NCBI GenBank assembly: GCA_035512495.1 | Contig: DATKDW010000019.1 | Coordinates: forward strand, 1-33,897 | DNA: 33,897 nucleotides | DNA from: Acidimicrobiales bacterium | GTDB taxonomy: Bacteria > Actinomycetota > Acidimicrobiia > Acidimicrobiales > CADCSY01 | Reading direction: 5' to 3' | Shown here: piece by piece, positions 1-33,897 of the stretch | Numbering within the stretch: the first letter of the stretch is position 1 | How the letters are laid out: each line of letters starts with the position of its first letter | Notes under the pieces: generated by a model | Database searches by the model: none | Told to the model about the DNA's origin: nothing | What the model saw: the letters and a program-made list of their open reading frames with translations, nothing else | Translations under genes and position numbers: made by a program

Positions 1-1
1 G

Positions 2-73
2 AGGCGGCGGCGGGAATCGAACCCGCGTACAGGGCTTTGCAGGCCCTTGCCTGAACCACTCGGCCACGCCGCC
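2..73 (-). tRNA. tRNA-Cys (anticodon GCA)
   Basis: Read on the minus strand this is a full cloverleaf. The 7-bp acceptor stem GGCGGCG pairs with CGCCGCC, the anticodon loop is CTGCAAA (anticodon GCA), and the T-arm contains GGTTCGAATCC. The discriminator base is T, as usual for tRNA-Cys. The CCA end is not encoded: the base after the discriminator is C, then the window ends. Confidence 0.95.
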
Positions 74-128
74 TTGACGGAGGGCCACCCTAGTGGGCCG
101 CTCCGGATGGTCCGCTCCGAGTGGTCGG

Positions 129-335
129 CTACAGCAGGTAGCCGACGATCAACACGATGATGAACGCCGCCAGGATGGCGGCGGCCACGGCGAACGCGGG
201 GTTGAAGCCCGGGCCGCCGGGCCTCGCGGGGCCGCCGGTGCGGCGGGTGGTGACAGTGCGCCGTCCGGCACGCCTGGGCCGTCGGACCCTGCGCTCCTCG
301 ACGACCTGTTCTTCGCTGAAGTGGGGATCGTCCAT
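129..335 (-). CDS. Small basic protein with one C-terminal membrane helix
   Basis: A 68-residue protein of unrecognised family. The first 45 residues are hydrophilic and rich in Arg, Gly and Pro, with an acidic start (MDDPHFSEEQ). Residues about 47-68 form one hydrophobic helix that runs to the last residue (AFAVAAAILAAFIIVLIVGYLL minus its ends). This is the layout of a tail-anchored membrane protein with the basic part in the cytoplasm. It lies between tRNA-Cys and a SHOCT-like gene on the same strand. I chose the ATG at 335 because the composition fits coding from there. Function unknown. Confidence 0.6.
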   Translation of the reverse strand: MDDPHFSEEQVVEERRVRRPRRAGRRTVTTRRTGGPARPGGPGFNPAFAVAAAILAAFIIVLIVGYLL

Positions 336-378
336 GACCGACGGTAGCCCGTCCCCGCTATCGACGGGGCCCGCAGGC

Positions 379-657
379 TCAGTCGATCGGGAGGCGGGCC
401 ATGAGGTCGGCCTTCTTCTCCTCGAACTCCTCGAAGGTGATCTCCTCGGCGTCGAGCTGCTTGTGGATGTGCTCGATCAGCTCGAGCAGCGCCGTCGCCG
501 ACAGCTCACCACCGCGGTCGACGACCTCGGGGGTGGTCTCGTCGTCGTCGGTGGGCTCAACCTCGCCTGACTGGCGCCGCTCGCGCTTCAGTGCCGCCTT
601 GGCCTTCTTGGCCCGGTCTCGCTGCAGCTTCTCGAAGCTCGTTCGCTGTGCAGCCAT
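379..657 (-). CDS. Small SHOCT-like domain protein
   Basis: A 92-residue hydrophilic protein. The first 30 residues are strongly basic (RAKKAKAALKRERR), the middle is an acidic linker, and residues about 57-90 form two short amphipathic helices with the pattern LLELIEHIHKQLDAEE...FEEKKADLMARL. This resembles the SHOCT domain, a short oligomerisation module often found at the C-terminus of actinobacterial proteins. The frame is open for 23 more codons upstream, but the ATG at 657 has a clear GGAAGGAG ribosome-binding site 7 nt before it, so it is preferred. Role unknown; the basic N-terminus would allow nucleic-acid contact, which is only a guess. Confidence 0.7.
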   Translation of the reverse strand: MAAQRTSFEKLQRDRAKKAKAALKRERRQSGEVEPTDDDETTPEVVDRGGELSATALLELIEHIHKQLDAEEITFEEFEEKKADLMARLPID

Positions 658-727
658 GTGCGTCTCCTTCCGATGGGACGTTCCGTCGCTGTCGTCCGGC
701 CGGGGCCCCGACCGGAGGCCACACATG

Positions 728-760
728 AAAGAGCCGCCGGCACTGGGTGCCGGCGGCTCC
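728..760 (-). terminator. Rho-independent terminator of the cold-shock gene
   Basis: The 13-bp inverted repeat 731-743 / 747-759 (GAGCCGCCGGCAC with GTGCCGGCGGCTC) has a 3-nt loop. On the minus strand it is followed by TTTCATG. It lies just downstream of the cold-shock gene stop and separates that gene from the SHOCT-like gene. Confidence 0.8.
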
Positions 761-777
761 GTCGGGTGGTGCAGCGA

Positions 778-978
778 TCAGATGACGCGGACGTTCTGGG
801 CCTCTTCGCCCTTGCGGCCGGGGGCCACGTCGAACTCGACCTGCTGACCCTCGTCGAGCGACTTGTAGCCGCTGCCCTGGATGTTGGAGTAGTGGACGAA
901 TACATCGTCGCCCTGCTCACGTGAGATGAAGCCGAAGCCCTTCTCTGCGTTGAAGAACTTGACGGTTCCGGTAGCCAT
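778..978 (-). CDS. Cold-shock protein, CspA family
   Basis: A 66-residue single cold-shock domain (OB fold) that binds single-stranded RNA or DNA and acts as an RNA chaperone in the cytoplasm. The RNA-binding motifs are intact: RNP1 KGFGFI at about residues 13-18 and RNP2 VFVHY at about 26-30, with the usual start [10 protein letters not shown]. Length and sequence are typical of actinobacterial CspA-like proteins. The gene is monocistronic, with its own promoter, a leader of about 50 nt, and a strong terminator. The start is the ATG at 978, preceded by the purine-rich stretch AAGAGAAGAGAAAAGC rather than a strong Shine-Dalgarno. Confidence 0.97.
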
Positions 979-1040
979 TGCTTTTCTCTTCTCTTCACTG
1001 CGAGTGAATCCGAGTGATCCACTCGTCAGACACCACTCTA
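979..1040 (-). promoter_or_regulatory. Promoter and leader of the cold-shock gene
   Basis: On the minus strand a -10-like TAGAGT (1035-1040) lies about 57 nt before the ATG, giving a leader of roughly 50 nt. The leader holds a small hairpin, CGAGTG-GATCACTCG-type, made by the inverted repeat at 1011-1025, then a second copy of CACTCG. Cold-shock mRNAs often carry structured leaders; temperature control here is inferred, not shown. No clear -35 box is seen. Confidence 0.45.
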
Positions 1041-1098
1041 GGGGGGAACGACCGCGCGCGACGAGCGCGGGCTGACCAGACCGCCGCCGCGCCCCCCG

Positions 1099-2802
1099 TC
1101 AGCCCACCACCCGGCCGCGGTCGAGGACCACGACCCGGTCGGCCCGGGCCAGCACGTGAGGGCGGTGGCTGACCACGAGGGCGCTGCGCAGGCCGCCCCC
1201 GAGGAGCCGGTCCCACAACCTTCCCTCGGTCTCGATGTCGAGGGCGCTCGACAGGTCGTCGACCACCAGCAGCTCGCTGCGGCGCACCAGTGCCCGGGCG
1301 GCGCCCGCCCGCTGCACCTGACCGCCGGACAGGCGCACCCCGCGGGCGCCCACCACGGTGCGGACCCCGGCAGGCATGACCTCGATGTCCTCCTCGAGGC
1401 ACGCCAGGCGCAGCGCCTCCAGCAGGTCCTCCTCGGGCCAGCCGAGCAGCACGGTCTCGGCGAGGGGCTCACTGAAGAGCCGTGGCACCTGCGGCACGTA
1501 GGCCGCCCGGGGCGGGACGAGGAACGAGGAGGGATCCTCGACCGCCCGGCCGTTCCAGGTGATGCACCCGTCGTCGCTCGGGATGAGGCCGAGCATGGCC
1601 CGCAGCAGCGTCGACTTGCCGGACCCGACCGGGCCGGTCAGGACCACCAGCTCGCCGTGGCGCACCACCAGCCCCACGTCGCTGACGGCGGCGACCGCGC
1701 CGTGACGGACGGTCAGTCCCTCGACCCGCAGCTCCACGAGGCGCTCCCCGGAGGGGGTGGGCGCCGCCAGCGGCGGCGGGCCGTGACGGAGGTGGGTCAC
1801 CACCGGCGCCACCACCGCGTCGGCGTCGCCGTCGGGGCGCAGCTCGGCCAGGCGCGCCACCGAGACGTCGGCCTGGCGGTGGTAGGCGCCGAGGCGCCCG
1901 GCCCACCGGGGAAGGCCAGCGAGCACGGTGAGGTAGCTGGTGAAGAGCCCGAGCTCGCCGACGGTGAACTCCCCCGCACGGATGGCCGGGGCCACGAGGA
2001 GCAGCAACAGGCCGACACCTGCCTCGCCCGTGGCCCCCGACAGGGACTGCACCAGCTGGGTGCCCACCGCGTCGCGACGGGCGGCGACGGCCCGACGGGC
2101 GTTGATCTCGCGGAAGCGGATCGACACGCTCTCCTCGGCCGCCGCCGCCTTGACGGCCAGGACCGCCCCGAACGAGTCGCCGACGAACCCGGTGACCTCG
2201 GCCGTGGCCCGCCTGGCGTCCTGTCGCCAGGCGCGCAGCCGAGGCCCGAGCCACCGGGCCACCGTCAGGGCGGCGACGACGGGGATCACGACCGCCACCG
2301 TCACCCGGGCGTCGATGGTCGCCATGATCACCACGGCCGCTCCCCCGGCGATGGCCACCCCGGAGATGTCGAGCCACACGTCGAGCACCATGGCGAGGTC
2401 CTGGGTGTCATCCCGGAACCGGCTGACGGCCTCGCCCGAGGAACCCGGCAGCCGGCCCGAGGTCGCACCGGGGGCGCTGGTGAGCGAGTAGAGGAGGTTG
2501 ACTCGAGGCACCGTCTGCCAGCCGACGAACGCCCCGTGCCACTGCACCGCCGCGCTCACCAGCAGGAGCCAGCGGCCCAGCTCGAGGCCGCCGAGGACGG
2601 CCAGCACCGTCCACGGAGAGCCCACGGCGGCGTCGTCGGAGATGCGGTCGAGCACGACCTTGAACGCCCACCCGATGAGCAAGGGGATGGTGTGGAAGCC
2701 CACCCACTGCACCCAGCAGATGGCGTAGGCCGACGGGTCGCGCCGGATCAGCTCACGAGCCACCCGCATGGTCGTGCGGGGCGAGGCCGGTGGCGCCGTC
2801 AT
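1099..2802 (-). CDS. ABC exporter half-transporter, degenerate-site subunit
   Basis: A 567-residue fused membrane domain and ATPase of the type I exporter class. Membrane helices fill about residues 25-300 and the nucleotide-binding domain about 355-567. The domain has Walker A GPVGSGKST (390-398), a canonical LSGGQ signature (491-495), Walker B LLVVDD (511-516) and the switch His in SHRP (546). The residue after the Walker B Asp is Asp516, where the catalytic Glu is expected. The start overlaps the stop of the upstream partner by 4 nt, so the two are translationally coupled and very probably form a heterodimer. Substrate unknown: drug, lipid or peptide export are all possible. The protein is somewhat short at the C-terminus. 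Confidence 0.92.
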   Translation of the reverse strand: MTAPPASPRTTMRVARELIRRDPSAYAICWVQWVGFHTIPLLIGWAFKVVLDRISDDAAVGSPWTVLAVLGGLELGRWLLLVSAAVQWHGAFVGWQTVPRVNLLYSLTSAPGATSGRLPGSSGEAVSRFRDDTQDLAMVLDVWLDISGVAIAGGAAVVIMATIDARVTVAVVIPVVAALTVARWLGPRLRAWRQDARRATAEVTGFVGDSFGAVLAVKAAAAEESVSIRFREINARRAVAARRDAVGTQLVQSLSGATGEAGVGLLLLLVAPAIRAGEFTVGELGLFTSYLTVLAGLPRWAGRLGAYHRQADVSVARLAELRPDGDADAVVAPVVTHLRHGPPPLAAPTPSGERLVELRVEGLTVRHGAVAAVSDVGLVVRHGELVVLTGPVGSGKSTLLRAMLGLIPSDDGCITWNGRAVEDPSSFLVPPRAAYVPQVPRLFSEPLAETVLLGWPEEDLLEALRLACLEEDIEVMPAGVRTVVGARGVRLSGGQVQRAGAARALVRRSELLVVDDLSSALDIETEGRLWDRLLGGGLRSALVVSHRPHVLARADRVVVLDRGRVVG

Positions 2803-4583
2803 GATCCACCTCCACCGGGCGCCTCGGCGAGCAGCCCGGTGTGGGCTGCCTCGGACGCGCGCAGCAGGCGGGCGTAGCGCGTGGTGGGGTCGGCGGCGAG
2901 GCGGCTCCGCTCACCGTGCTCAACGAGGCGACCGCCGTCGAGCACCGCGATCTCGTCAACCTCCTCGAGGGTGGCCAGGCGGTGCGCCACGATGACCGCC
3001 GTGCGCCCCTCGAGCAGGCGGTGCATGGCGGCGGCCATGGTCGCCTCGGTGGCGGGGTCGAGGCGGCTCGACGCCTCGTCGAGGACGATGAGGTCGGGCT
3101 CGGCCAGGAACGCCCGGGCGAAGGCCAGCAGCTGCGCCTCCCCCGACGAGAGGCCGCCGGTGCCGGCGAGCTGGGTATCGATCCCCTCGGGGAGGCCGGC
3201 GAGCCACCCGCCCAGGCCGACCTCGCCGAGCACCTCGACGAGACGCTCGTCGGTGGCCGGCCATCGCCCGTAGAGGGTGAGGTTCTCCCGCACCGAGGCA
3301 CGCAGCAGCTCCACGTCCTGGGTCACCACCGCGATCCGTCGACGCAGGGCACCCAGCTGGAGGTCAGCCACGTCGACCCCGCCGACGCGCACCGTGCCCT
3401 CGGTGGCGTCCCAGAAGCGCAACAGCAGGCGCCCGAGGGTGGTCTTCCCGCTGCCGGTGCGTCCCACCACGCCGAGGTGGGTGCCGGGAGCGAGGTGGAG
3501 GTCGAGGTCCCGCACGGCCACGGTGCCCTCGGCATAGGTGAGGGTCACGCCCTCGAGGTCGACCGAGAGGGGCCCCGAGGGCAGCGCCTCGGGTCCGAGT
3601 GGGCCATCGACGAGGGTCCGCTCGGTGGCCAGGAGCCGCGCCGCCCTGGTGGCACCCGCCAGCGCCTTCTGGAGCTCGCGGAGCTGCTCGGCGATCCGCT
3701 CGAGCGGCTGGCGGAGGAGCTGGGCGTAGCGGAACAGGGCGAACACCGCCCCGAGGGTGATGATCCCTCGGTCGAGCAGGAGGATCCCCACCGCCAGAGT
3801 GGCCACCGAGCCGGCGGCGAAGGCGGTGGCCGACAGCGCGTAGGCGCTGTCGCCGTGGAGCGAGGCCCGGCGGGCGGTGCGCCACGAGCGGGCTGAGTTG
3901 GCCTGGAGGCGGTGCACGGCGTGGGGTCCGGCGCCGTTGGCCCGGATGTCCTCGAGGCCCCCGAGGCGCTCCTCGAGGTCGCCGTACAGGCGAGCGTTGG
4001 CCTCCCGCTCGGCGTCGTGGGCCGGGACAGCCGCCACCCGCAGCCGGATCATCACCGCCACCGCGAGCGCGGCGAAGACGGTGAGGGCGAGGCCGGCCCG
4101 CCAGTCGATGACCGTCGAGATCACCAGCACCCCGGCGACCAGGATGGCGTTGCCGATTACGTGCAGCACCACGTTGGAGAAGAACTGGGTCAGGGCCTCG
4201 ACGTCGCCGTCGATGCGCTCGATGAGCACCCCGGCGCTGTGGTCGCCGTGCCAGGCAAGCTCGAGGTGGAGGGCGTGGTCGGCCAGCTCCTCCCGCAGGC
4301 GGTTGCCCGCACGCCAGGCCAGGTGCACCGAGGCCCAGGTCACCGCCAGCTGGAGCACCTCGCCGAGCACGGCGAGCACCAGGTACGCCGCCGCCAGGGT
4401 GGTGAGGGCGCCGACCGGCCGGCCCGAGAGGGCGCCGTCGACGAAGCGGGCGAGGATCAGGGGCCCGGCCAGCGGCAGCAACATGGCCACCAGGAGCAGG
4501 GCGACCAGTGCCAGGACGCGACTCTGCTCCGGACGGAGGGTCGTCGCCAGGAGGCGCGACGCGGGTCGGGTGGTGGTCGCCAC
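2799..4583 (-). CDS. ABC exporter half-transporter, catalytic-site subunit
   Basis: A 594-residue type I exporter subunit. Membrane helices lie within residues 20-300 and the ATPase domain in about 340-594. Motifs are Walker A GRTGSGKTT (374-382), signature LSSGE (478-482, altered from LSGGQ), Walker B LIVLDE with the catalytic Glu503, and the switch His534. The start is a GTG. A TAGCAT box on the minus strand lies 9 nt before it, so the leader may be very short. It is first in a two-gene operon and its stop overlaps the next start by 4 nt. Its altered signature matches the altered Walker B of the partner, as in heterodimeric exporters with one dead ATP site. Confidence 0.93.
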   Translation of the reverse strand: MATTTRPASRLLATTLRPEQSRVLALVALLLVAMLLPLAGPLILARFVDGALSGRPVGALTTLAAAYLVLAVLGEVLQLAVTWASVHLAWRAGNRLREELADHALHLELAWHGDHSAGVLIERIDGDVEALTQFFSNVVLHVIGNAILVAGVLVISTVIDWRAGLALTVFAALAVAVMIRLRVAAVPAHDAEREANARLYGDLEERLGGLEDIRANGAGPHAVHRLQANSARSWRTARRASLHGDSAYALSATAFAAGSVATLAVGILLLDRGIITLGAVFALFRYAQLLRQPLERIAEQLRELQKALAGATRAARLLATERTLVDGPLGPEALPSGPLSVDLEGVTLTYAEGTVAVRDLDLHLAPGTHLGVVGRTGSGKTTLGRLLLRFWDATEGTVRVGGVDVADLQLGALRRRIAVVTQDVELLRASVRENLTLYGRWPATDERLVEVLGEVGLGGWLAGLPEGIDTQLAGTGGLSSGEAQLLAFARAFLAEPDLIVLDEASSRLDPATEATMAAAMHRLLEGRTAVIVAHRLATLEEVDEIAVLDGGRLVEHGERSRLAADPTTRYARLLRASEAAHTGLLAEAPGGGGS

Positions 4584-4652
4584 AGCCGTCCGATGCTACG
4601 GAGCGCCCTGGCGGAGCGCCCCCGGGTTTCCGGCCTCGGGCCGGGGCTCGGG

Positions 4653-4946
4653 TCAGACCTCGGACGCGAGGTCGCGCTCGGCGGCGGCCCGCTGGGCACG
4701 TACGTTGTTGCGACGCTTCCAGAAGGGCTGCTTCCAGTGGCGAACCCGGCGAGACCCTTCCTTCGCGGGGGGCTTGCCCACCGAGGCCCTCCGGCCGGCG
4801 GAGACCGGACTTCGAGGGACCACCACCCCGTCCGGATCGCCGTCGAGCGCCAACTTGGCCTCCCGGCGCACTCGACGGTTGCCGACCTGGCGGTCTCCCT
4901 TGTCGGGGCGTGCCCCGGGATCCTCGTTCTGGTGGCGACGACTCAT
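4653..4946 (-). CDS. Hypothetical basic protein
   Basis: A 97-residue, very basic, hydrophilic protein with no membrane segment and no recognised domain. Arg and Lys are spread over the whole length, with a cluster HWKQPFWKRRNN near residue 75. The frame is open much further upstream into the neighbouring gene, but the ATG at 4946 has a good AGGGGG site 6 nt before it and marks where the composition changes. It sits alone between the ABC exporter and the importer operon. A nucleic-acid-binding role would fit the charge but nothing else supports it. Confidence 0.6.
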   Translation of the reverse strand: MSRRHQNEDPGARPDKGDRQVGNRRVRREAKLALDGDPDGVVVPRSPVSAGRRASVGKPPAKEGSRRVRHWKQPFWKRRNNVRAQRAAAERDLASEV

Positions 4947-5034
4947 CCAACCCCCTTGTGGCGGGTTCGCTGTTGTCCTTGCACGGTACCGCCCCGGCGG
5001 GAACGGCACACGGGTCAACTCCTCCGGAAGCCGC

Positions 5035-6720
5035 TCAGCCACCGCCCCCGGGTGAGGGGTACTCCGGTGGCCGCTCGTCGTCGGGGACCTCCTCCACCAC
5101 GGTGATGGTGCCCTCCTCGTCGAAGACCCACAGGTCGCCTTCCCACTCGTCGACGAGGAAGCGACGGCCGCCGTCGACGTAGCGGTACATCCCCCGGCCG
5201 GCCACACCGCCCTCGTCGACGCCCTCGGCGTCGGGGTCCCACCACAGCTCCACCATGTCGTCGATGCCCGCGAAGTCGGTGGTCGACCACCGGTGCTCGC
5301 CGTAGCTGACGCTGGGTTGGGTCACGGCGCGCGGGGTGGGCCCCATCAGGAACAGCCCGTCGCGGAAGGTGGTCGAGGTGAGCTGCGGCCCGGCGTGCTG
5401 GAGGCCGGTGAAGAACAGCGTCACCTGCGGGTGCAGGAGGAGGAGGGGCAGGGAGCCGTCCAACGCCGGCGGGGACCCGTGGAACCACTCGTACAGGTGA
5501 TGGGGAGGGTTGGCCTCGGGCCGGACCTGGGGCGGGAAGTAGCTGATCCCGAAGGCATGGCGCCACTGCTCCTGGTCGAAGGTGCGGGCGAAGGCGCTGG
5601 TGTCGATGAACGGCGAGCCGCCGAGGACCCACTCGGGGAACCACCCCTGCTTGGTCGCCTCCTGGGTGAAGGCCGGCAGCAGGATCGGATCGGCCTGCAC
5701 CAACACGGTGGTGACCCCGGACGACTGCATCCGGGTGACGGCGTTGGTGGCGAGCTCGGCCGCCCGCCCGAGGTCGAGCGGGTAGAGGATCGACTCGGCC
5801 AGGTCGACCCCCTCGTCGGCCAGCTCGTCGCGCAGCCGGTCCGCGCTGCGCTGGTCGCCGGGGCCCATGCCCAGCCCGAGGTGGCCGAACACGCGCTCCT
5901 CGCTGCGCAGCGCCTCACCGGCGTGCACCGCGTCGCCCCCGGCAAGCTTGCGCGACACGTACGCCACCAGGTGGGCCCGGACCTGGCCCCCCGAGGGCGG
6001 GATGGAGAACACCGTCGACGGATCCCCGACGCCGGCGCAGCCCACGCACACGACGTCGCGCGCCTGGAGCTCCTCGGCCCAGGCCGAGCCGATGACCGGC
6101 CCGCCGAGCACGGCGAACGCGCCCATGTCCTCCGCCGCCCGCACCGCATCGGCCCGCGCCGCGGTGCTGTCGAGGATCGAACCGGACGCCTCGACGAAGT
6201 CCAGGACCACACGACGCCCGTAGGTCTGGTAGGTCGCGTCGAAGACCTCGACGAAGCCGCGGTACACCTCCCGCAGCTCGGCGTTGGTGGCATCGAACCC
6301 GATGCGCTGCAACAGCAGGGCGCGCACCGGGTCGTCCTCTGCCGGGATCCACGCCACCACCTTGATCTCGGTGGCGGTCACCCCGGGCGCGGTGGCGCCA
6401 CCGTTGTCATCGACGTCGGCGAAGCACTCGGCGCGGAAGATGAAGGGGATGGCCACGCGCCCGCTCTCGGTGTCGCAGGTGTCGGGGAAGGTGACGTCGA
6501 GGCCCTGCTCCTGGGCCATCGACCACGAGATGGCCCCGTCGGGGCGCTCGGCCGGGCCGACCGCCCCCGGGCCGCCCCCGTCGTCGCCGCCTCCGGCGAG
6601 CAGACCCACCACGGCCACCCCGGCAACCACGGCCACCACCACGGCGATGGGGCCCCATCGGCGCAGCGCGCCCGGCCCCTCAGCAGCAGCCCCCTCTGTT
6701 CCTCGTGGCTCCACGCTCAC
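5035..6720 (-). CDS. Branched-chain-amino-acid-type ABC transporter substrate-binding protein
   Basis: A 561-residue extracellular solute-binding protein of the Leu/Ile/Val-binding (type 1 periplasmic fold) class. The N-terminus has a hydrophobic helix at about residues 24-45, then a Gly/Asp-rich linker. There is no Cys at the end of the helix, so it is probably membrane-anchored by that helix rather than a lipoprotein. The binding fold runs from about residue 113 (TEIKVVAW) to 520, with the typical GGPVIGSAWAEEL segment. It overlaps the stop of the four-domain permease/ATPase gene by 4 nt, which fixes it as the receptor of that importer. Ligand unknown: members bind amino acids, amides, urea or aromatic acids. 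Confidence 0.88.
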   Translation of the reverse strand: MSVEPRGTEGAAAEGPGALRRWGPIAVVVAVVAGVAVVGLLAGGGDDGGGPGAVGPAERPDGAISWSMAQEQGLDVTFPDTCDTESGRVAIPFIFRAECFADVDDNGGATAPGVTATEIKVVAWIPAEDDPVRALLLQRIGFDATNAELREVYRGFVEVFDATYQTYGRRVVLDFVEASGSILDSTAARADAVRAAEDMGAFAVLGGPVIGSAWAEELQARDVVCVGCAGVGDPSTVFSIPPSGGQVRAHLVAYVSRKLAGGDAVHAGEALRSEERVFGHLGLGMGPGDQRSADRLRDELADEGVDLAESILYPLDLGRAAELATNAVTRMQSSGVTTVLVQADPILLPAFTQEATKQGWFPEWVLGGSPFIDTSAFARTFDQEQWRHAFGISYFPPQVRPEANPPHHLYEWFHGSPPALDGSLPLLLLHPQVTLFFTGLQHAGPQLTSTTFRDGLFLMGPTPRAVTQPSVSYGEHRWSTTDFAGIDDMVELWWDPDAEGVDEGGVAGRGMYRYVDGGRRFLVDEWEGDLWVFDEEGTITVVEEVPDDERPPEYPSPGGGG

Positions 6721-9700
6721 CCTCCCGATGGGGCACCGGACCGCCGGATGGCGGCCTCCTCCGTGCCAAGGTACGACTCGACGACCACGGGGTCGCCGAG
6801 GACGGCGTCGGGGCGGCCGACCGCGATCACCCGCCCCTGGTCCATGGCGACCAGGCGGTCGGCGACCGCCTCGATCAGCGAGATGTCGTGCTCGATGACG
6901 ACCAGGCTGGCACCGGTCTCGTCACGCACGCGGCGGATGAGCGGCGCCAGCGCCTCTACCTCACGCTGGGCGATCCCCGCCGCCGGCTCGTCGAGGAGCA
7001 CCACGGAGGGCTGGTGGGCGAGCAGGCAGGCGAGGTCGACCACCCGGCGCGTCCCGGTGGACAGCTCGCCGACGAACGACGAGCGGTGATCACCGAGCCC
7101 CAGCAGCTCGACGAGCTCGGCGACCCGGCGGCTAACCGCCCGCTCGCTGTCCAGTGCGTTCGGCAGCCGGAAGGCGGCGGAGAGCGGGTCGCGCACCGCC
7201 ACCCAGCGCTCGCAGGCGGTGGCGACCGCCTCTTCGACCGACAACGAAGGGAAGAGGCGCGCGTCCTGGAAGGACCGGCCGAGGCCGCCCCGGGCGCGAG
7301 CCGAAGGCGACCAACGGGAGACGTCGCGGCCGCCGAGGCGGACAGACCCCCCGTCGGGCGTGGTGAAGCCGCTCACCAGGTCGAACACCGTGGTCTTGCC
7401 CGCGCCGTTGGGGCCGATGATGCCGAGGACCTCCCCGGGGCCGACCTCGAACGAGACCGACCGCACCGCGGCGACACCCTCGAACGACCGCGACAGCCTC
7501 ACCCCCTCGAGCGCCGGTGTGGCGTCGCCGGCCGGCGTGAGGTCCGAGGTGTCCACGGTGGCCGCGGTGTCCACGGTGGCCTCGGCCGGGACAGTCATCA
7601 CACCGGCCGGGGTGCTCGCATCGGCCGCACCGGGGCCGGCGCCGATCACCGAGGTGGCACCCCCGAGGAAGACCGACCGGAGCAGGTCCGGACGCTGGGC
7701 CAGCTCGTCCGTCGGCCCCGAGAAGCGGACCTGGCCACGCTCGAGGAACATCGCCCGGTCGGTGGCAGCGAGGGCCACCTCCACCGACTGCTCGACGAGG
7801 AGGACCGTCATCGACTCCCGCCGCAGCTGCTCCAGGGCCCGGAGCAGGCGTCCGACGACCTCGGGTGCCAGGCCGAGGGACAGCTCGTCGATCAGGAGCA
7901 GGCGCGGCCTGGTCAGCAGCGCCATGGCGAGCCCCAGCATCTGCTGCTCGCCGCCGGAGAGCGAGCCCGCCCGCTGGCCGGCGCGCCCGGTCAGGACGGG
8001 GAAGAGCTCGTCCACCTGGGTCCGAGCTTCCTCGAGGTCGCCGGGCCGGCGCCGGTGCAGCCAGCCGGCCACCCGCAGGTTCTCGGCGACGGTGAGCGAC
8101 GGGAACACCCCAGACCCCCCGGGCACCTGGGCCATGCCGAGCGCCACACGAGCATGCGCGGGGAGGCGCGTGATGTCGCGACCGTCGAGCACCACCGTTC
8201 CCGCGGTGGTGGGGACCACCCCCGACACGGCGCGAAGCAAGGTGGACTTGCCGGCCCCGTTGGTGCCGAGGAGGGCGACGGCCTCGCCCTCCTCCACGAT
8301 GACGTCGACCCCGAAGAGGATCTGCACCGGCCCGTAGGAGACGTCGAGCCCCTCCACCGCGAGGAGGCCGGCAGTCGTCGGGACCTCCCCTCGGTCGTCT
8401 TCCCCACGCAGCGGCGCTCCGTCCGACGGTGTCACGTCGTCCTCGGCCACGGGACCGACGGTGGTGCCGTGGCGCGCCGCCAAACGCCGCAGGAGCGCGT
8501 CTCGCCCGGCGAAGGGGAGCGTCGCCAGCCCGCCGGGGACCAACCAGAGCACCAGCAGGACCCCCACCCCCGACGCCAGGACCCGCAGCTCTGCTGGCAG
8601 GAACCACTGGGCGCCGAGCAGGAACCCGGCGCCCAACACCGCGCCGGTCACCGAGGTGAGGCCGCCGATCACGACCATGGTGAACACCGCGAGGTTCTGC
8701 ACGGGGGCGTAGGTCGTGGCGTCGAAGGCCTGCTGGTGGTGGATGAACAGCCCGCCGGCGAGAGCGGCGATGCCACCCGAGAGGGCGAAGGTGGCGACCC
8801 GGAGGGTGGCCGGACGGATCCCGTACGACTGGGCGGCACGGTCGTTGTCTCGGAGGGCGACCATCGCCCGCCCTGCCCGGCTGGTGCGGATCCCACGCAC
8901 CCCGAGACCGACGATGACGAGGACTGCCAGCACCAGGCCGTAGACCTCGGTGGGCGTGGCGACCTCGAAGCCACCGAGCAGCGGTGCCCGCTCGACGCGC
9001 CCGCTCGGGACCCACTCGAAGCGGTTGCGGTCGAGGAGGTAGGAGGTGGTCGCCAGCGAGAACGCAAAGGTGGTGACGGCGAGGGTGAGGCCACGCACCC
9101 GACTCGCCGGCACCCCGACCACCACCGCCGCCGCCGCGCCGGCCAGCGAGGCCACCACCAGGCCCGCCACGAGGTCGGCGCCGTGAGTGCCCGTGACCCA
9201 CCCGCAGACCGCCGCGCCGATGGCGAAGAAGGCCACCTGACCGAGCGAGACGTGGCCGCCCCACCCCGAGAGCACCACCAGCGAGAGCCCCAGCAGGGCA
9301 TAGACCAACAGGGCAGAAGCCCGCAGCGAGCGATCGACGGAGACCACGTGGGGCACGACCGCGGCAGCCGCCACGACGGTGACGAGCGCGAGGCGGCGAC
9401 CCCACCGCACCACCGGGAGGTGGGCCAGCGCTGACGGCACCCCACGGACCTCGTCGGCTGCCCGCCACGCCGTGTCGTCCCCGGCCCCGTCCCCCGAGGT
9501 GCCACCCCGCTGCAGCAGCAGGGCGACGACGACGATCACCCCGAGGACGGGGTCCACCAGCGCCACCGAGTGGTCCCAGGCGATGCCAAGCTCCAGCACG
9601 CCCAGCGCCACCGCGGCGGTGGTGACCGTCACCAGGTTCGTCATCCGCCCGATCACGAGGGCGACGAGGGCTCGCAGGAGGACGCTGAAGCCGAGGACGC

Positions 9701-10493
9701 TGTCGGCGGGGAGACCGAGGATGCCGCCCCGGAGGAAGACGGTGACGAAGGCGAGCCCCGCCGCCGTCGCCCACACGATCGTGCGCAGGCGGTGGACGGG
9801 GACGCCGAGCAGCGCTGCGCGGTCGCCGTCGTCGGCGCTGGCCCGGATGGCGACGCCGGCAGCGCTGCGCCGCAGCAGCGTCGCCACCGCCACCACGACC
9901 AGCGGGGTCAGCACCAGGGCGAGGAGGTCGTTGGCGTCGAAGACCACACCGCCGAGGCGGACCGTGACCTCGAACGGCGGGTCGATGCGATCGGAGACCA
10001 GCCGCCGGCCCCACAGCCGAGGGACGAGGAGCGCCACGGCGGTGAGGACCTGGCTGAGCCCGATGGTGGCGATGGTGACGAGCAACCTGGGCGACCGGGA
10101 GAACCGGCGGATCACGAGCCGCTCGGTCGCGCCACCCAGGGCGATGGCGGCGACCAGGCCGGCGACGACCGCCACCGGCCACGGCATGCCGACCTCGTCG
10201 ATCAGGAGGTAGGCGAGCACAGCCGGAGCGAAGCCCAGGTCTGCCTGGGCGAAGTTGATGATCCGGTCGGAGCGGTGGACGAGGGCCATCCCGAGGGCGA
10301 TGAGAGCGGTGAGGCCACCCACGATCACCCCGCGGAGCACGATGCCCGACGGCGCCGGGAACACCACCTGCTGGACCAGGACGATCGCCACCGCCGGGCC
10401 GAGGGCGGTGATCAGGCGGCGCGACGGCGAGGGGCGGGCCCGACCGACGCCGGCACCCCCCGGTCCACCCCCATCGGTGGCTGCCTCGCTCAC
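6717..10493 (-). CDS. Four-domain ABC importer fusion: LivH-LivM-LivF-LivG type
   Basis: One 1258-residue protein carries all the membrane and ATPase parts of a branched-chain-amino-acid-type importer. Residues about 25-330 are a LivH-type permease (start of the NFAQADL motif near 80) and about 365-670 a LivM-type permease (GWGGHVSLGQVAFFAIG near 410). A LivF-type ATPase spans about 708-945, with Walker A GTNGAGKS 743-750, LSGGE 845-849 and LLLIDE 865-870. A LivG-type ATPase spans about 995-1243, with GPNGAGKT 1027-1034, an altered signature LSTGT 1144-1148 and VVLLDE 1164-1169. The linker between the ATPases contains a tandem VDT-x3 repeat (DNA repeat 7551-7563 and 7569-7581). The start is a GTG at 10493. 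Usually these are four separate genes. No frameshift or internal start is needed to read it as one chain. Confidence 0.93.
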   Translation of the reverse strand: MSEAATDGGGPGGAGVGRARPSPSRRLITALGPAVAIVLVQQVVFPAPSGIVLRGVIVGGLTALIALGMALVHRSDRIINFAQADLGFAPAVLAYLLIDEVGMPWPVAVVAGLVAAIALGGATERLVIRRFSRSPRLLVTIATIGLSQVLTAVALLVPRLWGRRLVSDRIDPPFEVTVRLGGVVFDANDLLALVLTPLVVVAVATLLRRSAAGVAIRASADDGDRAALLGVPVHRLRTIVWATAAGLAFVTVFLRGGILGLPADSVLGFSVLLRALVALVIGRMTNLVTVTTAAVALGVLELGIAWDHSVALVDPVLGVIVVVALLLQRGGTSGDGAGDDTAWRAADEVRGVPSALAHLPVVRWGRRLALVTVVAAAAVVPHVVSVDRSLRASALLVYALLGLSLVVLSGWGGHVSLGQVAFFAIGAAVCGWVTGTHGADLVAGLVVASLAGAAAAVVVGVPASRVRGLTLAVTTFAFSLATTSYLLDRNRFEWVPSGRVERAPLLGGFEVATPTEVYGLVLAVLVIVGLGVRGIRTSRAGRAMVALRDNDRAAQSYGIRPATLRVATFALSGGIAALAGGLFIHHQQAFDATTYAPVQNLAVFTMVVIGGLTSVTGAVLGAGFLLGAQWFLPAELRVLASGVGVLLVLWLVPGGLATLPFAGRDALLRRLAARHGTTVGPVAEDDVTPSDGAPLRGEDDRGEVPTTAGLLAVEGLDVSYGPVQILFGVDVIVEEGEAVALLGTNGAGKSTLLRAVSGVVPTTAGTVVLDGRDITRLPAHARVALGMAQVPGGSGVFPSLTVAENLRVAGWLHRRRPGDLEEARTQVDELFPVLTGRAGQRAGSLSGGEQQMLGLAMALLTRPRLLLIDELSLGLAPEVVGRLLRALEQLRRESMTVLLVEQSVEVALAATDRAMFLERGQVRFSGPTDELAQRPDLLRSVFLGGATSVIGAGPGAADASTPAGVMTVPAEATVDTAATVDTSDLTPAGDATPALEGVRLSRSFEGVAAVRSVSFEVGPGEVLGIIGPNGAGKTTVFDLVSGFTTPDGGSVRLGGRDVSRWSPSARARGGLGRSFQDARLFPSLSVEEAVATACERWVAVRDPLSAAFRLPNALDSERAVSRRVAELVELLGLGDHRSSFVGELSTGTRRVVDLACLLAHQPSVVLLDEPAAGIAQREVEALAPLIRRVRDETGASLVVIEHDISLIEAVADRLVAMDQGRVIAVGRPDAVLGDPVVVESYLGTEEAAIRRSGAPSGG

Positions 10494-10561
10494 CCCGGTG
10501 TCGCCGATGCCACGACGGTACCCATCGCGGCGTTCGCGCTGCCGACCGACGCGCGGCGCGC

Positions 10562-10573
10562 GATGCTCGGGGT
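10562..10573 (+). promoter_or_regulatory. Leaderless-type promoter of the DUF2237 gene
   Basis: GATGCT at 10562-10567 is followed by a 6-nt spacer and then the GTG start at 10574. There is no Shine-Dalgarno in between, so the transcript probably begins at the start codon. The 80-nt gap also carries the divergent importer promoter. Confidence 0.45.
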
Positions 10574-10966
10574 GTGAGCGAACGCAACGTCCTCGGCGGC
10601 GACCTCGAGCCCTGCGGCACCGAGCCGATGACCGGCTTCTACCGCGACGGCTGCTGCAGCACAGGTCCGGAGGACTTGGGCAGCCACACCATCTGCGGCG
10701 TCGTGACAGCCGAGTTCCTGGAGCACCAGCGCAGCATCGGCAACGACCTGGGCACGCCGATGCCGCTCCACCGGTTCCCGGGCCTCGTCCCCGGTGACCG
10801 CTGGTGCGTCACCGCGGCGAACTGGCTGCGAGCCCACGGCGACGGCGTGGCCGCCCCGGTCGTGCTTGCCTCCACTCACGAGCGGGCGTTGGACATCGTC
10901 CCTCTCGAGATCCTCCGCCAGCACGCCGTCGACGTTCCAACAGACCCGGGTGCGCTCGAAGGTTGA
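10574..10966 (+). CDS. DUF2237 family protein
   Basis: A 130-residue soluble protein that matches the DUF2237 family by its conserved start NVLGGDLEPCG, the block TGFYRDGCCSTG (residues about 20-31), HTICG (38-42) and PGDRWCVTA (73-81). It keeps several Cys residues, which are characteristic of the family. The family function is not established. Length is normal. Start is the GTG at 10574, with a -10-like box 6 nt upstream. It is convergent with the penicillin-binding protein gene, whose stop lies 5 nt away, and divergent from the importer gene. Confidence 0.88.
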   Translation: MSERNVLGGDLEPCGTEPMTGFYRDGCCSTGPEDLGSHTICGVVTAEFLEHQRSIGNDLGTPMPLHRFPGLVPGDRWCVTAANWLRAHGDGVAAPVVLASTHERALDIVPLEILRQHAVDVPTDPGALEG

Positions 10967-10971
10967 CCGAG

Positions 10972-13128
10972 CTAGGGGTCCCCCTCCGGGCCTGAGGTCT
11001 CGCCGTCGCTGGTGCTGGCGCCGTCGCCCGTCGGGGCCGTCGTGGTGGTGGTCGAGCTCGTCGTGGTGGTGGTGGTCGAGCTCGTCGTGGTGGTGGTCGA
11101 GCTCGTCGTGGTCGTGGTCGAGCTCGTCGTGGTCGACGAGGTGGTGGTCGTCTCCTCGGTGGTGGTCGTCTCCTCCGGCTCGGTGGGCGGCGGGGCCTGG
11201 GTCGGCGGGGTCAGCTCCTCGGCTCGGGGCGCGCTGAACTCGCCCGTGTCGACCCCCTCCACGGCCTCGGCCATGAAGCGCTGCCAGATCTCGGCGGGGA
11301 GGCCGCCACCCGTGATCGGCCTTCCGTCCACAGGTTCCATCGGTCGCTGCCCCTCGTCACCGTGACCCAACCAGACCGCGGCGCCGAGCGCGGGGGTGTA
11401 GCCGACGAACCAGGCGTTGGTGTTGTCCTGCGTGGTGCCGGTCTTTCCTGCTGCAGGGCGCCCGATGGCGGCCGCCCGCCCCGTACCGCCGGTGATGACC
11501 CGCTGGAGGACGTGGTTGATGAGGTCAGCCCGCTCGGGGCGCATGACCTGCGCCGAGTCGGGGTCGACGGTGTGGATGACCCTGCCGTCGGCCTCGGTCA
11601 CCTGCTCCACGTACCAAGGGGTCACGCGCGTGCCACGGCGGGCGTAGGTCATGAACGCGCTCGCCATGTCGAGGGGTGAGACCTCCTCGGTCCCGAGGGC
11701 GATGGCGGGGAACGGGTCGAGCTCGGCCGTGACCCCCATGGCGTTGGCGGCGTCGGCGACGGCCTGCGGGCCGGTGAGGGCGACGAGCTGGGCGTAGACG
11801 GTGTTGACCGACCGCGCCGTGGCGGCGGTGAGGTCCATGGGCGCGAACGCCTCGTCGCCGTAGTTGCCCACCTCGAACAGCTGGCCCTCGACGTCGACCT
11901 CGATCTCCCGCGGCGCCTCGAAGACCTGGGTCACCGGTATGCCGGCGTCGAGCGCCGCCTGGAGGACGAACGGCTTGAAGGTCGATCCTGGCTGGCGGCC
12001 CTGGCTGCCGCCCTCGGCGCCGAGTGCGAGGTTCACGTTGCTGGCCTGGAAGTCCCGACCGCCGATCATGGCGACGATGGCGCCGCGATGGTCCACGGCG
12101 ACCAGTGCGCCGTCGGGGCCGTCGGGGTTCCCGAGCGTCTCGAAGACCGCTCGCTCTGCCGCCGCCTGGAGCCTGGGGTCGAGCGCGGTGTGGATGACGA
12201 GCCCCCCGCCGAAGGCGAGCCCCTCTCCGTACGTGGCGACCGCCCAGCTCCTGACGTGATCGGCGTAGTAGGCCGTGGAGCCCTTGAGTACGGCGCGCTC
12301 GTCCTTGCGGGTCACCGCCCCGATGGGCGCGGCGGCCGCTGCATCGGCCTCCTCCTCGGTGATCGTGCCCACGCTCACCATGGCGCCCAGGACCGTAGCC
12401 CGGCGCTGCTCCGCCGCCTCGGGCTCCCTGGTCGGGTCGGCCAGCTCGGGCGAGCGGAGGAGGCCCACGAGCAGCGCCGACTGGCCGAGGTCGAGCTCGT
12501 CGGCGGAGATGCCGAAGTAGGCCTTGGCCGCCGCCTCGACGCCGTAGGCGCCCCGGCCGAAGTACACGGTGTTGAGGTAGCGCTCGAGGATGGCGTCCTT
12601 GCTGAGCTCCCGCTCGACCTTGATCGCCAGCACCGCTTCGCGAACCTTCCGGGTGAGGCTGCGCTCCGAGGTGAGGTAGGCGTTCTTCACCAGCTGTTGG
12701 GTGATCGTGGAGCCACCCTGGAGATCACCGCCGCGCAGGTCGACCAGGAGGGCTCGGGTGATCCCGATCGGATCGATCCCGCTGTGCGAGCGGAACGAAC
12801 GGTCCTCGGCGGCGATGAGGGCGTCGACCATGACCGGCGCCACCTCGTCGAGACGGACGTCGACGCGGTTCTCGACGTCGAACAGCTGGCTGATCACGTT
12901 GCCCTCGGTGTCCACGATCACGCTCGTCTGGGCCCGGGGCGGCTCGCTCGGGAGGCGCACCGATGCGTACGCCACCACGAAGAGGACCACGAGGAGCACC
13001 AGCACCGCTGCGACGAAGATCCCGAGCCTGAGCAGCCATCGCTTCCAGTCGGCAGCGACCCATCGCCGGAACCTGTCGGCTCGAGCCTGGTCGGACACGG
13101 CCGCGGTGCTGCTCACAGCCATCACCAT
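10972..13128 (-). CDS. Bifunctional class A penicillin-binding protein
   Basis: A 718-residue cell-wall synthase that polymerises and cross-links peptidoglycan at the outer face of the membrane. There is a cytoplasmic N-terminus and one membrane helix at about 33-55. The GT51 glycosyltransferase domain covers about 75-255, with catalytic Glu108 in AAEDRSF and GGSTITQQLVKN at 138-149. The transpeptidase domain covers about 335-610, with SxxK S382-T-F-K385, SxN S440-V-N442 and KTG 562-564. After about residue 625 comes a Pro/Glu and then Thr/Ser-rich tail of some 90 residues. The frame is open 114 codons further upstream, but that stretch overlaps the STAS gene and is Arg-rich, so the ATG at 13128 (or 13122) is preferred; the ribosome site is weak. 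Confidence 0.95.
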   Translation of the reverse strand: MVMAVSSTAAVSDQARADRFRRWVAADWKRWLLRLGIFVAAVLVLLVVLFVVAYASVRLPSEPPRAQTSVIVDTEGNVISQLFDVENRVDVRLDEVAPVMVDALIAAEDRSFRSHSGIDPIGITRALLVDLRGGDLQGGSTITQQLVKNAYLTSERSLTRKVREAVLAIKVERELSKDAILERYLNTVYFGRGAYGVEAAAKAYFGISADELDLGQSALLVGLLRSPELADPTREPEAAEQRRATVLGAMVSVGTITEEEADAAAAAPIGAVTRKDERAVLKGSTAYYADHVRSWAVATYGEGLAFGGGLVIHTALDPRLQAAAERAVFETLGNPDGPDGALVAVDHRGAIVAMIGGRDFQASNVNLALGAEGGSQGRQPGSTFKPFVLQAALDAGIPVTQVFEAPREIEVDVEGQLFEVGNYGDEAFAPMDLTAATARSVNTVYAQLVALTGPQAVADAANAMGVTAELDPFPAIALGTEEVSPLDMASAFMTYARRGTRVTPWYVEQVTEADGRVIHTVDPDSAQVMRPERADLINHVLQRVITGGTGRAAAIGRPAAGKTGTTQDNTNAWFVGYTPALGAAVWLGHGDEGQRPMEPVDGRPITGGGLPAEIWQRFMAEAVEGVDTGEFSAPRAEELTPPTQAPPPTEPEETTTTEETTTTSSTTTSSTTTTTSSTTTTTSSTTTTTTSSTTTTTAPTGDGASTSDGETSGPEGDP
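11041..11170. repeat. Short imperfect tandem repeat coding the Thr/Ser tail
   Basis: The unit GTCGAGCTCGTCGTGG plus GGT triplets recurs about four times. Read on the minus strand it codes runs of 3-6 Thr broken by Ser-Ser in the tail of the penicillin-binding protein. Such repeats change copy number easily, so tail length may vary between strains. Confidence 0.75.
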
Positions 13129-13331
13129 CCCCACCGCGCTCCGTGAGACAAACTCCCGGGACGGTGGACTAGTCCCGTCTACCCCCCCGACGAAATGGCA
13201 CGTTCTGGCCATGGACGCCCGGTTCGGACCGGTGGAAGGGTGGTGGTGTGCACCTGTTGTCGACATCGCCCGCCTTGGACGAACGCGAACGATACGCGCG
13301 GCACACCCGGCCACGAGCACGAAGGGGCGCC

Positions 13332-13649
13332 ATGACGACCACCATGTCGACCGACCCCGGAGGGACGGCGACCATCGCCGTCGACGGCGACCTCGATGCC
13401 CGCGCCGCGCTCGATGTGGGGATCCTCGTCGGCCTGGCGGAGGTGCCCAGCCTGCGCCTCGACGTGTCATCGGTCGGCCGAGTCCATGCCGACGGCCTGA
13501 GCACCCTGATGGTCGTGATGCGCAGGGCGCACCGCAGCGGCTGCGACGTCAGCATCTACGGCGCCCGTCCGGCGGTCGCACTGGTGCTCTCGACCACGGG
13601 GATCCTCGCGCCCCAGGGCGAAGAGGGCGGCCCAGCGGCGACCGCCTGA
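13332..13649 (+). CDS. STAS-domain protein (anti-sigma antagonist-like)
   Basis: A 105-residue single STAS domain, the fold of SpoIIAA-type anti-sigma-factor antagonists. The pattern is an early beta strand with VDGDLDARAAL (residues about 18-28), then LRLDVSSVGRVHADGLSTL (about 43-61) and a C-terminal helix. In classical members the phosphorylated Ser lies in a D-S-S/T-G motif. Here the matching segment is HADG, with no Ser, so phosphorylation control at that site looks lost. The start is the ATG at 13332, preceded by AAGGGG 5-6 nt upstream. No partner anti-sigma gene is adjacent. It is divergent from the penicillin-binding protein gene and convergent with the response regulator. Confidence 0.75.
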   Translation: MTTTMSTDPGGTATIAVDGDLDARAALDVGILVGLAEVPSLRLDVSSVGRVHADGLSTLMVVMRRAHRSGCDVSIYGARPAVALVLSTTGILAPQGEEGGPAATA

Positions 13650-13661
13650 CCTGGTTGTCGC

Positions 13662-14330
13662 TCAGATCAGCTTGCGGTCGGTGGCCCACCGGGTGATCTC
13701 GTGGCGGGAGGAGAGCTGCAGCTTGCGCAGGACGGCGGAGACGTGTGACTCGACCGTCTTCACCGAGATGTCCAGACGGTGGGCCAGCGCCTTGTATGTG
13801 TAGCCGCGGGCGATCAGACGCAGCACCTCGCGCTCGCGGGGCGTCAGCTGGTCGAGCTCCGGGTCGACGGGGGCCGCGACACCGGAGCCGCCGGGGTCGG
13901 CGAAGGCGTCCAGGACGAAGCCCGCCAGGCGTGGCGAGAACACGGCGTCGCCCTCGGCGATGCGGCGCACGGCGTCGACGAGGTCCGGCCCGGAGATGGA
14001 CTTGGTGACGTAGCCGCGCGCGCCGGCTCGGATCACCCTGATCACGTCCTCGGCGGCATCGCTCACCGACAGCGCCAGGAAGCGCACCCTGGGGTGGGTG
14101 GCCGACACGGCGTCGATCACCGAGTGGCCGTCGCCACCTGGCAGGTGCACGTCGAGGAGGACCACGTCGGGCACCTCCCTGCGGATCACCTCCACGGCGG
14201 ACGCCACATCCTCGGCCTCCCCGACGACCTCCACGTGGTCGCCGAGCTCCACCCGCACGCCCGAGCGCACCATGTGGTGGTCGTCCACGATCACCACCCG
14301 GGTCCGGCCCCGCTGGCCCCCGTCGCTCAC
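13662..14330 (-). CDS. NarL/LuxR-family response regulator
   Basis: A 222-residue DNA-binding response regulator. The receiver domain covers about residues 10-125, with acidic pocket D16-D17, phospho-acceptor D60 in VVLLD60VHLPG and conserved K110. A LuxR-type helix-turn-helix covers about 158-222, with LTPREREVLRLIARG and the recognition helix region VKTVESHVSAVLRKL. Its start overlaps the stop of the PspC-fused kinase gene by 4 nt, so the two are co-translated and form a two-component system. The probable target is the divergent pspC/liaF-like pair next to the kinase, as in Lia and Psp envelope-stress systems; this is inferred from position. Confidence 0.95.
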   Translation of the reverse strand: MSDGGQRGRTRVVIVDDHHMVRSGVRVELGDHVEVVGEAEDVASAVEVIRREVPDVVLLDVHLPGGDGHSVIDAVSATHPRVRFLALSVSDAAEDVIRVIRAGARGYVTKSISGPDLVDAVRRIAEGDAVFSPRLAGFVLDAFADPGGSGVAAPVDPELDQLTPREREVLRLIARGYTYKALAHRLDISVKTVESHVSAVLRKLQLSSRHEITRWATDRKLI

Positions 14331-15517
14331 CGCAGGGACCGTCCGACCCGCAGCTCGACCTCGGTGCCCTCGCCGGGGGCGCTGCGGACGACCGCCTCGC
14401 CGCCGTGGCGCTCCATGCGACCGATGACCGACTCTGCCAGCCCCCGGCGGTCACCGGGCACGGCAGCCGGATCGAACCCTGCCCCCGTGTCGCGCACGAA
14501 GGCCTCCACCTCGTCGTCGCTCACCTCCAGGTAGACATCGACCTCGACCCCGCCCGCGAACTTGGCGGCGTTGACGACCGCCTCGCGCAGCGCGGCCACC
14601 AGGGCGCGCAGGCGGTCGTCGAGGTCGCAGTCCCCCACCGTCACGACCTCCACGGGCACGCCGTAGCGCCCCTCGAGCTCGGCCGCGGCGGCGCGCACTG
14701 CGGCCGCCAGGCGCACGTCGGGTGACTCGTCGCCGGCGAAGAGCCACGTCCGCAGCTCGCTCTCCTGGCGACGGGCCAGCCTCGAGACGTCGGTAGACGA
14801 GTCGGCGTGGCGCTGGATGAGCGCCAGCGTCTGCAGCACCCCGTCGTGGAGGTGCGCGGCGACCTCGGCCCGCTCCTGCGAGCGGATGCGCTCGCGGCGC
14901 TCGTCTTGCAGATCGCCCAGCAGCCGCCACCACCACGGAGCGAACGTCACCGCCAGCCCGGCCACGACGGCAACCACGGCGACGAGGCTGGTGCCGAGCA
15001 CCCCCACGTCGACGCTGGTGGCGAGGAAGGCGGTGACGCCCACCACGAGCAGGACCACTCCGGCCACCACCCGGGTAACCCCTCCGGTGGAGGCATCTCC
15101 CATCCAGCGGGCGCGCTGGGCATCGTCGGCCTGGCGCCACACCAGGGCCACCCCTGCCCCCACGACCAAGGCCGGCCAAAGCGCCGTCTGCCCGATGGCG
15201 AAGCCGAGCTGCGACGCCACCAGCAGCCCCCCGAGGGCGATGGCGGCGAGTGCCGGCAGCTGCACCAGCTGGCCGGCCGGACGCCGACCCCGCCTGTCGT
15301 CGACGGCCACCTGGGGCACGAACGCCCAGAACGCGCCGTAGAGGAGCGGTCCCGATCCTCCGGCGACGGTGAGCACGACGAAGAGCACCCGCACAACGAG
15401 CGGATCGACACCCACATGGCGGGCCAGACCTGCGGCCACGCCGGCGACCAGCGCATCGTCGGGGCGGCGTTCGAGCGGAGGTCGCACGGGTGCCACGGGG
15501 GCATCGTGGCACGCCAA
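14327..15517 (-). CDS. PspC-fused sensor histidine kinase
   Basis: A 396-residue membrane kinase. Residues about 14-70 are a PspC domain (DALVAGVAAGLARHVGVDP), followed by membrane helices at roughly 85-195 with little extracellular loop. The HisKA_3 phosphorylation box AEVAAHLHDGVLQTL follows, with phospho-His224 next to D225. The HATPase region has an N box (REAVVNAAKF, Asn316) and DTGAGFDP at 343-350. The small loops suggest it senses the membrane or a partner protein rather than a soluble ligand, the intramembrane-sensing style of LiaS. The start shown is a TTG at 15517; a GTG some eight codons later is possible. It overlaps the regulator gene by 4 nt and diverges from another PspC gene 88 nt away. 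Confidence 0.9.
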   Translation of the reverse strand: MACHDAPVAPVRPPLERRPDDALVAGVAAGLARHVGVDPLVVRVLFVVLTVAGGSGPLLYGAFWAFVPQVAVDDRRGRRPAGQLVQLPALAAIALGGLLVASQLGFAIGQTALWPALVVGAGVALVWRQADDAQRARWMGDASTGGVTRVVAGVVLLVVGVTAFLATSVDVGVLGTSLVAVVAVVAGLAVTFAPWWWRLLGDLQDERRERIRSQERAEVAAHLHDGVLQTLALIQRHADSSTDVSRLARRQESELRTWLFAGDESPDVRLAAAVRAAAAELEGRYGVPVEVVTVGDCDLDDRLRALVAALREAVVNAAKFAGGVEVDVYLEVSDDEVEAFVRDTGAGFDPAAVPGDRRGLAESVIGRMERHGGEAVVRSAPGEGTEVELRVGRSLR

Positions 15518-15593
15518 CCCCTCGGCGTCATCGGGGATGCGACCCTCACCTCACTCAGGGACATCCCCGATGGCGCGCCCGAACCGAGGACCC

Positions 15594-15605
15594 GATGATG
15601 GCGCC
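15594..15605 (+). promoter_or_regulatory. Leaderless-type promoter of the PspC/LiaF-like gene
   Basis: GATGAT (15594-15599) is followed by a 6-nt spacer and ATG at 15606, with no Shine-Dalgarno. The 88-nt gap to the divergent kinase gene should hold the operator for the NarL-type regulator. GACATCCCCGATG and CATCGGGGATG (inverted, 15527-15571 region) form an inverted-repeat pair there. Confidence 0.45.
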
Positions 15606-16742
15606 ATGGAGACCGAGCAGACCCCCCAGGCAGCACCACCACGACCGTTGCTGCGCAGCCGCACCGACCGACACGTGGCAGGTGTGTGCGGCGGCCTCGG
15701 CGCCTACACGGGCGTCGACCCGCTGGTGTTCCGCATCGTGGTGGCGGTGTCGGTCATCTTCGGCGGCGCCGGCCTCGTCGCCTACATCGTCGCCTGGTTG
15801 CTGATCCCGGAGGAGGGCGAGCCGGGCGGTGCCCCCGTCCGAAGCCGGGGGCGAAACGACCTCCTGACCGCGGTCGTGATCGGCGCCGTCGCCGTGGTGC
15901 TGGTTGGCTGGGCCATACCCGGCCACCCCTGGTCCGGTGAGGGCGGGTTCCTCCTCCTGGTGGGCCTCGGCGCGCTGGCGTGGCTCTGGTCCAGGGAGCA
16001 GGGGACGACCGGGAGCTCGACGGAGTCCACCCCGGCAGCGGGCGCCGGCCCATGGCTCTCGCCCGGGTCAGAGGCCGCTGCGCCGCCTCCCACTTCGCCC
16101 GAGGATCACGGTGTCGAGGGTGCGCCCCCGTCCCCGCCCACACCGCGCTCCCGTCTCTCGCTGCTGGTGGGCAGCAGCCTCCTGCTCCTCTGGGGGGCCG
16201 CCGCCACCCTGGAGGCGGCCCGTGCGGCGAGGGTCGACCTGCAGGTGGTGCTCGGCCTCTCGGTCGTGATCGTCGGCATCGGCCTCATCGCCGGGACCTG
16301 GTTCGGCCGGCCCCGGGGGCTGATCGCCCTCGGCGTCACCCTCCTCGCCCTCACCGTGGTCATCGCCGTCGTCGACATCCCGCTCCGAGGCGGGGTCGGC
16401 GAGCGGCGGTGGTCCCCTGCTGCCGCCTCCGAGGTCGAGGGCTCCTATCGGCTGTTCGTCGGGGACGCCGTGCTCGACCTCAGCGATGTCTCGTTTCGGG
16501 ACGACCGCGAGATCGAGGTCCGGATGGGGCTCGGCGCCCTCACCGTCATCGTTCCGGACGAGGTTGATGTGGAGATGCGGGCCCGGGTCAGCCTCGGGGA
16601 GCTCGACGCCTTCGGTCACCAGGACCAGGGTGCCGGAAACCGGAGGAGGGCCACGATCGAGGGCGATGCCGATGGTCCCACCCTGCGGCTCGTGGCCCGC
16701 CTGGGCGTCGGCACGCTGGAGGTGCGCCGTGCGGCGTCATGA
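15606..16742 (+). CDS. PspC-domain protein with LiaF-like C-terminal domain
   Basis: A 378-residue membrane protein. A PspC domain occupies about residues 15-70 (HVAGVCGGLGAYTGVDP, then a hydrophobic helix ending VAYIVAWLLIPEE). Further helices lie at about 80-125 and 180-265. The last 95 residues are a soluble beta-rich domain resembling the C-terminal domain of LiaF (repeating EVRMGLGALTVIVPDEVDV and RVSLGELDAFG patterns). In Lia systems LiaF restrains the sensor kinase until the envelope is damaged. The divergent kinase also has a PspC domain, so this protein is probably its partner; that is inference. Start ATG at 15606 gives the normal PspC onset; the frame is open further upstream but overlaps the kinase gene. 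Confidence 0.88.
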   Translation: METEQTPQAAPPRPLLRSRTDRHVAGVCGGLGAYTGVDPLVFRIVVAVSVIFGGAGLVAYIVAWLLIPEEGEPGGAPVRSRGRNDLLTAVVIGAVAVVLVGWAIPGHPWSGEGGFLLLVGLGALAWLWSREQGTTGSSTESTPAAGAGPWLSPGSEAAAPPPTSPEDHGVEGAPPSPPTPRSRLSLLVGSSLLLLWGAAATLEAARAARVDLQVVLGLSVVIVGIGLIAGTWFGRPRGLIALGVTLLALTVVIAVVDIPLRGGVGERRWSPAAASEVEGSYRLFVGDAVLDLSDVSFRDDREIEVRMGLGALTVIVPDEVDVEMRARVSLGELDAFGHQDQGAGNRRRATIEGDADGPTLRLVARLGVGTLEVRRAAS

Positions 16743-16914
16743 GCTCGAGCCGGTCCCCCTCACGGCGGGCATCGTCCTGGTGCTGCTGGGATCCCTCTTC
16801 GCACTCGAAGGTGCCGGGTGGACCGAGCTCAATCTGCGCTGGTTGGGCCCGCTGGTGCTCCTGGGACTCGGGTTGGCCGGTCTGGCCATCTCGCTCCTCC
16901 GACCCGACGAGTGA
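16729..16914 (+). CDS. Small two-helix membrane protein, LiaI-like
   Basis: A 61-residue protein starting with GTG at 16729, 13 nt inside the end of the PspC/LiaF-like gene. A strong GGAGGTG lies 5 nt before the GTG. Two hydrophobic segments, about residues 10-28 (TAGIVLVLLGSLFALEGAG) and 37-55 (LGPLVLLGLGLAGLAISLL), are joined by a short loop. Size and topology resemble LiaI and the LiaI/LiaF-type transmembrane module. The overlap implies coupled translation with the upstream gene, so it likely belongs to the same envelope-stress module. Confidence 0.7.
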   Translation: MRRHELEPVPLTAGIVLVLLGSLFALEGAGWTELNLRWLGPLVLLGLGLAGLAISLLRPDE

Positions 16915-16944
16915 CGCATCTCGGGGGACGAGCCCGTCGATCGA

Positions 16945-16975
16945 GCGAGACGTCTCGCCCCGTTAGGGTCGGCTC
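16945..16975 (+). promoter_or_regulatory. Palindrome and leaderless-type promoter before the formamidase-like gene
   Basis: A perfect 14-bp palindrome GCGAGACGTCTCGC (16945-16958) lies just upstream of a -10-like TAGGGT (16964-16969), which is 6 nt before the ATG at 16976. There is no Shine-Dalgarno. The palindrome overlaps the -35 to -10 spacer and is placed as a repressor operator would be; it could instead be a weak terminator of the upstream pair. Confidence 0.5.
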
Positions 16976-18469
16976 ATGAAGCGTGAAGTGGTGACGGGGT
17001 ACTGCTGGCCGCAGTCGACAGTCGCGGGTGAGCAGGTCGGCCTGCACCTGTCGTCGTCCGGTGGACGGCCGGTGCAGGTGGAGGTGGCACGGGTCGGTGC
17101 ACGGCGCGAGGTCGTGCACCGGTCCGACGCGGTGGCCGCCGACGAGCACGAGACGCCGAAGGATGCTGCGTCGAAGGGCTGCCGCTGGCCCGTCGCGCTC
17201 ACGCTCGACGTCGACCCGACGTGGCGGTCCGGTTACTACGAGGTCGTCATGGAGATCGACATCGGCGAGAAGGTGCGGCGGGACCACGCCTTCTTCGTCG
17301 TGCGCCCGTCGTCCGAGGCGAAGATCGTGATCGCGCTCGCCACCAACACGTGGCACGCCTACAACGACTTCGGGGGGCCGAACCTGTACACGGGCGGCAC
17401 CCACGTGGCCATGCAGCGACCGATGGCGGCGGGCTACCTCCACAAGCCGCCGGGCAAGGGCCGCCGGGTGACGGGCACCGGCGCCCCCGACCCCCAGAAC
17501 GCCGCCCACGTCGGCTACCTCCAGCTCAACCACCTTTCGGGCTATGCGGGGTCAGCCGGTTGGCCCGACTGGGAGCTGCCGTTCATCGAGTGGGCCGAGC
17601 GTGAGGGGTTTGAGGTCGGTGTGTGCACCAACGCCGACCTCGAGGACCACCCAGAGGTCCTGGACGGCGCCAGCCTCTACCTGTCGGTCGGCCACGACGA
17701 GTACTGGTCGCGCGGGATGCGCGACACGGTCGAGGCGTTCATCGCCGGTGGGGGCAACGCCGCGTTCTTCTCGGGCAACACGTCGTTGTGGCAGGTGCGC
17801 ATCGAGGGTGACGACCGTGACGTGATGGTCGGGTACAAGGGCTTCTTCAACGACGACCCCGTGATGGGGAGCGACCGGGAGCCCGAGGCAACGACCTTCT
17901 GGTCCGACGTGGTCGTCGGGCGCCCCGAGAACCACATGACCGGCGTGACGTTCACCCGCGGCGGCTACCACCGCATCGGCCGCAACGTGACCCAAGGCCT
18001 CGGTGGCTACACCGTGCACCGCGCCGGCCACTGGATCTTCGACGGCACAGGGCTCGGCTACGGCGACGTGCTCGGTGCCGGGGCCACCGTCGTCGGCTAC
18101 GAGTGCGACGGGTGCGTGTTCACCTATCGAGACGGGCTGCCGTACCCGACCGGCGAGGACGGCACCCCGCCGACCTTCGAGATCCTCGGCACCTGCCCGA
18201 CGCAGCACTTCACGCGCGAGACCGCACCTCGCCCGCCCAAGCCGGGCCAGCCGAGCGAGCTGGAGTACATCGCGTCACGGGTCTTCGGGACGCGTGCGCC
18301 CGAGGCGATGGAGCGCATCCGCCACGGACACGCCGTCCTCGGTGCCTACACGAACGATGCAGGCGCCACCGTGCTCACGTCCGGGTCGACCGACTGGGCC
18401 CACGGGCTGGCGGGACGAGACCCGCAGATCGAGCAGATCACCCGCAACGTGCTCACCCGCCTGGGGTAG
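16976..18469 (+). CDS. N,N-dimethylformamidase large-subunit-like protein
   Basis: A 497-residue soluble protein. From about residue 100 it matches the large (beta) subunit family of N,N-dimethylformamidase, an iron enzyme that hydrolyses dimethylformamide. Hallmarks are the ALATNTWHAYNDFGG block (about 114-128), the Asn/Tyr-rich NHLSGYAG, the highly conserved VGHDEYWSRGMR (about 237-248) and GNAAFFSGN. Residues 1-100 form a beta-rich N-terminal domain. The known enzyme is larger and works with a small subunit; no small-subunit gene is seen here, so the substrate may differ. Tyr and Glu ligands of the iron cannot be assigned by eye, apart from the probable Tyr in DEYWS. It stands alone, with its own promoter. 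Confidence 0.8.
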   Translation: MKREVVTGYCWPQSTVAGEQVGLHLSSSGGRPVQVEVARVGARREVVHRSDAVAADEHETPKDAASKGCRWPVALTLDVDPTWRSGYYEVVMEIDIGEKVRRDHAFFVVRPSSEAKIVIALATNTWHAYNDFGGPNLYTGGTHVAMQRPMAAGYLHKPPGKGRRVTGTGAPDPQNAAHVGYLQLNHLSGYAGSAGWPDWELPFIEWAEREGFEVGVCTNADLEDHPEVLDGASLYLSVGHDEYWSRGMRDTVEAFIAGGGNAAFFSGNTSLWQVRIEGDDRDVMVGYKGFFNDDPVMGSDREPEATTFWSDVVVGRPENHMTGVTFTRGGYHRIGRNVTQGLGGYTVHRAGHWIFDGTGLGYGDVLGAGATVVGYECDGCVFTYRDGLPYPTGEDGTPPTFEILGTCPTQHFTRETAPRPPKPGQPSELEYIASRVFGTRAPEAMERIRHGHAVLGAYTNDAGATVLTSGSTDWAHGLAGRDPQIEQITRNVLTRLG

Positions 18470-18566
18470 GGCCGGGATCGGGACGAGGTTGTCTGCGAGC
18501 GCTCCACGGCCGGCAGCACTACAGCCTGGCCGCCCCGCCGATGCCCTCGCGCGCTTCCGTCCTTCT

Positions 18567-18863
18567 CTACATCTGCTCCTCGCGCAGCACGTCGAGGTTG
18601 CGGAACGTGGGTGGACCGTCGCAGAGCACCGCGAGCTGGGCGGCGAACTCGCTGGTCTCGGGAAGGTTCGAGTTGGCCATCGCGTCTTCGTAGGTGGGGA
18701 ACTCGACGATCTGCACGTAGGTGTTGGCCGCGTCACGGTCTCGGGTTTGGACGCCACGGGTAGCGGCTCGCTGGCCCTGGGTCTTCTCGAGCCAGCCGTC
18801 GAGCGCCGCGTTGAACTCGTCGATGCGGGTGGTCTTGTACTCGATGATCTGAATGAACGACAT
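18567..18863 (-). CDS. Dimeric alpha/beta-barrel (ABM-like) small protein
   Basis: A 98-residue soluble protein with the ferredoxin-like pattern of the dimeric alpha/beta-barrel superfamily. The first strand is SFIQIIEYKT, followed by a long helix (RIDEFNAALDGWLEKTQG). A strand YVQIVEFPTYEDAMANS and a last helix (SEFAAQLAVLCDGPPTFRNL) follow. Members include antibiotic monooxygenase-like and small stress proteins, but no catalytic residue can be named here. The start is well defined: ATG at 18863 with AGAGGAGG 5-6 nt upstream and a -10-like TAGGCT further up. It is convergent with the formamidase-like gene. Confidence 0.8.
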   Translation of the reverse strand: MSFIQIIEYKTTRIDEFNAALDGWLEKTQGQRAATRGVQTRDRDAANTYVQIVEFPTYEDAMANSNLPETSEFAAQLAVLCDGPPTFRNLDVLREEQM

Positions 18864-18886
18864 GGCGTCCTCCTCTGTAGGTCACG

Positions 18887-18892
18887 AGCCTA
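18887..18892 (-). promoter_or_regulatory. -10 element of the ABM-like gene
   Basis: On the minus strand TAGGCT is followed by about 7 nt to a probable start site, then AGAGGAGG and the ATG at 18863. The short leader with a strong Shine-Dalgarno contrasts with the leaderless genes nearby. Confidence 0.45.
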
Positions 18893-18930
18893 GGTCGATG
18901 AGCGGCTGCCTGGCGTGGCTCGGTAGCTGA

Positions 18931-19050
18931 ACGCGCCTGCTCGAGCACCTGCGACACTGCGTGACGGAAGCGGTCGCTCGCGGCGGGCCGGGCGCTGATC
19001 GGAAGTGGACCGAGGCCACCGCCGCCGTCGAGCGGCTGCTGACGAGCTGA
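18931..19050 (+). pseudogene. csoR-like copper repressor, 3'-terminal remnant
   Basis: The plus-strand frame from just after a TGA at 18928-18930 to the TGA at 19048 encodes about 39 residues that look like the last third of a CsoR-family repressor. The pattern is LLEHLRHCV, an Ala/Gly stretch, then KWTEATAAVERLLTS. His and Cys in HLRHC match the second and third copper ligands of CsoR (H-x3-C). The first 50-60 residues, including the first Cys ligand, are absent: the region upstream is the start of the ABM-like gene on the other strand. It ends 13 nt before the copper ATPase gene, which is where an intact csoR would sit. A deletion has probably removed the 5' part. Identification is by motif only. 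Confidence 0.65.
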
Positions 19051-19063
19051 TGGAGACGTTGCC

Positions 19064-21238
19064 ATGACGGAGCGACACGAGCGCCACCGCCCAGCCCGCG
19101 TCGGAGAGCACGAGGGCACCACAGATCACCCGGCGGCGAACGACGCGGGGAACGATCCGATGGCCCGAGGCCACGACCGCGCGTCCCACCGCGAGCACAG
19201 CGCCGACGGAGGACACGGCGGCCATGGGGATCACGGCGATCACGCGGCGATGTTCCGCGACCGGCTCTGGGTGACCCTGGTCCTGGCCGCACCGGTCGTG
19301 TACTACTCCGAGCACCTCCGCCACTGGTTCGGCTACGGGGTGTGGGAGCTCCCGGGCCACGGGGCAGTGTCTCCGGTGCTGGGCACGATCATTCTCTTCT
19401 ACGGCGGGTGGCCGTTCTTGGCCGGTGGCGTCTCGGAGGCCCGCACCCGCCAGCCCGGGATGATGCTGCTCATCGCGATGGCAATCACCGTCGCCTACGT
19501 GGCGTCCCTGGCCACCTCTCTTGGCCTGTTCGACGTCGAGGTGTGGTGGGAGCTGTCGTTGCTGATCGCCATCATGCTGCTCGGTCACTGGCTCGAGATG
19601 CGTGCCATCGGCCAAGCCCGGGGGGCGCTCGCGGCGCTGGCCGAGCTGCTCCCCGACGACGCCGAACGAGTCAGCGAGTCCGGCGAGGTCGAGACGGTGC
19701 CGATCGCCGATCTGGCGGTCGGTGACGTTGTGCTGGTCCGTCCCGGTGCCCGTGTGCCCGCCGACGGCACGATCGTCGAGGGCACGGCGGAGCTGGACGA
19801 GTCGATGATCACCGGCGAGTCCAACCCGGTGGCCCGCGGCGAGGGCGAACGGGTGGTGGCCGCGACCGTGGTAGCAGACTCGTCCATCCGGGTGCAGGTC
19901 GACGCCATCGGCGACGACACCACCCTGGCGGGGATCCAGCGGTTGGTCGCCGAGGCCCAGGAGTCCAGCTCCCGAAGCCAGGTCCTGGCGGATCGCGCCG
20001 CTGCCCTGCTTTTCTTCGTGGCTCTCGTCGCTGCCCTCCTCACGGTGTCGGTCTGGGCGGTCCTCGGCAACGCCGAGGCCGCGGTGGTGCGGGCGGTGAC
20101 GGTGCTGATCATCGCCTGCCCGCACGCTCTCGGGCTGGCCATCCCGCTGGTGGTGTCGATCTCGACCACCAAGTCCGCGCAGCACGGCATCCTGGTCAAG
20201 GACCGCCAGGCGCTCGAGCTGATGCGCCAGGTCAACGTGGTGCTCTTCGACAAGACCGGCACCCTCACCAAGGGCGAGCACGCGGTGGCCGACCTCGCCG
20301 CGGTCGATGGTGATGACGACCGGCTGCTCGCGGTCGCTGCGGCGGTGGAGGCAGAAAGCGAGCACCCCCTCGCCCGGGCCATCGTGGCCGCCGCCCGCGC
20401 GCGCGACCTCGACATCCCCCGATCCAGCGGTTTCCGTTCGATGACTGGCCGGGGTGTCGAGGCCGAGGTCGACGGCGTCACCATCGCCGTGGGTGGGCCC
20501 GCCTTGCTCCGAGAACGTGACGTGACGTTGCCCGACGGGCTCCGCGAGCGGATCGATGCCTGGCGGGACCGAGGCGCAGCCGTGCTCACCACGGTCGCCG
20601 GCAGCCACGTTCTGGGCGCCTTCGCTCTCGAAGACCAGGTGCGCGTCGTGTCGCAAGAGGCCGTGGACGCCCTGCACGACGCGGGTGTGCGGGTGGCGAT
20701 GATCACCGGGGACGCCCAGCAGGTCGCAGACGCCGTCGCCGCCGAGCTGGGCATTGACGAGGTCTTCGCCGAGGTCCTCCCCGAGGACAAGGACGCCGCC
20801 GTTGCTGACCTCCAGCAGCGGGGCGAGGTCGTCGCCATGGTCGGCGACGGTGTCAACGATGCCCCCGCTCTCGCCCGGGCCGACGTCGGCATCGCCATCG
20901 GCGCCGGCACCGACGTCGCCGTCGAGTCAGCCGGCATCGTGCTCGCCTCCGACGACCCCCGGGGCGTGGTCATGATCCGCCGCCTGTCCGCCGCCAGCTA
21001 CCGCAAGATGCTCCAGAACCTGTGGTGGGCCGCCGGGTACAACGTCGCCGCCATCCCGCTCGCCGCCGGCGTCCTCGCCTGGGCAGGGTTCGTGCTGCCC
21101 ATGGCTCTCGGCGCCGTGCTCATGAGCACCTCGACGGTCGTGGTCGCACTCAACGCCCAGCTGCTGCGCAGGGTAGATCTCACCCACCGCGACACGGACG
21201 TCGAGCACCAACCTGGATCCGCCGCCGTGGCGGCGTGA
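19064..21238 (+). CDS. copB: CopB-type copper-transporting P-type ATPase
   Basis: A 724-residue P1B-type ATPase that exports copper (or silver) across the cytoplasmic membrane. The first 60 residues form a His-rich N-terminus ending [10 protein letters not shown], with no CxxC domain. The membrane metal site is CPH (352-354), the mark of the CopB subgroup, where CopA has CPC. Other motifs are TGES (250-253), the phosphorylated Asp396 in DKTGT, the SEHP nucleotide motif (432-435) and GDGVND (594-599). Length is normal. The start is the ATG at 19064 with GGAG 8 nt upstream. It follows a csoR remnant and precedes a cupredoxin gene on the other strand, which supports copper as the substrate. With the repressor broken, expression may be constitutive. 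Confidence 0.95.
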
Positions 21239-21252
21239 AAGAGGAGACAGCG

Positions 21253-21381
21253 ATGCCGGTCATCTCGAGTGTCGAGCGGCTGTGGTGCCGAAGCGCCCCG
21301 TGGCTGGTCGTCTCAGCAAGGGCACCTCACTCGCTCACGGAGACGACCTCGAGCGACGCTTCCATGCCGGCTCCCCGGTGA
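21253..21381 (+). pseudogene. Truncated class I methyltransferase, N-terminal stump
   Basis: An ATG at 21253, with a strong AAAGAGGAG site before it and only 14 nt after copB, begins a 42-codon frame. Its first 17-20 residues (MPVISSVERLWCRSAPW) resemble the usual start of actinobacterial class I SAM-dependent methyltransferases. The similarity stops at about position 21,310, and the rest of the frame runs antisense through the end of the cupredoxin gene to a TGA. No SAM-binding motif is present, so this is the 5' stump of a gene once co-transcribed with copB. Recognition rests on a short segment. Confidence 0.45.
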
Positions 21382-21809
21382 CCGGGAACCGAGCAGTACA
21401 CGGTGTACGTCCCAGGCTCGTCAATCGTGAACGATCCCGTCTCGGCTGTGTCGGCATCGGAGTGGACGATGTGCAGGTCTTCCAACGGAAGCGTGTCCTC
21501 TCCGCCACGGTGGGCTTCATCACCGTGGTCGTCGTCACCCGACTCCGTGCCCATGTCCATCTCATCGTGGACCTCGCCGGCATCGGCGGCATCCTCGATG
21601 TTGAAGTCGTGCTCGACGCCCTCCGCGCTCAGCTCGACCGTGACCACCTCACCCGCCGGCACGACGAACTCGTCAGGCTCGAATCGCAGCTCCACGGTGC
21701 CGGTTACCTCGAGCGCGTTGGTCGCGTCGCTGGCCTGGTCGTCTCCACCGCATGCGACCAAGAACGACCCGAGGAGGACAGCGACGGCGATCTTCAACGA
21801 CTGGTCCAT
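21327..21809 (-). CDS. Cupredoxin lipoprotein (plastocyanin-like)
   Basis: A 160-residue exported blue-copper-type protein. The signal peptide at residues 1-20 ends in the lipobox LVAC, so Cys20 should be lipidated and the protein held on the outer face of the membrane. The cupredoxin fold follows, with type 1 copper ligands visible as His in VEHDF and the C-terminal YCSVPGHRGAGM (Cys, His, Met). An acidic His/Met-containing insert (HDEMDMG...DDDHGDEAH) between strands could add metal binding. The start is ATG at 21809 with GGGAG 6 nt upstream. It faces copB tail to tail, so the two probably serve copper tolerance, the cupredoxin as carrier or buffer outside the cell. Confidence 0.9.
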   Translation of the reverse strand: MDQSLKIAVAVLLGSFLVACGGDDQASDATNALEVTGTVELRFEPDEFVVPAGEVVTVELSAEGVEHDFNIEDAADAGEVHDEMDMGTESGDDDHGDEAHRGGEDTLPLEDLHIVHSDADTAETGSFTIDEPGTYTVYCSVPGHRGAGMEASLEVVSVSE

Positions 21810-21996
21810 CTGAAGCTCCCCTCGATGCGGACTGAGACCAGTGTCGGGCATGCAGCGCCGGAATGGCAGGGTCGAAGGTCCCGAAGACCCACCCTCGGGG
21901 TGCTCGCGCTGCTCGGTGACCACGACACGAGCGCGGCCAGAGATGCGGGCGAGGGTCCTCACCGCAGCAGCCGCTGGTGGGTGCCCGCGTGCTCGC

Positions 21997-22205
21997 TCAG
22001 ATCAGAGCGCGGGGGATCTCGAGGTTCCAGTTCTGGCTGAAGACCCCGTCTTGCCCTCGTTGCCCATCGGCTCGTCCAGTTCCAGCGGTGCGGCGGCTTC
22101 GTGGGAGAGGCGGTGGGTCAGGTTCAGCACCCCGAAGCTGACCAGGGTCGCGGACCCGTCCTGGGCGACGTCGGAGAGTCGGGCGGCGAGCAGGGCGACG
22201 GCCAC
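21997..22205 (-). pseudogene. CocE/NonD-type hydrolase fragment
   Basis: On the minus strand, 22071-22205 encodes ALLAARLSDVAQDGSATLV and then VLNLTHRLSHE, the characteristic block in the C-terminal beta-sandwich domain of CocE/NonD (X-Pro dipeptidyl-peptidase S15-like) hydrolases. Only about 45 residues are recognisable in this frame. A different frame, ending with a stop at 21997, encodes WNLEIPRALI, which could be the very end of the same protein, but the roughly 100 residues normally in between are missing. No start, catalytic triad or upstream part is present. This is a decayed remnant with an internal deletion or frameshift. Confidence 0.55.
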
Positions 22206-22227
22206 GCAACCACCGTCATGGCCTGTT

Positions 22228-22246
22228 CTCAGGAACCTCACAGGAA
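22228..22246 (+). promoter_or_regulatory. Direct-repeat operator of an OmpR-type regulator
   Basis: CTCAGGAA (22228-22235) and CACAGGAA (22239-22246) repeat with an 11-nt period, one helical turn, 20 nt before the truncated regulator gene. Tandem repeats with this spacing are typical of OmpR/PhoB-family binding sites and suggest autoregulation when the gene was whole. Confidence 0.45.
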
Positions 22247-22265
22247 TGCCTGACAGCCTGGATCG

Positions 22266-22538
22266 ATGGCCGGTGAGACCCTGCTGCTCGTCGACGACGA
22301 GGAGAACCTGCGCTCGATGCTCCAGGCCGCGCTGCGCCACGTCGGCTTCGAGGTGCACCCGGCGGCGACAGGCCGCGAGGCGCTCGAGGCGGCGGCCGCG
22401 ATCCGGCCCGACCTGATCGTGCTCGACGTCATGCTGCCGGACCTCGACGGGTTCGAGGTGTGCAGCCGCCTGCGCCGCGACGGCAGCACCATCCCGGTGC
22501 TGTTCCTCACGGCAAGCTCGGCGTACAGGCGGTTGTAG
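22266..22538 (+). pseudogene. Truncated OmpR-family response regulator (receiver only)
   Basis: The frame encodes 90 residues. The first 83 are a clean receiver start: acidic pocket in LLLVDDEENL (D9, D10), phospho-acceptor in LIVLD54VMLPDLDGFEV and the Thr strand IPVLFLTA. The similarity stops right after LFLTA at about position 22,512, followed by seven unrelated codons and a stop. The conserved Lys, the last helices and the whole winged-helix DNA-binding domain are missing. The break coincides exactly with the beginning of a sugar-kinase fragment on the other strand. The gene should be non-functional, unless the partial receiver acts as a phosphate sink, which is unlikely without the Lys. 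Confidence 0.8.
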
Positions 22539-22675
22539 ACCGCCGATGCGTGGGGGTCGGGCGTGAAGGTGCGCTCAACCCCCACGAGCGCGTCCACCTC
22601 ATCGAGGCGGACGGCGCCCAGCGCCAGACCGGCATAGGCCCAGCGACGCTCGGCTCGCAATCGCTCCGATCGGCG
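22514..22675 (-). pseudogene. FGGY-type sugar kinase, C-terminal fragment
   Basis: On the minus strand about 54 codons encode the C-terminal part of an FGGY carbohydrate kinase. They read AYAGLALGAVRLDEVDALV, then ERTFTPDP and AVYNRLYAEL. The final F.PDP..h..Y..LY pattern is typical of the last helices of these kinases. There is no start, no ATP-binding core and no proper stop: at 22,514 the frame runs into the response-regulator stump. It is an isolated piece brought next to the regulator by a rearrangement. Confidence 0.55.
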
Positions 22676-22736
22676 CACATGCCGGTGATCCGGGTGGATC
22701 GCTCGCGAGGAGGAGTGTCGTAGGCGTCCTGGTGAC

Positions 22737-23666
22737 TCACTCGCCGGGACGGCCGATGCAGAAGGGATGACCGGCTGGGTCTGCGTAAACGGGGAACCCC
22801 TCGCGTTGGCGGAGGATCGAGCCACCCAATTCGGTGACACGCGCCGCGACCGGTGCCGGGTCGTCGAACACGAGATCGAAGTGCACTTGGGCCGGATACG
22901 CCGGGTCGGGCCAGCGTGGCGGCTCGGCATTTGAGTGCTGGAATGCGAGCACCGGTGCGGTGTTGGTCCCAAGGAGGCGCTCGTAGAACTTCTGCAGGGC
23001 GTCGGGGTCAGGAGCGTCGATCACCAGCCGCCATAGCTCCGGGTCCTGCACATCAGCGGGATAGAGGCAGAAGGGATGCCCAACGACGTCGGCATAGACC
23101 CGATGGTCGTCGAAGTCCGCGAGGTGGGTAGCGCCGCGGACGACGAGCGCGTCGACGGCGTCGAGATCACCGACTCGGATGTCGAGGTGCATCTGCTGGG
23201 GGTAGGCGGGATCGGGCCAGCGGGGACGCGGGTCGTTGGGCTGTCCCTCGTCAAACACGAGTTGTGGGACGTCCCACCGATCGAGGTGAAGTAGATCGCC
23301 GTAGAGCGCGGACATCGCGGCGCGGTCCTCGTTCCACGGGCACTGCAGAACGATGTTGGTGATTCCCTCGGCGGCGCGGCGCTTGAGCGACGCTCCGAAC
23401 CATCGGCCGGCGTCATCCAAGATGATCGTGGCGACGGCGGTACCACGCTCGCCCTCGAGGTGGAACCGCGTCAGCGTCGACGACACCACAGTCTCGCTGA
23501 CAACCCAACGTCGCGACCCCAGCAGCGCGTCGAGCCCCGTGATCCACTGGCCACGAATCCATGATTCGGCGTCCCACCCCTGCAGTCGTGGCGCCAATAG
23601 CGAGGTGAGCGCCGCTACAACGCCTCGGTCGAGTAGGTCGAGGACCTCGCGCGGCTCCGCCACCAC
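22737..23666 (-). CDS. Tandem glyoxalase-like (VOC) protein with NTF2-like N-terminus
   Basis: A 309-residue soluble protein in three parts. Residues 1-98 look like an NTF2/SnoaL-type alpha-beta domain. Residues about 105-205 and 210-309 are two copies of a glyoxalase_6-type VOC domain. The copies share RWPDPAYPxQxHxD and VYADxxGHPFC, about 100 residues apart, so the pair can form one VOC barrel within the chain. VOC proteins include glyoxalases, dioxygenases and bleomycin-sequestering proteins; metal ligands are not certain here. The start is GTG at 23666. TAGCGT lies 6 nt before it, so the mRNA is probably leaderless. Confidence 0.85.
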   Translation of the reverse strand: MVAEPREVLDLLDRGVVAALTSLLAPRLQGWDAESWIRGQWITGLDALLGSRRWVVSETVVSSTLTRFHLEGERGTAVATIILDDAGRWFGASLKRRAAEGITNIVLQCPWNEDRAAMSALYGDLLHLDRWDVPQLVFDEGQPNDPRPRWPDPAYPQQMHLDIRVGDLDAVDALVVRGATHLADFDDHRVYADVVGHPFCLYPADVQDPELWRLVIDAPDPDALQKFYERLLGTNTAPVLAFQHSNAEPPRWPDPAYPAQVHFDLVFDDPAPVAARVTELGGSILRQREGFPVYADPAGHPFCIGRPGE

Positions 23667-23678
23667 AACGGGACGCTA
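23667..23678 (-). promoter_or_regulatory. Leaderless-type promoter of the VOC gene
   Basis: On the minus strand TAGCGT (23673-23678) is followed by a 6-nt spacer and the GTG at 23666. No Shine-Dalgarno lies between them. Confidence 0.45.
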
Positions 23679-23815
23679 GCCACGGTCGCTCTCGGTCGCT
23701 GCGACCGGCAGAAGGGTGTACCCGGCAGCCTTGAACCGACCCGCACCCATCAGCAGCACAAGAACCCGGACAGCAGCGTCAGCTGGCGCGTCCCTATCGG
23801 CGCTTACGCGAGCGG

Positions 23816-24466
23816 TCAGGGCTGGGTGGGCGGTGTCTCCTGCGGACCTTCGTCGCGAGCGCTGGGAGTCCATTCGAGCGGCAGCGCAGCGAAGAACATC
23901 ACGTCGCACCGCTGGCCCTGCCAGACACCTTGCGAGCGCATCGTTCCCTCGTAGACGAATCCCGCACGCCGGGCGACCGCGGCTGAGGCGTCGTTTCCAT
24001 CGACGATCTTCAAGACGACGCGAGCAGCTCCCAGATCGAACAGCCAGCGGGTGAGAAGCGTCGCAGCGCGGGTCGCGTAGCCACGTCCTCGCGCACGCGG
24101 GCCGATCCAGTATCCGAACTGAACGACGTCGGTCTTGGACCAGTCATCAAGGCCGCAGCATCCCAGCAGGTCACCCGAGGTGGCATCGACGATCGCGAAT
24201 GCCACCCCCGCACCGGGCATCTCCTGTGTTGCGAACACCTGCCAACTCAAGGTGAACTCCGCGATGACGGCCTCGGCATCGTTGGTTGACATCGGCGCCG
24301 CGGGATACCCGAAGCGATCGAGTGTCCCGTTGTAGCGCTGGACGGCGGGGTCGGCGTTCGCCTCCGCCATGAACCAGGCATCTTCAGGTGACCACGGACG
24401 CAGAGCAACCGTGCCATCCGAAAGCGTGACCGCCAGGCCGTGGGCATCGCCCTTGCTCACGTCCAT
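23816..24466 (-). CDS. GNAT-family N-acetyltransferase (RimJ/RimL type)
   Basis: A 216-residue acetyl-CoA-dependent acyltransferase. The fold starts at about residue 15 (VTLSDGTVALRPWSPEDA), and the acetyl-CoA pyrophosphate loop is IGPRARGRGYATRAATLLTRW (about 127-147), matching R/Q-x-x-G-x-G/A. The C-terminal part has NDASAAVARRAGFVYEGTMR, the RimJ/RimL pattern. Substrates in this subgroup are protein N-termini or small amines, including antibiotics; this one cannot be assigned. The ATG at 24466 has GGAGGGG 5-6 nt upstream. The last 20 residues are a polar tail. It is one of several stand-alone detoxification-type genes in this region. Confidence 0.9.
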   Translation of the reverse strand: MDVSKGDAHGLAVTLSDGTVALRPWSPEDAWFMAEANADPAVQRYNGTLDRFGYPAAPMSTNDAEAVIAEFTLSWQVFATQEMPGAGVAFAIVDATSGDLLGCCGLDDWSKTDVVQFGYWIGPRARGRGYATRAATLLTRWLFDLGAARVVLKIVDGNDASAAVARRAGFVYEGTMRSQGVWQGQRCDVMFFAALPLEWTPSARDEGPQETPPTQP

Positions 24467-24745
24467 CCGGACCCCTCCAGTGTTGCCGAAGCGTCAGGCG
24501 GTGCCCGCGAGCTCTGCAGAGCCCCCGGCCGCACGGCCGAACTCGGTTCCTATCGCGCGCTCAAGATCCCAGCAACTGAGATCCACGGTGCCGAGCAGAA
24601 CGGCGCGTACGTTTGCAACATCACGGGTCTGGCTTCGCAAGGTCGGCGGCTGGGCTCGCGAACGCCCAGGTGGGCGCGAGCAAGGGCTACATGGGGGCAC
24701 TGGTTCTGATGCGGTCGAGTACGCCTATCGCCCGAGAGTGGTGCG
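24467..24745. other. Intergenic stretch without a recognised gene
   Basis: About 280 bases between the two acetyltransferase genes. The first 20 carry the ribosome-binding site of the left gene. Short frames exist on both strands, but none shows a start signal or familiar motif. Confidence 0.4.
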
Positions 24746-25330
24746 TCACCGCAGGTCTCGGCGCATCACGACACGGCGGGGTGACGGTTCCGCAACGCAC
24801 TCGAACCCGCACTCCACGAATCGCCGCTGCTTGCCCACGAAGTCCTCCTGTGACTTCGGGTATTCGTCGGCAATGGGAAACCCCTCGATCGCCTTGGCAC
24901 CGTGAGCCTGGGCTGCCTTCACCGCAGCCGCCACCAGCAGCCCGGTCACCCCGCGCCGCCGGTAGCCGACCCGTACGAAGAAGCAGGGCAGCAGCCACAC
25001 GTCATCGTCCTCAGCGGAATCTCGGCCCTTGAGGATCTTCGCCCTGGGACCAATCGCTCTCGGATAGCGGGACCGAGGACCAGTCGCCAGCCAACCCACG
25101 GGAACAGCGCCATCGTAGGCGAGCAGCCCCAGCGGTGGATCGGAGCGAACGGCAAGCTCCTCGAACGCCCGGCGGTTGCCTCCATCGATCCACCCCTTGC
25201 GGACCTCCCTGGCCGGGCTGATGAACCACATGCACCAGCACCCGCGAGTTGCCGACCCCGTCTCGAACAAGTCGGCAAGATCATCAAGGCGATCGGGCGT
25301 GGCCGGATGAACCTCCACAACCACAAGCAT
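24746..25330 (-). CDS. GNAT-family N-acetyltransferase
   Basis: A 194-residue GNAT protein. The N-terminal part has a Cys/Trp-rich stretch (ATRGCWCMWFISP, about residues 27-39) seen in a group of stand-alone actinobacterial acetyltransferases. The acetyl-CoA loop follows the strand WLLPCFFVRVGYRRRGVTG (about 111-129), matching R-x-x-G-V. The C-terminal segment GAKAIEGFPIADE and FVECGFECVAE completes the fold. Substrate unknown. The ATG at 25330 has only a weak GAGG just before it. It is on the same strand as the other acetyltransferase but 280 nt away, so it is probably transcribed separately. Confidence 0.88.
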   Translation of the reverse strand: MLVVVEVHPATPDRLDDLADLFETGSATRGCWCMWFISPAREVRKGWIDGGNRRAFEELAVRSDPPLGLLAYDGAVPVGWLATGPRSRYPRAIGPRAKILKGRDSAEDDDVWLLPCFFVRVGYRRRGVTGLLVAAAVKAAQAHGAKAIEGFPIADEYPKSQEDFVGKQRRFVECGFECVAEPSPRRVVMRRDLR

Positions 25331-25532
25331 GCCTCACGCCAACATGGCCCGCTATGGATGAACTCGCCCTGGCTGCGATACGACACCCCGGCGCATCTCC
25401 ACCGTCGTGCCAGAGCGAACGACGACAACTCGGGTGTCACTGAGCCGCACGAGCGCTCACGAATCCGACCAAGAGCCCCTCGGAAGGTACTCGCTATCGG
25501 CGCACCTTCACCTACGGAAGGTTGACAGCTCG

Positions 25533-27206
25533 CTACGTCAGGGGCAGCAGACCAGACTTCGACCGTGGGTACCGGTCGTCGCGGGTGACGACGTTGAGGG
25601 CGGTGTCGAGGTCCAGTGCCTCGTGCACGGAGCCGTCGTCACCGATGATGAGCCAACGGTTCATCGAGCGCATGAACGAGCGGTCGTGAGTGACAGAGAC
25701 CACCGTGCCATCGAACAGGTCAAGCGACGCCTCGAGGGCCTCGGCCGACCCGAGGTCGAGGTTGTCAGTCGGCTCGTCGAGCAGGAGCAGGTTTACCCCA
25801 CGCAGCTCGAGATCCAGCACCTGGAGTCGCGCTCGCTGTCCGCCGCTCAACGTCTCGACCTCGCGCAAAGCTGCGCCCGAGAGCCCGTAGCGGCCCAGGT
25901 ACGCTCGGGCCCGCTCCTCGTTGAGGTCCCGGTCGCTGAGGATGTCGAGGAGCTGACGGCCCCGGTGCTCAGGCACGTCATCGGTCTGGTGGAACAGGCC
26001 GGGCACGACCCGGGCCCCAAGTCGAAACGACCCCTCGTGTCCGACGGTCTCGTCCCCGGCAAGCAAGCGGAGCAAGTGCGACTTGCCTGTGCCGTTCGGT
26101 CCCAGAACACCGATCCGTTCGCCATGGTGGACCTCGAGGTCGAATGGTTCGGTGAGGCCGCACAGTTCCAACCTGTCGCATCGCAGCACGATCTTTCCGC
26201 TCCCCGCCCCTTCGAGACGGACGTGGATCGTCCGCTCCGGCGGCGGGCTCGGGGGTGGTCCGACTTCCACGAACCGCTCCCAACGGGTCTCGGCGGCGTT
26301 CGCCCGGGGCGCGTTGCCGTCGTTCAGGGACGCGCGCTGCTTCATCTCTCGCATGAACCTGAACAGCCGCCTCTCCTCGTCCTTCCACCGCTGCAGGGCA
26401 TCACCCATCGACTCGTTGCGGGCTCGGCGGGCATCGTCGTAGGTCGTCCATCCCTCCGGATGGGTCCAGCATCCGTTCACCTCGAGGGTCACCACCGCTG
26501 TCGCCGCCTCGGTCAACAGCTCGCGATCGTGGGAGATGAACAGGATCGTCTTCTGGCTCGACGCGATCTGCCGCTCGAGCCAGCGCTTGGCCGGGATGTC
26601 GAGGAAGTTGTCGGGCTCGTCCAGGAGCAGGATCGGGACGTCGGACGCGAACAGCGACTCCAGCACCAATCGCTTGCGCTCCCCGCCGGAGAGCTCGCTG
26701 ATGGGACGCCCACCGGCACGGTCGAGCGTCTGACCCAGCACCAGATTGCACGCGGCATCCCACTTTGCTTCAGCCTGGTAGCCACCCACCTCGGCCCACT
26801 TGATGACGGCTGCAGCCAAAGCACTCCCGGTTCCCGCCGACGGTGATTGGTCGTTGGCCCTCTCAGCACCCGCCAGGGCCCGAGCCGCGTCGCGGAGCTC
26901 TGGTCGAGCGAACTCAACAAGCAGCTCGCGGACGGTGGTGTCGCCTCGGGAGGCCACCGACTGCGTGCACGTGGTGTCAGAACCGATCGCCTGCGGCATG
27001 TACGCCACCGCAGCGTCGGTGCGGACCGACCCTTCTGTTGGCCGTAGATCGCCAACGATGCAACCCAGCAAGGTCGACTTGCCCACGCCGTTCTGCCCGA
27101 CAAGGGCGACGTGCGCCCCGGAGCGCACCTTGAAAGAGGCCCCGCGAAAGAGTTCGGTGCCGCCCGGGTGAGCGAACGCGACACCTGAGACCTCGATCAC
27201 GGCCAT
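25533..27206 (-). CDS. ABC-F family ATPase (ribosome-associated)
   Basis: A 557-residue soluble protein with two ABC ATPase domains and no membrane segment, the layout of ABC-F proteins that bind the ribosomal E site. Some of these protect against antibiotics and others relieve stalling. The first domain has GQNGVGKST (about 35-43), LSGGERKRL and LLLDEPDNFLD. The second has GPNGTGKSH (about 364-372), LSGGQRARL and LLLDEPTDNLDL. The linker between them (about 255-320) is charged and helical. The frame is open 15 codons further upstream, but ATG at 27206 starts the family pattern AVIEVSGVAFAHPGG and has CATGAT 6 nt before it. It diverges from the attenuator and leucyl-tRNA synthetase, a context consistent with translation stress or resistance. 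Confidence 0.92.
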   Translation of the reverse strand: MAVIEVSGVAFAHPGGTELFRGASFKVRSGAHVALVGQNGVGKSTLLGCIVGDLRPTEGSVRTDAAVAYMPQAIGSDTTCTQSVASRGDTTVRELLVEFARPELRDAARALAGAERANDQSPSAGTGSALAAAVIKWAEVGGYQAEAKWDAACNLVLGQTLDRAGGRPISELSGGERKRLVLESLFASDVPILLLDEPDNFLDIPAKRWLERQIASSQKTILFISHDRELLTEAATAVVTLEVNGCWTHPEGWTTYDDARRARNESMGDALQRWKDEERRLFRFMREMKQRASLNDGNAPRANAAETRWERFVEVGPPPSPPPERTIHVRLEGAGSGKIVLRCDRLELCGLTEPFDLEVHHGERIGVLGPNGTGKSHLLRLLAGDETVGHEGSFRLGARVVPGLFHQTDDVPEHRGRQLLDILSDRDLNEERARAYLGRYGLSGAALREVETLSGGQRARLQVLDLELRGVNLLLLDEPTDNLDLGSAEALEASLDLFDGTVVSVTHDRSFMRSMNRWLIIGDDGSVHEALDLDTALNVVTRDDRYPRSKSGLLPLT

Positions 27207-27218
27207 GGCAAGATCATG
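27207..27218 (-). promoter_or_regulatory. Leaderless-type promoter of the ABC-F gene
   Basis: On the minus strand CATGAT (27213-27218) is followed by a 6-nt spacer and the ATG at 27206. There is no Shine-Dalgarno. It lies 82 nt from the -10 box of the divergent leader-peptide promoter. Confidence 0.4.
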
Positions 27219-27274
27219 ACAGCCGGGCTGCACCGACGACCCACGGCACATGCTCTCTCTTGGGTTCTGGACAA

Positions 27275-27306
27275 TTGCGACGGCGCTGGCTGGGATCTCG
27301 TATGCT
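27275..27306 (+). promoter_or_regulatory. Promoter of the leader peptide and leucyl-tRNA synthetase
   Basis: A clear -10 box TATGCT (27301-27306) lies 7 nt before the GTG of the leader peptide, so transcription should start at or next to that codon. A possible -35 TTGCGA (27275-27280) is 20 nt upstream, longer than the usual 17-18, so the -35 is uncertain. Confidence 0.55.
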
Positions 27307-27313
27307 CTGGCTC

Positions 27314-27352
27314 GTGAACGTTGTCGTGATCAACGACCTGCTTCTTACGTAG
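27314..27352 (+). CDS. Branched-chain amino acid leader peptide
   Basis: A 12-codon frame, GTG to TAG, encodes MNVVVINDLLLT. Seven of twelve residues are branched-chain: three consecutive Val (GTT GTC GTG), one Ile, then three consecutive Leu (CTG CTT CTT) directly before Thr and stop. It starts 7 nt after a -10 box, has no Shine-Dalgarno, and is followed at once by a 10-bp hairpin and an intrinsic terminator. This matches leader peptides of ribosome-mediated attenuators: slow decoding of Leu codons when charged tRNA-Leu is scarce alters RNA folding. The gene behind it is a leucyl-tRNA synthetase, so the sensed signal and the product fit. The peptide itself probably has no other function. Confidence 0.7.
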   Translation: MNVVVINDLLLT

Positions 27353-27376
27353 CGCGAGCCGACCAGTCGGCTCGCG
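27353..27376 (+). promoter_or_regulatory. Attenuator hairpin 1
   Basis: A perfect 10-bp inverted repeat, CGCGAGCCGA and TCGGCTCGCG, with loop CCAG, begins at the base right after the leader peptide stop. A ribosome stalled on the Leu codons (27338-27346) would cover its 5' arm. The freed 3' arm could pair, by TCGGC at 27367-27371, with GCCGG at 27398-27402 inside the terminator. That alternative pairing is only 5 bp and is inferred. Confidence 0.65.
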
Positions 27377-27378
27377 GT

Positions 27379-27418
27379 GAACCTCTCGTGCCTGATGGCC
27401 GGGAGGTTCTTTCGTTTT
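27379..27418 (+). terminator. Attenuator terminator before the leucyl-tRNA synthetase
   Basis: The stem GAACCTCTCG (27379-27388) pairs with CGGGAGGTTC (27400-27409), nine Watson-Crick pairs and one G-U. A small inner stem GCC/GGC with loop TGAT sits inside. TTTCGTTTT follows directly. It is a well-formed intrinsic terminator placed 73 nt before the synthetase start, where only a read-through decision would make sense. Confidence 0.8.
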
Positions 27419-27450
27419 CCCGTTCCAACATCAACGACCAGGAGGTCCCC

Positions 27451-27522
27451 ATGAAGTCGCAGCCCCGGTCCCGCACGGAGGGTCCACTTCGATGGCACAG
27501 CCCTACGAGGTACATGAGGTAG
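27451..27522 (+). CDS. Short upstream frame overlapping the synthetase start
   Basis: An ATG at 27451 with a near-consensus AGGAGG 5-6 nt upstream opens a 23-codon frame, beginning MKSQPRSRTEGP and ending with TAG at 27520-27522. This is 31 nt inside the synthetase gene in another frame. The strong ribosome site suggests real translation. Stopping just past the synthetase ATG (27492) could couple or tune its initiation. It may equally be an accident of the ribosome site serving the region. No function is known. Confidence 0.35.
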   Translation: MKSQPRSRTEGPLRWHSPTRYMR

Positions 27523-29693
27523 AAGCCCGCTGGCGCGAACGCTGGCGGGCTGAAGGAACTGGTCGGGTCAACCTCGACACGGTCGACCCCGACCAGGTGT
27601 TCATGAACCTGGCGGAGTTTCCGTATCCCTCCGCGGAGGGGCTCCATGTTGGACACGTGTACAAGTACTCCGGCGTGGACGCCTACGGGCGGTACATGCG
27701 CATGCGCGGCCGGGAGGTGTTCCAACCGATCGGCTTCGACGCCTTTGGCATCCACACCGAGAACTACGCCATCAAGGTCAACGAACACCCCGCCACACTG
27801 ACAGCCCGCACGACAGCCCGGTTCGCCGAGCAGCTCACCCGAGCCGGGATGGCCTGGGACTGGACCCGCGTCGTCGACACAAGTCGACCCGACTACTACC
27901 GGTGGACGCAGTGGGTCCTCGGCCGCCTGTTCGACGCGGGCTTGATGTACCAGTCCGAGGCGCCGGTGTTGTGGTGCCCGTCGTGTCTGACCGTGCTGGC
28001 TCGAGAGCAGACCGAGAACGACGGGACGATCTGTGAACGCTGCGACACGCCGGTGACCGAACGCGTCATGGAGCAGTGGTTCCTGCGCATCACCGACTAC
28101 GCCGAACGATTGCTCGACGGGCTGGAACGGCTCGACTGGCCCGAGCGCGCCAAGCGACTGCAGCGACAGTGGATCGGCCGATCCGAGGGCCGCGAGATCG
28201 ACTTCGACGGCCTGACGGTCTTCACGACCCGCCCCGACACCCTGCCGGCCGTGACGTTCATCGCCGTACCGGCCGGGCATCCGGCTGCCGGCACAAGGGT
28301 CGCTCACCCGCTCACCGGGAACCTGCTTCCGGTCCTCGAAGCCGACTACGTCCTCGAGGCATACGGCACCGGCGCGGTCATGGGTGTGCCGGCCCACGAC
28401 GAGCGCGACGCGCGATTCGCCACCGAGCATGACCTCCCTGTCTCCGACGCCGAGCTGCTGTCACCAGAGCGGGCCGCAGAGACTGGTCGCCCCGCGGTCC
28501 GGTACCGGTTGCGGGACTGGCTGATCTCACGCCAGCGCTACTGGGGCCCACCGATCCCGATCATCCACTGCCCAGACTGCGGACCCGTCCGAGTTCCCGA
28601 CCACGACCTCCCCGTGCTGCTGCCAGACGTGGAGGACTTCCGACCAACCGGCACCGGCCGCTCCCCCCTCGCTGAAGCCGCTGACTGGATCGCTGCACGG
28701 TGTCCCGCATGCGGCGCACAGGCGAGGCGAGAGACCGATGTCAGCGACACCTTCGTCGACTCCGCCTGGTACCTCCTCCGCTACCCCTCGACCGACTTCG
28801 ACGACCGGCCCTGGGACCCAGACCGCACGAAGAAGATCCTGCCCGTCGACTTCTACGCCGGCGGACCCGAGCACGTGCAACGCCACCACCTCTACGCCCG
28901 ATTCGCCACCATGGCCCTCCACGACCTCGGCCTCGTGCCATTCGAGGAACCCTTCCCACGAATCCGCCTCGGCGGCATGATCGTCCGCCACGGCGCCAAG
29001 ATGTCCAAGAGCCGCGGCAACATCGTCACCCCCGACGACTACATCGATGCCCACGGCGCCGACGTCCTCCGTTGCGCGCTCCTCTTCGCTGCACCATGGG
29101 AGCAAGGAGGCGACTTCAGCGACGCCGGCATCGTGGGCATCGAGCGCTTCTTCGCCCGTGCCTGGCGCACCATCACCCGTCCCGACACCACCGCCCCAAC
29201 CGATTCCGCCACAGTCGCCAGGACGATCATCGACGTGACGGAGGCCATCGAGCGGCTGGCTTTCAACGTCGGCCTCGCCCGGCTCATGGAACTGCTTCCG
29301 GCGGTGGCTTCGTCAGAAACCAAGCGCACCTTCGTCCGACTGCTCGCACCATTCGCCCCACACCTGGCCGAAGAGCTCTGGCAACAACTCGGCGAGGCCT
29401 TCTCCGTCCACACACAGCCCTGGCCGATCGTGGACAGCGCCGTGCTCGAAACATCGACGGCCGAGGTCGTCGTCCAAGTCAACGGACGCCTCCGAGGGAC
29501 CATCCAGATCCCACACGGAGCCAGCGAGGCCGCCGTCGTCCAAGCTGCCCGCTCGACCGTGCGGGCTGTGCCTGCGGAGGACCGGACCAGAATGGTCGTC
29601 TACGTGCCCAACCGTCTCCTCAACTTCGTCACCGCGGGGGGAGAAGGTGCCGGGCGACCGACAGCGCCCGCCGCTCGGAATGCTCCCGCGTAG
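27492..29693 (+). CDS. leuS: Leucyl-tRNA synthetase, short form
   Basis: A 733-residue class I synthetase that charges tRNA-Leu. The HIGH motif is HVGH (52-55) and the KMSKS motif is exact (503-507). Zinc-type Cys pairs lie at 162/165 with 181/184, and at 360/363 with 404/407. The editing (CP1) domain, about 232-335, keeps TTRPDT (245-250) and GTGAVMGVPAHDERD, ending at Asp306, the residues matching the editing Thr and Asp of E. coli LeuRS. It is only about 100 residues, against nearly 200 in E. coli, which accounts for much of the short total length (about 860 is usual). The start is ATG at 27492 with GGAGG 10 nt upstream. The preceding attenuator and the accessory surroundings suggest a second, regulated copy, possibly inhibitor-resistant; a normal leuS elsewhere is assumed, not seen. 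Confidence 0.93.
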   Translation: MAQPYEVHEVEARWRERWRAEGTGRVNLDTVDPDQVFMNLAEFPYPSAEGLHVGHVYKYSGVDAYGRYMRMRGREVFQPIGFDAFGIHTENYAIKVNEHPATLTARTTARFAEQLTRAGMAWDWTRVVDTSRPDYYRWTQWVLGRLFDAGLMYQSEAPVLWCPSCLTVLAREQTENDGTICERCDTPVTERVMEQWFLRITDYAERLLDGLERLDWPERAKRLQRQWIGRSEGREIDFDGLTVFTTRPDTLPAVTFIAVPAGHPAAGTRVAHPLTGNLLPVLEADYVLEAYGTGAVMGVPAHDERDARFATEHDLPVSDAELLSPERAAETGRPAVRYRLRDWLISRQRYWGPPIPIIHCPDCGPVRVPDHDLPVLLPDVEDFRPTGTGRSPLAEAADWIAARCPACGAQARRETDVSDTFVDSAWYLLRYPSTDFDDRPWDPDRTKKILPVDFYAGGPEHVQRHHLYARFATMALHDLGLVPFEEPFPRIRLGGMIVRHGAKMSKSRGNIVTPDDYIDAHGADVLRCALLFAAPWEQGGDFSDAGIVGIERFFARAWRTITRPDTTAPTDSATVARTIIDVTEAIERLAFNVGLARLMELLPAVASSETKRTFVRLLAPFAPHLAEELWQQLGEAFSVHTQPWPIVDSAVLETSTAEVVVQVNGRLRGTIQIPHGASEAAVVQAARSTVRAVPAEDRTRMVVYVPNRLLNFVTAGGEGAGRPTAPAARNAPA

Positions 29694-29704
29694 TCTCGGG
29701 AGAG

Positions 29705-30256
29705 ATGACGATCGGAAACGCGGAGCAGTCCCATCCCGACCCGAGGGTTCCACCCAATCTGCACGTACCCCGACCCGACGAGAGCGCACCTGTCGACGAG
29801 CTCACCATGCTTCGTGGTTGGCTCGCTCATCTCCGGGGCGGAGCCATCTACAAGGTCGAAGGGCTGAGCCCGACACAGCTGCGGTGGCGACCAGCCCCGA
29901 CAGCCAACAGCCTGGGCGGCATCGTGATGCACTTGGCCTCGGCTGAGCGTCTGTGGATTCGCGTCGTCTTCGCCGGTGAGGAGATGGACATGGAGTGGAC
30001 GCGTGACCGCTACGCCCCGACATTCATCGTGCCGGACGGTTGGACTAGCCATGAGGTGGTCGCCTTCTACCGCGCGGAGACGGCCAGGGCGGATGAGATC
30101 CTCGACGCGTGCGACTCGGCCGACCTTCCCTCACGCGGAGAAATACGACCGACGACCCTTCGCTGGGTACTGACGCACCTCGTGGAGGAACTGGCGCGAC
30201 ATCTTGGCCACATGGACATCACGCGAGAGCTGATCGACGGAAAGATCGGTCGATAG
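29705..30256 (+). CDS. DinB/DUF664 family protein
   Basis: A 183-residue four-helix-bundle protein of the DinB-like superfamily, DUF664 branch. From about residue 33 it shows the family order: LTMLRGWLAHLRGGAIYKVEG, then GGIVMHLASAERLWI with the first metal-ligand His, and near the end LTHLVEELARHLGHMDITREL with two further His. Three His ligands fit a divalent-metal site. Related proteins are thiol-dependent transferases, for example using mycothiol, but no activity can be assigned. It begins 12 nt after the synthetase stop. A TAGTCT box (29691-29696) lies 8 nt before the ATG, so it may have its own nearly leaderless promoter besides read-through. Confidence 0.88.
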   Translation: MTIGNAEQSHPDPRVPPNLHVPRPDESAPVDELTMLRGWLAHLRGGAIYKVEGLSPTQLRWRPAPTANSLGGIVMHLASAERLWIRVVFAGEEMDMEWTRDRYAPTFIVPDGWTSHEVVAFYRAETARADEILDACDSADLPSRGEIRPTTLRWVLTHLVEELARHLGHMDITRELIDGKIGR

Positions 30257-30413
30257 CACTTCAGCTCACAGTGCCTATCCCGCAACGGCCGGCTCATTCC
30301 GCTCGCCGGTAGCCACCATCCGGTAGGCATGCGACGACCCGGGAACGGTCGGGAGTCAGCCGGGACCGGACCAGGAGTCGTTCACAGAGCACCCACCGCG
30401 GGAGGATGTGCAC

Positions 30414-31925
30414 ATGACCGATAACCCCTGGCAGGGCGATGCCTGCTCGCTCGTCGACGCCTTCCGCGCCGGCGAGCGCTCGCCGGTCGAGGAGCTTGAG
30501 GCCACCCTCGCCGCGATCGAGGCCTCCGACCTCAACTGCTTCTCCCACGTCGACCCCGAGCGCGCCCGCGCTGCCGCGGCGACGGCGGACCTGTCGTTGC
30601 CCTTCGGCGGCGTGCCCACCGCGATCAAGGAGCTCGACCCGGTCGAGGGATGGCCGTGGACGGAGGCATCACTCGTCTACAAGGACCGCATCGCGAGTTA
30701 CACGTCGCACCAGACGCAGCGACTCTTCGAGCGGGGTGGCGTCGTGCCCGTGGGCAAGACGACGGCGAGCGAGTTCGGCGGCCTCAACGTCAGCGTGAGC
30801 AAGATCAACGGCGTCACCCACAACCCATGGCGCCACGGTCGCACCTGTGGCGGCTCCTCGAGCGGCTCCGCGGCTGCGGTGTCCGGTGGTCTGGTCAGCC
30901 TGGCCGCCGGCGGCGACGGCGGCGGTTCGATCCGCATCCCGGCCGCGTACACCGGCCTCCTCGGCATGAAGGGCACCTTCGGGCGCATTCCCCGCGGGCC
31001 CCACGCGTTCATGCGACCGAACACGGTGGTGCTCGGCAACTTGTCGCGCTCAGTGCGCGACGCCGCCCGCTACTACGACGTGTGTGCCGGCACCCACCTC
31101 TATGACCCGTCCAGCCTGCCGTCGCACGGTCGGTGGGAGGCAGGGCTGGGATCGAGTGACCTCAAGGGTCTCCGCGTCGCGATCGTGCCGGCCCTGGGCG
31201 GGGCCACCCTCGAGCCTGGGGTCGAGGACCGCATCCGGACCGAGGCGAAGCAGCTCATCGCGGATGGCGGCATGGTGGAGGTGGATGTCTCCGTCGAGCC
31301 GCCCAACCTGGCTGCCCAGTGGATGATGGGCAACCTGGCGACGCTCCTTGCCGATCTCGGCGATGCCTGGCCGCACTGCTCCGGTGATCTCACCGATGAG
31401 GTGGCCGTGGGCCTGCACCTCGCCGAGGCGATGTACAACCTGCGGACAGCCGCTGTCGCCGAGGAGCTGCGCATCCAGGCCAACGAGGTGATGGCGCGTG
31501 CCTTCGAGCAGGCCGACCTCATCATCGCCGCTACGAACCCGGGCCCTGCGTTCGCTGCGGAGGCGTCGACGAGCAACGAGCAGGTCCCGATCATCGACAA
31601 GCTGTTCTCCGCCGGTCCTGCGCGCTACGCCGTCCGAGCCCTCCTGGGCGCCGTGCGGGTCGTGGCCGGTGCCGCGCCCAAGCTCCCGTCCACAGTGCTC
31701 GGCCATGCCGAGGCGCGCTTGCCAGACCTCGTGAACATGGGCGCCCTCACGATCATCGCCAACCTCTACGGCAACCCGGCGGTGTCGATCCCGGCCGGCA
31801 CCCTCGACGGTCTCCCGGTGGGCATGCAGGTGCTGGCTGCCCACCACCGCGACGAGCTGCTCTTCGACGTCGCTCTCGCCGTCGAGCGCGAGCGCCCCTG
31901 GCCGCTGGTGGCACCCGGCGCGTGA
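30414..31925 (+). CDS. Amidase signature family hydrolase
   Basis: A 503-residue amidase that hydrolyses a carbon-nitrogen bond of an amide. The Ser-cisSer-Lys triad is visible: Lys in PTAIKELDP (about residue 72), the Gly/Ser block RTCGGSSSGSAAAV (about 144-157) and nucleophile Ser in GGDGGGSIRIPAA (about 166-178). The length is typical for the family. Substrate is unknown; the family also covers GatA-like proteins, but no gatB or gatC lies here. ATG at 30414 is preferred over GTG at 30408 because GGAGG sits 8 nt before the ATG. It is probably transcribed alone, with 157 nt upstream free of genes. Confidence 0.92.
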   Translation: MTDNPWQGDACSLVDAFRAGERSPVEELEATLAAIEASDLNCFSHVDPERARAAAATADLSLPFGGVPTAIKELDPVEGWPWTEASLVYKDRIASYTSHQTQRLFERGGVVPVGKTTASEFGGLNVSVSKINGVTHNPWRHGRTCGGSSSGSAAAVSGGLVSLAAGGDGGGSIRIPAAYTGLLGMKGTFGRIPRGPHAFMRPNTVVLGNLSRSVRDAARYYDVCAGTHLYDPSSLPSHGRWEAGLGSSDLKGLRVAIVPALGGATLEPGVEDRIRTEAKQLIADGGMVEVDVSVEPPNLAAQWMMGNLATLLADLGDAWPHCSGDLTDEVAVGLHLAEAMYNLRTAAVAEELRIQANEVMARAFEQADLIIAATNPGPAFAAEASTSNEQVPIIDKLFSAGPARYAVRALLGAVRVVAGAAPKLPSTVLGHAEARLPDLVNMGALTIIANLYGNPAVSIPAGTLDGLPVGMQVLAAHHRDELLFDVALAVERERPWPLVAPGA

Positions 31926-31951
31926 CCGAACCCGTCTGGGATGATGCGGGC

Positions 31952-32065
31952 ATGACGCACTTCAAGGTCGGCGACAAGGTCATCATCACCGAGGGCGACT
32001 TCAACGCCTCCTCGAACGCAGCGGCTGCCGCACGGTCGGCGACGGTCAGACCCGAAGCCAGGTGA
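31952..32065 (+). CDS. Possible 37-residue protein or gene stump
   Basis: ATG at 31952 opens a frame of 37 residues, MTHFKVGDKVIITEGD followed by an Asn/Ser/Ala-rich end. GATGAT (31940-31945) lies 6 nt upstream, the same start-proximal box as at other genes here, so a real leaderless start is plausible. The first 16 residues look like the opening beta strands of a small SH3-like or KOW-like barrel. The rest loses any pattern, so it may be the 5' stump of a longer gene. Confidence 0.35.
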   Translation: MTHFKVGDKVIITEGDFNASSNAAAAARSATVRPEAR

Positions 32066-32135
32066 CGCCCGTCGCCAGCCTCGAGCAGCAGCCGGTTGAG
32101 GACGTCCTCTGCAGCGCGTGACCATGGGAAGCAGC

Positions 32136-32160
32136 CGTACTACAGTGTAGATACGTGTAG
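32136..32160 (+). promoter_or_regulatory. Palindromic operator-promoter of the toxin-antitoxin pair
   Basis: CTACA-G-TGTAG (32140-32150) is a perfect palindrome, flanked by CGTA and TACG arms (32136-32139, 32152-32155), with a further TGTAG copy at 32156-32160. TACAGT (32141-32146) can serve as -10 box. Ribbon-helix-helix antitoxins typically bind such repeats and repress their own operon. Confidence 0.5.
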
Positions 32161-32174
32161 CGAGGAGGTTCGCA

Positions 32175-32585
32175 TTGGCGAAGGGCCAGCCATTCAGCGT
32201 GCGGTTGGACGAGTCAACCGAGCGCCTCGTCGAAGCAGAAGCGCGGCGGACCCGCCGCTCCAAGAGCGCCGTCGTCGAAGCGTTCACCGAAGAGGGTGCC
32301 CGCGTTCGCCGCTTCGCCGGCATCGCGTTCCGCGGTGACGATGCCAACCGGCGCGCCTGGGTGATCGGTTCCGGGCTGGACGTCTGGGAGATCGTCCAGC
32401 AGGCGGAGGAAGCCGCGCCACTTGCGCTGGTCGAGGATACCCACCTCTCGGCCGCACAGGTGCGACTCGCGCTCGCCTACCGGGCCGCCTTCCCCGAAGA
32501 GATCGACGCCCTCATCGTCGAGAACCACAGGCCGCTCGATGAGCTGCGCGTCCTCTATCCCTTCATCGAGGTCGTCGAGGCCTGA
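32175..32585 (+). CDS. Antitoxin: ribbon-helix-helix N-terminus plus DUF433-like C-terminus
   Basis: A 136-residue protein. Residues 5-45 have the ribbon-helix-helix pattern of small DNA-binding antitoxins (FSVRLDESTERLVEAEARR, then KSAVVEAFTEEGAR). Residues about 60-125 resemble DUF433 (SGLDVWEIVQQAEE and LSAAQVRLALAYRAAFPEEID), a domain usually paired with PIN-like toxins. The start is TTG at 32175 with AGGAGG exactly 6 nt upstream. It ends 2 nt before the toxin gene. The expected role is to bind and silence the toxin and repress the operon through the upstream palindrome. Confidence 0.85.
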   Translation: MAKGQPFSVRLDESTERLVEAEARRTRRSKSAVVEAFTEEGARVRRFAGIAFRGDDANRRAWVIGSGLDVWEIVQQAEEAAPLALVEDTHLSAAQVRLALAYRAAFPEEIDALIVENHRPLDELRVLYPFIEVVEA

Positions 32586-32587
32586 GC

Positions 32588-32938
32588 TTGCGGCTCCTCC
32601 TCGACGCCAACCTCTCCCCCAAGCGAATCGGCGCCGCCCTCGAACAACGAGGGCACGATGTGCTGAGTCTCGCCGCCGAGCCCAACCTCGGCGCGCTCGC
32701 CGACCCCCAGGTGCTCGAGCTCGCCGCCGAGCAAGGACGCATCCTCGTCACCCGAAACTCGCGCGACTTCGCGCCGCTGCTGCGGCAGTGGGCTGAAGCA
32801 GGTCGCGTCCACCCCGGCTGCATCCTCATCTGGACGCTCGCCCACAACGAGTTCGGCAAGATCATCGAGGCCGTAGCCGCGCTCCTCGACGAACGCAGCG
32901 ATCCGGCGCTTTGGCGAGATCTCACGGTGGCGCTGTAG
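32588..32938 (+). CDS. Toxin: DUF5615 PIN-like nuclease
   Basis: A 116-residue protein with the PIN-like DUF5615 pattern. It opens with the first acidic residue in RLLLDANLSP (Asp6), then HDVLSL, an internal helix with LADPQVLELAAEQG, and the strand ILVTRNSRDFAPL with the conserved T-R-N-x-x-D motif. Such proteins are the nuclease toxins of DUF433-linked pairs and are thought to cut RNA. The start is TTG at 32588, 2 nt after the antitoxin stop, with GAGG in the antitoxin's last codons as ribosome site. Length is normal and no catalytic residue appears lost. Confidence 0.85.
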   Translation: MRLLLDANLSPKRIGAALEQRGHDVLSLAAEPNLGALADPQVLELAAEQGRILVTRNSRDFAPLLRQWAEAGRVHPGCILIWTLAHNEFGKIIEAVAALLDERSDPALWRDLTVAL

Positions 32939-33011
32939 CGAGCACCGTCCCCTTCGGCCTCGGCAACGACCGGCCACGACGTCGGTACGGGCCGGCTTGA
33001 ATACGGAAGAA

Positions 33012-33036
33012 CCCCCCCCCCCCCCCCGGCAGGGGG
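33012..33036 (-). terminator. Hairpin with a 16-base C run downstream of the tRNA-Gly fragment
   Basis: On the minus strand CCCCC-TGCC-GGGGG is followed by TTCTTC, a likely tRNA terminator just past the CCA end. The 3' arm is part of a homopolymer of 16 G (C on the plus strand, 33012-33027). Such a run is prone to slippage and to base-count errors. Confidence 0.55.
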
Positions 33037-33042
33037 TTTCTC

Positions 33043-33090
33043 TGGAGCGGACGACGGGATTCGAACCCGCGACCCTCACCTTGGCAAGGC
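33043..33090 (-). other. 3' half of tRNA-Gly (GCC): probable attachment-site scar
   Basis: On the minus strand the sequence runs from the anticodon loop TTGCCAA through the 3' anticodon stem, the variable loop and the T-arm GCGGGTTCGAATCCCGT. It continues to the acceptor half CGTCCGC, discriminator T and an encoded CCA (33043-33045). The 5' half, D-arm and 5' acceptor strand are absent. Upstream bases are unrelated and do not offer GCGGACG. Tyrosine integrases use exactly this tRNA half as attachment core. Because the CCA side keeps a terminator-like hairpin, the integrated element probably lies to the right of 33,090. Confidence 0.7.
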
Positions 33091-33897
33091 GGCGAATGCC
33101 GTCTCTGGGGTCTCTGGGGTCACGTGATCTCCCTTTGGATCAAGGGTTTCGTCTATCTCGTCATCATCAGTAGCCCTGCGAGCCGAGCGGCAGTTGGCCA
33201 AGAGTTGGCCAACTCCTCGATCACGCGTTTGAGGGTGTGAGGCGTACACCGGGGCATCTTCGACGACCATCAACGGCCGAGCCCGAAGCTCAGTGCCGCT
33301 GGTCCCCACCTGCGGCGTTGAGGTTCTCGCTCACCGCACGATGAGGGTTGCGGGCGCCGGAGCGGAGATCGTGCATCACCGCGGTGTCGGGCTTCTGCCA
33401 TGCCTACTCCCCCAACCTCGCGAGCGTCGAGGCTCCCTTGCTCGGCCACAGGCTCACACCCGCCAGTGCGTGGGCGACAGCGCTAGCCAGATGGCGGGGA
33501 TCGCACCGCTGCCGCCAGAGGCTCCCTCCAAGAGCTCGCTCGGCGTCAGGCTGCGTTGTCCCGCGGGGCGCGCTACCCGGCCCAGCCGGGCCGGCACGGC
33601 CGCCTGCTGGACGTCATCGTCTGTGGTGGCCGAGGGAGTCCGCTGCCTCACCACCTGGATGCCATCGCGCACCACCGGCACGCCCGTGGTCGTCGCCACT
33701 CACCGTCAGCGCGGTCGTCGCCGAGCCGCCGACGCCGACCTCGCGTCCTATGCCCCACCGTTCCCGCACACTCGCCCTCTCCGCCCCCTCGCCCAGCCCG
33801 TCACGACCCGCGCTGACCGCCCGGCTCGAGTCGATCCTCTGGCGACCTCTCGCCTGTCTCAACGGCTACCGCGAGATGAGCACACAGACTTGCCGTG
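33091..33897. other. Stretch without a convincing gene
   Basis: About 800 bases next to the tRNA-Gly half. There is a tandem GTCTCTGGGG repeat (33100-33120) and two TTGGCCAA palindromes 12 nt apart (33193-33212). Minus-strand frames 33076-33309 and 33454-33699 are open but show no ribosome site or known motif. The first ends inside the tRNA fragment, where integrase genes of tRNA-targeting elements often end, yet no integrase catalytic residues are visible. It may be decayed mobile-element DNA. Confidence 0.4.

Follow-up and report, generated by a model that had tools for sequence, protein, structure and literature searches.

The E. coli importer LivFGHM-LivJ/K, a member of the HAAT family (TC 3.A.1.4), is encoded by five separate genes, and its binding proteins are soluble and periplasmic. 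Fused NBDs are relatively rare in prokaryotic importers, and one degenerate site is reported for RbsA and NupO, according to PMC11466899. The window (the whole stretch of 33,897 nucleotides analyzed here, from an Acidimicrobiales bacterium, an actinobacterium of soil type) encodes a single protein that carries both permease and both ATPase domains of the Liv (branched-chain amino acid) type. Its sequence and predicted structure make it quite likely that this protein is the complete membrane and ATPase core of a Liv/HAAT-type ABC importer as one chain, with unequal ATP sites. We conclude that the one-chain Liv core is real, and that this variation on a known machine is shared widely. We found no paper describing a LivHMFG or an MFS-LivFG fusion in the open-licence part of PubMed Central, outside of which such work may exist.

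One gene encodes four importer domains

The core gene lies on the minus strand, from 10493 down to 6717, a strand that an earlier note on this DNA did not give. That note described four domains in one frame in the order LivH-LivM-LivF-LivG; its coordinates are exact, and the order is supported by NCBIfam and an alignment of homologs. The binding protein follows as a second gene. The features are:

6717..10493, minus strand: putative fused LivH-LivM-LivF-LivG importer core; 1258 aa, GTG start, TGA stop
9489..10373, minus strand: LivH-type permease domain, residues 41-335; BPD_transp_2, UrtB/LivH models, predicted helices
8484..9389, minus strand: LivM-type permease domain, residues 369-670; BPD_transp_2, UrtC/LivM models, predicted helices
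8370..8483, minus strand: M-F linker, residues 671-708; length and sequence vary among relatives
7644..8369, minus strand: LivF-type ATPase domain, residues 709-950; UrtE model, motifs, fold of 1ji0
LivF-half motifs: Walker A 743-751, Gly792 at the Q-loop position, LSGGE 845-849, Asp869-Glu870, Gln902 at the H-switch position
7515..7643, minus strand: F-G linker, residues 951-993; hypervariable
6720..7514, minus strand: LivG-type ATPase domain, residues 994-1258
LivG-half motifs: Walker A, Gln1076, LSTGT 1144-1148, Glu1169, His1202, BCA_ABC_TP_C 1221-1246
5035..6720, minus strand: binding protein, 561 aa; its start codon overlaps the core stop in a shared GTGA (4 nt)

Pfam detects two ABC_tran and two BPD_transp_2 stretches in the core protein (E 3e-58 and 2e-43). 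BPD_transp_2 (PF02653) reaches 148.8 bits against a cut-off of 26.8 in two places, and the LivG C-terminal motif BCA_ABC_TP_C (PF12399) is matched at 28.0 bits (cut-off 25.5). In NCBIfam, UrtB/LivH-like and UrtC/LivM-like permeases precede two ATPases, one LivF/UrtE-like (711-933) and one LivG/UrtD-like (998-1244). The LivF equivalog model stays under its cut-off (250.4 of 441), as does that of LivG (285.4 of 362). Promoter and terminator patterns were not found, a result that is weakly informative in a high-GC genome.

The two ATP sites are probably unequal

The signatures LSGGE (845-849) in the LivF half and LSTGT (1144-1148) in the LivG half are both present. The earlier note called LSTGT an altered signature; we reject the idea that it is a change private to this protein. 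A motif census finds LSTG in at least 39 of 41 LivG halves of four-domain relatives, with a varying letter after it, and the signature of E. coli LivG is LAYGD. LSTGT is thus a clade-wide LivG trait. The further suggestion that the two ATP sites may be unequal gains support, mainly from two positions in the LivF half that the note missed, Gly792 and Gln902. These changes are more telling than LSTGT. Gly occupies the LivF-half Q-loop position in 40 of 41 HMFG rows, in 58/58 MFS-F-G rows and in 16/16 F-G rows, and Gln the H-switch position in 41/41, 58/58 and 16/16, respectively. E. coli LivF has Glu at the Q-loop position and Gln at the H-switch.

ABC NBDs generally pair head to tail, the Walker motifs of one half facing the signature of the other. 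By this rule the LivF Walker motifs would face the LivG signature, which places all deviations (Gly792 and Gln902 of LivF, LSTGT of LivG) in one composite site. The other predicted site, formed by Gln1076, Glu1169 and His1202 of LivG with LSGGE of LivF, appears intact, and the LivG half of HMFG proteins keeps both the Gln and the His (41/41 each). The catalytic Glu870 of the LivF half is invariant in 21/21 proteins, with no loss of the glutamate at the degenerate site, which therefore need not be dead. A one-chain core with one intact ATP site would allow each domain and each site to be mutated singly in one gene.

Fusion states change within one clade

The source genome has 22 BPD_transp_2 matches, which we read as eleven systems. 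One is the HMFG protein of the window, and four pair a LivHM frame with an MFS-LivF-LivG gene (contigs C6, C70, C81 and C58). In one, LivHM goes with LivFG (C62), and in another with a LivG-LivF fusion (C15); three have separate ATPase genes (C82, C42 and C93), and one is cut by a contig end (C81). Fusions of the LivHM and LivFG type thus occur in six other systems of this genome. The premise of the earlier note that importers normally assemble from separate chains needs correction for this clade, in which HM and FG are usually already fused pairwise.

Two loci show further arrangements. On C15, a LivHM frame is accompanied by an ATPase fusion of inverted order, LivG-LivF (L167:8169-10052). 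Tandem genes of the four-domain type, each with a binding-protein frame, occur at L147:1585-5928 and 7289-10369, the second being cut by a contig end.

A tree of the joined F and G domains was computed for 122 rows, with SH-aLRT support only and no root direction; it leaves out rows that have >80% of their 5-letter words in common with a retained row, as well as incomplete MFG, HMF, FF and GF frames. All fused forms fall into one clade (support 98), in which the HMFG label needs 6 changes; well-supported branches require no fewer than 4 of these. The single fused clade and the repeated label changes indicate an old, non-unique four-domain gene and a fusion state that has changed repeatedly. 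Gain and loss of fusion are not distinguishable from the tree. The clade shows four-gene, two-gene and one-gene states, with and without MFS, so that the effects of fusion can be compared among close relatives.

Sister systems carry a major facilitator carrier

The MFS-LivF-LivG genes of the source genome lie at L161:1764-4865 (C6), L162:5650-10026 (C70), L163:4611-9473 (C81) and L166:4030-8406 (C58), and further ones occur at L095-L109 and other loci. PF07690 (MFS) is matched in 21/21 aligned members, and the MFS part, ahead of LivF, is full and spinster-like with 12 helices. The predicted structure of the L161 protein (pLDDT 81.5, pTM 0.71, with the MFS part at ~90) contains a single continuous helix, 417-464, that leads from the MFS into LivF. 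In structure comparison it matches human SPNS1 (Z 39.4, 409 residues, rmsd 3.2 Å) and SPNS2 (Z 38.4) best, while 6e8j and EfpA are the best solved matches by sequence. Among 100 class genomes, MFS-F-G is found in 20 (in G053 as two pieces of one frame) and MFS-LivF alone in 8 more, a count in which several rows show one stop within the aligned stretch.

A different split, MFS-LivF plus LivH-LivM-LivG, is seen at L152, L153, L159 and L160; at a fifth locus of this kind, L158, the MFS was not detected. Together the five form one clade (support 99).

The MFS hybrid is a stranger object than the window protein, and it raises the question of whether coupling between an ABC ATPase pair and a major facilitator carrier is possible. 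It may be, although we rate this as rather unlikely, that the Liv core in this clade is an extendable one-chain machine whose M-F slot holds either a short linker or a spinster-like MFS carrier, with the window protein as the minimal version. If so, the LivF/LivG pair of the MFS form would be linked mechanically to two distinct translocation routes, and an MFS carrier could be driven or gated by ATP.

The same sisters suggest a history for the window core, namely that it lost a fifth module when an MFS between M and F was deleted from an ancestor with LivHM and MFS-LivF-LivG; its substrate or mechanism may then follow those of the MFS-bearing sisters. The gene order is colinear, H-M and then MFS-F-G, with an overlap between the LivHM and MFS-LivF-LivG genes of exactly 4 nt in 36/40 loci, and two HMFG rows (L023 and L024) adjoin the MFS-F-G row L161 (support 99). 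However, the nearest rows of the window protein are themselves HMFG, in a group of 6 HMFG rows with a support of only 80. Some deep HMFG rows lack an MFS altogether, and the direction of change cannot be read from the tree. We hold such a loss to be possible but improbable.

Predicted structure and linkers

An AlphaFold model of residues 41-1240, built on 21 sequences, forms a single coherent core with a mean pLDDT of 80 and a pTM of 0.78. Low confidence is confined to the N-terminus, a portion of the H-M junction and the two linkers M-F and F-G, with pLDDT <50 at model positions 640-667 (M-F linker) and 899-950 (F-G linker). The LivF half aligns with Thermotoga 1ji0 (Z 33.2, structure alignment), and both NBDs align jointly with the fused NBD chain DppD (8wdb_D; Z 26.1, 468 residues), at an rmsd of 5.3 Å that leaves the open or closed state unfixed. 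The earlier note had proposed a structure prediction to see whether the linkers allow the normal pseudo-dimer; the pTM of 0.78 and the joint alignment of the NBDs on DppD indicate that they do.

A sequence search of the permease half against solved structures gave no matches, so its membrane fold rests on the model. In the VIA-align comparison, NBD matches fill the list and no permease fold is among the matches listed.

The H326-M381 span measures 52-56 aa in 21/21 rows, and the between-anchor spans of the same 21 rows are 48-75 aa for M-F and 27-61 aa for F-G. The near-constant H-M span against the variable M-F and F-G spans suggests that H and M act as one permease unit to which the ATPases are tethered.

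Loose linkers could also be sites of processing, the chain being made whole and then cut at both of them into separate HM, F and G chains. The low confidence of the M-F and F-G linkers in the model and their hypervariable sequences are consistent with such cleavage. Yet linker sequences vary from relative to relative and the alignment shows no cleavage motif that is conserved, and F and G stay fused in the sister systems. We consider cleavage very unlikely and favor a core that works as one chain.

Binding protein and gene neighborhood

The earlier note described the binding protein as a coupled second gene, and the 4-nt overlap (GTGA) supports this coupling. The Peripla_BP_6 match of the protein in Pfam is weak (28.9 bits, where the cut-off is 31.7), and a sequence search against solved structures gave no match better than E 0.7. 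It has a hydrophobic N-terminal anchor in which a lipobox Cys is not visible. Binding-protein genes adjoin the HMFG frames of relatives in 18 cases, 11 upstream and 7 downstream. All 18 proteins have a hydrophobic N-terminal stretch, and a crude pattern search found a lipobox in none of them. Judging from these sequences, the binding protein is likely membrane-anchored rather than lipid-anchored.

Other genes of the window include a PBP1A-type penicillin-binding protein (10972-13470) with its C-terminal end inside a repeated Thr/Ser-codon-rich stretch, a dimethylformamidase-beta-like protein (16976-18469, PF20254) and an amidase (30408-31925, PF01425). The latter two possibly hint at amide use and are unlinked to the importer. 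Two adjoining MsbA-type ABC exporter half-transporters are encoded at 1099-4583, ~450 bp downstream of the binding-protein gene.

Proposed working of the importer

We propose that the two permease halves together form the pathway, and that F and G close beneath them as a head-to-tail pseudo-dimer. The membrane-anchored binding protein would hand over a small solute from outside, by default for the family an amino acid, an amide or a similar small solute. The canonical site (LivG Walker A/B, Gln1076 and His1202 with LivF LSGGE) should hydrolyze ATP. The degenerate site (LivF Walker A/B, Gly792 and Gln902 with LivG LSTGT) probably mostly binds ATP, although it retains Glu870. The H-M junction, near-constant in length, would be structural, and the M-F and F-G linkers would serve as loose tethers. 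Fusion would give each core exactly one copy of each of the four domains H, M, F and G.

An exporter, or a complex without a transport function, that merely uses Liv-type domains appears highly improbable. The MsbA-type pair lies nearby, and LptB models also score on the core protein. The two BPD_transp_2 permease domains and the coupled binding-protein gene argue against this reading, however, and the neighboring exporter genes own membrane domains of their own and begin only past the binding-protein gene. An importer core remains the reading that we prefer.

Relatives share the frame, which is under purifying selection

The same four-domain frame is present in 20 other aligned loci, whose proteins are 39-72% identical to that of the window. 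Frames were checked in 22 loci, of which 21 (the window protein included) have all four domains, and in the remaining one (L075) LivG is absent from the frame. Because 21 aligned proteins span all four domains, the frame is neither a product of chance nor of a hidden frameshift.

A protein search finds one-frame full-length matches in at least 8 of 40 relative genomes, its own included (G000, G003, G004, G007, G014, G029, G030 and G038). Surveys of 296 genomes each give at least 14 genomes with such a match in the class, its own included, and at least 3 in the phylum, one of which (G356) lies outside the class; these counts are lower bounds, as few candidates were scored per genome. Among the best 80 of 590 candidate stretches in genome_contigs, 23 have H-M-F-G in one frame, and the records of these 23 all bear names of Actinomycetota groups or simply 'bacterium'. 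The search for four-domain homologs that the earlier note proposed thus returns full-length relatives. One of the 23 is the complete genome record of Aquihabitans sp. G128 (L091).

The nearest relative, L022, is 72% identical and lies on the same contig as L092, in an Acidimicrobiales record, which suggests an uncultured actinobacterium of the Acidimicrobiia type as the source of the window. Codon-position mismatches between the two genes are 0.20/0.16/0.44, an excess at the third position that points to purifying selection on the protein in the core frame. Identity to L022 is 70-82% in the domains, 38% in the M-F linker and 37% in the F-G linker.

The notion that the long frame arose as an artefact of assembly or sequencing, masking stops or frameshifts between four ordinary genes has virtually no probability left: the source assembly does have 97 contigs, and high-GC DNA readily yields long open frames (here shadow frames of 909 aa on the plus and 1162 aa on the minus strand), but the 20 other loci, the complete Aquihabitans record and the third-position excess of substitutions refute it through independent relatives and codon statistics.

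A single scan of viral_contigs found no relative of the core protein, and a phage or viral origin is accordingly rejected. In plasmids (tblastn), 3201 of 72,556 records match, none with one place spanning 80% of the query.

Comparison with known systems

The window core resembles E. coli LivFGHM-LivJ/K in its domain types and coupled binding protein, and shares with LivFGHM the H-switch Gln of LivF and a non-canonical LivG signature. The differences lie in the one gene that replaces separate ones, in LivF, where E. coli has a Q-loop Glu and DEP and the window core Gly and DEL, and in a binding protein that appears to be anchored.

Compared with the urea importer UrtABCDE, the LivF half scores above the cut-off of the UrtE model (312.4 against 285.8 bits) and the core just misses that of UrtD (295.1 against a cut-off of 304.1), whereas UrtB and UrtC are far from reached (83.1 against 250.3 and 72.1 against 296.2). 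Urt membership is rejected, as only UrtE of the four models is over its cut-off.

Importers with a one-chain NBD pair are the top Foldseek matches of the core. Like M. tuberculosis DppD and OppD (8wdb, 8j5q) and B. subtilis RbsA and NupO, it has two NBDs fused head to tail; the permeases of those systems are separate proteins, whereas here permeases and NBDs share one chain. P-glycoprotein and its kin likewise carry the whole core in one chain, and their NBD pair can be aligned with that of the window core. Their order, however, is TMD-NBD-TMD-NBD with an exporter fold, unlike the TMD-TMD-NBD-NBD order with Liv-type permeases found here. The MFS-bearing sisters of the same genome (L161, L162, L163 and L166) share the F and G motifs and the clade of the window core, but are encoded by two genes with a spinster-like MFS before LivF, where the window core is a single gene.

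Follow-up and report, generated by a model that had tools for sequence, protein, structure and literature searches.

The window, by which we mean the whole 33,897-nt stretch of Acidimicrobiales DNA analyzed here, carries on its forward strand a gene for a 733-aa leucyl-tRNA synthetase (leuS2, 27492..29693; NCBIfam leuS_bact), preceded by a compact leader on the same strand. A predicted -10 box of the TANNNT type, TATGCT (27301..27306), is followed 7 nt downstream by the GTG start codon of a candidate leaderless ORF of 12 codons (27314..27352; GTG AAC GTT GTC GTG ATC AAC GAC CTG CTT CTT ACG TAG), whose peptide would read VNVVVINDLLLT and in which CTG CTT CTT place leucine at positions -4, -3 and -2 relative to the stop. 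Immediately 3′ of the stop codon lies a perfect 10-bp hairpin, P1 (CGCGAGCCGA-CCAG-TCGGCTCGCG, 27353..27376), and 2 nt beyond it a predicted intrinsic terminator, T (GAACCTCTCGTGCC-TGAT-GGCCGGGAGGTTC, 27379..27418), composed of a 13-bp stem with one bulge (27379-27409) and a T-rich tail (27410-27418). The leuS2 start codon, an ATG at 27492, is preceded by a Shine-Dalgarno-like GGAGGG (27477..27482) that is kept in relatives. The first-pass annotation had listed the -10 box, the leaderless 12-codon peptide with its three Leu codons, the 10-bp hairpin and the terminator ahead of a LeuRS gene, and all are present. The leader folds with an energy of -54.9 kcal/mol, as against -35.1 kcal/mol for shuffled sequences (z -5.4). 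A generic promoter and terminator scan was uninformative, reporting neither the leader promoter nor T, and the support for both sites is therefore comparative. We infer that transcription starts at or beside the GTG at 27314.

The first-pass annotation overlooked that the LeuRS encoded here is an accessory enzyme with a reduced editing domain, and that the ordinary leuS of the same genome resides elsewhere (contig C4). LeuRS2 scores 709 bits against NCBIfam leuS_bact (TIGR00396; curated cut-off 548) and retains the HVGH, KMSKS, TTRPDT and HDERD motifs. Although it is a bacterial LeuRS by score, it does not possess a complete CP1 editing domain: the region between WIGRS and YRLRDW spans 111 residues, compared with about 190 in full LeuRS, and relative to Thermus thermophilus LeuRS (1h3n) the protein is missing parts of CP1 as well as the leucine-specific insertion before KMSKS. 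In phylogenetic analysis it falls within an accessory LeuRS clade of the phylum (14 sequences, support 100/100) that is separate from ordinary actinobacterial LeuRS, and in this clade the WIGRS-YRLRDW region varies from 156 residues in L232 to about 8-19 in L226, L227, L016 and L235. LeuRS2 belongs to a family in which the editing domain has been shortened or deleted. The whole CP1 domain is missing from the four accessory genes with the shortest regions and from two plasmid-borne ones (L237 and L238), found on plasmids annotated as conjugative in the cyanobacteria Nostoc and Aulosira; these losses lie in several separate branches. Among the sequence matches of LeuRS2 are AgnB2 (PDB 5ah5) and the CP1-less, 637-aa LeuRS of PDB 3ziu, which we take to be that of Mycoplasma mobile; the latter has no editing domain, whereas LeuRS2 keeps part of it.

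As the first-pass annotation had anticipated, the leader block recurs at homologous leuS loci. It is found in full upstream of 12 of the 14 members of the accessory clade; one of the others (L234) has no leader, and at the related LeuRS L233 (positions 286-351) the leaderless peptide, ending TLVLT before the stop, and P1 are kept without a clear intrinsic terminator. All relatives of leuS2 at 64-75% protein identity share the block, with leader peptides MIQSTNSRLLRM, MLQPIISRLLRL, MLQSTNTRLLLT, MRNVTDVRLLT, MTGLIFHVLLLE, MKPQTRLQLM, MKTNTRLQLM, MKPQTRLQLE and MKPYTRLQLN, and it is present as well at a leuS locus of 57% identity (peptide MRWNLLLR) and at the 53% copy in L235. In 10 of 11 leuS leaders a strict TANNNT pattern lies 6-7 nt 5′ of the start codon, and the eleventh (L039) has the close variant CATACT at 6 nt, a spacing that, judged from sequence, is the layout of leaderless transcripts. 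Around the ordinary leuS of the window's genome, neither such a leader nor an Rfam T-box was found. The absence of a T-box before leuS2, reported in the first-pass annotation, holds: the leader has no match in Rfam at gathering or lax thresholds, T-box models included, and T-box control of leuS2 was rejected on this ground. Separately, in a Thermomicrobiales locus (L040, about 4700-4810), leuS is preceded by GGGTGGTACCGCG and then a terminator-like hairpin; this arrangement resembles a T-box antiterminator but has no Rfam match above threshold.

We trained a covariance model on the 11 leuS leaders and ran it on 395 genomes of the class, most of the genomes compared being metagenome assemblies; it returned leader matches in 230 of them. 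Ninety-nine of these leaders were read, of which 81 precede leuA (in two types), 6 precede ilvB, 11 precede leuS and 1 is unassigned. A second model, constructed from leuA leaders alone (32 in number), yielded a single match in the 33,897 bases of the window, at 27335-27418 (E 2.3e-18), and matched all the other leuS leaders with E values of 1e-10 to 1e-18. In the window's genome this model has exactly two matches, one before leuA (C82:41300-41382) and one before leuS2. By the measure of these models, the leader in front of leuS2 is a member of the class's leuA leader RNA family.

Both stems of this RNA covary. In an alignment of 94 distinct leaders, paired cells amount to 94.6% for P1 and T together and 95.9% for T, and compensatory changes on both sides are seen in 20 of the 22 modeled pairs (9/9 in P1, 11/13 in T). 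The number of cells changed on both sides is 382, compared with 101 in shuffles, none of which (0/500) reached as high a value, and structures slid along the alignment gave at most 94. Since the alignment had been fitted to the model, we added an alignment-free test in which the arms of the helices are permuted among leaders; matched arms bind far better than permuted ones, for P1 (z -22.6) as for T (z -21.8).

The leucine codons occupy fixed places. Counting back from the stop, leucine is found at -4, -3 and -2 in 79/80, 80/80 and 80/80 leuA leaders and in 10/11, 7/11 and 9/11 leuS leaders, and Val, Leu and Ile are mixed at these positions in ilvB leaders. The rare codon CTT accounts for 36.5% of the Leu codons in leaders versus 6% in genes, an enrichment of about sixfold, and the share of CTG among Leu codons is 44% in genes and 22% in leaders. 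The leuS leaders carry fewer Leu codons than those of leuA, one subgroup having only CTT-CAG-CTC. The Val and Ile codons, in which the first-pass annotation saw a broader branched-chain signal, are peculiar to the window's copy; other leuS leaders keep only Leu. Because Val and Ile are not conserved at leuS loci, the signal is better read as leucine. In 95 of 98 leaders P1 begins 0-2 nt 3′ of the stop, and the median gap between P1 and T is 1 nt. Given the general footprint of a ribosome, one stalled at -3 or -2 reaches to near the base of P1, and one at the stop codon covers the 5′ arm of P1.

These observations lead us to interpret the block as a leucine-responsive, ribosome-mediated transcription attenuator controlling the accessory LeuRS, a reading to which we assign a probability of about 0.8; the first-pass annotation had likewise proposed an attenuator sensing leucyl-tRNA before a LeuRS gene, and the conservation of the block, the covarying stems, the kept Leu positions and the RNA held in common with leuA bear it out. 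A leader of this design might instead sense translation in general, responding to antibiotic-stalled ribosomes as do the attenuators of ABC-F resistance genes. A divergent gene for a ribosomal-protection-like ABC-F protein does adjoin the leader (25536-27206), and antibiotic-sensing attenuators are known before lmrC (PMC8546547), but the ABC-F gene and leuS2 lie on opposite strands, the ABC-F neighbor is missing at other leuS2 loci, the Leu codons are conserved at fixed places with enrichment of a rare codon, and an identical type of RNA precedes leuA. We accordingly regard general translation sensing as improbable.

How the leucine signal would be passed to the terminator was approached by searching for a third helix. 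Every arm combination other than the two stems behaves at chance in the permutation analysis, including the 3′ arm of P1 with T3 (z +0.4). For the 3′ arm of P1 with T5, matched duplexes average -5.19 against -5.26 for permuted ones over all leaders (z +0.56), and -3.40 against -3.78 over the leuS leaders. When the 11 leuS leaders were taken alone, the 3′ arm of P1 with the loop plus T3 came out at 2%, a value that is one of many comparisons and was discounted. Mutual information across leaders recovers only P1 and T. As no third helix covaries, no classical antiterminator is detectable in the 87-98 leaders compared, and a P1-terminator antiterminator of the classical kind is unsupported both by the duplex-energy permutations (11 and 87 leaders) and by mutual information. 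Pairing of the run of Leu codons with the 3′ arm of the terminator (-12 kcal/mol) was also considered and rejected; it is possible everywhere because Leu codons are C-rich, and is no better than with random Leu codons. The description of the attenuator as complete therefore stands for the peptide, P1 and the terminator and not for a competing helix: from sequence, the sensor side resembles classical attenuation and the switch does not appear to.

A classical switch could nonetheless be hidden if, upon stalling, the 3′ arm of P1 paired with the GCC part of T5 through a helix too conserved or too short to covary. Such a weak antiterminator would fit with GGYGC in P1 and GYGCC in T5 being pairable in many leuA leaders, with the conservation of the terminator GCC/GGC without compensatory change, and with the conserved complementary triples gGCC-rGCy-GGCC of actinobacterial trp attenuators (PMC1262725). 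However, the matched-arm duplex energies are no better than permuted, the pairing is missing in the CTT-CAG-CTC subgroup, and P1 should remain largely free to form when the ribosome stalls on Leu, which would prevent the 3′ arm of P1 from pairing with T5; on balance we consider this arrangement rather unlikely. A different possibility, which we advance tentatively, is that P1, adjoining the stop codon, itself carries the signal without an antiterminator, and that an attenuator used across the class now stands before a mobile, editing-losing spare LeuRS, where it might provide an inducible backup when the main LeuRS is poisoned.

Under the attenuator reading, transcription would begin at the GTG, and the first ribosome would load on the leaderless end and trail RNA polymerase. 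With leucyl-tRNA plentiful, this ribosome would pass the Leu codons and reach the stop, where it would mask the 5′ arm of P1, and the terminator would end most transcripts. With leucyl-tRNA scarce, through leucine starvation or inhibition of the main LeuRS, it would stall on CTG-CTT-CTT with its leading edge near the base of P1, so that P1 could form; this stalled state would give more read-through, and LeuRS2 would be made. The comparison supports the component parts and the way they covary, together with the Leu codons and the RNA family common with leuA, and from these we infer, for the leuS2 leader, the start site, the stalling, the efficiency of termination and the direction of the response to leucine. 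Because a leucine-sensing leader precedes a second LeuRS, the spare enzyme is probably made only when charged leucine tRNA is short. Alternatively, the leader might be a relic copied from leuA with the acquired gene, leuS2 being effectively silent or constitutively low. The reduced number of Leu codons in leuS leaders would suit a relic, as would the sporadic distribution of leuS2, which is carried by 8 of the 50 main-family genomes (the family of G144) and, in the window's own family, by 1 of 12, the window alone. Yet where the LeuRS proteins are 64-75% identical the leuS leaders still have both stems and the -10 boxes, and two further families have kept the block as well, which makes a relic very improbable.

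Downstream of the terminator, a candidate second small ORF (27440..27522, forward strand; peptide MKSQPRSRTEGPLRWHSPTRYMR) has a Shine-Dalgarno sequence AGGAGG at 27440-27445, an ATG at 27451 and a stop at 27522 that lies inside leuS2, into which it runs in a different frame. Its Shine-Dalgarno sequence, its start and the motif ..(R)xEGPLxW.. are kept in the 9 closest relatives; the ORF occurs at the same place in L009, L010, L012-L016 and L095, and its overlap with the leuS2 start ranges from 31 to 70 nt across loci. In the codons for R, E, G, P and L the variable columns are third positions, which hints that the ORF is coding.

The accessory leuS2, which occurs in addition to the ordinary leuS, is sporadic and was probably acquired. 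GC3 is about 0.9 for genes at 1-19 kb and, with some exceptions, about 0.75-0.83 at 22-33 kb, and neighboring genes differ at other leuS2 loci. The window's family includes a 74% relative of a transporter gene at 2.8-4.6 kb, and none of the ABC-F gene or of leuS2. Contamination of the bin was rejected as an explanation for the two leuS genes, given the same-family relative in the left part of the contig and the absence there of the ABC-F and leuS2 part, a pattern that fits an acquired stretch; the evidence that the right-hand part was acquired is only suggestive. The region at about 22000-33000, with lower GC3, contains two GNAT acetyltransferase genes, the divergent ABC-F gene, leuS2, a mycothiol-transferase-like gene and an amidase gene (itself of high GC3), and may be an acquired island. 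Two small neighboring genes at 32175-32938, of which the second encodes a DUF5615 (PIN-like) domain, look like a toxin-antitoxin-type pair. In the plasmid collection the only LeuRS sequences found were below 60% identity to LeuRS2, and no close carrier was seen.

The comparison brings to light a leucine-sensing leader family, compact and widespread, placed before leuA, ilvB and accessory leuS in Acidimicrobiia, for which Rfam searches gave no match. Since two helices are conserved and no antiterminator is visible, it becomes possible to test how leader-peptide attenuation is read out in high-GC, leaderless systems. Spare, inducible LeuRS enzymes whose editing domains have eroded also emerge as possible agents of natural resistance to inhibitors of LeuRS. 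The trpRS1 gene of Streptomyces coelicolor was reportedly tested by Vecchione and Sello for resistance to indolmycin. By analogy, the closest functional counterpart of leuS2 is this inducible spare, an auxiliary, antibiotic-resistant TrpRS gene under ribosome-mediated transcriptional attenuation (Vecchione and Sello, 2010, as cited in PMC4787780). Like it, leuS2 is a second gene beside a housekeeping one and, judged by comparison, under attenuation; the amino acid is tryptophan there and leucine here. AgnB2 of Agrobacterium radiobacter K84 is likewise a second LeuRS, conferring self-immunity against a LeuRS poison (PMC5059758), and by analogy LeuRS2 may have a resistance role.

The leuA leaders described in Actinobacteria (the LEU element; leuL1 of S. 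lividans) share with those of Acidimicrobiia a leaderless, Leu-rich peptide before leuA, but they have no typical terminator, and the structure described for them is a pseudoknot in which the leuA Shine-Dalgarno sequence takes part, whereas the Acidimicrobiia leaders have P1 and an intrinsic terminator. In S. coelicolor, mutations of ilvB and leuA leader codons had effects other than those predicted by classical attenuation (as cited in PMC1262725). Attenuators before synthetase genes are less exceptional than the first-pass annotation implied, classical ones having been predicted before leuS and trpS in Streptomyces, with leuS in S. coelicolor and S. avermitilis (Seliverstov et al., 2005; PMC1262725), and RNA-seq reannotation of S. 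lividans TK24 having placed a leaderless LeuL2 peptide, MRAVRLLLSEPR, before leuS (2021; PMC8079986). The resemblance to LeuL2 is close, in that leuS is preceded by a leaderless 12-residue peptide with three Leu, then a hairpin, then a run of U. These papers name no second copy, and the prediction includes an antiterminator (PMC8079986; PMC1262725); the gene in the window, by contrast, encodes an accessory LeuRS whose editing domain is shortened, and its leader has a hairpin abutting the stop codon and no detectable antiterminator. An attenuator before leuS is thus of a kind already known, and what appears from these comparisons to be new is an accessory, editing-reduced LeuRS placed behind the class's own leuA leader with no visible antiterminator.
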